Shown: in pieces, positions 1 to 64,000 of the stretch
Layout: each line of letters starts with the position of its first letter
Numbering within the stretch: the first letter of the stretch is position 1
Assembly (NCBI GenBank): GCA_030055525.1
Contig: JASFYJ010000001.1
Location: 90,616 to 154,615 of the forward strand
DNA from: Archaeoglobales archaeon
GTDB lineage: Archaea; Halobacteriota; Archaeoglobi; Archaeoglobales; Archaeoglobaceae
Direction of reading: 5' to 3'
DNA length: 64,000 nucleotides
Notes under the pieces: model-generated
Databases searched by the model: none
Told to the model about the DNA's origin: nothing
Seen by the model: the letters and a program-made list of their open reading frames with translations, nothing else
Program-made: the position numbers and the translations under genes

Positions 1-78
1 ATGGTGTTCGATCATCTTTACAAGTACTTCGATGGCGATTACGATGATCAGGCTTAAGTAGTATGTCTTAAGCATCAT
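1..78 (-). CDS. Partial CDS at left edge, next gene of the Mrp-like operon (N-terminus MMLKTYYLSLIIVIAIEVLVKMIEHH)
   Basis: Start codon overlaps the stop of the upstream antiporter gene (ATGATG/TGA); hydrophobic N-terminus; runs off the window. Confidence 0.6.
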   Translation of the reverse strand, partial: MMLKTYYLSLIIVIAIEVLVKMIEHH

Positions 79-1589
79 CTTAACCATCCTCCGTAAACAT
101 CTTCCACCGCTTTTTCAGCTAAATCGAAGATCAATAATGCGTTCGGGAATATGAATAATGCGATCGAAAAAGTTGCTGTGATCAATAGCGGAATTATCAT
201 AAAGAGGTAGATCGTTTTCTTTGTCTCCTCTCTTTCCAGATTCTCGTTTGAACCTGTAAAAAATGCCGTTCTCACTATAGGGAACAAGTAAACCACATCA
301 AGTATTGAGGAGGTGAGTACTACAAATATAAATGCTAAGTAACTTGCTTGGTTAAAAAACTCTGTCGCCTGCACGGCTCCTAGACAAATGTACCATTTTC
401 CAAGAAAACCTGCCACAGGCGGTAATCCACTCATACCGATTGCTCCAATAGTAAACGCAACCATCGTTATTGGCATCCTTTTTCCTACTCCAGCGAGCTC
501 GCTAACGAGCTTTTTTCCTGTTATCGCTGCTATAGCGCCAGCACAAAGGAAGAGTGTAATTTTCATGTATCCATGGAATGTTATGTGCATCATTCCACCC
601 ATTATTGCGAATGGAGTTAGTAACGATACTCCCAATATTATAAAAGAGAGCTGGTTTATCGTTGAGTATGCAAGCCTCCTCTTCAGATTGTCTTCACCTA
701 TTGCGAAGAGATTCGCCACTATAACTGTAAAAGACGCAAAACAAGCGAGCAAAAGTCCTAAACCTAGGTGGTATGTAAGTTCAACTCCGTAAACGTAACA
801 TATCACTCTGATAATTCCAAATACACCTGCTTTAACAACCGCCACTGCATGTAAAAGTCCGCTAACTGGAGTTGGAGCGATCATCGCAGTTGGAAGCCAG
901 GAGTGGAATGGCATGTATGCAGCTTTCATGAAGCCCAAGAGGTAACAGATAAAAAGAAGCTGCAAAAAGAATTCAGGAACTTCCGAGTTTAGTATTCCTC
1001 TGGGATTGAAGTCGGTGGTTCCAGAAATTGAGTACGTTATTAAACTAGCTGCTAATAGAAAACATCCGGAGGTCATCAGGTAAAGCAGGTATTTTCTACC
1101 GGCAGCTAAAGCTTCTTGACTCTCTTCATGTGCAACCAAAGGATGTGTACAGATGGTCAGTATTTCGTAAAAAACAAAGAGTGTAATTAGGTTCTTTGAG
1201 AATGCAATACCTAAAGCGCTCGTTATTGCCCAAGCAAAGCAGAAGTAGTACCTCGTTTGAGCATGTTCGTTCAAAGATCGCATGTAGCCTATGGAATAAA
1301 GAGACACAAGTATCCATAGAGAGGAAGACGTTATTGCAAATATCATTCCGAAAGCATCAACTTTGAAGGCAAATTCGACGCCAGGTATCATTTCGAAAAG
1401 GACACACTCTACAGTTTCTCCACTTAAAACTTTAGGAGCCATTGAAATTACGAATGAAAATGTTACTATCGTTGCAATTATTGTCCAAGCTTCTCTGATG
1501 TTTGGATGTCTGTGAGAAATCAGAATCAGCATCGAAGCTATTGCTGGAGAGATAACTGTAAATAATGGTGCTAAGTTGCAGTCAATCAT
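75..1589 (-). CDS. Proton/cation antiporter membrane subunit, MrpD/NuoN-like
   Basis: 504 aa polytopic protein with proton_antipo_M-like segments (HSWLPTAMIAPTPVSGLLHAVAVVKAGVFGIIR). Confidence 0.9.
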   Translation of the reverse strand: MIDCNLAPLFTVISPAIASMLILISHRHPNIREAWTIIATIVTFSFVISMAPKVLSGETVECVLFEMIPGVEFAFKVDAFGMIFAITSSSLWILVSLYSIGYMRSLNEHAQTRYYFCFAWAITSALGIAFSKNLITLFVFYEILTICTHPLVAHEESQEALAAGRKYLLYLMTSGCFLLAASLITYSISGTTDFNPRGILNSEVPEFFLQLLFICYLLGFMKAAYMPFHSWLPTAMIAPTPVSGLLHAVAVVKAGVFGIIRVICYVYGVELTYHLGLGLLLACFASFTVIVANLFAIGEDNLKRRLAYSTINQLSFIILGVSLLTPFAIMGGMMHITFHGYMKITLFLCAGAIAAITGKKLVSELAGVGKRMPITMVAFTIGAIGMSGLPPVAGFLGKWYICLGAVQATEFFNQASYLAFIFVVLTSSILDVVYLFPIVRTAFFTGSNENLEREETKKTIYLFMIIPLLITATFSIALFIFPNALLIFDLAEKAVEDVYGGWLR

Positions 1590-3175
1590 TTCAAAATCAC
1601 CCCCATTGAGGCAATCATTTTATCTATAATTTCGAGAGGAATACTAGTCAGCCAGTAGATACCTAGAGCTATGCAAAGGATCGCCAAAAGCATTGTAGGA
1701 GCGAGCATGGTGATCGGAGCTTCGTTGAATCTTTCTTCAGCATTCCCATGAGTATTTTCATCTTCAACAGATTTGAAGTACATCTCCTCTACAACTCTCC
1801 AGAAGTATGCAAGGGTCAGTAAAGAGCCGAGAAGAATTACAGCAAGCATAGTATAGTTTTTAACTTCAAGACAGCCAAGCATAAGGTAAAATTTAGTTAC
1901 AAAACCTGCAAGTGGAGGAATTCCAATCAAAGTCAGTGCTGAGATCAGGAAAGCTCCACAGGTGTACGGCATCTTCTTAGCTAGCCCAGAATAGTATCTT
2001 ACATCTTTCAAACCAGTCTTGTAAATTATAGCTCCGATTGCTGCAAAAGCGCATCCTTTTGCTACCGCATGGTTCAAGATATTAGCAAGAGCTCCGGAAA
2101 GGCCCCAATAGCTGTAGAACATCGAAATTCCAAGCATTATGTAAGCGACGTTTACTATGCTCGAATATGCGAGCATCCTTTTTATGTTATACTGTCTGAA
2201 AGCTAATATAGAGCCAACGATTATTGTTACTGCCGCAAGCCAAGAGACAAGTTCCCAAGCGTTTATGTATTTTTGAAGAAAATTGACTGTAAAAACTGAG
2301 AATACTATCCTGATTAGAGCATAGACGAACGTTTTTGCAACAACGGTGGACATTATCAGTGTAACAGCGGAGGGGGCATAGGTGTAAGCATCTGGCTGCC
2401 ACGTATGAAGAGGGAAAACCGCTGCCTTTATGCCTAAACCTACAACAACGAGAGCGAAAGCAACCTGAACCATCTTGTTGTCGTATATGTTTTGTAGTAG
2501 AAGTCTCATGTCGATCATATTCAAGGTTCCAGTTACTGCGTACAGAAAACCTATGCCAAGGAGGTAGAAACATATAGCTATACTTCCTAGGATAAGATAA
2601 GTGAAGGAAGCACGCAGAGCTTTACCTCCAGCTATAGCTATCAAAGCGTAAGTTGCAAGCGAAGCAACCTCAGCTAGCACGAAGAGATTGAAAACGTCTC
2701 CAGTAACTACAACACCGCAGCAGCCAGCAATAAGTAGTTGCATTACAGTGTAAAAGGTAGGATGCTTTTTTTCATCTATCTCTTTCTCTACACTTCTCTT
2801 TGCAAAAACTACGCTTAAAAAGCTCAAGAACAGTATTACAACTAGGACATAAGCGTTTAAATGGTCTACAACGTATTCTATACCCCAAGGTGGCCTCCAG
2901 CCACCTATCCAGTAGTGTATCCTGCCAAAGCTTATTACATAGTTTAATATTGCAATGGACATCATAAAATGGATGGCTGTAACGAACAGCAAAATATAAT
3001 AGCCGATCTTCCTGCTGAATATCCCAGATACAAGGATCGTAAAAGCAGAAAAAACACCGGTTGTGACTATCAATATCGGAAATTGCTCTACAAACGTGTC
3101 AATCACCTCTAAGAGCTTCAATTTCCAGTATTTTATCCTCTTCAATGGTCCCGTACTCTTTGTATATCCTGACAA
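1586..3175 (-). CDS. mrpD: Na+/H+ antiporter subunit D (MnhD/MrpD-like)
   Basis: 529 aa, FPLHTWQPDAYTYAPSAVTLIMSTVVAKTFVYALIR antiporter motif; true start may be a GTG near 3106, since the ORF overlaps mrpC. Confidence 0.9.
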   Translation of the reverse strand: MSGYTKSTGPLKRIKYWKLKLLEVIDTFVEQFPILIVTTGVFSAFTILVSGIFSRKIGYYILLFVTAIHFMMSIAILNYVISFGRIHYWIGGWRPPWGIEYVVDHLNAYVLVVILFLSFLSVVFAKRSVEKEIDEKKHPTFYTVMQLLIAGCCGVVVTGDVFNLFVLAEVASLATYALIAIAGGKALRASFTYLILGSIAICFYLLGIGFLYAVTGTLNMIDMRLLLQNIYDNKMVQVAFALVVVGLGIKAAVFPLHTWQPDAYTYAPSAVTLIMSTVVAKTFVYALIRIVFSVFTVNFLQKYINAWELVSWLAAVTIIVGSILAFRQYNIKRMLAYSSIVNVAYIMLGISMFYSYWGLSGALANILNHAVAKGCAFAAIGAIIYKTGLKDVRYYSGLAKKMPYTCGAFLISALTLIGIPPLAGFVTKFYLMLGCLEVKNYTMLAVILLGSLLTLAYFWRVVEEMYFKSVEDENTHGNAEERFNEAPITMLAPTMLLAILCIALGIYWLTSIPLEIIDKMIASMGVILK

Positions 3176-3512
3176 GCAGCGCTAGGGCTACGCAAGTTGT
3201 TGCAGCTGAAACAACGATGCCAGTAAGCATAAGAACATGCGGAAGTGGATTTGCGTACATGTATCCTTTCTCTTCGGCAGTTCTCCATATTATCGGTGGA
3301 GTTGCATCTCCTATTCCTAAAGTTTGCAAGTTTCCTATATCTCCTAAGGAGATGAAGAAGAGAAAGATCCCTGTTTGAAGAAGGTTTAGGCCGAGAAGCT
3401 TCTTTAGTAGATTGTTCTTAGCAATCGCCGCATAGATGCCGATAAATATTATCAAAACTGCAGTCCAGAAGTTGTATCTTGCGAAAAATTCCTCAAAGAT
3501 AGCTTCTAACAC
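3099..3512 (-). CDS. mrpC: Na+/H+ antiporter subunit C (MnhC/NuoK-like)
   Basis: 137 aa, three TM segments, PLPHVLMLTGIVVSAATTCVALALLVRI motif typical of MnhC. Confidence 0.9.
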   Translation of the reverse strand: MLEAIFEEFFARYNFWTAVLIIFIGIYAAIAKNNLLKKLLGLNLLQTGIFLFFISLGDIGNLQTLGIGDATPPIIWRTAEEKGYMYANPLPHVLMLTGIVVSAATTCVALALLVRIYKEYGTIEEDKILEIEALRGD

Positions 3513-3991
3513 TCCATCACCTCTTCATCATCCTCTGCTTCATCTTCATCCTTCCATGCAAGGTCGTAGAACATCGATACAAAAGCTGCAAAAACCGTGA
3601 TCCCTATACCTACCTCCACAACGAATTCCACTTGGAGGGCTCTGGCTTCATAGGGTCCAAATAGATTTGTAAGGGGCCAAAAAGCTGAATAGTTCAAAAA
3701 TTCAGCTACAAAAAGGCTTGCAATTATCGCTAAAAGTCCACAACCGCAATAAAGATAGAGACCCAAACTTGTAAAGAAAGTATTCCAGGATTCTGGCATC
3801 TTAGTTCTACCCTTCTGGATTCCAAACACTACGGCGTAAAGTATGAAGGCGGCAGCTATTATACATCCTCCCTGAAATCCCCCTCCAGCACCTTCAGTTC
3901 CAACCATCACGTAAAGACCGAAAGTTAAAATTATCGGGAGTATCTTTTTTGAGGTCATCTCTACAATAACATCTCTTTTTTGCTCCTTCAA
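3506..3991 (-). CDS. mrpB: Na+/H+ antiporter subunit B (MnhB-like)
   Basis: GTEGAGGGFQGGCIIAAAFILY resembles the MnhB GxxxPGGGFQGG motif. Confidence 0.88.
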   Translation of the reverse strand: MKEQKRDVIVEMTSKKILPIILTFGLYVMVGTEGAGGGFQGGCIIAAAFILYAVVFGIQKGRTKMPESWNTFFTSLGLYLYCGCGLLAIIASLFVAEFLNYSAFWPLTNLFGPYEARALQVEFVVEVGIGITVFAAFVSMFYDLAWKDEDEAEDDEEVMEC

Positions 3992-4797
3992 AGCTTACCC
4001 CTCCTTCTGATCAGTAAAATAACACATACTGCAGCGGTAAAAATCACAGTTTCTTCATACATCGTATCGTAACCTCTGTAATCTGCAAGACCGGAAGTTA
4101 CGGCGTTCAAGATTTCTGTTTCTTCTTTTGTCCTTTCTAAAACTCTTACCGGCCAGTTATATCTATAAACTTCAAGTTCTTCTCCAGAATTCTTGATGAA
4201 GTAGAGTTTTATTGGATCATGGTAATAGAGTTCGTAAGTTTTTACAAGTATATCCCATCCATCTTCTGCTGGCAAAACAACATAGTTTTCATCGAGTTCT
4301 TGGAAGTTGTTGTTTCGATTGAATCCGAAGCTGTGTATCTTTTCCTTTATCTCCTCCGGCACCTTTCCAGAGTTAAGCTTCTCTATATGTTCTTCTGTTG
4401 CTTTTACGCTGAAAATGGATATATACCTGTTGGGTGGAGAATTTGGGTCACCAAAAGCCGGAGCATCGCTTACGGCGTATGAAAATATTAGAGCTAGTAA
4501 TAATATGGTCGTTAAACCTACTGCTGATGATATCTTTTTTTCAGAATTTTTTTCATATCTGTCTCTTCTTCTAAACCTCGTAAGAGCTGCGATCATTAAA
4601 GCTGTGGAAGTTCCAGCACCTACAGCAGCTTCAGTAAATGCAACGTCTGGGGAATTTAACTGCAGCCAAACGTTGGCCATTATAAAGCTGTAAGCACCAA
4701 GTATAATCACAGCGCTCAAAAGATCTCTGACAATTACTACTCCAACTGCGGCCAAAATCAAAAAAAGGAGCAGCAAAAGATCGATAGGTACTATCAT
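3988..4797 (-). CDS. MbhD/MbhE-like antiporter subunit (DUF4040 region plus additional domain)
   Basis: ANVWLQLNSPDVAFTEAAVGAGTSTALMIAALTRFRRR is characteristic of MrpA C-terminal/MbhD proteins. Confidence 0.85.
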   Translation of the reverse strand: MIVPIDLLLLLFLILAAVGVVIVRDLLSAVIILGAYSFIMANVWLQLNSPDVAFTEAAVGAGTSTALMIAALTRFRRRDRYEKNSEKKISSAVGLTTILLLALIFSYAVSDAPAFGDPNSPPNRYISIFSVKATEEHIEKLNSGKVPEEIKEKIHSFGFNRNNNFQELDENYVVLPAEDGWDILVKTYELYYHDPIKLYFIKNSGEELEVYRYNWPVRVLERTKEETEILNAVTSGLADYRGYDTMYEETVIFTAAVCVILLIRRRGKL

Positions 4798-5384
4798 TTA
4801 ACCTCCTCCTCCATAAAAACGTGGGATACTTTTTTGATCATAGTCGGGATCCTTTTTGGTTCCCAGAAAACAACATCTTCAACTGTAGACCTCGTTACTG
4901 TGTACTCTTCGAGCAGTGAAAGGGCTGGCTCGACAGCTATTGCATGCACAAGAAATCTGCCCGTTTCTGGCTCTACATCTATTGTAATTGTACCTGGAGT
5001 TAAAGTTATCGAATTTCCGAGCGTAGTTAGAGCTTCATCGCTTCTTAAATGTGTTTCGAATTCGATAACTTGAGGATTCACGTCTCTGTAACCTAAAACT
5101 CGAAGGGATACGTCGATTGCCGCAAGTATTATCTGATAGAATTCCCAAAGACAGTAAATTAGGAACCTGTATATCTTTGTACCGAGATTTTCAACCTTTC
5201 CTGCTATAACGAGTTCGTGCATGAAAAGTGCTACAATAAAAGCTACTATTAGCCCCCTTACGAGCCTAAAAAGATCGTAATAACCAACAAGGTAGATATT
5301 CCATGCAGAAAATACCAACCACAGTATGAAAGCTATGAAGAATGTTAGAATTATTGAGAATGTTCTCTCTTTCATAGTATTCAC
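4794..5384 (-). CDS. mrpE: Na+/H+ antiporter subunit E (MnhE-like)
   Basis: 196 aa; TLGNSITLTPGTITIDVEPETGRFLVHAI is the MnhE signature region. Confidence 0.92.
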   Translation of the reverse strand: MNTMKERTFSIILTFFIAFILWLVFSAWNIYLVGYYDLFRLVRGLIVAFIVALFMHELVIAGKVENLGTKIYRFLIYCLWEFYQIILAAIDVSLRVLGYRDVNPQVIEFETHLRSDEALTTLGNSITLTPGTITIDVEPETGRFLVHAIAVEPALSLLEEYTVTRSTVEDVVFWEPKRIPTMIKKVSHVFMEEEVK

Positions 5385-5695
5385 ATCTTCGGGTCGCCCT
5401 TTTTCCAGACTTTTACACCTCTGTAGAATGCAGCTTTAACTATCGCATGTGTTGCTGCGGGTGAACTTAGCAAGTAGAAGAGAGAGATTAGGAGTAGCTT
5501 GATAGAGATGAAACTAAGACCTTCATAAACGACGAAACCAAGTATAATTAAAAATTGTCCCATAGTGTCGCACTTTCCGATCGCGTGCATTCGTGTATAA
5601 AAGTCTGGTAGTTTCAGAAGTCCAAAGGCTCCCAAAAACATAAATAAAGACCCAAAAAACATTAATATTGTGGCTGCTATGTTCGTCAAGAGCAT
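5381..5695 (-). CDS. mrpG: Na+/H+ antiporter subunit G (MnhG-like)
   Basis: 104 aa; GLLKLPDFYTRMHAIGKCDTMGQFLIILG matches the MnhG LPDfytRlHA motif. Confidence 0.92.
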   Translation of the reverse strand: MLLTNIAATILMFFGSLFMFLGAFGLLKLPDFYTRMHAIGKCDTMGQFLIILGFVVYEGLSFISIKLLLISLFYLLSSPAATHAIVKAAFYRGVKVWKKGDPKM

Positions 5696-5952
5696 ATTTC
5701 TCCCTTTTCAAGGTATTTTGCTGCTATTACTACTCCTATGAAGTTTAGTATAGCGTACATGAGCGCTATATCTATAAAGTGCGGCCTCTCTATAACATAC
5801 CCTACAACGACAAGCAGAACCATCGCCTTTACCCCTATAGCGTTCGCTGCTGCAATTCGATTGAAAACTCCGGGCCCAAAGATGAGGCGATAAGAGCACA
5901 TCGTAATTGTAAGTCCAAGCAGGATTCCAACCGCTAGGAATGTCAATATCAT
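5686..5952 (-). CDS. mrpF: Na+/H+ antiporter subunit F (MnhF-like)
   Basis: 88 aa; GPGVFNRIAAANAIGVKAM matches the MnhF GPxxxDRixAlnxiG region. Confidence 0.88.
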   Translation of the reverse strand: MILTFLAVGILLGLTITMCSYRLIFGPGVFNRIAAANAIGVKAMVLLVVVGYVIERPHFIDIALMYAILNFIGVVIAAKYLEKGEICS

Positions 5953-6191
5953 ATTATTAATAAGATTATCAGTGATATAAGAACTTTGTGGTTCTAGAAG
6001 CCTAAACAGAATTTTAAAACGATTTTTTTGTATTCAAACATAGCTAAGTCTCGACAAACTTGTAAAACATCATTTTTAAAATTATTCATTCTTATATGTA
6101 AAAATTTTAGAAGTTCTATAGATTCTGCCTATTAGTAAAAATTAAACATTAACAACTTATTTGAGGATAAAGCTGATTAGTCTGCAAGTAC

Positions 6192-6947
6192 ATGACGAAC
6201 ATGGAGAATGTAGATGCGGTGATAGATGGAGCAAAGATATCTGCCCTAAAGGGCGAAGATCTGCCTATCGTTTACATTCACGGCTCTGGTTGCGATGCAA
6301 GCATATGGATGAATCAGCTGGAGGAATTGGGAGGATATGCAGTTGATTTGCCGAATCATGGGAAAAGCTGTTTCGCTGAAATTAGATCAGTAGACGATTA
6401 CGCCTATTTCGTTGCAAAATTTGTCAAAAAAATACTTGGGAAAGCGATAATAATCGGTCACAGTTTGGGGGGAGCGATAGTTCAGAAGATCTGTATTGAA
6501 TACGGGGACATCGTTAAGGCTGTAGGACTGATAAGTACGGGGGCGAGGCTGAGAGTACTCCCAGAAATTCTACAGGGTTTGGAAAAAAATCCAGATGAAA
6601 CTTCAAAAATAATTTCGGAGTTCTCTTTCTTAGATAGTACCTTGAAGAAAAAATATTCGAAGATTTTTGCTGAAAGAAACAAAATTTTACTTAAAGATCT
6701 GATGCTTTGCGACAAATTTGATCTACTAGATAAATATAGAAATAATGAAATCAAAATATTGTGTCCTACAGTAATAGTTGTGGGTAGATACGACAAGCTG
6801 ACGCCACCGAAGTATTCTCAGTTCCTTAATGAGAGGATAAAAAGCTCCGAAATTTACATCGTTGATAATGCTGGTCATATGGTGATGCTTGAGAAGCCTG
6901 TAGAGTTCAACAGGATACTGAAAAATTTTATTGAAAGGCTAGTTTAA
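6192..6947 (+). CDS. Alpha/beta hydrolase
   Basis: GHSLGG nucleophile elbow, IYIHGSG oxyanion region, VVGRYDKLTPP acid and DNAGHMVMLEKP His motifs. Confidence 0.9.
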   Translation: MTNMENVDAVIDGAKISALKGEDLPIVYIHGSGCDASIWMNQLEELGGYAVDLPNHGKSCFAEIRSVDDYAYFVAKFVKKILGKAIIIGHSLGGAIVQKICIEYGDIVKAVGLISTGARLRVLPEILQGLEKNPDETSKIISEFSFLDSTLKKKYSKIFAERNKILLKDLMLCDKFDLLDKYRNNEIKILCPTVIVVGRYDKLTPPKYSQFLNERIKSSEIYIVDNAGHMVMLEKPVEFNRILKNFIERLV

Positions 6948-6996
6948 TTTTTTCCTTCTATGGAAAAAACTTTAATACCTGAATTTATTTCAAATC

Positions 6997-7395
6997 GTGA
7001 AAGTAAAAGATGCTCCGAAGACAGCGACATCGATAGTTGTTCGTTCAGCAAGCAACGCGAGAGTATCACAATCTAAGGAACCTCTCTTGGAACTTATGCG
7101 GAGGATCTTCAGAAAGGAAGACGTAGCACTTAGAGCCGCGAAATTCTTGACGGTGGTTGAAGAAAGACAAAAAAATGGAAAACCGCTGAGAGTTGAGGAA
7201 TGGGAAAAGATACTCGAAGAACTTGGAATTAAAAAATCTTCTTTTTATTCGATGAGAAACAAGCTCATAGGTGCGGGAATGCTGGTGATAAAAGATGGTG
7301 AGTATCGCTTGTCTGGAGCATTCAGCAAGGATCTTGTAGATATGGCGCGGTGGTGGTGGGTAGCAGTCTTGGGTTACGACTCAGAAAGTCTCTAG
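6997..7395 (+). CDS. Small winged-helix-like protein of unknown function
   Basis: 132 aa, GTG start, helical N-terminus then [35 protein letters not shown]/wing-like pattern. Confidence 0.6.
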
Positions 7396-7548
7396 TTTTT
7401 AATAATCTTTGCAGTTGTCAAATTTTGGGTTAAGTTGTCCTTTATAAATGTGATCTTCTGAAGGTAGTGTAAATGTATCTTTAGATTTGGGTATACATGT
7501 ACGATGTAGATTAGGTTTAGACTATATAGTCTACATATGCAAACTTTC

Positions 7549-10147
7549 CTTTCAATCCCATCTTGGTCTGATTTGAACTCCATTCTTCTCACCTCCTCAC
7601 TTCTTTTTTAAACTTCCTTTCAATCCCATCTTGGTCTGATTTGAACCCGCTTGGATTTGAGTTTATGTTTATTTTTGCAGTTGTCTTTCAATCCCATCTT
7701 GGTCTGATTTGAACTAACAAAAGAACGATTATAAAAAACGCTTTAGCACCACTTTCAATCCCATCTTGGTCTGATTTGAACAAATTATTACTATTGGAAG
7801 CTGCGATATATTTGTTATTCTTTCAATCCCATCTTGGTCTGATTTGAACAGAAATTCGTGTATGGCATGCAACTCGCATCCATTATTATCTTTCAATCCC
7901 ATCTTGGTCTGATTTGAACGCTCAAGAAAGCCCTATCCTATAGTTGAGCTATTAGTTCTTTCAATCCCATCTTGGTCTGATTTGAACTGTGATAAGCTTG
8001 TTTATAAACTCATTTTCAAAAAGCCTTTCAATCCCATCTTGGTCTGATTTGAACGTTACTTTGTTGTCGATCTGCTCTGCGTAAATTCGCTGCTTTCAAT
8101 CCCATCTTGGTCTGATTTGAACCTGATTTTCGAGCCAGTCTTTACATAGACAAGGCATTCTTTCAATCCCATCTTGGTCTGATTTGAACGCTTCATTAAG
8201 AATATATTTCCACAATTAAATTCCAAACTTTCAATCCCATCTTGGTCTGATTTGAACCACGAGCTTGTGCCGATTCTTGGGGAGAGATGGTATACCTTTC
8301 AATCCCATCTTGGTCTGATTTGAACATAAATTCGACTCGGCGGTATCGGTAGCTGAAACGGCCTTTCAATCCCATCTTGGTCTGATTTGAACGCGAGGAC
8401 TGCGTTGAATTGCAGGTTAGCATTAGCAGCTTTCAATCCCATCTTGGTCTGATTTGAACTGGCATACTGACAGCTGTTACAGGACAAAAAATGCCACTTT
8501 CAATCCCATCTTGGTCTGATTTGAACCTGGTGAATTCGTCTTGGCAAGATTCACAGTAAGCTGCTTTCAATCCCATCTTGGTCTGATTTGAACTGCGTAG
8601 CCTTCGCTTCGCCCTCGGCGGCGGTGGCGGTCTTTCAATCCCATCTTGGTCTGATTTGAACTATGTGTTGAATGCGCTTGTTCCACCCGCGAACGGGTCT
8701 TTCAATCCCATCTTGGTCTGATTTGAACTCTTTACTGATCTTAGTGATCCAACCGTCAAAATCACCTTTCAATCCCATCTTGGTCTGATTTGAACTACTA
8801 CCACCGCAGGATGTTTTAGAGCAATTTTTCAACTTTCAATCCCATCTTGGTCTGATTTGAACTGTCTCTGCTCCAGCAGGTTATTGCTTGATATGCTTTC
8901 TTTCAATCCCATCTTGGTCTGATTTGAACCAAAATCCGCATCTTCAAAACGAGCAGTTCAGTATAGCACTTTCAATCCCATCTTGGTCTGATTTGAACTG
9001 TCTCTGCTCCAGCAGGTTATTGCTTGATATGCTTTCTTTCAATCCCATCTTGGTCTGATTTGAACCAAAATCCGCATCTTCAAAACGAGCAGTTCAGTAT
9101 AGCACTTTCAATCCCATCTTGGTCTGATTTGAACTGTCTCTGCTCCAGCAGGTTATTGCTTGATATGCTTTCTTTCAATCCCATCTTGGTCTGATTTGAA
9201 CGAAGAAAGCAAGGTGAGATGACAATGAAATTTAGCGAACTTTCAATCCCATCTTGGTCTGATTTGAACTTTCTTGATTAGTTCTCCGTTTTGAGATTGA
9301 GCAATGCTTTCAATCCCATCTTGGTCTGATTTGAACCGGCATTGCTCCCAATCGTGGCGAAGCGAAGCCACAAGCTTTCAATCCCATCTTGGTCTGATTT
9401 GAACCTTGATTCGTAAAGCTTTTTTCGTAAATTAAGCATTTCCTTTCAATCCCATCTTGGTCTGATTTGAACTTCCAAAACTTTCGCAAATGTCGCTGAG
9501 AATGTATGTCTTTCAATCCCATCTTGGTCTGATTTGAACTGTATTCTATAGCCTCCTGCACTCTCGTTGAATCCAGCTTTCAATCCCATCTTGGTCTGAT
9601 TTGAACTGAAAAAGAAGACATTGAAACTCTGAAAAAACTGCTTGCTTTCAATCCCATCTTGGTCTGATTTGAACAAGTTGAGAAGAATTGAGCACAAAAC
9701 GAAAGTTGATAAGACTTTCAATCCCATCTTGGTCTGATTTGAACGGGCACCAGATAACCATTGATGCGACAAAGAACAGCCTTTCAATCCCATCTTGGTC
9801 TGATTTGAACATCGAATATCGATACCACAAACAGATAACCACTAACAACTTTCAATCCCATCTTGGTCTGATTTGAACGTATGCGACATAAGACAAGCGT
9901 TTGACTTGATAAACTTTCAATCCCATCTTGGTCTGATTTGAACCATTGTCGGAGTTTTATAAGATTAAACAACGATTCAACTTTCAATCCCATCTTGGTC
10001 TGATTTGAACTACCTACCACCACGCCACGAACCTTAACAGGTTCGCTACTTTCAATCCCATCTTGGTCTGATTTGAACAAATACTCAAGGAGTCAAGTGT
10101 ATAGCAGTTTCTCCAGACTTTCAATCCCATCTTGGTCTGATTTGAAC
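7549..10147 (-). CRISPR. CRISPR array, 39 copies of CTTTCAATCCCATCTTGGTCTGATTTGAAC (+ strand) with 38 spacers of 35-40 nt
   Basis: Repeats located individually from 7549-7578 to 10118-10147; minus-strand repeat GTTCAAATCAGACCAAGATGGGATTGAAAG ends in ATTGAAAG, the usual type I/III crRNA 5' handle, so transcription is inferred on the minus strand. Confidence 0.98.
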
Positions 10148-10260
10148 CCTTATGAATTTTTACTTCTTTCTCAATTTAAAGCTTTCTAATGCCTTCTCTT
10201 ATTTATATAGCATCGCAAACCTCCAAAGTTGCAACTCATTTATAAAGGCATGCGACTTTT
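10148..10260 (-). promoter_or_regulatory. Putative CRISPR leader/promoter
   Basis: AT-rich sequence beside the handle-inferred 5' end of the array, with two minus-strand TATA-like boxes (CCTTTATAAATG at about 10237-10248, CTATATAAATAA at about 10199-10210). Confidence 0.6.
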
Positions 10261-10599
10261 TTCTTAGCATTCTTTTTAAATTTTATTGAATTTAAAAAGC
10301 TTTTTTAAAATCGAAGAAATTTCATCAGGGTAGAGCTTAAGAATAAAAATAGAAAAGCCTAGATTTGCGAAAGGAGGAAGTATAAAAAATAAGTTTTTGT
10401 AATAATAAAGGAAAATTTTATCGCTTGCGACTCGCTGTTTTGGCTTTGATTTTGATTTAAGGCTTTTAAAAGGTTTTTTGTTGAGTTTTGGGGGATTTGC
10501 TTGTGGATAAGAAGTTTGGTTTTTAGAGATAAAATATGAGTCAATTACTGAATTGCCACTTTCAATGTTCATATCTCCAAGAAGCCCAACGAACGAAAG

Positions 10600-10609
10600 C
10601 TTTATATAT
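10600..10609 (+). promoter_or_regulatory. TATA box of the hsr1-cdc48-hsp20 operon
   Basis: GAAAGCTTTATATAT archaeal BRE/TATA-like element about 50 bp upstream of the hsr1 start. Confidence 0.7.
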
Positions 10610-10610
10610 C

Positions 10611-10627
10611 ACTAACCTATAGTTAGT
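10611..10627. promoter_or_regulatory. HSR1 operator palindrome ACTAACCTATAGTTAGT
   Basis: Contains CTAAC-N5-GTTAG, the motif reported for the Archaeoglobus fulgidus heat shock regulator HSR1, immediately downstream of the TATA box. Confidence 0.85.
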
Positions 10628-10657
10628 AACAGAGCAAGAATTCAAAATGGTGAAAAT

Positions 10658-13709
<3,052 letters not shown>

Positions 13710-13724
13710 TTGGGAGGTGTTTTT

Positions 13725-14252
13725 ATGTGGAGAAGAAAGAAGAAGGATTGGGAGGAGAGAGAGGAAGAAGATATATGGGACTGGGATCCATTCAGAGACT
13801 TTGATGAGATCTTCAAGAAGATGATGAGAGATATTGAGAACGCTTTCAGGTTAGGAGAGATGGGAGAAATAAAGCCAATAGTTCGTGGTTTCAGTATAAG
13901 GATAGGTCCAGACGGAAAACCTGAAATCAGAGAATTTGGAACGAAGCCGGTTATTAAAGAACTTGGAGTAGAAGAGAGAAAGCCACTCGTTGATGTCATA
14001 GAGACAGACGATGAAGTGCAGGTAATTGCAGAAATGCCCGGAGTTAACAAAGAAGATATAGAGCTGCATGCAACAGAAAAAACACTTGAAATCAAAGCAG
14101 AAGGAGAGAACAGAAAGTACTTCGAAAAGGTTGAACTGCCAGCTGAGGTTAATCCAGATTCTGCAAAAGCTAGATATAACAACGGAGTTCTTGAGGTAAT
14201 ATTAAAAAAGAGGGAACCAAAGAAGAGTGGAAGGAAGATCCAGGTTGAGTAA
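13725..14252 (+). CDS. hsp20: Small heat shock protein Hsp20/alpha-crystallin family
   Basis: PLVDVIETDDEVQVIAEMPGVNKEDIELHATEKTLEIKAEGENRKYFEKVELPAEVNPDSAKARYNNGVLEVILKK; start set at ATG 13725 after GGGAGGTG. Confidence 0.95.
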   Translation: MWRRKKKDWEEREEEDIWDWDPFRDFDEIFKKMMRDIENAFRLGEMGEIKPIVRGFSIRIGPDGKPEIREFGTKPVIKELGVEERKPLVDVIETDDEVQVIAEMPGVNKEDIELHATEKTLEIKAEGENRKYFEKVELPAEVNPDSAKARYNNGVLEVILKKREPKKSGRKIQVE

Positions 14253-14329
14253 ATTTTTATATACATTTTTTAACTTTTTGTGAGATTTTTGTGACTTTAG
14301 ATTTATCTACTCATCGACAGACAAACTGT

Positions 14330-15091
14330 ATGGAAGCTGAAATAACGCTCGCAGTTGTCGAGAGTGCAACAGAGGATTGGAAAAAGTATTCAAGATGTGA
14401 TGCATTGATAGTCGGAGCCGGGCCTTCAGGACTTACAGCTGCCAAATATTTGGCAGAGAAAGGTATCAAAACACTTGTGCTTGAGAGAAGACTAAGCCTA
14501 GGTGGTGGAATAGGCGGAGGTGGTATGCTTTTCCACAAAGTTGTCGCCGAAAAAGATGTAAAAGACATTCTCGACGATTTCAAAATAAGGTATCAGGAGA
14601 GAAGAGGTTTTTTAGTTGTAGATGCCGCAGAATTTGTAGCAAAATTGGCTTCGGGATGTATAGATTCTGGAGCTCAGATAATACAAGGTGTAAGCGTTGA
14701 GGATGTTATATTTAGAGAAGATCCATTAAGGATAACTGGAGTTTGCATTCAATGGAGTGCTGTCAATTTGGCCAATCTGCACGTAGATCCAGTGTTCATA
14801 GAGAGTAAAGCAGTAGTCGATGCTACTGGACATGCTGCAGAAGTGGTGAGCGTTGCTGCTAAGAAAGTTCCATTGAATGTTTCTGTTATAGGGGAAAGAT
14901 CTGCGTACAGCGAAGTTGCAGAGAAGTTGATAGTGGAGAAAACAGGAAAAGTTGTTGATGGGCTGTATGCAACGGGTATGGCTGTAGCTTCTTTGTACAA
15001 CCTTCCAAGGATGGGCCCGATTTTTGGAGGAATGTTGAAGAGCGGAAAGAAGGTTGCTGAGATAATTGCAAGAGATTTAGGAAAATTATAA
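14330..15091 (+). CDS. thi4: Thiazole biosynthesis enzyme Thi4 (sulfide-dependent archaeal type)
   Basis: GAGPSGLTAAKYLAEKGIKTLVLERRLSLGGGIGGGGMLFHK and GLYATGMAVASLYNLPRMGPIFGGML; start chosen at ATG 14330 inside ORF 14291..15091. Confidence 0.92.
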   Translation: MEAEITLAVVESATEDWKKYSRCDALIVGAGPSGLTAAKYLAEKGIKTLVLERRLSLGGGIGGGGMLFHKVVAEKDVKDILDDFKIRYQERRGFLVVDAAEFVAKLASGCIDSGAQIIQGVSVEDVIFREDPLRITGVCIQWSAVNLANLHVDPVFIESKAVVDATGHAAEVVSVAAKKVPLNVSVIGERSAYSEVAEKLIVEKTGKVVDGLYATGMAVASLYNLPRMGPIFGGMLKSGKKVAEIIARDLGKL

Positions 15092-15098
15092 TTTTTTG

Positions 15099-15776
15099 TT
15101 ATAACTCTCTTAAAGTCGATTTGAGATCTTCTATAGTCCCCAAGTACACTACTTCATCCTCTATAGCGTAAATTTCGATCTTTTTTGCTTTTTTAAGAAT
15201 TGGAGACAAGAATTCTCCCTGCATTACGTCACTTCCCGGTACGAGAGGTGAAAAAGCTGGTAAAACTAAAATTTTATTGTCTGCAAGTAAGTAGCTCGGA
15301 AAAGAGTAATTTGCCCCCCTCACTCTTATTTTTATGCATGGGTGTTCATGTCCAATTATCATCTTGTCGAATTCAAGCTCTTTATGGCCGTGGGTAATGT
15401 AAAAATCTCCAACTACTACAAAATCCTTGAGCTTGACATCATAAGCTGAGAGAATAGATGCAAGATAATTGTCATGATTTCCGCGAACAATTTCCAATTT
15501 GATTCCAAGATCTAAAATAAATTCAACAAGTTCTTTAACGTCTTCCCATTCGTACGGCATGTTTCTACTGAACTCGTGCTTAAGATCGCCAGCTATTATT
15601 AATCTATTTACATTATATTTTTCTATAATATTTTTTATCCCACTCTTTACCTCTTTAATTTGGATCCTTGGTATAGCTATGCCTTTCTCTTGTAAAAAAT
15701 TTTCAATACCAAGATGCAAGTCCGCTAATATGGCTGTATCTTTAACTATGCAAGCTTTTTCCGGCGTAAGTTTCAT
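15099..15776 (-). CDS. Metallophosphoesterase (archaeal SbcD-like phosphoesterase family)
   Basis: ADLHLGIE, AGDLKHEF, VRGNHD, THGH, IGHEHP metal-binding motifs. Confidence 0.9.
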   Translation of the reverse strand: MKLTPEKACIVKDTAILADLHLGIENFLQEKGIAIPRIQIKEVKSGIKNIIEKYNVNRLIIAGDLKHEFSRNMPYEWEDVKELVEFILDLGIKLEIVRGNHDNYLASILSAYDVKLKDFVVVGDFYITHGHKELEFDKMIIGHEHPCIKIRVRGANYSFPSYLLADNKILVLPAFSPLVPGSDVMQGEFLSPILKKAKKIEIYAIEDEVVYLGTIEDLKSTLREL

Positions 15777-15841
15777 GATAATGATTGAAGGTAGTTAAGC
15801 TTAAAATCTGTTACCATCAGAAGATAAAGAAAAGTGATGTT

Positions 15842-16411
15842 ATGTATGTATTGTTGTCCGGTACGCCCGGGAGTGGGAAATGTAAACTCATAGGAACTAT
15901 TTTGGAGAACTTCGAGAATGTAATCTGGATAACGACGCTTGAAAGTTCCAAGTTTGTTAGGAAAAAATTTGCGGATAAAAACCTTTGGGTTATAGATACC
16001 TTTACATACGGTGAGCAGCTAAGTAGAGATAAAGATATACATATAATGAACCCTACAAATTTAAACGAGATAAGTCTCGCAATTTCAAGGATAGTTGAAA
16101 AGATTGATAAGAATTATCTGCTGGTTATGAACTCTATCTCAGGCTTGCTCATCTATCACACTCCTCAAAAGCTCATACACTTCGTACGTACGATCCTTGG
16201 TAGATTGGAAGCTGATAGTAGCAATGGAATTTTTACGCTTGTGAAAGATGCCCAGAATAGGGAGGTTGAAATTTCAATAACGATGTTCTTCCCCAACGTT
16301 GTTGAGGTAGAGGGAAACTTGAAGGTTGTAAAGTCCGCCTATCCTCTTGAAAAAAATGTATTCAAATTTGAGGAGGGAAAAGATTTAATTATGCAGATGC
16401 TTAAAATCTGA
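15842..16411 (+). CDS. RecA/KaiC-like P-loop ATPase-fold protein
   Basis: GTPGSGKC Walker A-like motif followed by a NYLLVMNSISGLL Walker B-like strand. Confidence 0.6.
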   Translation: MYVLLSGTPGSGKCKLIGTILENFENVIWITTLESSKFVRKKFADKNLWVIDTFTYGEQLSRDKDIHIMNPTNLNEISLAISRIVEKIDKNYLLVMNSISGLLIYHTPQKLIHFVRTILGRLEADSSNGIFTLVKDAQNREVEISITMFFPNVVEVEGNLKVVKSAYPLEKNVFKFEEGKDLIMQMLKI

Positions 16412-16412
16412 C

Positions 16413-17495
16413 ATGGAAAAGCTTTATTTTGTTGATCCGCGTGCAGAAGTTTTAGACCCAGATCGCTGGTATCAGCCCTCTTTGAGTCTGGTTAACAAGC
16501 TCGGTAAGCTGATAGAAGAAAGCGGAATAATGGATATTGTATCTGCGGGAGATATAGTTGCTGTAAAAACTCACTTTGGTGACAGTGGGACTACAAGAAC
16601 GCTTAGAAGTGTTTTTATCAGGAAAGTCGTTGAGAAAGTGAAAGAAGCTGGTGGTAAACCGTTTGTTACTGAGACTACAGGTTTAGGTATGACAAGACCT
16701 AGGAATACAGCGTTAGGCAAGCTTATGATTGCTGAAGAGAATGGATACACTCAGCAAACTTTAGCTGCACCAATTTTAATTGCTGATGGGTTATTGGGCT
16801 TCGATTCGGTTAGAGTTGAAATAAACGGAAAGTACCTCAAAGAGGTGCATGTAGCTAAAGCTATAGCTGAATGCGATGCAGTGATCTGCTGTACGCATTT
16901 CAAGTTACACATGCAGGCTGGAATTGGTGGCAGTATAAAAAATGTTGGAGTTGGTTGCACGTCGAAGCAGTCAAAATACGATGTGCACATCGCTGATTAT
17001 CCAAAAATTTTAAAGGAAAGATGTACAAAATGTAACAAATGTGTTGAAGTTTGCCCTTCCAATGCTATAAAGAATTTTGAAGTTGATAAAAGCAAATGCG
17101 TAAAATGTAACGGCTGTTTAGAAGTTTGCGAGTATAGGGCTGTCAGAGTTAACTGGCTTAGTGGAAAAGATGTCTCAGACCGTATTGTTGAGTGTGCAAA
17201 AGGTGTTCTCACGGTGAACAACAACTTCGCTTACATAAACTTCCTACTCGATATCACTCCTCACTGTGATTGCCACCCCTACAGCGATGTGCCAGTAGTT
17301 AGAGATATAGGGATCCTTGCAGGGGAAGACATCGTTGCGATAGATTCAGCATCGCTCGATTTGTATCTAAAGGAACTGAAAACCGGCTATATTCCACAAC
17401 AAAAGTTCTGGGAATGGACAGATCCAATAGGTATGTTAGATTATGCTGAAGAACTTAAGCTTGGAACAAGAAAGTACGAAATCGTTAGGCTTTAG
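16413..17495 (+). CDS. DUF362 domain protein with inserted 2x[4Fe-4S] ferredoxin domain
   Basis: CTKCNKCVEVCPSNAI and CVKCNGCLEVCEYRAV cluster motifs inside a DUF362-type protein (VAVKTHFGDSGTTRTLR). Confidence 0.85.
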   Translation: MEKLYFVDPRAEVLDPDRWYQPSLSLVNKLGKLIEESGIMDIVSAGDIVAVKTHFGDSGTTRTLRSVFIRKVVEKVKEAGGKPFVTETTGLGMTRPRNTALGKLMIAEENGYTQQTLAAPILIADGLLGFDSVRVEINGKYLKEVHVAKAIAECDAVICCTHFKLHMQAGIGGSIKNVGVGCTSKQSKYDVHIADYPKILKERCTKCNKCVEVCPSNAIKNFEVDKSKCVKCNGCLEVCEYRAVRVNWLSGKDVSDRIVECAKGVLTVNNNFAYINFLLDITPHCDCHPYSDVPVVRDIGILAGEDIVAIDSASLDLYLKELKTGYIPQQKFWEWTDPIGMLDYAEELKLGTRKYEIVRL

Positions 17496-18580
17496 ACTTC
17501 AAAAACATCTATAACGTCCAATTTTTCTACTTTTGCATCTACTTTTAACATCTCTGCCAAACTCGGCTGAGTTCTTCCGTTATCTCCACTTACAAGCTCT
17601 TTGATATACAAACCCGCATCGGCTAAAAAACTTATCACTGCAATGTTTTTCCTCTTCAAGATAACCTTAGCATCGTAAAGTTTTCTAATTCGAAGTAAAT
17701 CGCTTCTTCTATTTAAAACCCTTGTTGGAGTTTTCTGGTGGATTTCTCCCTTAAGTTCTTCCAACGCTCTTTTTAAAGTCTCCTCATCTACGTCTTGAGA
17801 TAGCACAACTTTGGCTCGATAAAGTTTTTTGTGCCTTTCTTGTTTTATCTTCTCAACTTCAGAATGTGTTGAATACCTCAAATTCAAAACTTTTACCTTT
17901 CCTTTACAATATTTATTTATATATTCTTCTACGAGGCCAAGATTTAAATATCTTTTCTTTGGATCTACAATCTCCGCCACAAATGGTCTTCCATTGCCTA
18001 GCATTCGAGCATCTACATCTTCTCTCCCAGCCCCATGTAGTATAGCATCCTTTGCTTTAAAGAGCTCTTTTAAAGGTTCAGAGATCATCTCTTCCACAGA
18101 ACTTGGATACTTTTTTCCAACATAGCTACATACCTCACACCCTACCCCACCGCAATTTTTGCAAAGCCACCTTGTTTGTGAGATGTTTCTAACTCTTTTT
18201 ATATATCTACCGTATATATAAATCGGTGCTACGTTTTTTTCAAAACTCAGATCCTCCAGATCGAAAACTATGTTTATATCTGGTTTTAAACTCCTCCTTT
18301 TTAAACTTAGACTTTCAATTTTAGTGCTCATCAGATCGTTGAAGACCCTTTTTATATCGTAATCTACTCCCTTGAATTTCAAAAGCTCCGAAATTGCTCT
18401 TGCACTACCTCTAAGCCTGCAGCCCACTTGAAAAGTCTCAAATTCATAATCCTTTAACTCCTCCAAAACTTTTAATGCTAGCTGTGGAATGTAGAGAAGG
18501 GCATTACAACAGATCTCGCAATCCCCCTCTTCGCCATTCACAAAACTTCTACAAACTTCACAAACTTTCATAGGCATCAT
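17492..18580 (-). CDS. pus10: tRNA pseudouridine(54/55) synthase Pus10
   Basis: N-terminal CxxC-rich THUMP-like region, GAGREDVDARMLGNGRPFVAEI catalytic region. Confidence 0.93.
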   Translation of the reverse strand: MMPMKVCEVCRSFVNGEEGDCEICCNALLYIPQLALKVLEELKDYEFETFQVGCRLRGSARAISELLKFKGVDYDIKRVFNDLMSTKIESLSLKRRSLKPDINIVFDLEDLSFEKNVAPIYIYGRYIKRVRNISQTRWLCKNCGGVGCEVCSYVGKKYPSSVEEMISEPLKELFKAKDAILHGAGREDVDARMLGNGRPFVAEIVDPKKRYLNLGLVEEYINKYCKGKVKVLNLRYSTHSEVEKIKQERHKKLYRAKVVLSQDVDEETLKRALEELKGEIHQKTPTRVLNRRSDLLRIRKLYDAKVILKRKNIAVISFLADAGLYIKELVSGDNGRTQPSLAEMLKVDAKVEKLDVIDVFEV

Positions 18581-19826
18581 CTGCTACTAAATAGGCGTAG
18601 GTAAAAGACTTTATTTTCACTACTTTAAACTCTCCGAGTTTTCCTTTGGTAATTACAGCTTTGTAGGAGTTTGTTCTTGCTAAAACAGTACTATTTTTGC
18701 CGTACTCTGTTAAAAGAACAAGAGATTTTTTTCCAACAAACTTTGAATTGTTCTCAGCCCCAATGTTTCTGCATAGTTCTGTTAGCTTTCTAGACCATAT
18801 CTTCTTTTTCCATCCTGGAATATCCTTCAGATTTGCTGCAGGCGTTCCCGGGCGTGGGGAGAATCTTGTGATGTTTACGATGTCTGGCTTTACTCTTTTC
18901 ATTAGCTCGTAAGTTTTCATGAACGATTCTTCATTTTCTGTCGGATAACCTACGATCACGTCTGTGGATAGAGTTAAATCGTCAAAAGCTTCTCTAAAAG
19001 CTCTAACTACGTCTATGAAATCTTCCACGCTGTAGTTTCTTCTCATATGTTTTAAAACATCGTTGTCACCACTTTGAACTGGTAGATGGATAAATTTGTA
19101 GATTTTCTCACTTTCGTAGGCTTCGATTAACTCCTCAAGCATGGATTTTGCGTGATGTGGGTTCATCATCCCCACTCTCACTCTAAAATTCCCGGGAATT
19201 TCTGATATATACTTTAGAAGTTTTGGAAGCATTTGGTATCCTTTATCAATTCCATAGGCTCCCGTATCTTGGGATGTCAGCTGTATCTCCTTATAGCCCA
19301 TATCTAAAGCTCCCTTCACCTCCTTAAGGATGTTATCAATTGAGAAACTTCTAAGCGGACCTCTTGCAAACCTCGTAATACAGTAGCTGCACTCTCCAAC
19401 ACAACCTTCGGAGATGGAGACTATTGCTATTGCATTCTCTTTAAGTCTACACTTTACCTCATGCATCTCAGCTTTATCCAAATTCTTCCATCCTATGTGA
19501 ACGATCTTCTTGGAATTTTTAACGGCTTCAGCAATTTTTTCTAAATTGTCTGGAGAAACTGCTGCATCACTCAATTCTAGTGCTTCTTTAGATGTCCTTG
19601 CCATACAACCTGCTAATACCACTTTTTTTCCTGAAGCCTTAAGTTCTTTTATTCTTCTTATGATTTTTCTCTCGGTAAAGTCGATGACACTGCAGGAGTT
19701 TATTACCACAACTTCAGCATCGCTAACGTCAGATATTTCAAACTCTTTGGCCAAGATACCTCTAATTATATCTGAATCTGCCTGATTCATTGTACAACCG
19801 TAGGTTTCGATCGCCACTCTCACCAA
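18558..19826 (-). CDS. tRNA threonylcarbamoyladenosine methylthiotransferase (e-MtaB/CDKAL1-like)
   Basis: ETYGCTMNQADSDI UPF0004 domain, CVGECSYCITRFARG radical SAM motif, C-terminal TRAM-like region. Confidence 0.93.
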   Translation of the reverse strand: MVRVAIETYGCTMNQADSDIIRGILAKEFEISDVSDAEVVVINSCSVIDFTERKIIRRIKELKASGKKVVLAGCMARTSKEALELSDAAVSPDNLEKIAEAVKNSKKIVHIGWKNLDKAEMHEVKCRLKENAIAIVSISEGCVGECSYCITRFARGPLRSFSIDNILKEVKGALDMGYKEIQLTSQDTGAYGIDKGYQMLPKLLKYISEIPGNFRVRVGMMNPHHAKSMLEELIEAYESEKIYKFIHLPVQSGDNDVLKHMRRNYSVEDFIDVVRAFREAFDDLTLSTDVIVGYPTENEESFMKTYELMKRVKPDIVNITRFSPRPGTPAANLKDIPGWKKKIWSRKLTELCRNIGAENNSKFVGKKSLVLLTEYGKNSTVLARTNSYKAVITKGKLGEFKVVKIKSFTYAYLVADDAYESL

Positions 19827-19896
19827 GTTAGTTATGCTGTGACTGTTAAAATATCTGATCGCAAAACGTAAATACTTCCACGCTAACCATTTAAAG

Positions 19897-20241
19897 ATGA
19901 GAAAGATCGAACTTTACAGTTATGAAGATGCCGCTATGGATGTAGAAGGAGGAATGGGTGAAGAAGAGGTTATAATAAAGAAGTGGGAGTCTATAGTCAA
20001 TGCTCTAAGAGAGATAGAAAATGTTGCATTCCAAATTACACCTTACTGTGAGAAACATATCGATTTTGATTGCGAAAGTTGCCCGCTCACGATATTCGAT
20101 TTCGATTGTGGGCACCCTCTTTCAACCTATGCAATATTCTGTTCTGAGCTGAGAAAACTAAGAATGATCGGCGAAAGTATGCTAACTCTACTTCATCTGG
20201 TCAAGAGAAAAGAAGAAAAAGATCGGGAACCATTTGTTTGA
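19897..20241 (+). CDS. Cys-rich conserved hypothetical protein
   Basis: 114 aa with C-EKHIDFDCESCPLTIFDFDCGHPLSTYAIFC; overlaps the downstream radical SAM ORF. Confidence 0.65.
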   Translation: MRKIELYSYEDAAMDVEGGMGEEEVIIKKWESIVNALREIENVAFQITPYCEKHIDFDCESCPLTIFDFDCGHPLSTYAIFCSELRKLRMIGESMLTLLHLVKRKEEKDREPFV

Positions 20242-20245
20242 TCTC

Positions 20246-21175
20246 ATGAAGTGTCTTTTTTGTCATAACGAAGCTCCTTCATCGCTCAAGGTATGTAAAA
20301 ACTGTGCGAGATCGGAAAAAGCTTTAGAGGTTGTAGAAATATTACATCCAAAAGTTGGAAGTTATATTAGGAGCTGTAAATTGTGTAGCAACGAATGTAA
20401 AAGCTTAGCTCTCTGCGGAAAGCCAAGATATGGGAATCTGATATACTACGAAGATCCATTGCCGACAAATTGCTGTAACTCATGGTTTTGTAAAGGCAGC
20501 GATCTTAAAGGAACAAATTTGGCCGTTTTCTACTATGGCTGTAATTTTGATTGCCTATTTTGCCAAAACTGGAGTCACAAGAACGTTAACATTTTTTACG
20601 TTTCCCTTAGTGAATTAGTAGAGGCTGTAAAAAATCCAAGAGTAAAATGTGTATGCCATTTTGGTGGATCCCCAGAACCGCAGCTTCCTTTTGCTATAAA
20701 ATTCAGCAGAAAAGCTATCGAAGTTAGAAAAGACCTGATGATATGTTGGGAATGGAACGGAGCTGGAAATTCTTCGCTTGCATTTAAAGCGGCAGAGTTA
20801 AGTTACGTATCCGGAGGTACTGTGAAGTTTGATTTAAAAGCATGGAACGAGTTCTTGCATATTCTTCTCACTGGTAGAAGTCCTGAAAGGGTTAGAAAGA
20901 ATTTTGAAAATATCGGAAAAAAGTTTCCCGAAGTGCTTTCAGCTACAACTCTTCTAGTGCCTTACTATGTTGATGAAAAAGAAGTTGAAAAGATCGCGGA
21001 ATTCATAGCAAGTGTAGATCCAAAGATCCCCTACAGCCTTTTAGTTTTTCACCCAGATTACAAACTGAGAGATCTCCCAATAACCCCAAAAGAACAGGTT
21101 TTGGAATGTTATAAGGCAGCAAAAAAACATTTGGAAAAAGTTAATGTAGGGAATCTGCACCTTTTAGGGATTTAA
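20246..21175 (+). CDS. Radical SAM protein with N-terminal zinc-ribbon-like segment (PflA-activating-enzyme-like)
   Basis: CNFDCLFC (Cx3Cx2C) radical SAM motif; N-terminal CLFCHNEAPSSLKVCKNC. Confidence 0.88.
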   Translation: MKCLFCHNEAPSSLKVCKNCARSEKALEVVEILHPKVGSYIRSCKLCSNECKSLALCGKPRYGNLIYYEDPLPTNCCNSWFCKGSDLKGTNLAVFYYGCNFDCLFCQNWSHKNVNIFYVSLSELVEAVKNPRVKCVCHFGGSPEPQLPFAIKFSRKAIEVRKDLMICWEWNGAGNSSLAFKAAELSYVSGGTVKFDLKAWNEFLHILLTGRSPERVRKNFENIGKKFPEVLSATTLLVPYYVDEKEVEKIAEFIASVDPKIPYSLLVFHPDYKLRDLPITPKEQVLECYKAAKKHLEKVNVGNLHLLGI

Positions 21176-21827
21176 GTAGCTCGACAACTCCGTCGAACGT
21201 ATACTCAGCTGGAATTAGAGGTTTTAATCCTATCTTTATGAGGAATTCTGCGGTGGGTGGGCCTAGGGCTATTACTTTTTTTCTTTTAAGGGTTTCGAGA
21301 TCACAAAGATCGATAAAACTTTCAGCTATGCTTCTACTTGAAAAAACTACAACATCTATAAAACAACTCTCCACCATTCTTGTAAAAGCTCTTTGTTCTT
21401 TTCCATGCAGTTTTTTTGTTCTATATACGATCACCTCTTTGTAATCACACACTTCGGCAAGTTTTCGAAGTTCGTCACTGCCTTTGTCACTTCTAAAGGC
21501 TACAACCTTCTTGCCCCTCAAAATTTCCGAAAATTCATCAACTATTCCTTTCGAGTCGAAACTAGCTGGCAACAGAACCCCATCCATTTCTAAAGCTTCT
21601 GCAGTCTTTTTTCCTATTGCTATCACCTTCTTCAACTTTATACCTCTTTCTCTTATAACTCTTGCAACGTTTTGGCTCGTAACTATCGCGTATTCGTGTT
21701 CGGGAACTTCAAAATCGAGATATTCGAGCTCGATAAAGGGACATCCGTATGCTTCAAAACCCTCAGCGTTTAACCTTTTTACAGTTTCGTCGATCAGCTC
21801 TTTGGGTCTCAGAATTAGAATCCTCAA
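21141..21827 (-). CDS. hemD: Uroporphyrinogen-III synthase
   Basis: Low-similarity HemD pattern (ILRPKEL, AIVTSQNVARVI, VVFSSRSIAESF, ALGPPTAEFLIKIGLKP). Confidence 0.85.
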   Translation of the reverse strand: MRILILRPKELIDETVKRLNAEGFEAYGCPFIELEYLDFEVPEHEYAIVTSQNVARVIRERGIKLKKVIAIGKKTAEALEMDGVLLPASFDSKGIVDEFSEILRGKKVVAFRSDKGSDELRKLAEVCDYKEVIVYRTKKLHGKEQRAFTRMVESCFIDVVVFSSRSIAESFIDLCDLETLKRKKVIALGPPTAEFLIKIGLKPLIPAEYTFDGVVELLKSLKGADSLH

Positions 21828-22588
21828 ATTATCTCCTCCCTCAAGTTAAGAAAAGGATACTCTCTTCTAACTTTCTGGACATCTAGGAGATCTATATCTC
21901 CCATTATAACTTCCTGTACATCAGAAGCTTCGGCTACAGTTTTTCCAAGTGGATCAATGATGGCAGATCTTCCACCGTAGTTTAAATCTCCCTCGACGCA
22001 GTTAGCCCCTACGACAAAAAGCTGATTTTCTATAGCTCTAGCTCTAAGCAAAATGCTCCAGTGCTCTATTCTTTCTTTAGGAAAAGCTGCAGGTACTACT
22101 ATCATTTCAGCTCCCTTTCTCATCAGCTTTCTTGCGATTTCAGGAAACCTCAGTTCGTAGCATATAAGTATTCCGATCCTTCCTATACTAGTTTCAAAAA
22201 CTTCAAGTTTGTCTCCTTCCTTAAAGAACCGTCTTTCAGAAGTTAGAGGGAAAAGATGAGTTTTTCTATGCACTCCTATTATCTTTCCCTTCTGAATTAT
22301 AACAGCACTGTTGTAAAGATCGTCTCCCTCTTTTTCAACAATACCAGCTATTATTATCAGCTCTCTGTTCTCGCTTAGTTTTAGAAGCATTTTCAGTTCC
22401 TTTTCAACTGGCTCTACAAATTCATAGTTGTGCTCAAAGAATCCGGTGTTGTGTGCTTCAGGTAAAACAACCAAGTCTGAACGCAGCTGTATCGCTCTCT
22501 TCACCAAACTTAGACCTTTCATTAGGTTGACTTCCCTATCTGGCGAAATCTTAAGTTGAGCCACACATATCCTAGTCAAGGTATTCAA
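21824..22588 (-). CDS. Carbon-nitrogen hydrolase (nitrilase superfamily)
   Basis: VVLPEAHN, KTHLFP, GILICYELRFPE catalytic Glu/Lys/Cys motifs. Confidence 0.93.
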   Translation of the reverse strand: MNTLTRICVAQLKISPDREVNLMKGLSLVKRAIQLRSDLVVLPEAHNTGFFEHNYEFVEPVEKELKMLLKLSENRELIIIAGIVEKEGDDLYNSAVIIQKGKIIGVHRKTHLFPLTSERRFFKEGDKLEVFETSIGRIGILICYELRFPEIARKLMRKGAEMIVVPAAFPKERIEHWSILLRARAIENQLFVVGANCVEGDLNYGGRSAIIDPLGKTVAEASDVQEVIMGDIDLLDVQKVRREYPFLNLREEII

Positions 22589-22838
22589 CTACTTTCCCCT
22601 CCTTTGTGATTTTTATTTTTTCACCCTCTCTTTCAATACAAAAACCCCACTCGAGAACCCTTAAATGAAATTCCAGTTCCGAAAAACTAATCTTCAGTTC
22701 TTCCGCTATTTCGTGCATATTTTTGCCTTGCGATACAAGTGTAAGAATTTTTCTTCTTATTGGATGATTTACGGCTTTATGGTAGCGTTCATGGTATATT
22801 CGGCTGCTTTCTATACTTTGGCTGAATTTTTCCCACAC
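22572..22838 (-). CDS. ArsR-like winged-helix transcriptional regulator
   Basis: NHPIRRKILTLVSQGKNMHEIAEELKISFSELEFHLRVLEW HTH; overlaps nitrilase start. Confidence 0.8.
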   Translation of the reverse strand: MWEKFSQSIESSRIYHERYHKAVNHPIRRKILTLVSQGKNMHEIAEELKISFSELEFHLRVLEWGFCIEREGEKIKITKEGKVVEYLD

Positions 22839-22994
22839 GGAAGCTGTTTACAAAAAGTTATTAAAATTTTTCTTGGGTTTTAAATTTTAAAAATGTGGTA
22901 GATTTCTGCAAACATAATTTAAGGTGTTTGAGAGTTTTGATAAAAATTAGTATAGATCGTACAAATATAAAGAACCAAAAATTATAAAATTCTT

Positions 22995-23873
22995 TCAATA
23001 ACCGAGTTTGTTCAGCCAGCTTCTTAGAACTTCTGCCGACTTCTTAAGCTTTACCTTCTCCTCCTCGCTTAATTCTAGATCTGCTATTTTTGCTCCATCT
23101 CTTCCTATAACTACAGGAATGCCTACAGCAACGTTCTTTATCCCAAATTCTCCCTCGAAAACGTAACTTGCTGGCATAATCTCTTTTGTATCTTCTACAA
23201 CAGCTCTTACCATGCGATAGACGCTTACTGCAGGACCATAAATCGTTGCCTTCTTCTTCTCTATAACCTTTGCAGCAGTTTTTCTAACCTCATCCTCTAT
23301 TGCCTCCCAATTCACTTCTTCATTCAAATTTGTCAAACTCTTAGCTACGAACATTGTATCACCATGTTCACCGATCATCCAAACTCTCTCGGTATTCTTT
23401 ATCTTTGCAGCTCTCAGCCTCTCCTTTAATCTTGCAGAGTCCAAGACGTTTCCCATTCCAAAAACATCTTTTCTATCCTTTCTACTTTCTTTCCACATTA
23501 TGTAGGTCATTATATCTACAGGATTCGTTACAACGATAACTTTTGAATCTATTTTGCTTATTTTTTCAGCGATCTCTTTGACTACAACTGCATTCTTCTC
23601 GGCAAGATCTAACCTTGTCATTCCAGGCTTTCTGCCAATTCCTGCTGTTACAACTATTACATCACAATTCTTAAGTGCTGAGTATTCATCAGTCCCTACT
23701 ATCTCTGGGTATTTATCGACCGCTGCAGCTGCATGACTTAAGTCCATAGCTTCCCCTTCAGCCAACTCTTTTGCAACATCTACGAGCACAATTTCATCGA
23801 CATCCATTTTTAGGATACATGTAAATGCTGTAGCGCTACCGACCTTTCCTGCTCCGACGAAACCGATTTTCAT
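22995..23873 (-). CDS. mdh: Malate dehydrogenase
   Basis: LDH/MDH family: GAGKVGSATAF, VVTNPVDIMTYI, WMIGEHGDTMF; length as in Archaeoglobus MDH. Confidence 0.95.
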   Translation of the reverse strand: MKIGFVGAGKVGSATAFTCILKMDVDEIVLVDVAKELAEGEAMDLSHAAAAVDKYPEIVGTDEYSALKNCDVIVVTAGIGRKPGMTRLDLAEKNAVVVKEIAEKISKIDSKVIVVTNPVDIMTYIMWKESRKDRKDVFGMGNVLDSARLKERLRAAKIKNTERVWMIGEHGDTMFVAKSLTNLNEEVNWEAIEDEVRKTAAKVIEKKKATIYGPAVSVYRMVRAVVEDTKEIMPASYVFEGEFGIKNVAVGIPVVIGRDGAKIADLELSEEEKVKLKKSAEVLRSWLNKLGY

Positions 23874-23971
23874 ACGAGTTTTGGCCTACTTAGAGTTTTT
23901 AACTTCTTCTATTATGTTTTGTTTACACTGTATCATCTTAAAATTTTTAAGGTTCGAGAAGGATCTAAAAC

Positions 23972-24910
23972 GTGGATGCCGAAAAAATGATCTTGGAATT
24001 AACGAAAGAGAGTAAGAGCGATGGAGTTCTGCAAAGCCAAATTTCAGAAAAGCTTAAAATTTCAAAATCTACTGTTTCTGAGTTAATATCCAAACTGGAA
24101 AGTGAAAAGATGGTAGTCAGGAAGTTGGTTTCAGGAAAAGCTTTTCGAGTTTGGCACGTTGAATATGCTCCTTTTCCGATTAAAGGATTAATTAGAGTTG
24201 GAATTCTAAAAGCTAGCGAGTATCCCAAAGTAGTTTCCGCAGTAGAGAAGTTAAAAGGCATTTTGAAGATCTACGATAGTGGGATAGAGTTAACGAGAGA
24301 CCTGGTGTCGGGCGTTGTTGATGTAGCAGCTAGTCCTATCGTAACACAGCTTTACTTTGGTATTTTGATGAAAAATATAAAAATTCATCGAATAGTTGCA
24401 AAAAATGGAAGTGGAGTTGTTTTCTCAAATGCACAGTCCGATTGCTACGGATGTTCGGAAGTATCTACGATGGAGTTGAATCTGAGAAGATACATATCAA
24501 AAAAAATGGAAAAAGCTCAAATAAGATATTTCAAATCTCCAGAGGCAATGATACAGGCTATTGAAGAATTGAGAGGGATAGCTATATGGGAGCCCTACTT
24601 CACAAAACTTTCGGATCGCAAGACAGAAAGGTTTGAAGATGTTTTAGGCGACTTCGTATGTTGTAGTTTAGCTTCAAACAAAAGTTTTGGAGAGGAGAAC
24701 CCAGAACTTTTAGAGAAATTTATCGCAGAATTTGATAAGGCTAAGTATGGAAGAGAGGAAGCAAAAAAATTGGCCCAGCTGATAGGTTTTGAAGAAGAAA
24801 TTATCTACAAATCTTTCGAAAATTACGATTTCGAAGTCGAACAGGAGGTACCTAGAGATTTAGAGGTTCTAACCTTGGGAAGATTGGAGGAGATCTTTAG
24901 CTTTCAGTAG
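23972..24910 (+). CDS. MarR-like HTH fused to a periplasmic-binding-protein-like domain (putative one-component regulator)
   Basis: N-terminal KISKSTVSELISKLESEKMVVRK wHTH; remainder resembles NitT/TauT binding proteins (RVGILKASEYPKVVSAVEKL, GVVDVAASPIVTQLYFGIL). Confidence 0.75.
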   Translation: MDAEKMILELTKESKSDGVLQSQISEKLKISKSTVSELISKLESEKMVVRKLVSGKAFRVWHVEYAPFPIKGLIRVGILKASEYPKVVSAVEKLKGILKIYDSGIELTRDLVSGVVDVAASPIVTQLYFGILMKNIKIHRIVAKNGSGVVFSNAQSDCYGCSEVSTMELNLRRYISKKMEKAQIRYFKSPEAMIQAIEELRGIAIWEPYFTKLSDRKTERFEDVLGDFVCCSLASNKSFGEENPELLEKFIAEFDKAKYGREEAKKLAQLIGFEEEIIYKSFENYDFEVEQEVPRDLEVLTLGRLEEIFSFQ

Positions 24911-25390
24911 TTCGCTCAACTTTAATACACTTTCAAATTTGATTTCGCTCTCTCCCCTATCTACAACAGCTAAGATTTTTAACACTCTACCGCCAGCCTT
25001 TTCTATTCTCTCAATAGCTGAAATTGCAGATTTTCCAGTGGTAATAACATCTTCCACCAAAACAAATCTATCCCCTAGATTTATAGAGCCTATCCTATCA
25101 TCTCCAAGGCCGTATTCTTTTTTCTGCTTCCTGAATATCACAAGAGGCTTCCCTGTTTTTAAGGAAAGTGAAACACCTATTGGTACGCCTCCAAGTTCTA
25201 CGCAAGCTATCTTGTCAAATTCTACATCTATCTTTTTAATGATCTCCTCAGTAATTGCATCAAGTATATCTGGATACGTAGAGGCTAGCTTTACATCGAC
25301 ATATACGTTGCTTTTTTTACCAGAAGACAATATAAAATCACCAAACTTCAACGCTCCAACTTCTATCATCCTCTTTGCTATGTTTACCAT
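24869..25390 (-). CDS. pyrE: Orotate phosphoribosyltransferase
   Basis: PRPP motif FVLVEDVITTGKSAISAIERIEKAGG; FGDFILSSGKKSNVYVDVK. Confidence 0.95.
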   Translation of the reverse strand: MVNIAKRMIEVGALKFGDFILSSGKKSNVYVDVKLASTYPDILDAITEEIIKKIDVEFDKIACVELGGVPIGVSLSLKTGKPLVIFRKQKKEYGLGDDRIGSINLGDRFVLVEDVITTGKSAISAIERIEKAGGRVLKILAVVDRGESEIKFESVLKLSELLKAKDLLQSSQG

Positions 25391-25923
25391 GGTACATCTT
25401 TAAGCCTAAGTTTATAAGCTATAACGTTTGCGGAGATGTGTGCAATTGGCGTGATAAGAATGCCGATAGATATTATCTCTAAGTCGAAAAGATACCAAAA
25501 CGGACTAAATGTACTTGCAATTGCTAAAGAAACAAATAAAAAAGTTAGTTGATCGAATACAGGTAGCATTTCCCCCCTCCTATACCCAAAACGTCTTTTT
25601 ATGAAGCTCCCCAACAGATCACCAAGCATAGCTCCAAAAGCCAGCAAAAGTGTTAAGATAAAAAAATCAAAGTAGTCTAAAAGAGAATAAATTTGGAAAT
25701 TGAAAACCTTCTCTATTGAATATTGAATATTGGCTACAAGTATTCCCCCAACTATACCACCAAAGAAGCCCCTGAAAGTCTTCCCATCTCCAAAAATCCT
25801 TTTTTGGTCAAAAAAATTTTTGCCAAGATCTATCGGTTTCCCACCTCCAGTTACCACTGCAAAATTGTTTGGAGTGTAAGCTGGTAAAAGAAGCCAGACA
25901 GCTAGCAGCAACTTTTCTAGCAT
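25384..25923 (-). CDS. carS: CDP-archaeol synthase
   Basis: PAYTPNNFAVVTGGGKPIDLGKNFFDQKRIFGDGKTFRGFFGGIVGG, GDLLGSFIKRRFGYRRGEMLPVFDQLTF. Confidence 0.95.
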   Translation of the reverse strand: MLEKLLLAVWLLLPAYTPNNFAVVTGGGKPIDLGKNFFDQKRIFGDGKTFRGFFGGIVGGILVANIQYSIEKVFNFQIYSLLDYFDFFILTLLLAFGAMLGDLLGSFIKRRFGYRRGEMLPVFDQLTFLFVSLAIASTFSPFWYLFDLEIISIGILITPIAHISANVIAYKLRLKDVPW

Positions 25924-25926
25924 GCT

Positions 25927-26241
25927 TCAAAACTGCTTTAATAACTCCTCTATGTCTGTAATTAACTTCTTTATTTCTTCGAGATCTTTTTTCATTTCAG
26001 CTATCCTATCGTAACCCTCGTCCTTTACCATTGCTCCATACTGCGTAGGTACTATTATCCCAGACTGCTCTAGAACTCGCAAAGAGTATCTTACTCTATG
26101 TTTTGGCATTTTCAGGATATCTGAAAGCTTGAAAATGCCAACCGGCTGTTTTTCTATTACCGCTTTCAGTACTTGGAGATGGCGCAGCGCTATTTCTGTT
26201 TCCGACTTCAATTTGTTAAACACCATGATTATAGTGTGCAT
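25927..26241 (-). CDS. Winged-helix DNA-binding protein
   Basis: GIFKLSDILKMPKHRVRYSLRVLEQSGIIVPTQYGAMV. Confidence 0.75.
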   Translation of the reverse strand: MHTIIMVFNKLKSETEIALRHLQVLKAVIEKQPVGIFKLSDILKMPKHRVRYSLRVLEQSGIIVPTQYGAMVKDEGYDRIAEMKKDLEEIKKLITDIEELLKQF

Positions 26242-26260
26242 GTCATAATTTATAAATATT

Positions 26261-27088
26261 TTGCTGCAGCCTAACTTGAGTGGTAGGATGAGCTTTAAAG
26301 TTAAAAAAAGAGATGGTAGATTTGAGGAATTCGACAGAAATAAGATAATAAAAACTTGTATTAAGGCAGGAGCTAGCTTTGAAACTGCTAAAAAAGTTGC
26401 TGAAGAAGTTGAAAAGAAGATCTACGATGGAATAAGTAGCGATGATTTGTTGGAGATAGTGATAGATGTACTGTTCAAGTACGAGTACTGTAGAGGGCTC
26501 AGATACGACTTAAAAAGATCGCTTCTTCGTCTTGGTCCTTCAGGTTTCGCTTTTGAAAAATTTGTAGGTAAACTTCTAGAAAAGCATGGTTATACAGTTC
26601 AAAACAACGTTGTTATGGAGGGAGAATGTGCAACTCACGAAGTGGACGTTTTAGCTGTTGACGAGAAAGGAAAAAAGTATCTTGTAGAATGCAAATTTCA
26701 CAACCTTCCAAGTTATACGGGTCTTAAAGATGTGATGTATACTTATGCAAGATTTCTCGATTTGAAAGACTACTTTGACTTTGTATGGGTTTTCACAAAC
26801 ACGAAGTTCTCCGAAGAGGCAAAAAGATATGCAAAGTGTAGAAAGATAAAATTGACTGGCTGGAATTACCCAGAGGTTGAAGGAATAGAGAGTATGCTTG
26901 AAAGTAAAAACCTGTATCCGGTCACGATACTTAAGGTTGACAACAGCCTGATAAAAGCTGCAATTGATTTAGGATTTGTTTTTTGTTCTGACATCGTAGA
27001 GGTTGGAGAAGATGAGCTTCAAAGCAGAGGTTTGAAGAAAGAGGTAGCGAGAAAGCTTTATGAAGAGGCAAAAAAAGTTTTATGTTGA
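26261..27088 (+). CDS. ATP-cone domain fused to Mrr-like restriction-endonuclease-fold domain
   Basis: N-terminal VKKRDGRFEEFDRNKIIKTCIKAGAS ATP-cone; HEVDVLAVDEKGKKYLVECKFHN fits the D-(E/Q)xK nuclease core. Confidence 0.82.
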   Translation: MLQPNLSGRMSFKVKKRDGRFEEFDRNKIIKTCIKAGASFETAKKVAEEVEKKIYDGISSDDLLEIVIDVLFKYEYCRGLRYDLKRSLLRLGPSGFAFEKFVGKLLEKHGYTVQNNVVMEGECATHEVDVLAVDEKGKKYLVECKFHNLPSYTGLKDVMYTYARFLDLKDYFDFVWVFTNTKFSEEAKRYAKCRKIKLTGWNYPEVEGIESMLESKNLYPVTILKVDNSLIKAAIDLGFVFCSDIVEVGEDELQSRGLKKEVARKLYEEAKKVLC

Positions 27089-27124
27089 GAAAAATTTATC
27101 AATTAGTTCGTTCAGATAATCTTT

Positions 27125-27424
27125 ATGCTCTCAAAGGAACCGATAGATTTTTCGAAGGTTAGCAAAGATTTTGTTGATAGAGAAGTACTAAGAATTGCTA
27201 TAGTCGCAGAACTGGATGCCATAAGCTTTTATGAACAGTTAGCTTCAACCGCAACAAACGAAAACGTAAAAAAGGTTTTGCTAGACATTGCAAAGGAGGA
27301 AAAAACACATATGGGTGAATTTTTGGCTTTACTACTAGAACTTGACAAAGAACAAGTGGAAGAGATAAAAAAGGGGGCGGAAGAGGTGGAGGAGCTGACT
27401 GGGATTAGAAAGAAGATTTTATAA
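27125..27424 (+). CDS. Small ferritin-like (encapsulated-ferritin/rubrerythrin-type) protein
   Basis: 99 aa, IVAELDAISFYEQLAS ... IAKEEKTHMGEFLALLLELD: single E...ExxH pair as in EncFtn-like proteins. Confidence 0.75.
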   Translation: MLSKEPIDFSKVSKDFVDREVLRIAIVAELDAISFYEQLASTATNENVKKVLLDIAKEEKTHMGEFLALLLELDKEQVEEIKKGAEEVEELTGIRKKIL

Positions 27425-27482
27425 AATTTTTCAACATTTTTTTGTGGGAAGAGGTTATATAACCTCGCCAGACCATCGAACT

Positions 27483-28403
27483 ATGGAGATCAAAAAGCTT
27501 TGGTTTCTGATTCTCTTCCTTACGATGTTTGTGGAGGGATGTGTATCGGAAAGCTCGGACAGAATTAAGATCGGAATTTTGCCCATAGAAGATTCTCTAC
27601 CTTTCTTAGTTGCTAAGGAAGAGGGGATATTCGAAAAGCATGGATTGATGGTGGAGATTGTGGAGTTCAACAGTGCACTCGAAAGAGATTCCGCTTTGAC
27701 GGCTAAAGAAATAGATTTTGCCATAACTGATCCCTTGGCAGTCATACTTCTTCGATCTCAAGGTTTTGATATCAAAATAATTTCGATATGCCTTGGAAAA
27801 ACGTCTAAGGAGGGAGTTTTTGCAATTCTTGCATCACCAAATTCGAGTATAGATTCAATTGAAGATATAAACGGAAAAGAGATAGCAGTTTCCCAGAATA
27901 CTATAATTGAATTTGCCACCGACATGATGCTGGCTCCTTACAACATAACCTATTACACCATCCCGATATCAGATATAAAGCTAAGGATGCAGAATCTTCT
28001 GGATAACAAGATCGAACTAGCAACATTACCAGAACCGCTTGCAAGCTACGCTGTAGCAAAGGGTGCGAAGCTTTTGATAAGTGATGCGATGCTTGAAGAA
28101 AGCCTAACTCAAACAGTTATAGTGGTTAGAGGAGACTTGAAAAAAGAGGTTGCCAAAAAATTCTTAGAGGCATACAATGAAGCTGTGGAAAAGATAAACT
28201 CCAATCCGCAAAAGTATAGAAGTGCTTTTGTAACCATCGCCAGAGTTCCAGCAGACATAGCGAGCGAATATCCCATGCCTAACTATCCCAAACCTGAAAA
28301 GTTCCCAAAGGAGTTTTATGAGAAGTATCTAAGTTGGGCAATCAGAAAAGGTCTGTTAAGGGCTGAAGTTAGATACGAAGATGCAGTTTATGATATCAGT
28401 TGA
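27483..28403 (+). CDS. ABC transporter substrate-binding lipoprotein (nitrate/sulfonate/taurine type)
   Basis: Signal peptide with lipobox-like MFVEGC; RIKIGILPIEDSLPFLVAKEEGIFEKHGLMVEIVEF; start chosen at ATG 27483 in ORF 27444..28403. Confidence 0.92.
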   Translation: MEIKKLWFLILFLTMFVEGCVSESSDRIKIGILPIEDSLPFLVAKEEGIFEKHGLMVEIVEFNSALERDSALTAKEIDFAITDPLAVILLRSQGFDIKIISICLGKTSKEGVFAILASPNSSIDSIEDINGKEIAVSQNTIIEFATDMMLAPYNITYYTIPISDIKLRMQNLLDNKIELATLPEPLASYAVAKGAKLLISDAMLEESLTQTVIVVRGDLKKEVAKKFLEAYNEAVEKINSNPQKYRSAFVTIARVPADIASEYPMPNYPKPEKFPKEFYEKYLSWAIRKGLLRAEVRYEDAVYDIS

Positions 28404-29130
28404 TAGAGTCTCGAAGGTCTACGAAGATGGGACTGTGGCACTGAAGGATGTAAGTTTTGAAGTTGAAAAAGGAGAAAGTTGCTCGATAATCGGCCCTTCT
28501 GGATGTGGAAAATCTACTCTACTTTTCATAATTTCTGGGTTGCTCAAAGCCACCAGTGGAGAAGTTAGAATTGAAGGTAGGAAAATTGATTGTCCTTCAA
28601 AAGATGTATCCCTTGTACTTCAAGATTACGGACTTTTTCCATGGATGAATGTATACGAAAACGTTGCATTCGGTTTGAGAGTTAGGAAGGTGAAGAAGGA
28701 TGATGAAAAAGTGATTGTAAACAGAACACTAGATGAGCTTGGGATAAAAAATTTTGAAAAACACTATCCCAAGCAGCTAAGTGGGGGTATAAGGCAAAGA
28801 GTTGCAATTGCAAGAGCTTTGGCTACGAATCCAAGGATACTTCTTATGGATGAACCTTTCTCGTCACTCGATGCTTTGAATAGAGAGAAGATGCAGAATC
28901 TTTTGCTCGAGATTTGGAAAAAGAGCCGAATTACATTCGTACTTGTGACGCACAGTATAGAAGAAGCTGTTTTCCTGAGTAGAAAGATAGTAGTTCTGAG
29001 TCCAAGACCTGGGACTGTAAAGAAGATCATCGAAAACAACTCTGCTGGAGAAGAAGAGTACAGGTTTTCAGATGAGTACTTCAGAAAATGTCGGGAAGTC
29101 AGGAAATCAATAGAATTTGGAGTTATCTGA
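28390..29130 (+). CDS. ABC transporter ATP-binding protein (SsuB/TauB-like)
   Basis: GPSGCGKST Walker A, LSGGIRQRVAIARAL signature, ILLMDEPFSSLD Walker B. Confidence 0.95.
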   Translation: MISVDRVSKVYEDGTVALKDVSFEVEKGESCSIIGPSGCGKSTLLFIISGLLKATSGEVRIEGRKIDCPSKDVSLVLQDYGLFPWMNVYENVAFGLRVRKVKKDDEKVIVNRTLDELGIKNFEKHYPKQLSGGIRQRVAIARALATNPRILLMDEPFSSLDALNREKMQNLLLEIWKKSRITFVLVTHSIEEAVFLSRKIVVLSPRPGTVKKIIENNSAGEEEYRFSDEYFRKCREVRKSIEFGVI

Positions 29131-29831
29131 TCAGTTTTATATTAATTTTAGCGCTATGGAAAGTATTGTCTCATTTACTTGCTAATCCAGGCGTTCCGAC
29201 TCCTGAGAGAGTATTGATAGCTTTAATCAGTGATGCCAAATTACTACTCTTTAACGCTATCTTCAGCCTTTCGAGAGTGCTTTATTCTATATCTCTCGCC
29301 GTATCTTTAGCTTTTCCTGTTGGTATCTTAAGCAGGGAAAAGTTATTTGATAGGATCGTATCTCCTTTTATATACCTCTTATATCCAATCCCGCACATCG
29401 TGCTGTTGCCCGTTTATATCCTCCTCTTTGGAATTGGCGATCTTTCAAGAATTGCTTTGATAGCGACGATCTTGTTCTTTCAGATGGTTGTCACAATCAG
29501 AGATGCGACAAAAAACATAAGTGAATATTATATTTATTCTGCGCTATCTCTTGGAGCCTCCAAATTTGATATATATCGATACATAATAATCCCAGCTATT
29601 CTTCCACAGGTTTTAACAGCTTTAAGAATAAGTATTGGAACAGCGATCGCGGTTTTGTTTTTTGCAGAGAGTTTTGCCACCCGTAATGGACTTGGTTACT
29701 TGATAATCGATGCTTGGAGTAGAGCGGACTACGAAATGCTTTACGCAGGCATAGTTTCTATGGCTTTACTCGGTCTACTTTTGTACATCCTACTGGATCT
29801 AATTGAGAAAAAGGTTAAGAAGTGGGTCTAA
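29088..29831 (+). CDS. ABC transporter permease (SsuC/TauC-like)
   Basis: SLGASKFDIYRYIIIPAILPQVLTALRISIGTAIAVLFFAES EAA-loop region. Confidence 0.93.
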   Translation: MSGSQEINRIWSYLISFILILALWKVLSHLLANPGVPTPERVLIALISDAKLLLFNAIFSLSRVLYSISLAVSLAFPVGILSREKLFDRIVSPFIYLLYPIPHIVLLPVYILLFGIGDLSRIALIATILFFQMVVTIRDATKNISEYYIYSALSLGASKFDIYRYIIIPAILPQVLTALRISIGTAIAVLFFAESFATRNGLGYLIIDAWSRADYEMLYAGIVSMALLGLLLYILLDLIEKKVKKWV

Positions 29832-29840
29832 ATTTTGAAG

Positions 29841-30644
29841 TTATCCGGAGAGTTTCATTACTAACCCGTTCTTCCTAGCTCTCTTCATGCTGACTTCAGC
29901 TAAAATCAGTAGGAAGAGAAGATAAACAAAAACTTCTCCAAATCCCGAAATCAAAGGTTGCCAAGTAGCCTCGAATCCGTAGAAAGTTCTGAAGTATTCT
30001 AGGAAGTGTGTTATCGGTATTAGCAAACCTAATGTTTTGAAAGGTTCAGGAAGGATATTAACTGGATAGTATATTCCACAGAATATCATAATCGTAGCAG
30101 TCAGCGTCCAGGCAAATATTTCAGCTCTTCTCCCAAATACAAGTATGAGAGTGCAATTTGTTATTCCTATAAGCAGGGAACATAGAAAGATCCCTGTAAG
30201 GAAGATAAAAATTGCATTCAATGGGATTTCAAGCACGAATCCAAAAAATTTCTGGCTTAAAATTACAAGAATTACGAAAGAGATTAACCCTCTAAAAATC
30301 CCAAAAAACCAAGCGCCGATTACCATCCTGTAGAGTGGTACGGGGGTTACGACTGTGTACTTGAGACTTAAACTCCACATATCAAGCAGAACTACGTAGC
30401 TCACATCTATCTGTACGATCTGTATAACGCTAAGGGAGATCACACCTATCAAAATGAAGGCTATCTCTCTACTGCTAAGCGACAAAAACTGGCCAAGCAG
30501 GCCTATGGTTAACATACTTATAACAGGCCAGAAAAGCATCTCAAATATCGCGTAAAACTCGTTTTTTGTTACCGCATAGTTTCTGTAAGAGAATGCCAAT
30601 ACTTCATTGACGGCTTTTCGCAAGCTCGACAAATACGTCTTCAA
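29841..30644 (-). CDS. ABC-2 type transporter permease
   Basis: Six-TM hydrophobic protein, downstream of and overlapping an ABC ATPase; GIYYPVNILPEPFKTLGLLIPITHFLEYFRTFYGF. Confidence 0.88.
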   Translation of the reverse strand: MKTYLSSLRKAVNEVLAFSYRNYAVTKNEFYAIFEMLFWPVISMLTIGLLGQFLSLSSREIAFILIGVISLSVIQIVQIDVSYVVLLDMWSLSLKYTVVTPVPLYRMVIGAWFFGIFRGLISFVILVILSQKFFGFVLEIPLNAIFIFLTGIFLCSLLIGITNCTLILVFGRRAEIFAWTLTATIMIFCGIYYPVNILPEPFKTLGLLIPITHFLEYFRTFYGFEATWQPLISGFGEVFVYLLFLLILAEVSMKRARKNGLVMKLSG

Positions 30645-31524
30645 GTGTTATCTCCTCTGTTTTTACAGATTCTATCTCTAAACCAGCACTTTTTATACTG
30701 AACAAAACTTCTGCTAGGCTTTTCTCAGCACTTTCAACGTAGACTACTACTTTGTTGTCCTTTATTTCGTAGGGGTGGCTCAGTTTTAATGCCTTTTTAT
30801 CATTATTGTTTTTTAGAGTCACAAATATCTTCTCTTTCGATTTTACAAACCTTTTAAGAAATTCTGCAGAACCTTCTGCCACAATTTTGCCGTTCTTCAT
30901 GAAAGCTATCCTGTCGCAAAGCATCTCTGCTTCTTTCATGTTATGTGTTGTTAAAACTATCGTCACATCTTTTTCTTTCTTAATATTTAATATTATCTCT
31001 CTAATTCTTTTTGCCACGTCAGGATCGAGGTTTGCTGTTGGTTCATCGAGGAAAACTACCTCTGGGTTGTTAATAAAAGCTCTTGCAAGGTTCAGTTTTT
31101 GCTTGTTTCCGGCTGAAAGCTCGTCAAATCTAACGTTTCTGTATTTTTCTAGTTCAAAGTCCTGAAGAAGTTTCTCAATAACCCTTCTATCACTTATTCC
31201 ATAGCATAAAGCGTAAAATTTTAGACATTCGTAAACTCTCATACCCCAAGGCAACCTTATACCACTCGCAATGTTTATTCTTTCTCTAACCTTCTTTGTC
31301 TCATTGAAGGCATCCATTCCAAGCACTTTGACGTCTCCCTTTGTCGGAACGAGGATCGTCGACATGATAGAGATCAGCGTTGTCTTTCCTGCTCCATTGG
31401 GGCCGAGAATACCGTAAAGTTCCCCTTCTTCTATCTCGACATCTACACCGCTCAGAGCCACAAATCCCTTTTCCATGAAGTTCTTGTATATCATCCAGAC
31501 ATCTCTGCATTCAACTGCCAACAC
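30604..31524 (-). CDS. ABC-2 type transporter ATP-binding protein
   Basis: GPNGAGKTTLISIMSTILVPTKGDVKVLG, LSAGNKQKLNLARAF, VVFLDEPTANLDP. Confidence 0.94.
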   Translation of the reverse strand: MLAVECRDVWMIYKNFMEKGFVALSGVDVEIEEGELYGILGPNGAGKTTLISIMSTILVPTKGDVKVLGMDAFNETKKVRERINIASGIRLPWGMRVYECLKFYALCYGISDRRVIEKLLQDFELEKYRNVRFDELSAGNKQKLNLARAFINNPEVVFLDEPTANLDPDVAKRIREIILNIKKEKDVTIVLTTHNMKEAEMLCDRIAFMKNGKIVAEGSAEFLKRFVKSKEKIFVTLKNNNDKKALKLSHPYEIKDNKVVVYVESAEKSLAEVLFSIKSAGLEIESVKTEEITLEDVFVELAKSRQ

Positions 31525-31570
31525 AAAAAAGTTAGACAGATGGATATTTGATTTTTGCTCGGTAAAAAAA

Positions 31571-32578
31571 TTAAATAGACGAAAGTATTCCTTCCAAGTT
31601 TACATATCTTTTAATAAGTTCCATCATTTTGCTTAGCTTTTCCTTTCTTATCCCAACACGTCCAAATTTTCTCTGGATCATTTCAAGCGTAGTTGCGGTA
31701 TCTGATTTTGATAGAAGAATCGGTACTCCAGCATCTTCGGCTTTTGTGATTACTGTAGCCGATGGCTCCAAGTTACCAGTTGCTATTATGCATTTTGCTC
31801 CACTTTCTATTGCAAGCAAAATTAGGTCTCCTCTATCTCCTCCTGTCACAAAAGCAAAGTTTCTAGCCGATCTCATATGGGATAAAGCGGCTTCAGCTTT
31901 CATCGCACCAACAAGAACCTGTTCAACTATCTCATCCTTCGCAGTTTTCACAAGGTATTCGGAATTTGTTGCTGCTGCGATTTCAGAAACGAAAATGCCA
32001 AGTAAAGTTGGATCTGTGGGAATAACGCCAGCAATTTCAAGATTATGCTTTGAAAGAGCTTTTTCCACAATAGAGTCGATGTAGGTTCTCTTGTATCCAG
32101 AAACTTGGTTAAGAATGACCTTTCTTAACCTCTCGTCAAAATGTCTCTTTGAAAGTATTATCTCATCTACAACAAAATCGCTGTGGTACCTTGCAACCGC
32201 TAAAACACTTGTATCGAGCAACTTTGAAATCTGTATATCGCAGATCTCCATGGCATTACCATGAATAAACGTCTGAGCACCTTCGATAATTACGACGTCT
32301 TTTCCAGCAGAAACGACATCGAATTCGTCGATAATCTTCTTTTTCAGCTTGTAAGGATCCTCAGATATTAGAAAATCGGCATAGGGACGATTTAAAAACA
32401 CACCGCAACTGCTGTCTAATCCTAGATCTTTTGCCAACTTTAAATCATAGTCGTCGGAATCGAAAGTTTTGAGGTATCCGACTTCTAAGTTTCTCTCTTT
32501 CAACATCAAAGCTAAAGACATGGCTAGGCTTGTTTTTCCAGATCTTTCACATACGGAACTTACTAAAATTTTTTTCAT
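31571..32578 (-). CDS. BioD-like P-loop plus DRTGG domain protein (phosphotransacetylase N-terminal-like)
   Basis: ILVSSVCERSGKTSLAMSLALMLKERNLEVGYLK, FVTGGDRGDLILLAIESGAKCIIATGNLEPS. Confidence 0.85.
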   Translation of the reverse strand: MKKILVSSVCERSGKTSLAMSLALMLKERNLEVGYLKTFDSDDYDLKLAKDLGLDSSCGVFLNRPYADFLISEDPYKLKKKIIDEFDVVSAGKDVVIIEGAQTFIHGNAMEICDIQISKLLDTSVLAVARYHSDFVVDEIILSKRHFDERLRKVILNQVSGYKRTYIDSIVEKALSKHNLEIAGVIPTDPTLLGIFVSEIAAATNSEYLVKTAKDEIVEQVLVGAMKAEAALSHMRSARNFAFVTGGDRGDLILLAIESGAKCIIATGNLEPSATVITKAEDAGVPILLSKSDTATTLEMIQRKFGRVGIRKEKLSKMMELIKRYVNLEGILSSI

Positions 32579-34614
32579 TTTATATCACCCTCTAAAACCA
32601 TTCTAAAGTCTATAGCCACACAGCCTTTCTCAAAAACTTTAAGTGGGTTTATCTCCATTTCGAGTATTGGGTAATCTATGCTGAGCCTCGAGAATCTTAC
32701 TATTGTTTCAGCTAAGGAATCAAGATCTGCCATCTTCTCTCCCCTTACACCTTTCAGTATATTGTATGCTTTGATGCTTTTTATCATTTTGTAGGCCTCC
32801 CTTTTGCTCACTGGTGCAATTCTGAAGGAAACGTCCTTGAAAACCTCGACGTAAATTCCTCCTAATCCAAACATTACGATGTTTCCGAATTGTGGATCCT
32901 TTTTAGCTCCAAGAATAACCTCTCTGCCACCCTTAACCATCTTCTGAACAAGAACTCCTTCTATTCGAGCATGAGGTAGAAACTTTTCAATTCTCGAGAC
33001 TAATTCAAAGAAGGTGTCTCTTACATTTTCTCTTGTCACATCAAGCTTAATCGCACCAAAGTCCGTTTTGTGAATTATATCGGGTGATACCACCTTCATC
33101 GCAACAGGATAACCGATTTTTTCTGCAATCTCTTCTGCTTCGTCAGCATTTTTTGCTATTCCAAACGGAGCGACGTTGATTCCATAGTATTTGAGCAATT
33201 CAAGCCCTTCTACTCCAACGTAGCCTGTTTTCTTGCTGATGAATTCTTCAGCATTTCTTCTATCAACTTCAAATTCAATATCCTCTACCTCTTCTTCAAA
33301 CTCAAAACTTGCGTACTTTTTAACAGCACTTATCGTCTTAACAGCTCTAACCGGATCGAAGAAGTTGGGTATGCGGTTTTTAATTAGTATCTCCTCCTCT
33401 TCTCCACTCAGCCCAGTAAAGCAGCAGAATAAGGGTTTAGTGGATTTAATAACTCTTTTTAAGATTTCTCCGAAATTTATGCTCGCTGTTGGAACGAGGA
33501 TCGCTAAAATTGTTCCTACATTTTCATCTTTCTCTACTATATCAAAAGCTTTTAAAAATCTTGTAGTATCTGCATCACCGAGAATATCTACGGGGTTGTA
33601 AAAGTTTGCCGCTGCCGGTAAAACCTCTTTCAACTTCTTTACGGTATCCAAACTTAGTTCCGCAAGTTTCAATCCGTAAATTTCTACGGCATCAGAGGCC
33701 ATAACACCTGGGCCACCAGAATTTGTTATGATTGCAACATCCCCAACTTTTCTGTATTTTGAAAGAGCAAAAGAGAAATCGAAAAGTTCCTCTACGTTTT
33801 CAGCTGTTACTATACAGCTCTGTTCAAAAGCAGCTTTGTACACTTCATAACTTCCAGCTAAACTTCCTGTATGACTTGAAGCAGCCTTTGAACCACTTTC
33901 TGTCTTTCCAGATTTCATGACGATTATGGGTTTCTTTTTTGCAACTTTCTTTGCTATTTCCATGAACCTCTTTCCGTTCTGGATCCCCTCGATGTAGAGC
34001 ATTATAGCTTCAGTAGAGTTATCGTTTGCTAGATATTCTATAAAATCGCTCTCATCAAGCATGGCTTTGTTTCCTAGACTAACTACTTTACTGAATCCAA
34101 ACCTCGTTTTTTTAGCCCATACCGAAACTGACAAAATGAAGGCTCCAGATTGGCTTAGGAAAGCTACTTTGCCATATTCAGGCATTACACTGCTGAAAGT
34201 CGCGTTTAAATTTATTTCGGGGTTCATAATTCCAAGACAGTTTGGCCCAACTATCCTTACACCAAATTTATTTGCTATTTCAACGATTTTTCTTTCCAAA
34301 GCTGCCCCTTCGCTTCCAGTTTCTTTAAAGCCTGCAGATATTATAACTGCATAACTTACTCCCTTCCTCCCACATTCTTCTATTGTTTTCGGAACGAATC
34401 TTGCTGGGACTGCTATTACTGCTAAATCAACGTCTGGCGCATCTAATATTGATGGATAGCATTTTACACCCTCTATCTCACTGTACTTTGGATTTACTGC
34501 GTAAACTTCTCCCTTAAAACTTTTCAAGTTATTTAAAATCGTGTTTCCGACGCTACCTTTTTCAGCTGAAGCTCCTACTACAGCTACACTGCTTGGATAG
34601 AACAATTCTAGCAT
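32575..34614 (-). CDS. acd: Acyl/acetyl-CoA synthetase (ADP-forming), fused alpha-beta
   Basis: CoA-binding (VVGASAEKGSVGNTIL), succinyl-CoA-ligase-like and ATP-grasp (IGYPVAMKVVSPDIIHKTDFGAIKLDV) domains in one polypeptide. Confidence 0.94.
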   Translation of the reverse strand: MLELFYPSSVAVVGASAEKGSVGNTILNNLKSFKGEVYAVNPKYSEIEGVKCYPSILDAPDVDLAVIAVPARFVPKTIEECGRKGVSYAVIISAGFKETGSEGAALERKIVEIANKFGVRIVGPNCLGIMNPEINLNATFSSVMPEYGKVAFLSQSGAFILSVSVWAKKTRFGFSKVVSLGNKAMLDESDFIEYLANDNSTEAIMLYIEGIQNGKRFMEIAKKVAKKKPIIVMKSGKTESGSKAASSHTGSLAGSYEVYKAAFEQSCIVTAENVEELFDFSFALSKYRKVGDVAIITNSGGPGVMASDAVEIYGLKLAELSLDTVKKLKEVLPAAANFYNPVDILGDADTTRFLKAFDIVEKDENVGTILAILVPTASINFGEILKRVIKSTKPLFCCFTGLSGEEEEILIKNRIPNFFDPVRAVKTISAVKKYASFEFEEEVEDIEFEVDRRNAEEFISKKTGYVGVEGLELLKYYGINVAPFGIAKNADEAEEIAEKIGYPVAMKVVSPDIIHKTDFGAIKLDVTRENVRDTFFELVSRIEKFLPHARIEGVLVQKMVKGGREVILGAKKDPQFGNIVMFGLGGIYVEVFKDVSFRIAPVSKREAYKMIKSIKAYNILKGVRGEKMADLDSLAETIVRFSRLSIDYPILEMEINPLKVFEKGCVAIDFRMVLEGDIK

Positions 34615-34691
34615 CTTAAAATTTACTACTCAACTCTTTTTAAAATCTTCGCTAATCGATAATTTGTTATCTTTATTTTTCTAGGTGAAAT

Positions 34692-35648
34692 CTACGACTT
34701 GACCACAAATATCCTCCTCGTAAGGCTTCCATGTACTCGTTGCTTTAGCTTTACGACGAGCTTTAAATTTTTAAAGTAGTTTTCTACATCTAGATTGCTA
34801 ACAAGTACTGCATAGCAGTCTTTCTGTAAAACTCTCCCAAATTCCTCGAGACTCTTTTCATAAAGTTCTGAAAGTTCACTCTCAGTTTTTGTAGAGCGAA
34901 GATAGGGGTAATCTGTTACTATGGCCTCGAAGCTATCATCTTTGAAAGGCATTTGAGTTGCATCTCCTACTATCACATCTGATTTTAGACCTAAACTTCT
35001 CAAATTTACCCTACAACCCCCTGCAATCTTCTTGTATAACTCCAAACCGACAGCATACAAACCTAGGAGCTCAGCTTCGATCAATATTGAGCCAGTTCCG
35101 CACATCGGATCGAGTAAGTCTCTTTTTGCCCCGCTGAGATTAACTAACGTTCTCGCAAACTTAGGGAGTACAACGGAAGGCATGAAAAACGGTCTATTTA
35201 TCGGAGCTCGAGCTAAAAATTGTTTTTTGTCTGTTACATGAGCTAGTTTACATAAATAGCAATTCTCTCTACCGTAGTAAACTACAAAAACAACTTTTGG
35301 GTTAGAAACGCTTATCTTTGCACCTCTTTTCCACAACACAGCTCCTAACTCTTTTTCTAGCTTCATTGAGTCTTCTACAACTCCTTTAACTCTAACACAA
35401 GTTGGAAGATCTGGAATATCGACTTTTTCAAAAAAAGGTTTTGCATCGCTTTCGGTTACATCTAAAACTTCGTAAACTTCGTGGCTCATTGCTAAGCGAT
35501 CAAAGAACTTTTTACCCTCGTAATCAATTATAAGCAGGCGATCATCGATTTCAAAACTGTAAATTTTTCCGTAACTGTTTGCCAGCTGCAAAACTTCCCA
35601 TTTAGCCAATTCAACGTTCTCTCCCGAAAGTAGAAAGGCAAATTTCAT
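34692..35648 (-). CDS. THUMP-domain tRNA methyltransferase (archaeal Trm-G10/Trm11 family)
   Basis: DPMCGTGSILIEAELLGLYAVGLE SAM-binding motif, TDYPYLRSTKTE catalytic region. Confidence 0.88.
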   Translation of the reverse strand: MKFAFLLSGENVELAKWEVLQLANSYGKIYSFEIDDRLLIIDYEGKKFFDRLAMSHEVYEVLDVTESDAKPFFEKVDIPDLPTCVRVKGVVEDSMKLEKELGAVLWKRGAKISVSNPKVVFVVYYGRENCYLCKLAHVTDKKQFLARAPINRPFFMPSVVLPKFARTLVNLSGAKRDLLDPMCGTGSILIEAELLGLYAVGLELYKKIAGGCRVNLRSLGLKSDVIVGDATQMPFKDDSFEAIVTDYPYLRSTKTESELSELYEKSLEEFGRVLQKDCYAVLVSNLDVENYFKNLKLVVKLKQRVHGSLTRRIFVVKS

Positions 35649-35947
35649 TTTTTCCTCTTCTTTTCCTCTCTCAACTCAGCTATTTTACTTGCGATTTTAA
35701 TCATAAGCTGGGTTTTTGGTTCCCTCTTCTCAACTACTATCCTTCCCGCCTCCTCCCACCAGCATCGTGGATATTTTTTATCGTTCTCAGCTTTAAAGTT
35801 CAAACCAAGATGTTTACAGGCCTCAACAAGTTCAGCAAAACGAACGTTTGCAACAGCAAATCTTTTAGGTATTTTTCTACCTTCTGCTCTACTTTTCCTC
35901 TTTTCAATGTTGATCGTCCAAATTACACACTCCTTCAAAACCTTCAC
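35645..35947 (-). CDS. srp19: Signal recognition particle 19 kDa protein
   Basis: VIWTINIEKRKSRAEGRKIPKRFAVANVRFAELVEACKHLGL, YPRCWWEEAGRIVV. Confidence 0.95.
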   Translation of the reverse strand: MKVLKECVIWTINIEKRKSRAEGRKIPKRFAVANVRFAELVEACKHLGLNFKAENDKKYPRCWWEEAGRIVVEKREPKTQLMIKIASKIAELREEKKRKK

Positions 35948-36747
35948 CTCATGTTCCTGAAAGTTATCTCCACAAGTGGGTGTGGTATGTCTTCAATTAT
36001 TTCTATGTCTTTTATGCTTGTGAGGTTTTTCCTCTTTGCAAGTTTTTCCATTCCCAACTCTATCTCTTCCGGTACAACTATGATGTAAGCCTCAAGCTCT
36101 TTAATGCCGAGTTTCGATGCAGCGACAACTCTATGGTGTCCATCAACTAAAAAAAGTTTATCTCCCTTTTTTATGATAACTATGGGTTCTGCAAGACCTC
36201 TTTTAAGCTCGTGAATCCTGCCTCTCAACTCGTCAGCGTAGACCTTGCTTTGTGTGGGTATAAGCTTCGAAATCTCTACTGTGCCTTTCCTTACTTCTGC
36301 TTTTACTCCATGAACCTTCTCTATTGTTAAGACAAGTTTTTCAACCTTTGAAGGATCTACCCTCTCGATTTGACTCCTTATAACATCAGCGTTTGAAATT
36401 ATACCAACAAGCCTGTTCTCTTCATCTACAACAGGCAGCTTAGAATGTCCTGTTCTGAACATTATCCTCGCGGCATCTCTTAAGCTCATGAACTCCCTAG
36501 CTACATACAACTCCTTGGACATGATATCTGAAATTTTTGTATCCGGACTTTTATCGATTATGTCTATAGCAGAAACGTAACCAACAACTTTTCCATTATC
36601 ATCAACAACAGGAAAACTGTCGTGGCCAGATAATTTTATTAGCTCTATAGCATCCTTGACAGTGTTTCCCGGCTTAAGTGTAAAGACGTTCTTTGTCATG
36701 TAGTCTGCAACCTTGATATCCATCATTTCTGCATCCTCTCTAGACAT
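35944..36747 (-). CDS. CBS-pair and ParB-like domain protein
   Basis: Two CBS repeats (VADYMTKNVFTLKPGNTVKDAIELI...; FMSLRDAARIMFRTGHSKLPVVDEENRLVGIISNADVI) then LFLVDGHHRVVAASKLGIKELEAYII. Confidence 0.9.
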   Translation of the reverse strand: MSREDAEMMDIKVADYMTKNVFTLKPGNTVKDAIELIKLSGHDSFPVVDDNGKVVGYVSAIDIIDKSPDTKISDIMSKELYVAREFMSLRDAARIMFRTGHSKLPVVDEENRLVGIISNADVIRSQIERVDPSKVEKLVLTIEKVHGVKAEVRKGTVEISKLIPTQSKVYADELRGRIHELKRGLAEPIVIIKKGDKLFLVDGHHRVVAASKLGIKELEAYIIVVPEEIELGMEKLAKRKNLTSIKDIEIIEDIPHPLVEITFRNMR

Positions 36748-36760
36748 AAAAAGTAGTTAG

Positions 36761-37564
36761 TTAAAGCTTTTCGATATACTCAACTATGCTTTCAAAGAAA
36801 AACTTCCCATCCCCTTCACAACATTTTTCGTAGTCGAACATCGCTCTTTCGGGATGGGGCATAAGGCCTAATACGTTCTTAGTAATGTTACAAAGTCCAG
36901 CTATGTTGTAAACGCTTCCATTTGGATTCCATGGATATTTTGCGTAGTTCCCTTTTTCATCGACGTATCGAAAAGCTATTTGATCGTTTTTAATTAAAAT
37001 GTCAATGTATTCTTCCTCCTTCTCTTTTGGAAAAACAACTTTACCTTCAGCGTGAGCTACTGGATATTTCGCCACATCGGGAACTTTCTTAAGTAGGTTA
37101 GAAGTCTTTGTTTCTTTTTTCAAGAAAGCTGGGCGGCATTCGAATCTACCAGAGTCGTTTACAGCTAAAGCTATCTGCGGTTTGTCAGATATGGGTTTAT
37201 CCTCATCAAATCCTGGCAGTGCTCCAAGTTCAGCAAGTATCTGGAATCCGTTACATATCCCTACTACAGGATACCCTAATTTTATAAACTCTTCTAGATC
37301 TTTTCGTAGTACACTCTTTATTCTTGCTGAGAAAATAGCTCCCGCTCTTACGTAATCTCCTGCAGAAAATCCGCCAGGAAATACGATGCAGTGATAATCG
37401 AACAGACTTCTTTGCTCTTCAAACCTTATCATATCGCTGTAAAATTGCTTAAGATGCACAACTTCGGCAAAAACGTTTAAATCTCTAAACGCTTCTACGG
37501 TTTCATCTTCACAGTTGGTGCCTTCTATCCTGAGAACTGCTACTTTTATCTCTTCTCTATCCAT
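36761..37564 (-). CDS. purQ: Phosphoribosylformylglycinamidine synthase subunit PurQ
   Basis: Class I GATase: GGFSAGDYVRAGAIFSARI, GICNGFQILAELGALPG, MPHPERAMF. Confidence 0.95.
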   Translation of the reverse strand: MDREEIKVAVLRIEGTNCEDETVEAFRDLNVFAEVVHLKQFYSDMIRFEEQRSLFDYHCIVFPGGFSAGDYVRAGAIFSARIKSVLRKDLEEFIKLGYPVVGICNGFQILAELGALPGFDEDKPISDKPQIALAVNDSGRFECRPAFLKKETKTSNLLKKVPDVAKYPVAHAEGKVVFPKEKEEEYIDILIKNDQIAFRYVDEKGNYAKYPWNPNGSVYNIAGLCNITKNVLGLMPHPERAMFDYEKCCEGDGKFFFESIVEYIEKL

Positions 37565-37643
37565 ACTCGAATTTCGGTACCTGCATTTAAAAACGATTTT
37601 GGAGCGAAAGCCTTATATATCACATTAAATCATTACACAGTGG

Positions 37644-38027
37644 GTGAGAGCATCGTACGAGATAAAGGTTCGTGGAGAAGCTATGAAGATCTTGGTTGAA
37701 GCGCTAAGTAGAGCCAAAGTTGCAGCCGAAGAAAAAAATGGATCAGTTTTATGTTTTGTTGGATGTAAAAAGAAGACTATAGAATTCAGGGACGATTCTA
37801 TAGTTGTTGAGGGTGTAGAAATAAAAACCTTCGCAAACTATATAGCAAAGAAAACTCAATCAAGTTCTGAAGTAGCATCTCTTGGTGCTTTGGCTTGGTT
37901 GGGTATAGTAGGTATCGAATACTTGATAACTGCGGCTTACTGCAGGGATTATAAGCATGCTATCGCTGCCAAAAGGTGCTACGAACTCTTGAAAGCAAGA
38001 AAAATGCCAAGAGTGATTAAAAACTAG
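37644..38027 (+). CDS. Hypothetical protein
   Basis: 127 aa, GTG start, AAAGCCTTATATATC TATA-like element just upstream; no family recognised. Confidence 0.6.
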   Translation: MRASYEIKVRGEAMKILVEALSRAKVAAEEKNGSVLCFVGCKKKTIEFRDDSIVVEGVEIKTFANYIAKKTQSSSEVASLGALAWLGIVGIEYLITAAYCRDYKHAIAAKRCYELLKARKMPRVIKN

Positions 38028-38042
38028 TTTTTATTTTTATAT

Positions 38043-39800
38043 TCAAAAATAATAGTAGTACTCGCCAGCAGCCTTTTGTTCTCTATCTAGCCTCGAATCC
38101 GGTTTGTTCACTCTCGGTCTTTTAGTTTCTTCGTCTCTTCTGAAGGTGATGTTAAGCTTGGACAGAAACATGTTCATGCCCTCTCTCATCCCTACTGGTT
38201 TTTTTGCAATTCCAAAAATCCCTGGATCACCTTCAAACACCATTAAACGATCGCTGACCATGTCTATGAAGTATATATCGTGGTCAACGACTAGAACGCT
38301 CTTGCTTGTATTCATCGCAAACCTTCTTATCACTCTCGCTGCTTCTATCCTCTGTTCAACGTCAAGATGAGCTGAAGGTTCATCTAGTAGATACAAGTCA
38401 GCGTCCCTGAAAAGACAAGCTAATATTGCAACTCTTTGCAACTCTCCACCGCTTAGCTCAGTAAGGTTTCTTTCCAGCAACTTGTCGACGGCAAGAGGTC
38501 TTAAAAACTCTGTTTTGTAGTAGGAGCTATCTACATTTGGGTTCAACTTTCTCAAGAAAGTTCCAACATCTAAATCTACGTCTGCCTTCACGTACTGTGG
38601 CTTGTAACTAACCTTGACTTTAACTTCCACCTTTTTCTCATCATCCCCCAGTACACCAGCAAGAACCTTAACAAAAGTCGATTTTCCAGTAGCATTTGGC
38701 CCTACAACACCTAAAACTTCGCCTATTCTTATGTCTCCTCCTTCAGCCACCAATTTGAAGTTTTCAAAAGTTTTGGTGAAGGGTGGAAACTCTAAAAGAA
38801 CTTTTTCCTTTTCACTATCTCGTGGCTGGAAGATCTCGAATTCTATTGGTTTTTCTCGAATTCTTATGTTCTCCTCAGCGAGATAGCCCCTCAGATACTG
38901 ATTTATTCCTACTCTAACACCTTTAGCATTTGTAAATACACCATAAACAGCGGGAATGCCATAAACAATGTGAACGAAATCTGCAAGCATATCAAGGATA
39001 GCTAAATCGTGCTCTACGATCATAACAGTTCTCTCTTTTGCAAGCTCCCTTATAACGTTCGCAACGGATATACGCTGGTATATGTCCAAATAGGATGTTA
39101 TTTCATCGAAGAAGTAGAAGTCCGCATCCTTTAAAATGCATGCAGCAATTGCAAGTCTTTGCAACTCTCCTCCACTTAGCTCGTCGATTTTTCTATCCAA
39201 CGAAGCTTTAAGGTTCAATTTGTTTACAATTTCATCGAAAATTTTTCTCTCATCTACTTTCCTAAGCAATTCGACAACTTTTCCACTATAAACCTTTGGT
39301 ATGTGCTCTATATACTGAGGTTTTAGGCTAACTTTTAATCCATTTTCAGCCAGTTTCTTTAGATAATCAAGTAGTTCGCTGCCAGCAAACCTTGCGTAAA
39401 CATCTTCCCAGCTTGCATTCTCTTTTCCGAGGTTCGGTTTAAGCTGGCCAGATAGTATTTTAACTGCAGTCGTCTTTCCTGTTCCATTTGGGCCTAAGAT
39501 GCCTACAACGTATCCTTTCTTTGGTACTGGGAGATTATATAGCACAAATCCATTTTTTCCGTATCTATGCACTTCACAACCTTCAAGTCTTTCTGGTAAT
39601 CCGACAATTGTTATAGCTTCCATAGGACACTTTTTTACACAGATTCCGCAACCTACGCACATCGCTTCAGAGATTATAGCTTTCTCCTGCACAACTACTG
39701 TCTCATCTCCAGTTCTAACTCTTGGACAGTACTTTACACATTCTTGGCCGCATTTTTTGGGTTGGCATCGATCTTTGTCAACTACTGCAATTCGAGGCAT
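38043..39800 (-). CDS. abce1: ribosome recycling ATPase ABCE1/Rli1
   Basis: N-terminal Fe-S domain (DRCQPKKCGQECVKYCP..., CVGCGICVKKCP) plus twin ABC ATPase domains. Confidence 0.97.
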   Translation of the reverse strand: MPRIAVVDKDRCQPKKCGQECVKYCPRVRTGDETVVVQEKAIISEAMCVGCGICVKKCPMEAITIVGLPERLEGCEVHRYGKNGFVLYNLPVPKKGYVVGILGPNGTGKTTAVKILSGQLKPNLGKENASWEDVYARFAGSELLDYLKKLAENGLKVSLKPQYIEHIPKVYSGKVVELLRKVDERKIFDEIVNKLNLKASLDRKIDELSGGELQRLAIAACILKDADFYFFDEITSYLDIYQRISVANVIRELAKERTVMIVEHDLAILDMLADFVHIVYGIPAVYGVFTNAKGVRVGINQYLRGYLAEENIRIREKPIEFEIFQPRDSEKEKVLLEFPPFTKTFENFKLVAEGGDIRIGEVLGVVGPNATGKSTFVKVLAGVLGDDEKKVEVKVKVSYKPQYVKADVDLDVGTFLRKLNPNVDSSYYKTEFLRPLAVDKLLERNLTELSGGELQRVAILACLFRDADLYLLDEPSAHLDVEQRIEAARVIRRFAMNTSKSVLVVDHDIYFIDMVSDRLMVFEGDPGIFGIAKKPVGMREGMNMFLSKLNITFRRDEETKRPRVNKPDSRLDREQKAAGEYYYYF

Positions 39801-39886
39801 TAAGGAGGTGAGGGGAAAAACGATTTAAAAATTTAGATGTCCCTTAAATTCCTAAGTTTTTTATCTTCAGAGATGCAGAGAAAAAC

Positions 39887-41143
39887 ATGGAATCTCGTAT
39901 TCCGGGATTTTACAAGATGAGCGTAACTGAGAGACTCGAAAAAGTTGCAGAGTTTGCAAACTTAAGTGAAGAAGAGAAGAAAATGGTAAGTTCAAAAGGT
40001 TTGCCAATAGAAATCGCAGACAGGATGATAGAAAATGTAATCGGCACCTTCGAACTACCTCTTGGAATTGCAACAAACTTCCTCATAGATGGAAAAGACT
40101 ACTTAATTCCTATGGTGATTGAAGAGCCAAGTGTTGTAGCTGCAGCCAGCAATGCTGCAAAGATGGCAAGAGAATCTGGAGGATTTTTTACAGATTACAC
40201 CGGTTCAATTATGATAGGACAGATACAAGTCGTAAAATTGAAAAATCCTTACGCTGCGAAATTTGAGGTACTTAAAAATAAAGATGAGATTATAAAAAAA
40301 GCAAACGAATGCGATCCCATACTTTTAAAACTTGGAGGAGGTTGTAAAAGCCTAGAGGCGAGGGTTATAGATACGTTACTTGGAAAGATGCTGATAATAC
40401 ATTTGCTTGTCGATGTAAAAGATGCGATGGGAGCTAATGCTGTAAACACAATGTGCGAAGCTGTAGCACCAACTATAGAGAAGCTAACAGGTGGAAAGGT
40501 CTATCTGAGAATACTCTCTAATCTTGCAGTCTATAGACTCGCAAGAGCCAAGGCTGTTTTTAAGAAAGACGTGATAGGGGGAGAGGAGGTTGTAGAAGGG
40601 ATAATGCAAGCCTATGCATTTGCTTTAGCAGATCCTTATAGATGTGCTACACATAACAAAGGTATAATGAACGGAATTTCTGCGTTGATGATTGCAACTG
40701 GAAATGATTTCCGAGCAGCTGAAGCTGCTGCACACAGTTATGCAGCACTTTTTGGCTATAAACCCCTCACAACCTACGAGGTCGATAAAGAAGGGAACCT
40801 AGTTGGAACCATAGAACTGCCGATAGTTGCAGGTGTTGTTGGAGGAGCTACAAATGTAAATCCTCTAGCAAAAGTGTGTTTAAAGATCTTAGGAGTAAGA
40901 AGTAGTGAAGAGTTGGCAAGAGTTGCAGCCGCTCTTGGTTTAGCGCAAAACTTTGCAGCCTTGAGAGCTTTGGCTACAGAAGGGATACAGAGAGGGCATA
41001 TGGAGTTGCATGCGAGAAATGTAGCAATAGCTGCCGGTGCTAAAGGGGAAGAAGTTGATAAGATCGTAGAAGCGATGGTTAGAGAGAGAAAAATCCGCAT
41101 AGATTATGCTAGAGAACTTCTAGAAACCCTAAGAAAAACTTAA
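39887..41143 (+). CDS. hmgA: Hydroxymethylglutaryl-CoA reductase, class II (degradative type)
   Basis: ENVIGTFELPLGIATNF, DVKDAMGANAVNTMCEAVAP, KGIMNGISALMIATGNDFRAAEAAAHSYAA. Confidence 0.96.
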   Translation: MESRIPGFYKMSVTERLEKVAEFANLSEEEKKMVSSKGLPIEIADRMIENVIGTFELPLGIATNFLIDGKDYLIPMVIEEPSVVAAASNAAKMARESGGFFTDYTGSIMIGQIQVVKLKNPYAAKFEVLKNKDEIIKKANECDPILLKLGGGCKSLEARVIDTLLGKMLIIHLLVDVKDAMGANAVNTMCEAVAPTIEKLTGGKVYLRILSNLAVYRLARAKAVFKKDVIGGEEVVEGIMQAYAFALADPYRCATHNKGIMNGISALMIATGNDFRAAEAAAHSYAALFGYKPLTTYEVDKEGNLVGTIELPIVAGVVGGATNVNPLAKVCLKILGVRSSEELARVAAALGLAQNFAALRALATEGIQRGHMELHARNVAIAAGAKGEEVDKIVEAMVRERKIRIDYARELLETLRKT

Positions 41144-41148
41144 TTTTT

Positions 41149-41427
41149 TTAATCTGCAAGCTTTATTTCCAGCTCTACGACATCTCCAACCTTAAAATCC
41201 TTAGATGCGTATTCTTCGTAGCCCATTGTGACTATAGCATCAAAGCCCAAATAACCTTCAACCCTCTTTGTAGCCTCCTCGCCAAGCTTTAGTCCAAATT
41301 CAATGATGCTTATAGGGTTCCGAACATCTGGCTGGGGAATCGCTGTAACCTTCTGAAAGACCTTTCTGAGGTAAAGCACTACTTCGTCATCATCTTTCAT
41401 CTCCACTCTAAGGATCTTGAACTTCAT
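41149..41427 (-). CDS. Conserved hypothetical protein
   Basis: 92 aa, acidic beta-rich; convergent with hmgA. Confidence 0.6.
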   Translation of the reverse strand: MKFKILRVEMKDDDEVVLYLRKVFQKVTAIPQPDVRNPISIIEFGLKLGEEATKRVEGYLGFDAIVTMGYEEYASKDFKVGDVVELEIKLAD

Positions 41428-41473
41428 ATTTGAAGTTCAGGTACAGCTTTAAAACCTGCCGCCCAATGCTTTT

Positions 41474-42247
41474 GTGCTATCCATTGCAATACCTTCCTCA
41501 TCACTGCTGAATGAAAGCGATGAAAAGCTTAAAACTTTAAAAGTAGGGTACATTGCAAGGGCAGCGGCAGTTTTTAGAGTGGAGGAGATCATAATTTACA
41601 GAGATCCAAAAAGAGATGAAACATCTTTTATTAAGGAAATCCTGGAATACCTCGAAACTCCGCAGTATTTGAGAAAAAGCTTATTTCCTCTAAAAAATTC
41701 TCTTAGATATGCCGGTCTTTTGCATCCACTTGCAATTCCATCCCATAAGCCGAAAGATTTAAAAGTCGGTGAGGTAAGGGAAGGGGTTGTAAAATACGTT
41801 GCGCCTGACGGTACGCGATGGGTGGACATAGGTGCAAACGCCCTGGCACCTTTGAAGTGTAATAAGCCAAAAGGTGCCCGTGTTACCGTCAGGGTCTATT
41901 CGAAGAACCCGTTGCTCGTGGAAGAGGCGAAACCTGAAGAATATTGGGGGTATAAGGTAGTAGAGATGGAATTGGAAGATGTGCTGAGTAGAAGAAATGT
42001 AGTTGTAACTTCGCGAAGGTGCGGGGTGCCAAAGTTGAAGGATGTAAGGAGAGATGTAACTTTAGTGTTTGGGAATCCTGAGGAGGGCGTCTTCGAGATA
42101 GCCGAAAGGATGGGGTTGAAGGTTAACGCTGAGTGTTGGAACATCATCCCTCTTCAGGGTACTCGAACTGTTAGACTTGAAGAGGCAATTTTCGCGACTC
42201 TTGCAGTTGTTAATTTCTTAAGCTACTGGGGTGATGGTTCGTGGTGA
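41474..42247 (+). CDS. SPOUT-superfamily RNA methyltransferase (DUF171-type) upstream of rpl3
   Basis: IAIPSSSLLNESDEKLKTLKVGYIARAAAVFRVEEIIIYRD, IPLQGTRTVRLEEAIFATLAVVNFL; GTG start. Confidence 0.88.
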   Translation: MLSIAIPSSSLLNESDEKLKTLKVGYIARAAAVFRVEEIIIYRDPKRDETSFIKEILEYLETPQYLRKSLFPLKNSLRYAGLLHPLAIPSHKPKDLKVGEVREGVVKYVAPDGTRWVDIGANALAPLKCNKPKGARVTVRVYSKNPLLVEEAKPEEYWGYKVVEMELEDVLSRRNVVVTSRRCGVPKLKDVRRDVTLVFGNPEEGVFEIAERMGLKVNAECWNIIPLQGTRTVRLEEAIFATLAVVNFLSYWGDGSW

Positions 42248-43236
42248 AGGAGCATAGACCAAGAAGAGGTTCTTTAGCGTTTTCACCAAGAAAAAGAGCT
42301 GCAAGTATAATTCCAAGGGTCAGAAGCTGGCCGGAATGTGATCAGGTGAGAATGCAAGGATTTGCAGGATACAAAGCTGGAATGACGCACGTTTTGATGG
42401 TGGACGACAGAAAAAATTCTCCTACTTATGGTGAGGAGATCGTAGTTCCAGTTACCGTCATCGAAACTCCACCAATGAAGGTTGCAGCAGTTAGAGTGTA
42501 CAAGAAAAATCAGTATGGGCTCTACATCGCTGGAGAAGTATGGGCAAACAATCTAGACGATTTCCTCGGCAGAAGAATTAACATCCCAAAAAGAGCTGGA
42601 GATTTAGAAAAACTGAGGCAGATAATTGATGGAGCTGTAGAAGTTAGAGTTTTGACTTATACTCAACCTTACCTTATAACGGGAGTTCCAAAAAAGGTTC
42701 CCGATATTATGGAGCACAAGATAGGAGGGAATGTTGCTGAGGCATTTGAATATGCTGCTTCAAAGCTCGGAAAAGAAATAAGGATTTCTGAAGTTTTCAG
42801 TGAGGGAGCTATAGTGGATGTAATGGCGATAACTAAAGGAAAGGGTTTTCAGGGGCCAGTTAAGAGATGGGGTGTTATAACTCTCAACGCAAAGCATGCA
42901 AGAAGCTCGAAACATCGAAGGGTTGGAACACTTGGTCCATGGAATCCGCATCATGTTAGATGGACTGTTCCACAGGCTGGACAAATGGGTTTCCACCAGA
43001 GAACGGAGTATAATAAAAGAATTATCAAGATCGGGCAAAATGGGGAAGAGATAATCCCGAAAGGTGGGTTTGTACATTATGGGGTTATTAGGAGCGATTA
43101 CGTTATGATCGCTGGAAGCGTTCCCGGGCCTGTAAAGAGATTAGTGAGGATAAGAGACGCTATACGTCCGCCAGAAGTTGTGTTTGATGGAATAAATCTG
43201 ATCTATGTTAGTAAGCAATCCAAGCAGGGGAGATGA
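42241..43236 (+). CDS. rpl3: Ribosomal protein L3
   Basis: HRPRRGSLAFSPRKRA, GFAGYKAGMTHVLMVDD. Confidence 0.98.
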   Translation: MVKEHRPRRGSLAFSPRKRAASIIPRVRSWPECDQVRMQGFAGYKAGMTHVLMVDDRKNSPTYGEEIVVPVTVIETPPMKVAAVRVYKKNQYGLYIAGEVWANNLDDFLGRRINIPKRAGDLEKLRQIIDGAVEVRVLTYTQPYLITGVPKKVPDIMEHKIGGNVAEAFEYAASKLGKEIRISEVFSEGAIVDVMAITKGKGFQGPVKRWGVITLNAKHARSSKHRRVGTLGPWNPHHVRWTVPQAGQMGFHQRTEYNKRIIKIGQNGEEIIPKGGFVHYGVIRSDYVMIAGSVPGPVKRLVRIRDAIRPPEVVFDGINLIYVSKQSKQGR

Positions 43237-43997
43237 GTATGCTTGCAAAGGTTCTCAACCTTAAAGGTGAAGTCGTCGAAGAGATAGAGCTACCCAAAGT
43301 TTTTGAGGAGGAATTTAGACCGGATATAATAAAGAGGGCAGTTCTCTCTTTGCAATCCCACAGAAGACAACCATATGGGCCAAATCCTCTAAGCGGAGTA
43401 GATTATGCATGGGAAAACTGGGGGCCTGGGCATGGATACGCAAGAGTGCCAAGGTGGAAGGTAGGTAGCAGAGCTGTAGTAGTACCACAGGCCGTTGGAG
43501 GTAGGGAAGCTCATCCACCAAAGGTGGATAAGATATGGGACAAGAAGATGAACAAAAAGGAGTTAAGAAAAGCACTTAGATCAGCGATTGCAGCAACAGC
43601 CAATGCAGAAATAATAAGGAAGAGAAATCACATCTTCTCTGGCGAGGTGCCAAAAATAGTCGTGGATGAAATATCCGGAATAAAAAAGGCCAAGGAAGTT
43701 GTGGAGGTGTTCAAGGCTTTGGGAGTAATGGAGGACATAGAAAGAGCAAAGGAGAGAAGAAGATATAGAGCAGGGGCAGGAAAAATGAGAGGAAGGAGGT
43801 ATGTTACAAAGAAGAGTGTACTTCTTGTGGTGAGAGAGGATAACGGTATAATAAAAGCGGCCAAGAACTTGCCAGGTGTTGATGTTGTTCTTGTGAAGGA
43901 TCTGAACGTAGAACTTTTAGCTCCTGGTGCTCATCCTGGAAGGCTTACAGTTTGGAGTAAAGGAGCTGTAGAGTATTTGGGTGAGTGGTTATGTTAA
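43233..43997 (+). CDS. rpl4: Ribosomal protein L4
   Basis: RRQPYGPNPLSGVDYAWENWGPGHGYARVPR. Confidence 0.98.
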   Translation: MSMLAKVLNLKGEVVEEIELPKVFEEEFRPDIIKRAVLSLQSHRRQPYGPNPLSGVDYAWENWGPGHGYARVPRWKVGSRAVVVPQAVGGREAHPPKVDKIWDKKMNKKELRKALRSAIAATANAEIIRKRNHIFSGEVPKIVVDEISGIKKAKEVVEVFKALGVMEDIERAKERRRYRAGAGKMRGRRYVTKKSVLLVVREDNGIIKAAKNLPGVDVVLVKDLNVELLAPGAHPGRLTVWSKGAVEYLGEWLC

Positions 43998-44236
43998 TCA
44001 AATGCTTTCTGATTACTGAAAAGAGTGTGGCAGAGTTGGAGAAGAACGTAATAACAGCTGTAGTGGATAGAAAAGCTAACAAGAATAAAATAAAAAAAGA
44101 GATAGAAAAACTTTTTGGTGTTGAAGTTGAAAGTGTAAACACGTTGATCACTCCAAAGGGTGAAAAGAAGGCATACATAAGGTTGAAATCTGAATATTCC
44201 GCAGCAGATTTACTTTCAAAGTTGGGAGTGTATTGA
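43985..44236 (+). CDS. rpl23: Ribosomal protein L23
   Basis: FLITEKSVAELEKN...GVEVESVNTLITPKGEKKAYIRL. Confidence 0.97.
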   Translation: MVMLIKCFLITEKSVAELEKNVITAVVDRKANKNKIKKEIEKLFGVEVESVNTLITPKGEKKAYIRLKSEYSAADLLSKLGVY

Positions 44237-44245
44237 GGTGATGTT

Positions 44246-44959
44246 GTGGGTAAGCGTATAATTGCCCAAAATAGAGGAAAAGGAACACCAACTTACAGAG
44301 CTCCATCTCACAAGTACAAGGCAGACATCAAGCACCTTCCCTTTAAAGATAGTGTTGTGGAGGCAAAGATCATCGATATACAGCACGATCCAGTAAGAAA
44401 TGGTCCTGTAGCGCTTGTTAAATTGCCTGACGGTAAAGAAGAGTACGTGCTGGCTGTAGAAGGTTTAGGAGTTGGAGATAAGATATACGCTGGTGAAAAC
44501 GTCCCGATTCAGCCCGGAAATACGACCTATCTGAGAAACATACCTGAAGGTACGCAGATATGCAACATCGAAAAGTACCCCGGAGATGGTGGAAAGTTTG
44601 TTAGAGCGAGTGGGACTTTTGCGTTGGTAGTTGCGAGGGAAGCTGATAAGGTTGTAGTTCAAATGCCATCTGGCCAATTGAAGTGGTTCCATCCGAATTG
44701 CAGAGCTACCATAGGTGTTGTTGCATGTGGTGGAAGACCAGATAAACCGTTCATTAAAGCTGGGAAGAAGTACCACAAGATGAAGAGCAAAGCTACGAAG
44801 TGGCCCCGCGTTAGAGGAGTTGCAATGTGCGCCGTTTATCACCCATTCGGTGGAGGTAAGCATCAGCACGTCGGAAGACCGAAAACAGTTAGTAGAAACG
44901 CTCCTCCTGGAAGAAAGGTTGGAAGTATTGCTGCTCGTCGCACTGGAGTAAGGAGGTGA
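44246..44959 (+). CDS. rpl2: Ribosomal protein L2
   Basis: [49 protein letters not shown]. Confidence 0.98.
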
Positions 44960-44963
44960 AAGT

Positions 44964-45365
44964 ATGGCACTCAAAAGTAAAGTTGTAAGGGCTAAAGAGT
45001 TCACTTATCGTGGTTATTCTTTTGAGGAGCTTGCAAAGATGCCTTTAGAACAGTTAGCTAATTTATTGCCGGCAAGGGAGAGAAGAAAAATAAAGAGGGG
45101 ATTTACGGAACAGGAGGAAATCCTGCTCAGAAAGCTAAGAAAAAAAGGAACAGCAAGAACACACTGTAGAGATATGGTAGTAATCCCAGAGATGGTTGGT
45201 AAGGTTATATTTGTTCATAACGGCAAAGATTTCGTCAGGGTGGAAATTAAACCAGAGATGATAGGGCATAGACTTGGTGAATTTGCTCAGACAAGGAGAT
45301 TTGAAAAGCATTCTGGTCCCGGTGTTGGAGCTACGAGGAGCAGTAAATACGTGCCATTGAAGTGA
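44964..45365 (+). CDS. rps19: Ribosomal protein S19
   Basis: [49 protein letters not shown]. Confidence 0.98.
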
Positions 45366-45829
45366 TAGATATGGCCCGCATAAAATACGCTTACAAACCT
45401 AAAGAAGAAATGTCTACAGCTAAAGCAACGGGATACGAAATGCCAATCAGCTTCAAGCATGCTGTAGAGATTTGCAGAGCAATAAAGGGGAAGAAAGTTC
45501 ATGAAGCAAAAAAGTACTTGGAAGAAGTGGTAGCTTTAAAGAGAGTTGTACCCTTTAAGAGACACAAGAAGAAGGTTGCACATAAGAACATAGAGAGTTG
45601 GTATGCTGGGAGGTATCCTCAAAAGGCTGCAAGTTACATCCTTAAAGTCCTTGAAAACCTTGAGGCTAATGCTGAATACAAGGGTCTGGATACTGAAAAG
45701 CTTGTTATTGTTTACGCTCAAGCTCAAAAGGGTAGAGTGATAAGGAGATACATCCCGAGAGCTTTTGGTAGGGCTACACCCCGCTATCAATACCTCACAA
45801 CAGTTCAGATGATTGCAGAGGTGAGGTAA
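45362..45829 (+). CDS. rpl22: Ribosomal protein L22
   Basis: [48 protein letters not shown]. Confidence 0.98.
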
Positions 45830-46533
45830 TGGCTGTAGAGAGGAAGTTTGTTCAAGATAGGTTGAAAAGGTTGGTAATTAAAGAATGGATAAAAGAGGAA
45901 GTCAAAACGGCAGGATTTGGCGGAGTTGACGTAGTTAGGACACCGCTTGGAACTCAAGTTATCCTTTTCGTCGAAAGGCCAGGGCTAGTGATTGGAAAAG
46001 GAGGAAGAAAAATAAAGATGCTCACAGACAAGCTTAGAGAGTTCGGCGTAGATAATCCGCAGGTTAGCGTTGATGAGGTAGATAAACCGGAGTTTAATGC
46101 TCAATTAATGGCTTCTCTGCTAGCAAGAGCTATTGAAAGAGGTTGGTACTTCAGAAGGGCAGGCTACAGATTCCTATACAGGATCATGGAAGCGGGAGCA
46201 AAAGGTTGCGAAATAGAGATCAGTGGAAAGCTCGTCAGCGAAAGAGCTAGAACAGAGAAGTTTTTAGCTGGAACAATAATTCACACGGGTGATCCAGCGT
46301 ATACGCTAGTTAGAAAAGGTTTTGATGTCGCTGTAAAGAAACTCGGAGTATACGGGATTACGGTTCGCATAATTCCACCGGATGTTACACTTCCCGATGA
46401 GTTTGTGGTTAAAGAAGTTGATGTTGAACAGCTAAGAGGTGTTTTAAATGAAGATGAAGGAAATAAGGGAACTGAAGAGAGAAGAGAAAGTGAAGAAACT
46501 ACAGGAGCTGGAGATGGAACTACTGAAGCTTAG
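45829..46533 (+). CDS. rps3: Ribosomal protein S3
   Basis: ERKFVQDRLKRLVIKEWIKEEVKTAGFGGVDVVRTPLGTQVILFVERPGLVIGKGGRKI; long acidic C-terminal tail. Confidence 0.98.
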   Translation: MAVERKFVQDRLKRLVIKEWIKEEVKTAGFGGVDVVRTPLGTQVILFVERPGLVIGKGGRKIKMLTDKLREFGVDNPQVSVDEVDKPEFNAQLMASLLARAIERGWYFRRAGYRFLYRIMEAGAKGCEIEISGKLVSERARTEKFLAGTIIHTGDPAYTLVRKGFDVAVKKLGVYGITVRIIPPDVTLPDEFVVKEVDVEQLRGVLNEDEGNKGTEERRESEETTGAGDGTTEA

Positions 46534-46645
46534 AACTCTTGTAAGAAGTGGTGGAGCCGTTGAAAATCCAGGAAAGATAAGGGCAATTCGAAAAGATATC
46601 GCAAGATTGAAGATGGCACTATGCGAAGAGGGGTACAGAGTTTGA
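46448..46645 (+). CDS. rpl29: Ribosomal protein L29
   Basis: MKMKEIRELKREEKVKKLQELEMELLKLRTLVRSGGAVENPGKIRAIRKDIARLKM. Confidence 0.95.
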   Translation: MKMKEIRELKREEKVKKLQELEMELLKLRTLVRSGGAVENPGKIRAIRKDIARLKMALCEEGYRV

Positions 46646-46923
46646 TAGCCATCGACTGGATCGGATTGAAAGTGGAGGTTGAGGATAGCCCAAACAAATT
46701 TGAAATTGGCTTAGCTGGCGAGGTCGTGGATGAGACACAGAATACGCTAAAATTGAAAACTGAAAAAGGTTTAAAAGTCGTTGCGAAAAGAGGTAGAACC
46801 TTCAAAGTGTGGTATATGGGTCATGTGGTGAGAGTTAGAGGGGATATAGTAGCCTTAAGGCCCGAGGAAAAGATAGCGAAGGGTTTGATCATGCTTAAAA
46901 GGAAGAAGGGTGTTAAATTATGA
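46621..46923 (+). CDS. rnp1: Ribonuclease P protein component 1 (Rpp29/Pop4)
   Basis: Position between L29 and S17; DWIGLKVEVEDSPNKFEIGLAGEVVDETQNTLKLKTEKGLKVVAKRGRTFKVWY. Confidence 0.94.
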   Translation: MRRGVQSLIAIDWIGLKVEVEDSPNKFEIGLAGEVVDETQNTLKLKTEKGLKVVAKRGRTFKVWYMGHVVRVRGDIVALRPEEKIAKGLIMLKRKKGVKL

Positions 46924-47237
46924 GAGATATAGGGATAGATGTTAAAGCTCCAGAAGGGGTATGCAATGATGAAAATTGTCCGTTCCACGGAAAGCTCTCA
47001 GTTAGGGGGCAGATACTGAGAGGTAAAGTTCTGAAAGTCTACGGAAAAACTGCTGTAATTGAAAGGGAGATAATAAGATATGCTTCGAAGTATGAGAGAT
47101 ATATGAAGAAGAAGACAAGGCTTCACGCTCATAATCCAGATTGCATAAATGCAAAGCCCGGAGATTTAGTAACAATTGCTGAGTGTAGACCTATTAGTAA
47201 AACCAAGAGCTTCGTTATAGTGGAGGTGGCAAGATGA
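46920..47237 (+). CDS. rps17: Ribosomal protein S17
   Basis: [54 protein letters not shown]. Confidence 0.97.
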
Positions 47238-47632
47238 AGGCAATAAAAGCGATAATACCTCGCAGTTTACCAACTGGAGCTCGTTTAGTTTGTGCAGACA
47301 ATACAGGTGCTAGAGAAGTGGAGATAATAGCTGTTAAAGGATACAAGAGCGTAAGGAGAAGATATCCAGCAGCTGGAGTTGGAGATCTTGTAGTTGTAAG
47401 TGTTAAGAAGGGAACTCCGGAGATAAGAAAACAGATACATCATGCTGTAATAATCAGGCAGAGAAAAGAATACAGAAGACCAGACGGCACAAGAATAAAG
47501 TTCGAAGATAATGCGGCAGTTATAACCAATGAAGAAGGGGAACCGAAAGGTTCCGAAATAAGAGGACCAGTTGCGAGAGAAGCAGCGGAGAGATTTCCAA
47601 AGATTGCAACGCTAGCTTCAATTATTGTGTGA
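47234..47632 (+). CDS. rpl14: Ribosomal protein L14
   Basis: [46 protein letters not shown]. Confidence 0.98.
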
Positions 47633-47641
47633 GGTGTTTTT

Positions 47642-48001
47642 ATGGTTCCAAAATCCAGACAGCCAAGAAAACAAAGAAGGTGGTTGTATAAAGAGGCTGA
47701 GCTACATGAGAAACACAGATTACTTAAAGCAACGCTTTCCAAGGAACTAAGAGAAAAGTACGGAAAGAGAAACTTAAGAATAAGAAAGGGGGACAAAGTA
47801 AGGATTATGCGTGGTGATTTTGCTGGTCATGAAGGGAAAGTCGTCGAAGTAGATATGAAAAATTGCAGAATATTTGTAGATGGCGCAACGATAAGAAAAT
47901 CCGATGGAACCGAAGTTTCAGTACCGATCCATCCATCGAATGTCATAATCATAGAGCTTGGTGAAGTGGATGAGGTTAGAAAGAAGATACTTGAGAGGTG
48001 A
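47642..48001 (+). CDS. rpl24: Ribosomal protein L24
   Basis: KWOW-type [26 protein letters not shown]. Confidence 0.97.
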
Positions 48002-48005
48002 TTGA

Positions 48006-48704
48006 ATGCATCAGAAAAGACTTTCTGCTCCAAAAACTTATAAAATTCCAAGAAAAATTAAAAAGTGGACTGTGAAACCTAGCCCAGGGCCGCATAATAA
48101 GGAAGCCATACCTTTGCTAATTGTTGTTAGAGATTACTTAAAATTGGCCGATACCGGTAGAGAGGCTCGTAAAGTAATTTCTGCAGGAGAGATACTGATA
48201 GATGGCGTCACAAGGAGAGATTACAAGTTTCCGGTTGGGTTATTTGATGTAATTACAATTCCAAAACTCGAAAAAAGCTATAGAGTTTTGTTTGATGATA
48301 AATCGCGCTACACGCTCAAGGAAATCGATGACCCTGAATTAAAACTTTACAAGATAACCGGAAAGACGATTGTTGGTGGTGGTAAAGTTCAACTGAACTT
48401 GTTTGATGGGACGAATATCATAGCAGGCAACGAATTCAAAACCAAGGATACCTTACTTTTAAAGATACCGGAGAAAAGGATCATCGACCATCTGAAATTT
48501 GAAGAGGGTGCATTGGCAATGATAACTGGCGGAGTACATGCAGGAGAGATAGGAAAAATCAAGAAGTACAGCCTAATTAGAGGCTCTGCTCCAAACCTGG
48601 TTACTATCGAAAGTGCTGTTGGAGAAATCACAACAATAGAGGATTACGTCTTCGTTGTCGGCAAGAAAGGTAGTGATAAACCCGTAATAGATCTGGGTGT
48701 ATAA
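48006..48704 (+). CDS. rps4e: Ribosomal protein S4e
   Basis: HQKRLSAPKTYKIPRKIKKWTVKPSPGPHNKEAIPLLIVVRDYLKLADTGREAR. Confidence 0.97.
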   Translation: MHQKRLSAPKTYKIPRKIKKWTVKPSPGPHNKEAIPLLIVVRDYLKLADTGREARKVISAGEILIDGVTRRDYKFPVGLFDVITIPKLEKSYRVLFDDKSRYTLKEIDDPELKLYKITGKTIVGGGKVQLNLFDGTNIIAGNEFKTKDTLLLKIPEKRIIDHLKFEEGALAMITGGVHAGEIGKIKKYSLIRGSAPNLVTIESAVGEITTIEDYVFVVGKKGSDKPVIDLGV

Positions 48705-48706
48705 GT

Positions 48707-49228
48707 ATGATGGAGCTGAAGCAGAAGGAGAATCCGATGAGAGAGATAATTCTTGAGAAAGTTGTGATCAACATAGGTGTTGGTCAGAGTGGAGAAAAAC
48801 ATCAGAAAGCTCAGAATTTACTTGAACGCTTATTCAACCAGAAACCAGCTGTTACTTATTCAAAAAAGACGATAAAGAACTTTGGAATTCGTCGAGGGGA
48901 AGCTATTGGTTTGAAGTTAACGTTGAGGGGAGAGGCTGCAATGAAGTTCTTGCTCGATGCATTGAAGGTCAAGGAGATGAAGTTGAAGAGAGGATCCATA
49001 AACGCCGGAAACTTCTCTTTTGGTATTCCAGAGCACATAGATTTGCCAGGAGTAGAGTATGATCCAGACATTGGCGTTTATGGAATGGATGTCTGCGTAT
49101 CTCTCACGAGAAGGGGGTATAGAGTGGCTGAAAGAAGAAGGAAAAGAAGCAAAGTCGGAGCCAAACATAGGATCACCAAGGAAGAAACAATAGAATGGCT
49201 AGAAAAGTTGGGGGTGGTGGTAGAATGA
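48707..49228 (+). CDS. rpl5: Ribosomal protein L5
   Basis: [60 protein letters not shown]. Confidence 0.98.
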
Positions 49229-49371
49229 CTACAAAGAAGTTTGGTAGAGGTGCAAACCAGTGTAGAAGATGCGGAAGAAAGAGGGGTTTAGTGAGGATGT
49301 ATGGCATATACTTGTGCAGGCAATGTTTTAGGGAAGTGGCCCCCGAACTGGGATTTAAGAAGTACTGGTGA
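49225..49371 (+). CDS. rps14: Ribosomal protein S14 (zinc-binding), absent from supplied ORF track
   Basis: Translated by hand: [48 protein letters not shown] (48 aa, two CxxC); ATGA overlap with rpl5. Confidence 0.97.
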
Positions 49372-49766
49372 TGGAGATGAGCGTTGATACACTTTCAAAT
49401 GCTATGATGGTTATAAAAAATGCTGAAAATACTGGCAAAGAAGTTTGTGAAATTAAACCAGCGTCAAAGTTAGTTGGAAACGTTCTTAGGGTTATGAAAG
49501 AGTACGGCTACATTGAAAGCTTTGAGTACATGGAAGATCATAGAGGAGGAAAGTTCATAGTGAAGCTTAAAGGTACGATAAACAACTGCGGAGCAATCAA
49601 ACCCAATTTCCCGGTAAAAGTTACGGAATTTGAAATTTTCGAGAAAAGATATTTGCCAGCAAGGGACTTTGGGATTCTGATACTATCCACAAGCAAGGGT
49701 GTGATGTCTCAGAAGACTGCAAGAGAGAAAAGGTTGGGAGGTGTTCTGCTTGCTTACGTCTACTGA
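49371..49766 (+). CDS. rps8: Ribosomal protein S8
   Basis: [45 protein letters not shown]. Confidence 0.97.
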
Positions 49767-50307
49767 AGTTTACGAGGTTGCTGTGAAAATCCCTGAAGGA
49801 GTTACGGTATCTATAGAAGGGGATTCGCTGAAGGGTTACTGCGTTAAAGCCTCAGGACCCGTGGGGCAGAACGAGAAGCTTCTCAAGTTTAAAGGAGTTT
49901 TCATTGAAAAGTTGGACGATAAAATTAGAGTGTATGCTAAATCGCGCAAGAAAACTTACAAAGCGATGGTAGGCACCTTTGCAGGGCATATAGAGAATTT
50001 GTTGAAAGGTGTTAAGGAAGGTTTTGAGTACCGTTTGAAGGTTTTTTACGCTCATTTTCCGATTAAAGTGAGGGTTGAAGGTAAAGAGATAGTAATAGAG
50101 AACTTCCTAGGGGAGAAAAGCCCAAGAAGAGCAAAGATCGTTGGTAGAGCGAAAGTTGAGATAAAGGGGCAGGAAATTATCTTAAAAGGAGTAGACATCG
50201 ATGAGTGCGGCCTAACTGCTGCAAATATTGAGAGAGCTACAAGGATAAGAGATAAAGATCCGCGAGTCTTTCAAGATGGTATATACATTGTTAAAAAACC
50301 ATGGTGA
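49741..50307 (+). CDS. rpl6: Ribosomal protein L6
   Basis: [36 protein letters not shown]; non-ATG start (GTG 49741 or TTG 49750) inside rps8. Confidence 0.96.
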
Positions 50308-50312
50308 TGGAG

Positions 50313-50708
50313 ATGACGATAAAGCGTTTACTTGCTGTTAGGAGAAGACAAAAGAGTAGGATGCCAGAGTTCAAGAGATGGTGCTGGAACAGGAAGTTAA
50401 GGTTGAGATACAAAAGTTGGAGAAAACCAAGAGGATTAGATAACAAGCTCAGAAAAAGATACGGAGGTAAATGGTCGCAAAGGGTTACGGTTAACGTCGG
50501 CTTTGGCTCGCCAAAGGCTGTAAAGTATCTGCATCCCTCAGGATTCAAAGATGTTTTGGTTCACAACTTAAAGGAGCTTGAAGGGTTGAACCCAAAGGAG
50601 CACGCTGTCAGGATATCTTCTCGCGTTGGTTTAAAGAAGAGGCTTGAAATTGAAGAAAAAGCCAAAGAACTCGGCTTTAAAGTGTTAAATCCAACCCATA
50701 GCAGGTGA
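50313..50708 (+). CDS. rpl32e: Ribosomal protein L32e
   Basis: MPEFKRWCWNRKLRLRYKSWRKPRGLDNKLRKRYGGKW; start uncertain within ORF 50301..50708. Confidence 0.96.
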   Translation: MTIKRLLAVRRRQKSRMPEFKRWCWNRKLRLRYKSWRKPRGLDNKLRKRYGGKWSQRVTVNVGFGSPKAVKYLHPSGFKDVLVHNLKELEGLNPKEHAVRISSRVGLKKRLEIEEKAKELGFKVLNPTHSR

Positions 50709-51154
50709 TGATTATGAATCTCACTTTGCAGAGAAAAATTGCTGCTTCTGTATTGAAGTGCGGTGTAAACAGGGTGTGGTTTGATCCAGCAGCGCTTGAG
50801 GAGATAGCATCCGCAGCCACAAAGGAGGACATGAGGGCTTTGATTGAGAAAGGAGTTGTCAAGAAAAAACCGATAAAGGGTGTTTGCAGGGTAAGAATAA
50901 ATAAAAGAAGACTTCAGAGAGCTAAGGGAAGAAGGAGGGGACATGGATGCAGGAAAGGAAAAAGAACTGCAAGATTTCCAAGAAAGCGTCAGTGGATAAT
51001 GAGAATTAGAGCACTCAGAAAGAAGTTAAAAGAGTGGAAGTTGAGTGGAGAGATAGATGCAAAAACTTACAGAATGCTCTATAGAAAGGCTAAAGGAGGA
51101 GAGTTCAGAAGTGTAGCGCATCTAAAAGCTTACTTGGAGCAGCTTAAGAGGTGA
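50705..51154 (+). CDS. rpl19e: Ribosomal protein L19e
   Basis: [45 protein letters not shown]. Confidence 0.97.
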
Positions 51155-51158
51155 TTTA

Positions 51159-51719
51159 ATGGCAACTGGTCCGAGATATAAAGTCCCCATGAGAAGGAGA
51201 AGGGAAGGAAAGACAGACTATAGGAAAAGACTAAAGTTGTTGCTATCAAAAAAGCCGAGGTTAGTTGTTAGAATCACAAATAAGAGGATAATAGCTCAAA
51301 TAGCCGAATACTCGCCTGATGGGGACAGGATAATTGTTGGTGTAGATTCAAGTATGCTTACTGAATTCGGTTGGAAGGGAGATTTGAACAACACTCCTGC
51401 TGCCTACCTTACTGGCCTGCTGGTAGGTAAGAAAGCGTTGGAGAAAGGAATTGAAGAGGCAATCTTAGACATAGGTCTTCACACTCCAGTTAGAGGTTCA
51501 AGAGTTTTTGCTGTACTGAGAGGTGCTGTTGAAGCAGGTCTTAACGTACCACATGACGAGGAGATACTGCCAGAAGATTCACGCATAAGAGGAGAGCATA
51601 TCGCAGCTTATTATGAAATGAATCCCGATAAATTCGAAGAGTATGAGAAGAGGGGTTTAAAGCCATCAGAATTACCAGCACACGTTGATGAAATAAAGAA
51701 GAAGATATTGGGTGATTAA
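51159..51719 (+). CDS. rpl18: Ribosomal protein L18
   Basis: [47 protein letters not shown]. Confidence 0.97.
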
Positions 51720-52311
51720 AATGGAATGGGTGCCAAAAACGAGGTTGGGTAAACTCGTTGCAGAGGGAAAGATAAAAACAATGGATGAAGCTCTTGCGAG
51801 TGGTTTACCCCTCAAAGAACCGGAAATTGTGGATATACTTCTTCCCGATTTAGAGGATGATGTACTCGAAATATCCATGGTTCAAAGAATGACAGACAGT
51901 GGAAGAAGGACGAAGTTCAGAGTAACAGCTGTGGTTGGTAACAGGAACGGCTACGTAGGGATAGGAACTGGAAAAGCGTCTCAGGTAGCTATGGCGATTC
52001 AAAAGGCAGTAAATAATGCAAAAATAAACATATTCAAGGTGCAAAGGGGATGTGGCAGCTGGGAGTGCGGTTGTGGTACGGAACACTCGATTCCATACAA
52101 GGTTACAGGGTCGAGTAGTAGTGTAACTATAACACTGATTCCGGGGCCCAAGGGGTTAGGGATCGTTGCTGGGAAAGTTGCGAGCAGGGTTATAGAGTTG
52201 GCAGGTGTAAAGGATGTTTGGACTTCTACTAGAGGCCAAACAAAAACTACCGTAAACTTCGCTCAGGCTACTTTCGATGCGTTGAAGAAGACAATGTTTG
52301 TTAAGAGGTGA
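51712..52311 (+). CDS. rps5: Ribosomal protein S5
   Basis: [44 protein letters not shown]. Confidence 0.98.
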
Positions 52312-52315
52312 ATGT

Positions 52316-52774
52316 ATGTTCGCTGTAGTGAGAATTCGAGGTACAGTAGATGTGCATAGGAAGATCAAAGAGACGCTTGAACTCCTAAGGCTACATAGGA
52401 GATATCATTGCGTACTTGTGCCAGATACACCGTCTTATAGAGGCATGTTGCAGGTTGTAAAAGACTACGTAGCCTATGGTGAAGTTGATCCCGAAACGGT
52501 GGCGATGCTTTTAAAATACAGGGGAAGACTAGTTGGCAACAAAAAGCTGACGGATGAATATCTAAGGCAAGTCACAAACTACCAGAGTATTGAGGAATTC
52601 GCAAAAGCCCTAGCTGAGGGAAAAGCTAGCCTCAAAGACTTGCCAGAACTTAAACCAGTCTTTAGATTGCACCCACCTAGAGGTGGACTGAAGAACATAA
52701 AGTGGCACTATCCAAAGGGAGCACTTGGATACCACGGGACAGAGATTAAGAAGCTAATTTATAAGATGAGGTGA
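52316..52774 (+). CDS. rpl30: Ribosomal protein L30
   Basis: MFAVVRIRGTVDVHRKIKETLELLRLHRRYHCVLVPDTPSYRGMLQVVKDYVAYGEV. Confidence 0.97.
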   Translation: MFAVVRIRGTVDVHRKIKETLELLRLHRRYHCVLVPDTPSYRGMLQVVKDYVAYGEVDPETVAMLLKYRGRLVGNKKLTDEYLRQVTNYQSIEEFAKALAEGKASLKDLPELKPVFRLHPPRGGLKNIKWHYPKGALGYHGTEIKKLIYKMR

Positions 52775-53307
52775 TCTCAATGCCTAAGAAGAAAGTCAAG
52801 AAGATAAGAGGGACGAGAACCTGTGGATATGGGAAGCATAAAGAACATCGCGGAGCTGGGCATAGGGGAGGAAGAGGAAACGCTGGTGCTTGGAAGCATA
52901 AGAAGATCAAATACCACAGACTTGCAGAGTTGGGGCTTTATGAGTATGGAAAACACGGTTTTGTAAGACCAAAAAGCATAGACAAGAGATATCTGAATGA
53001 AAAAAGTGTAAAAAGCACCCTAAAGAGGTTGCTTGACGAAGGAAAAATTGACGAATACATTTACAAGTATCTATCTTCACGAACAGAGCTCAACGTTGGA
53101 GATTTAGATGTGATCGCCGATAGGCTTGTTTCCAGCGGATTGGCTGAGAAGATTAATGGCCTCTACAAGATAGATCTTGAAGCTCTGGGCTACTCAAAAC
53201 TTCTTGGCGCAGGGAAAGTGACAAAAGCCATAGAAGTTAAAGTTCCTGAAGCAACTGAGAAGGCAATTGAAAAAATCAAAGCTGCTGGTGGTAATGTTGT
53301 AGCTTAG
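52771..53307 (+). CDS. rpl15: Ribosomal protein L15
   Basis: KKKVKKIRGTRTCGYGKHKEHRGAGHRGGRGNAGAWKHKK. Confidence 0.96.
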   Translation: MISMPKKKVKKIRGTRTCGYGKHKEHRGAGHRGGRGNAGAWKHKKIKYHRLAELGLYEYGKHGFVRPKSIDKRYLNEKSVKSTLKRLLDEGKIDEYIYKYLSSRTELNVGDLDVIADRLVSSGLAEKINGLYKIDLEALGYSKLLGAGKVTKAIEVKVPEATEKAIEKIKAAGGNVVA

Positions 53308-53321
53308 CGGAGTGATAAGGC

Positions 53322-54803
53322 TTGGAATCCTTCGTCCGCTCTCTCAGACCATTTGCAGAGAGGATACCGAGTGTTGAAAGGCCAAAGAGGCACGTACATT
53401 TCCGAGAAAAATTCGCTTGGACGGCTGCAATTTTACTTCTATATTTTATGCTTTGTAACGTTCCAGTTTTTGGCTTATCTCCTGAGTCTATAGATATTTT
53501 TGAAGCCTACAGAGCCCTCTTTGCCGGAGCTACAGGTTCTATCTTGGCTTTAGGTATTGGTCCAATTGTCACAGCTTCCATCGTTTTGCAGCTACTTGTT
53601 GGAGCAGGAATAATTAGGCTTGATTTAACAAATCCAGAAGATAGAGCAGCTTATCAGGCATTTCAAAGGCTTTTAGTAATAGTAATGATAGTAGTTGAAG
53701 CTGCCGCACAGATTGGAGGCAGATTGTTGCTGCCAGACGCTAAAATAGCGGAAATTTTGGGAGTTCCGACATCCTTTATATCTCTGCTTATCTTTCTTCA
53801 GCTATGTCTCGGTGGCTTGCTGATTATATATATGGACGAAGTAGTTTCTAAGTGGGGCATAGGGAGCGGTGTAAGTTTGTTCATACTTGCCAGCGTTTCG
53901 CAGGCTATGGTTGTAGGACTTTTCAACTGGATAGTTCCCCCAGGGCATGAACTTCCCGCAGGCATAATACCAAGGCTATTCGTAATCTTTACCACCTATC
54001 CTGCGGAGTATCTGTTGAGTGGGGATGGTATAATACACCTCCTAATTACCGGCGGAATACTTGCAATTATAACAACTATAATTATAATAATGCTCGTTGT
54101 ATTCTTCGAAGGCACAAGGGTTGAGATTCCGCTTGCACATTCGATGATACGTGGAGCGAGAGGAAGATTCCCGATAAAGTTGATATATGCAAGTGTTCTG
54201 CCAATGATATTTGTGAGAGCTTTGCAGGCGACGATAGTAGCATTTGGGGCTATGCTGTATCATAGAGGAATTACGATATTCGGAGAATACGTTGGCAGCA
54301 CACCTGTGAGTGGTTTAATGTTTTATCTATCACCCATAAACAGTCCCTACGACTGGATTCCCGCTTTGTATAAGAGCCAGGGTGCAGCCTTCGCCATGGT
54401 TCCCGACTGGGCTATAATTTTACACTTGCTGATTGATGCATCCATTCTTGTAGTTGGTGGAGTGATATTCGCTATATTCTGGGTTGAAACGAGCGGAATG
54501 GATGCTAAAACTGTCGCATCACAAATAGCAAAATCTAGTATGCAAATTCCTGGATTCAGGAAAAGCCCGCAGGTCTTAGAAAGGCTACTTTCAAGGTACA
54601 TCCCTAAAGTAACGATCATAGGTGGTGCAACCGTCGGTGTTCTTGCGCTCATATCTAACATGCTAGGTACAATAGGTGGTGTTGGAGGCACAAGCTTGTT
54701 GCTTGCAGTAAGCATAGCTTACAGATTCTACGAACAGCTTAGCAGAGAGCAGCTTACTGAAATGCATCCGATACTGAGAAAGATGCTCGGTGAAGAGACA
54801 TGA
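53322..54803 (+). CDS. secY: Protein translocase subunit SecY
   Basis: Ten-TM protein: GSILALGIGPIVTASIVLQLLVGAGII, WGIGSGVSLFILASVSQAMVVGLFN; TTG start. Confidence 0.97.
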   Translation: MESFVRSLRPFAERIPSVERPKRHVHFREKFAWTAAILLLYFMLCNVPVFGLSPESIDIFEAYRALFAGATGSILALGIGPIVTASIVLQLLVGAGIIRLDLTNPEDRAAYQAFQRLLVIVMIVVEAAAQIGGRLLLPDAKIAEILGVPTSFISLLIFLQLCLGGLLIIYMDEVVSKWGIGSGVSLFILASVSQAMVVGLFNWIVPPGHELPAGIIPRLFVIFTTYPAEYLLSGDGIIHLLITGGILAIITTIIIIMLVVFFEGTRVEIPLAHSMIRGARGRFPIKLIYASVLPMIFVRALQATIVAFGAMLYHRGITIFGEYVGSTPVSGLMFYLSPINSPYDWIPALYKSQGAAFAMVPDWAIILHLLIDASILVVGGVIFAIFWVETSGMDAKTVASQIAKSSMQIPGFRKSPQVLERLLSRYIPKVTIIGGATVGVLALISNMLGTIGGVGGTSLLLAVSIAYRFYEQLSREQLTEMHPILRKMLGEET

Positions 54804-55462
54804 AGAGTGTAATATCAAAGGTAGCACTCACATTTGGATTTTTACTGATGATCGGTATTATAATAAGTAGAGATTTTCGCCTCATGCTCGGCTTGGCAAT
54901 TGATCCGATCATGACCCCGTTTGCCCCTCTAAAATTCCACATAACGATATTCATTCTATCGATTTTGACGGGGATCTATTCCAACCTGATACAGAAGTAT
55001 ACTGTAGATTTTCAAAAACTGAAAAGCTTTCAGAAGATACAGATGGAATTTCAGAAGGAGTATATAGATGCCATGAAGAAAAACAACAAACCAAAACTTG
55101 AACAGCTGGAGAAAAGAAAAAGAGAAATACAAGTTATGCAGGCCGAAGTTTTAAACATGCAGATGAAATCGATGGGCTACACTTTGATAGTAACAATTCC
55201 AATTTTTTCCTGGCTTTGGGAGAAGGTTGCAGTAAGCTACGAACTCCTATACGGTGGAGACCTTTATGGTAACATTACACAAACACTTCCAGAGGCTTTC
55301 GTATCCACCATAAACCCCGAACTTTTTAAAATAATGGTACCATTTTCTGGAGTCATTCATGTAGCGGAGACGTTCATTTTTCCATGGTGGCTCTTCTGGT
55401 ACCTTGTATGTTCAATAGCTCTGGGCCAGATAATAAAGAACGTAATGAAAGTTGGTGTTTAA
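54800..55462 (+). CDS. DUF106 membrane protein (EMC3/TMCO1-like, Oxa1 superfamily)
   Basis: Directly after secY; coiled-coil segment KSFQKIQMEFQKEYIDAMKKNNKPKLEQLEKRKREIQVMQAEVLNMQMKSM between TM helices. Confidence 0.9.
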   Translation: MKSVISKVALTFGFLLMIGIIISRDFRLMLGLAIDPIMTPFAPLKFHITIFILSILTGIYSNLIQKYTVDFQKLKSFQKIQMEFQKEYIDAMKKNNKPKLEQLEKRKREIQVMQAEVLNMQMKSMGYTLIVTIPIFSWLWEKVAVSYELLYGGDLYGNITQTLPEAFVSTINPELFKIMVPFSGVIHVAETFIFPWWLFWYLVCSIALGQIIKNVMKVGV

Positions 55463-55463
55463 T

Positions 55464-55997
55464 ATGAAAATAACAATCTCTGGTCTTCCCGGCACTGGAA
55501 AAACTACTGTAGCAAAGCTTCTTTCTGAAAAACTCGGTATAAAGCTAATATCTGCAGGAGATATTTTTAGAAGGCTCGCCGAACAGAAAGGGCTAACTCT
55601 CGAAGAATTCGGAAAACTTGCTGAAGAAAATCCAGAGATAGACTTTCTTGTAGATAGAACGCAAAAAGAGCTTGCAGAAAAAGAGAGGGATGCTGTAATT
55701 GATGGCAGACTTTCTGGATGGTTTGTGAAGGATGCAGATTTAAGAGTTTGGCTTTTTGCTGACGCAGAAATTAGATACAGTAGGATAGCAAGTAGAGAAT
55801 CTAAGGACATCTCAGTCGCAAGGTTGGAGACTAAGAAGAGGGAAGAGTTGGAAAAGAGAAGGTACAGTAAATTTTACAGCATAGATCTTGAAGATACGAG
55901 CATATACGATCTGTCTATAAATTCTGGAAGGTTTTATCCGGAGGAGATCGTAAAAATAATTTTGCTTGCATTAGAATTAAAAAAGAAAAGATCTTAA
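55464..55997 (+). CDS. cmk: Cytidylate kinase
   Basis: [62 protein letters not shown]; start ATG 55464 within ORF 55452..55997. Confidence 0.94.
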
Positions 55998-57160
55998 ACT
56001 TGTTCGAAAGTTAGGATCCTTACATTTGTCGGTAATTTTACTATGCTACCGAGCTTAGCTCCAACAAGGTAACTTATCTCTTTTTTTGCTGCTATATCTA
56101 CAAGTCTCTGTGTTATAACACCATCAAAGACGATGGCAACACCTCTCGGAATGTTATCTGTCTTTAGAACTTTAACAAGATCCCTTACTGGCACTTCTTT
56201 GATTAAGTTGAAGTTCTTGTCAAGTATCCTTGCCGTAAGCTTCCCTTCCACTCCAATTTTATGTTCTTTCAAACTTCCAGTTTTCTCTTCCTTTTGAACT
56301 TCTTCTTCTCTTTTCTCTACCTTTTCTGCAATATCTTTTCTTAGCACATGAATTTGCTCTACAGGCACTTTGTTTCTTAGAGCCTTAAGTATCTCTTTAA
56401 GGGTCAATTCCTCAACACCCTTTCCTTCAGGAGCCCTTGCGACGTAGTCTATCTCGGCTACCTGCAGTAGTTCTTTTAATATTAAATCTCCCCCTCTATC
56501 TCCGTCAAGAAAAGCCGTTACTGTTTTCTTTTTACTCAGCTCTATGATTGTTTTTGGAATGTTCGTACCTTCAACGGCTATTACATTCTTTATCCCGTGC
56601 TTTAGCAAATTCAAAACATCCGCTCTACCCTCTACAACAATTATTGCATCGCTCTCATCCACTGCTGGACCGGCTGGAAGCTTTTCTTCTCCATACTCCA
56701 CAACTTCATCCGCCCTGATAGCTTGGCGAACTATCTCTACTATCTTCTCCGATTCTATCTCTGGTTCTTCGAAAAGTTCTCTTAAAATCGTCATCGCTCT
56801 ATCTACGATCTTCTTTCTCTTTGTAGCTCTTACATCTTCTATCTTCAAAACTTTTATCTTAGCTGAGCAGGGACCAACTCGTTCTATCGTTTCAAGAGCT
56901 GCAGCTATTATTGCTGTCTCCACTTTGTCTAAACTTGACGGTATCTTTATCTCTCCATAGCTTTTTCCGCCCTTGCTCTCAACTTTGACATCTATTCTTC
57001 CAATTCTACCCGTTTTCTGTAATTCTCTCAGGTCGAGATCACCACCAAGTAAACCTTCGGTTTGTCCAAAGATTGCCCCAACAACATCGGGCCGTTCAAC
57101 AACACCGTCAGCTGATAATTCAGCGTAAATAAGGTACTTAGTAGTATCAACTGGTTTCAT
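55994..57160 (-). CDS. dnaG: Archaeal DnaG (Toprim) protein
   Basis: Toprim: [47 protein letters not shown]; start likely ATG 57160 within ORF to 57190. Confidence 0.95.
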
Positions 57161-57272
57161 GAGTGCACCTCCTTTATCATCGTTACACATACGTATAAAT
57201 TGGTGGCTTCATTAATAAATAGTTTGGGGTTCAAATGTCAAAACTTAAAAACACTTCGATTTAGAAAAAACG

Positions 57273-57605
57273 ATGGCTAAACTTGCACTGCTTGGATTCA
57301 TAGTATTCATTTCTCTTGCAGCTGTGGTTCTGTTCCATTCTATCTCCCCTTATCTAACGCCGTCGCAAATCGTAGGCATGGGGGAAGCAAAAAATGTGAA
57401 AGTGATTGGTAAAACGAAGGAAGTCAGCATAAATGGTAATTCAACCATTTTTAAGATAACAGACGGAAAGACAGAGATTTTAGCCGTTTACAACGGAATT
57501 TTAGATGTTATAAGTGAGGAGATAGTTGCAGTTGGAGATTGGAATGGAAACTTTTTAATTGCCAAGGAAATTCTGCAGAAGTGTCACACTGAATACGGTG
57601 GTTGA
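57273..57605 (+). CDS. ccmE: Cytochrome c maturation protein CcmE (CxxxY variant)
   Basis: Signal-anchor, OB-like VSINGNSTIFKITDGKTEILAVYNGI, C-terminal KCHTEYGG; followed by ccmF. Confidence 0.85.
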   Translation: MAKLALLGFIVFISLAAVVLFHSISPYLTPSQIVGMGEAKNVKVIGKTKEVSINGNSTIFKITDGKTEILAVYNGILDVISEEIVAVGDWNGNFLIAKEILQKCHTEYGG

Positions 57606-59114
57606 ATGGAGACTGGTCTATTGCTGATCTTTCTAGCCTTCTTCTTCAATTTAGCTGCTACTCTTTCTTTCTTTCTTGCTTTTAGACAAAAAAATCCAAA
57701 AATTGCCGAAGTAGCAGAGATTTTAATTTATTCAGCTCTTGCATTAACAACAGCAGCAGTAATACTCCTTGTTTACTATTTTTTGACCGATAACTTCTCT
57801 CTATACTACGTCTATGTCAACTCTCAAAGGGCTATGTCCAATATTTACAAATTGAGCGCCATATGGGCTGGAAAGGAAGGTTCCCTTCTTCTCTGGAACT
57901 TCTTCAATCTGCTCGTTCTAAGTATCTTTCTCTCGTACGGAGAGAAAAATTTGGCTAAGGTTAAAGCGAGTCTTCTGGCTTCTGGAATTTCGAGTTATCT
58001 TCTCTTTTTGTTGATCTTAACATCAAACCCATTCGAAAGCTTGCCAACATCTCCACTTGACGGTGTAGGAATGAATCCTCTTTTAAGAACTCCTGAAATG
58101 ATATTCCACCCTCCATTGGTTTTTTTGGCCTACTCTCTCTCGATAATTCCATTTGCTATGCATTTCGTAAAATTCGGGGATCCATATAAGTATATGAGAG
58201 CTGCTTTTATTTTTTTGACTTTAGGAATATTTTTAGGTGGCTTCTGGGCTTACAGAACTCTTGGTTGGGGAGGTTTCTGGGGCTGGGATCCTGTTGAAAA
58301 CGCCTCTCTACTTCCATGGCTTGCAATGGCAGCTTATATACATTCAAAGAATAGATCGTTTTTTGCATATATAAATTTTTTATTTGTTATCCTTGCGACC
58401 TTCATAACGAGGAGTGGCATCATCTCTTCAGTGCACTCCTTTAGCGATGGTGGAGGAGAACTTTACATAGTTTTAATCATATTTGCAGGGATCTTGGCAT
58501 TTAAAGAATTAAAGGGTGGATTTAAAGATCCCTGTCAGGCTTCTTATATCTTCTCGGCGATGATAATCGTTGTTGCGATGGGTACTTTTGCCAACTTGTT
58601 TTTCGACGTAAACAGACTCTACTTCTTAACAACTTTTATTCCGCTTTTTGCCCTGCTCATTTTTATTGTTGTTTTTAAGATCAGGATGGTAAAAAGGAGG
58701 TTGCTACTGCACTTTGGTTTAATTTTGCTATTTATCGGCGCTTTAAGTGTTTGGGGGTTTGAAGAAGGATATACGATCGAGCTCTCTCCAAGCGCTGAAG
58801 TTGAAGGAATTCAATTTGTGCTTAAAAATATCTCTTTGAGCGAAGATGCCGAGAAATACACATTTACAGTTCAAATAGAAAGCAAAGTTGGAAATTTCAG
58901 CCCCAAGATGTACGTATACAAGACTGAAAGGCAGAACAAAGTAGTTTCTGCAGTTGATATTAGATCGGACTTCTTAAAAGACTACTATGTTGCGGTCAAA
59001 AGTGTCGATGTAAATTTGAAAAGCGCCGTGATCAACTTCTACGTTGTGCCCCTTGTATCTCTCGTCTGGCTCGGTGCAGCAGTTACCTTTATAGGTATAA
59101 TCGTTAAAAAATAA
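57606..59114 (+). CDS. ccmF: Cytochrome c maturation protein CcmF
   Basis: IWAGKEGSLLLWNFF, MIFHPPLVFLAYSL, LGWGGFWGWDPVENASLLPWLAMAAYIHS (WWD-like motif). Confidence 0.95.
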   Translation: METGLLLIFLAFFFNLAATLSFFLAFRQKNPKIAEVAEILIYSALALTTAAVILLVYYFLTDNFSLYYVYVNSQRAMSNIYKLSAIWAGKEGSLLLWNFFNLLVLSIFLSYGEKNLAKVKASLLASGISSYLLFLLILTSNPFESLPTSPLDGVGMNPLLRTPEMIFHPPLVFLAYSLSIIPFAMHFVKFGDPYKYMRAAFIFLTLGIFLGGFWAYRTLGWGGFWGWDPVENASLLPWLAMAAYIHSKNRSFFAYINFLFVILATFITRSGIISSVHSFSDGGGELYIVLIIFAGILAFKELKGGFKDPCQASYIFSAMIIVVAMGTFANLFFDVNRLYFLTTFIPLFALLIFIVVFKIRMVKRRLLLHFGLILLFIGALSVWGFEEGYTIELSPSAEVEGIQFVLKNISLSEDAEKYTFTVQIESKVGNFSPKMYVYKTERQNKVVSAVDIRSDFLKDYYVAVKSVDVNLKSAVINFYVVPLVSLVWLGAAVTFIGIIVKK

Positions 59115-59123
59115 AAAGTGGGA

Positions 59124-59228
59124 TCATTTCTGTAAACCTCTAGAGATGGCTCTGTATAGGAAGTAGGCAAGCCCACCATATAAAACTACGAATCCAAAAA
59201 TTGCCACTGCAATTGCTTCAAGAGACAT
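59124..59228 (-). CDS. 34-aa single-TM protein, putative NSS transporter small subunit (MetS-like); absent from ORF track
   Basis: Translated by hand: MSLEAIAVAIFGFVVLYGGLAYFLYRAISRGLQK; start overlaps the 3' end of the NSS transporter gene; RBS-like AGGGGAAAAG. Confidence 0.75.
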   Translation of the reverse strand: MSLEAIAVAIFGFVVLYGGLAYFLYRAISRGLQK

Positions 59229-60684
59229 CTTTTCCCCTCCTAAGGGTTAGTAGCAATGAGACAAGCATTCCAAAGATTATAACTGCCACACCAGCTGCGA
59301 GTGCATCGATGGCATAATCGCCGTAAGGTTTTTGCAAGTTTCCATAGATGTCCAAGATCAAAAGGGTGGTCAAAACCAAAACAGTAGCATACTTAAGCGC
59401 CCATTCCCACCAGCTTCCAACCTTTATCTCAGAAATCGAGTTTATGTGTTCCCTGAGTGAGGATAATTTGAAGAACCAAGCGACTGCTACAACTTCCAGT
59501 AAAGCGACGAGAACGAGGCCATAGTAATTTATGAAGTGATCGATTATGTCGAGCCAGTATAGGCCTGCGGTTGTTGTGTAAACCAAGCTACCAAGGAAAC
59601 CTAGAAAGAAGACAGTGTTTACAGCTTTACTTCTGCTCATTTTGAACTTATCAATCAAAGCGGAAGTTATCGATTCAACAAGCGAAATCGAAGATGATAA
59701 TCCTGCTATGAATAGCGTAAGGAAGAAGATCGCTGCAACGAGTTCTGGTAAGCCAGGTATCAAATTCAAAGCTTTAGGAAATACTACAAAAGCTAATCCA
59801 ACACCTCCGGCAACGACTTCCTGGATGTTCGTTTGTGTTACAAAAGCCATGTAACCTAGAGTTCCGAATACTGCAAAACCTATCAGGAAACTGAAAGCAC
59901 TATCAGTTAAGCCGACTATGAAAGAGTTGTTAGCGATATCACTTTTCTCTGGCAAGTAGCTGGCGTAGGCTATCATTATACCCATTGCAAGGCTCAAAGA
60001 AAAGAATATCTGACCAAAGGCGGCGATCCATATTTTGTAATCTCCTATCTTGGAGAAATCAGGTTTTAGATACCATTCTATACCATCCAGGGCTCCTGGC
60101 AAAGTAACAGCCCTCAAAACGAGTATTATTGCTAGTATCCACAGTAGAGGCATCATTATTAGGTTCGCTTTTTCAATTCCTCTCTTTACACCTTTAAAAA
60201 CAACAAACCAGTTCAGCAGCCATATAAAGATTACGGCTATCAAAACTTCCATTGCGAATCCGTTAAGTTGCCAAGGTGAATCGGAGAGGTTTAAAACGTT
60301 CTCAAAGAAGTAGCTTTTTGTATCACTGCCCCAAGCAAGGGTGAAAGACTTTGTGAAGTAAACTAACGCCCAGCCTATGACGACGATGTAGTAGGTGGTT
60401 ATTATAAAAGCCGAAATTACCGCCCACCAGCCGACCCATTCGAATTTTTTCCCTATATGTTTCATCGCTATTGGAGCACTCGATTTAAATTTGTGTCCTA
60501 AAGCAAATTCGGCCATCAGCAAGCTAATGCCTGTAACGAAAAGTGCAACAAAGTAGGGTAGCAGAAAAGCTCCACCACCATTTTCGTAGGTTATATATCC
60601 AAAACGCCAGATGTTGCCCAAACCTATCGCTGATCCAATGGACGCAAGTATAAACCCAACTCTAGACCCCCATATCTCCCTCAT
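59218..60684 (-). CDS. Sodium:neurotransmitter symporter (NSS/SNF) family transporter
   Basis: WGSRVGFILASIGSAIGLGNIWRFGYITYENGGGAFLLPYF signature. Confidence 0.96.
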   Translation of the reverse strand: MREIWGSRVGFILASIGSAIGLGNIWRFGYITYENGGGAFLLPYFVALFVTGISLLMAEFALGHKFKSSAPIAMKHIGKKFEWVGWWAVISAFIITTYYIVVIGWALVYFTKSFTLAWGSDTKSYFFENVLNLSDSPWQLNGFAMEVLIAVIFIWLLNWFVVFKGVKRGIEKANLIMMPLLWILAIILVLRAVTLPGALDGIEWYLKPDFSKIGDYKIWIAAFGQIFFSLSLAMGIMIAYASYLPEKSDIANNSFIVGLTDSAFSFLIGFAVFGTLGYMAFVTQTNIQEVVAGGVGLAFVVFPKALNLIPGLPELVAAIFFLTLFIAGLSSSISLVESITSALIDKFKMSRSKAVNTVFFLGFLGSLVYTTTAGLYWLDIIDHFINYYGLVLVALLEVVAVAWFFKLSSLREHINSISEIKVGSWWEWALKYATVLVLTTLLILDIYGNLQKPYGDYAIDALAAGVAVIIFGMLVSLLLTLRRGKDVS

Positions 60685-60744
60685 ATAATCCCCTCAAAAT
60701 TTTTTATCGAACTAATAAAATCAAATATAAAAAGTTTGCTGTAT

Positions 60745-61632
60745 CTAAACGTTGTAGGGTAATCCTTCTCTAGCACCGAACTTTTCTATGCATCTTGCTG
60801 CCACGTAATTACCTAGCCGGGCACACTCTTCAACGTCCTTACCTTTAACAAATCCATAAATGAAGCCGGCGTTGAAAGCATCTCCAGCACCCGTAGTGTC
60901 TACAACCTTTGTAGCGAGCGATCTCATTCGGAACTCTTTGTTTTTTGTTTTAACGAAGCAGCCTTCACTGCCAAGTTTGACAACGACTATCTCTATTCCA
61001 AGAGATATACAGTCCTCTACAGCTTTTAGATAGTCTTCTCTAAACATCATCTCTATCTCTGCCTTGTTTGGCAGAAAGATGGTTGTATGCTTAAGTATAG
61101 GTTCCATATCCCTCAAACCTCTCCATGCGTAGGGCATGCCTGGATCAAAGCTGACAACTTCGAATTCCTTCACTATTCTTTTCTGCGATTCGAGAGAATC
61201 CGTGCCATTTTTACAGATGAAGGAAGTAAGATGAATCATCCTATATTCTTTTGCAGCTTCCAAGTTTATCTCTTCGTACCTTATCGTATCATTAACACCG
61301 GGATCAACAAGGATTGCTCTGTTTCCATGTTCATCTACCAAGATGATCGCGTTGCCACTTCTCCCTTTACCTTTTATTACACATCTAACATCAACGTTCT
61401 CTTTTAGAAGATCTCTGTAAAGTAAACCACCTTCCTCGTCATCTCCGATCTTCCCTATATACCCAGCTTTGATTCCAAGCCTTGAAAGTCCTACTATCGT
61501 ATTTGAAGCGCTTCCACCGGGAAAGAATTTAACATCTTTTACAAAACCTTCTTCATCCTTCGAAGGTATCTTGTCCACATAGTATATCTTGTCCAAATTC
61601 AAAGCTCCGAACCCTATAACATCTTTATTCAA
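60745..61632 (-). CDS. PfkB-family carbohydrate/nucleoside kinase
   Basis: FFPGGSASNTIVGLSRLG and VDTTGAGDAFNAGFIYGF motifs; TTG start. Confidence 0.92.
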   Translation of the reverse strand: MNKDVIGFGALNLDKIYYVDKIPSKDEEGFVKDVKFFPGGSASNTIVGLSRLGIKAGYIGKIGDDEEGGLLYRDLLKENVDVRCVIKGKGRSGNAIILVDEHGNRAILVDPGVNDTIRYEEINLEAAKEYRMIHLTSFICKNGTDSLESQKRIVKEFEVVSFDPGMPYAWRGLRDMEPILKHTTIFLPNKAEIEMMFREDYLKAVEDCISLGIEIVVVKLGSEGCFVKTKNKEFRMRSLATKVVDTTGAGDAFNAGFIYGFVKGKDVEECARLGNYVAARCIEKFGAREGLPYNV

Positions 61633-61795
61633 GTGTTATCGCCTCCTTTGGGCAAACATCTACGCAAGATCCACATTCCGTGCATATGTCCTCATCAACG
61701 TGAGCTACATCGTTTAGCTCAATAGCTCCAACCGGACATTCATCAACGCACATCCCACAGCCGTCACATTTCTTTTCATCCACGAAAGCGGGCAT
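61625..61795 (-). CDS. 2x[4Fe-4S] ferredoxin, 56 aa; absent from ORF track
   Basis: Translated by hand: MPAFVDEKKCDGCGMCVDECPVGAIELNDVAHVDEDICTECGSCVDVCPKEAITLE. Confidence 0.95.
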   Translation of the reverse strand: MPAFVDEKKCDGCGMCVDECPVGAIELNDVAHVDEDICTECGSCVDVCPKEAITLE

Positions 61796-61865
61796 GTGAT
61801 AAAGTTGGCCAGTAACTTAAAAAGGTTACCAAAAACTTAATTAAGTTCGGCTGTAAAGAAAGAGC

Positions 61866-62099
61866 ATGTCGATGAAGGACAAAGTTTTGGAGGTTGTAGA
61901 GAACGACATAAAACCGGCTTTAATGAGAGATGGGGGTAGCATTGAAGTTGTTGAAGTCGATGAAAAAAGCGGAATTGTGAAAGTTCAGCTGCTTGGAGCA
62001 TGTGGCGGTTGTCCAATGTCCATGATAACGCTTACGGCATTTGTAGAACGCTACCTCAAGGAAAAAGTTCCGGAAGTGAAAAGAGTAGTACCGGTTTGA
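61866..62099 (+). CDS. nfu: NifU C-terminal (NFU) domain Fe-S scaffold protein
   Basis: VVENDIKPALMRDGGSIEVVEVDEKSGIVKVQLLGACGGCPMSMITL. Confidence 0.94.
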   Translation: MSMKDKVLEVVENDIKPALMRDGGSIEVVEVDEKSGIVKVQLLGACGGCPMSMITLTAFVERYLKEKVPEVKRVVPV

Positions 62100-62100
62100 T

Positions 62101-62514
62101 ATGAAGTTGATCGAACCTCTTCGGAAATTTCTTCTGGAAGGTGCAGCATTGGACTGCGAAGAGGTCGATCAAAATTTATTTGGGGGTTTTTGTAGTTGTG
62201 GAGGTACCTTAAGACAGAGATTCTGGATAAGGAGGGACAATTTGGAGATCATGATCTCCGAATGCGAGAGGTGCTGGAGTTACGAGATGGCAGTTTTTGA
62301 GAATAAAAAATTCGTAGAAAGGAAAAAAGTTGAAGTTATAAAAAAGAAGGAAGTCAGGGATCTTCTGAAGGATCTTCTAAGCCCAGCAGAGTTTGAGGCT
62401 TTGATCGGGAAAGTTGAGGGAAGGAATTACAATCCATCGTTGTTTTCGAGGGCTAAAAAAAGGCTTTCGGATTTGAATTTAGATATATCAAAAATTATAG
62501 AAATACTTAGATGA
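62101..62514 (+). CDS. Hypothetical protein with zinc-ribbon-like Cys pairs
   Basis: FCSCGGTLRQRFW...SECERCWSYEM. Confidence 0.7.
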   Translation: MKLIEPLRKFLLEGAALDCEEVDQNLFGGFCSCGGTLRQRFWIRRDNLEIMISECERCWSYEMAVFENKKFVERKKVEVIKKKEVRDLLKDLLSPAEFEALIGKVEGRNYNPSLFSRAKKRLSDLNLDISKIIEILR

Positions 62515-63101
62515 GAAGGAAAGTAGATTTTCTGGAAAATCTTAAGCTTTACTCCTCTTTAACTGACCTCTCCTCGATCTCGAGGAGGTACTTTATAATA
62601 GGCTTTTTCGATGGAGTTCTGACTTTAGTTGGGCTTGTAATTGGATCTTACTTAGCTGGACACTTGGATTCTGAACTAATAATCTCCTCAGGTATAGCTA
62701 CTGGCTTGGCTTTGGGGATATCGAGCGGCTGGGGAGCTTATGAGGCTGAGAGAGTTGAGCAGAAGATACAAAAGGATATGAAAGAAAAGGCTCTGTTGAC
62801 AACTTTCAAGTACAGCACCTTCGATAAAGCACACAAATTTGCTGTTGTTGTTTCTTCTTTTGTTCATGCAGTGGCTCCAATCTTAGCGGCGCTCATAGTT
62901 CTAATCCCATTTGTAATCTTTAATGAATTCGAAGCCTTCTTGACTTCTCTCGCTGTAGCCCTATCAAGTCTCTTCATCATTGGTGCCTTTTTTGGAAAGA
63001 TTGCCAATTTAAACGTCTTTTTCTGTGGTTCAAGAATGATGCTGGCTGGGATAGTAACCATAATAATTGTAACCCTATTAAGTCCAAGCCATCTTGTGTA
63101 G
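62511..63101 (+). CDS. VIT1/CCC1-like membrane protein
   Basis: FFDGVLTLVGLVIGSYLAG and SGIATGLALGISSGWGAYEAERVE. Confidence 0.85.
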   Translation: MRRKVDFLENLKLYSSLTDLSSISRRYFIIGFFDGVLTLVGLVIGSYLAGHLDSELIISSGIATGLALGISSGWGAYEAERVEQKIQKDMKEKALLTTFKYSTFDKAHKFAVVVSSFVHAVAPILAALIVLIPFVIFNEFEAFLTSLAVALSSLFIIGAFFGKIANLNVFFCGSRMMLAGIVTIIIVTLLSPSHLV

Positions 63102-63134
63102 CTAATTTTTAATTCCCAAGGACAATTGGAGTTC

Positions 63135-63614
63135 ATGGGCAGAGCTTGGAAATTTGGAGACAATATAGATACAGACGTCATAATTCAGGGAAAATGGCTA
63201 GTCATTAATGAAGCTGAGGAGCTTGCAAAACACGTTTTTGAGAACATAAGACCGGATTTTGCGAAAAAAGTTAAGCGTGGCGATTTTGTTGTTGCAGGTA
63301 AAAATTTTGGTTGCGGGAGTAGCAGAGAGCATGCAGTTTTAGCTTTGAAGGGTACTGGAATTTCGGCTGTAATAGCGAAGTCTTTTGCAAGAATTTTCTT
63401 CAGAAACGCGATAAATACAGGACTTATGCTTGTTGAATGTTCTGAAACTGATAAGATAGATGAAGGAGATGAGCTCGAACTCGATTTTAAGAATGGGGAG
63501 ATAATTAACCTGACAAAGGAAGAGAGATACAAGATAAATCCAATGCCGGAGTTTCTGCTTAAGATCGTAGAGGTAGGTGGGCTTATAAATTACTGTAGGA
63601 TGGTGATGAAATGA
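63135..63614 (+). CDS. leuD: 3-isopropylmalate dehydratase small subunit (LeuD/HacB family)
   Basis: GRAWKFGDNIDTDVIIQGKWL, GKNFGCGSSREHAVLALKGTGISAVIAKSFARIFFRNAINTGL. Confidence 0.94.
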   Translation: MGRAWKFGDNIDTDVIIQGKWLVINEAEELAKHVFENIRPDFAKKVKRGDFVVAGKNFGCGSSREHAVLALKGTGISAVIAKSFARIFFRNAINTGLMLVECSETDKIDEGDELELDFKNGEIINLTKEERYKINPMPEFLLKIVEVGGLINYCRMVMK

Positions 63615-64000
63615 GGATTGCTGTAATTCCAGGGGATGGTATAGGAAAAGAGGTGATGGAGGCTGCAATCTTCGTGATGGACAGGATGAATCTACCTCTC
63701 AAATACGAATTTTATGAAGCTGGAGATGAATGCTTGAAAAAATACGGCAAAGCCCTACCAGATGAAACTCTTGAAGCATGCAAAAAAAGCGATGCTGTAC
63801 TCTTTGGCGCTGCAGGTGAGACGGCTGCAGATGTGATTGTTAGATTAAGGCAGGAACTGCAAACCTACGCCAACGTAAGACCTGCAAGGGCTTTAAGGGG
63901 TGTTAATTGCCTTTATCCTAAAACGGACATATTGATCGTTAGAGAAAATACGGAATGCCTTTATTTGGGATTGGAATTTCAAATAGGAGATGTTGCGGAG
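63611..64000 (+). CDS. leuB: 3-isopropylmalate/isocitrate-type dehydrogenase, N-terminal part (cut by window end)
   Basis: Translated: MRIAVIPGDGIGKEVMEAA..., VLFGAAGETAADVIVRLRQELQTYANVRPARA. Confidence 0.92.
   Translation, partial: MRIAVIPGDGIGKEVMEAAIFVMDRMNLPLKYEFYEAGDECLKKYGKALPDETLEACKKSDAVLFGAAGETAADVIVRLRQELQTYANVRPARALRGVNCLYPKTDILIVRENTECLYLGLEFQIGDVAE

Follow-up and report, generated by a model that had tools for sequence, protein, structure and literature searches.

The window analysed here is a stretch of 64,000 nucleotides from contig 8 of the draft genome of an Archaeoglobaceae archaeon of a hot environment (G000; 1.56 Mb in 16 contigs, 98.5% complete). Near its left end is a CRISPR array (Table 1), which is built of 39 exact copies of the 30-bp repeat CTTTCAATCCCATCTTGGTCTGATTTGAAC, all of them identical, and holds 38 spacers with lengths of 35-40 bp. 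Thirty-five of the spacers are unique, as an earlier sequence-only reading of this DNA had approximately counted. The right flank of the array aligns closely, over ~320 bp, with the corresponding flank of each of the five further arrays of the genome, which lie on contigs 9 and 10 and have the same repeat with a nearly identical leader. As the leader lies to the right of position 10147, the crRNAs of the window array would be read from the minus strand.

The only cas1 found in the genome is on contig 10 (C10:63 kb), where Cas1, Cas4, Cas8b, Cas7b, Cas5 and Cas3b are encoded together with Cas7a, Cas3 and Cas8a. The effector genes around this cas1 are those of type I-B and type I-A systems. No cas genes were seen among the ORFs flanking the window array. 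A Cas8b-like frame in the locus of the C10:72 kb array (L012, 71-964) matches only positions 206-483 of the 485 in the profile; either the frame itself is truncated or it runs off the edge of the locus examined. In the window a frame of 132 aa (6997-7395) adjoins the array on its trailer side and no Pfam match was found for it, while the closest named relatives of a CDC48-like ATPase (11310-13709) are in Archaeoglobaceae metagenome bins, with 84% identity at best, which places the host in that family. Two spacers of the window array, at 8594-8631 and 9337-9374, have a 12-nt stretch in common on opposite strands; their GC contents of 0.74 and 0.61 are the top values in the array.

Table 1. Features of the CRISPR array in the window, with positions counted from the first nucleotide of the window.
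Feature	Position	Strand	Basis or remark
CRISPR array	7549..10147	-	Exact repeat search; orientation from leader common to five other arrays
Leader of window array	10148..10470	-	Near-identical leader at each of the six arrays
A-B-A-B-A block	8832..9201	-	Perfect 136-bp period; spacers 15-19 from leader
Spacer A copy 1, leader-distal	8863..8899	-	Exact search
Spacer B copy 1	8930..8968	-	Exact search
Spacer A copy 2	8999..9035	-	Exact search
Spacer B copy 2	9066..9104	-	Exact search
Spacer A copy 3, leader-proximal	9135..9171	-	Exact search
Spacer on leader side of block	9202..9239	-	Identical to spacer of C10:141 kb array
Adjacent spacer pair 9811-9848 + 9879-9913	9811..9913	-	Same order in C9:127 kb array

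Spacer copies within and between the arrays

Two spacers, A and B, alternate in the interior of the array, A being spacers 15, 17 and 19 and B spacers 16 and 18 when counted from the leader. The positions originally assigned to the three copies of A and the two of B are correct to the base by exact search, and the exact period of 136 bp that had been claimed for them holds perfectly over the whole block. Tandem Repeats Finder gave a period of 136, 2.7 copies, 100% matches and a score of 740. The duplicated units are exact copies of complete repeat-spacer units in unchanged order, bounded by repeats and with 100% identity, and an exact search of the window gave no reverse-complement copies of A or B. 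The number of identical 37-mer pairs expected by chance among 38 spacers is ~1e-19, and a chance origin of the copies is out of the question. With the leader on the right, the crRNA sequences would be the reverse complements of A and B as they were first written. If the array is normally transcribed and processed, A would account for 3 and B for 2 of the 38 crRNA units, and this raised dose, which the sequence-only reading had claimed and which is plausible, would be a by-product of the duplication.

Tandem duplicates are present in two arrays of the genome besides that of the window. In the C9:127 kb array a spacer, T, is found at three places, one of which is interrupted by a gap of 99 N, and there are two copies of the window spacer 9811-9848, the second followed by 9879-9913. 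The sequences on either side of the gap (L010, 1250-1348) nearly join without it. The C10:141 kb array has two tandem single-spacer duplicates in its leader-proximal part, and one spacer is common to the C10:28 kb and C10:72 kb arrays. The seven leader-proximal repeats of the C10:141 kb array (L013) are unlike its other nine (TTTCAATCCCACCCTGGGTCTGATTTGAAC), a pattern that would follow if the first repeat had mutated and every subsequent acquisition had then copied it.

To set these copies against those of related genomes, redundant spacers were counted in the retrieved arrays of the host and of two congeners (G006 and G008), a comparison limited to these arrays. The host has 12 redundant spacers among 87 and the congeners 1 among 172, one tandem duplicate having been found in an array of the latter. 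Fisher's exact test gives p = 1e-5, which overstates the case because copies made in a single event are counted as if independent and the N gap lies in one of the 12. The host appears to carry more spacer copies than these two of its close relatives. It is possible, though we hold this only tentatively, that recombination is unusually frequent among its six arrays, which are tied by a single repeat and a single long leader. Shuffling and copying of spacers among the loci would then proceed well above the rate in the congeners, and the A-B-A-B-A block would be one mark of this. Only the number of duplication marks in this genome would be unusual, and that number is provisional.

Searches for targets and relatives of the spacers

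Targets of A and B were sought in viral contigs, by full-length and 20-mer exact scans, and further by comparing the whole array with phages and plasmids and the spacers with genomes of the genus, family and class; in addition a 24-mer of A was scanned against all species genomes. Spacers other than A and B were searched less fully. No protospacer for A or B was found in the viral contigs, phages, plasmids or 59 genomes of the class, nor did the 24-mer of A give a target in the species genomes. The single viral match of A was discarded as it does not extend past 20 nt, and the best plasmid match (Methanothermobacter, H21), which is in 38 pieces, seems to be to the repeat. Self-targeting was also rejected, the host genome having no strong match to A or B outside the array. 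Neither A nor B occurs in any other of the 59 class genomes, which represent one genome per species, and no strain with an ancestral A-B arrangement was found among them.

Two viral scans with 24-mers common to spacers of the host and of a congener gave no match. The window spacer at 9473-9509 resembles a sequence in G006 (C26:49833-49869) of the same length and with the same boundaries, with 2 mismatches. This was considered as a protospacer and set aside, as it is a spacer in an array of G006 itself; the pair suggests that a common target may have been sampled in two species. Likewise, the leader-adjacent spacer of the C10:72 kb array (L012; AAACCACGGAAAGTTAAAAATAAAAGCTTGGTTTGGTAT) overlaps a congener spacer (L038, 3802) on the opposite strand with 5 mismatches, which suggests a possible shared target.

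Origin of the block and comparison with known arrays

The leader end is the normal site for acquisition of new spacers and the middle of an array is not. Since new spacers enter at the leader, the position of the block, at spacers 15-19 of 38, points to a later internal rearrangement. Most probably the block arose inside the array by tandem duplication of a unit of two spacers through the identical repeats, by recombination or slippage. The identical 30-bp repeats could mispair, either in an unequal crossover between sister arrays or in replication slippage, and such mispairing would lead to the gain or loss of whole repeat-spacer units. On this scheme A-B would have become A-B-A-B, with units being added in later rounds and the last B being removed by deletion; once the first duplication had occurred, more than 100 bp of homology would ease the further rounds. 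As the six arrays have a common repeat and a leader of ~320 bp, templates for exchange exist.

Unequal recombination or slippage was what the sequence-only reading had proposed. It stands as the best explanation, with which the other arrays of the genome agree, but a single crossover of X-A-B-Y is not sufficient. In a computed search over unequal exchanges, X-A-B-A-B-A-Y could be reached from X-A-B-Y or X-B-A-Y in no fewer than three events within a single lineage, in two rounds where variant arrays may recombine, and in one event from X-A-B-A-Y. The half copy, that is the third A, counts against the explanation, as it needs about three events, and so does the absence of the ancestral A-B order from the genomes searched. 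The breakpoints are not traceable because all 39 repeats are identical. Stepwise duplication with trimming is preferred on the strength of a large survey of duplicate spacer candidates, in which 86% were assigned to duplication and 1% to reacquisition (PMC11472070).

Could the block be an artefact of assembly, with a copy number of A-B other than 2.5 or a mis-assembly of the repeat graph? The genome is a 16-contig draft, and the gap of 99 N in the C9:127 kb array falls within a duplicated spacer, beside further copies of the same spacers, so that copy number in the draft is uncertain and the assembler evidently struggled with such units. The window itself, however, is without N, and the B-repeat-A junction cannot be derived from a single A-B by collapse or cutting, only by a confusion of paths within the 30-bp repeat; otherwise it must be present in the reads. 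Assemblers also tend more to collapse tandem copies than to expand them, and we consider an artefact unlikely. Slightly less probable again is that A, then B, then A once more were acquired, the second A from the same protospacer, with a later duplication of the pair giving A-B-A-B-A. This would leave only one recombination to explain. Single spacers common to arrays without common neighbours would fit with the same spacer being placed twice, and the congener spacer 2 mismatches from 9473-9509 with repeated sampling of a target site; recombination between arrays accounts equally well for the shared single spacers, though, and reacquisition makes up only ~1% of the survey's duplicate candidates (PMC11472070). 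That selection keeps the duplication, the extra crRNA copies strengthening interference against a common virus, seems very improbable. Within the array A and B are indeed raised in copy number, but duplications are expected without selection, and the searches of viral contigs, phages, plasmids and the 59 class genomes gave no target for either spacer.

Read as a tandem duplication, the block is another instance of a well-described CRISPR rearrangement and not a new system. It is a clean example of how the order of an array is not purely a record of time, since recombination copies units in its interior. Should the genome-wide excess of redundant spacers prove real, the lineage could help in measuring the frequency of spacer exchange among arrays with a common leader.

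In Sulfolobus, spacer-repeat regions duplicate within a locus and recombine between the loci of one cell (PMC4390879), and block duplication within archaeal arrays has been ascribed to recombination between direct repeats (PMC4390879; PMC8047081). The present case is similar in that archaeal spacer blocks are duplicated in a locus and exchanged between loci; it differs in its Archaeoglobaceae host, in the 2.5-copy alternating block and in being inferred from one genome rather than from a comparison of strains. Duplication is the usual reading of repeated blocks in arrays (PMC8047081), and the arrays of Streptococcus, Legionella and other bacteria likewise have complete repeat-spacer units copied in tandem, often in the middle of the array, though with other repeats and hosts, and the bacterial cases rest on series of strains or on experiments. 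In a survey of arrays with the same repeat, 11.9% of those in the same-repeat set share some spacers (PMC12814883). The genome described here resembles these in having several arrays with one consensus repeat and some spacers in common, and is distinguished by having six arrays and by tandem duplications besides the sharing.
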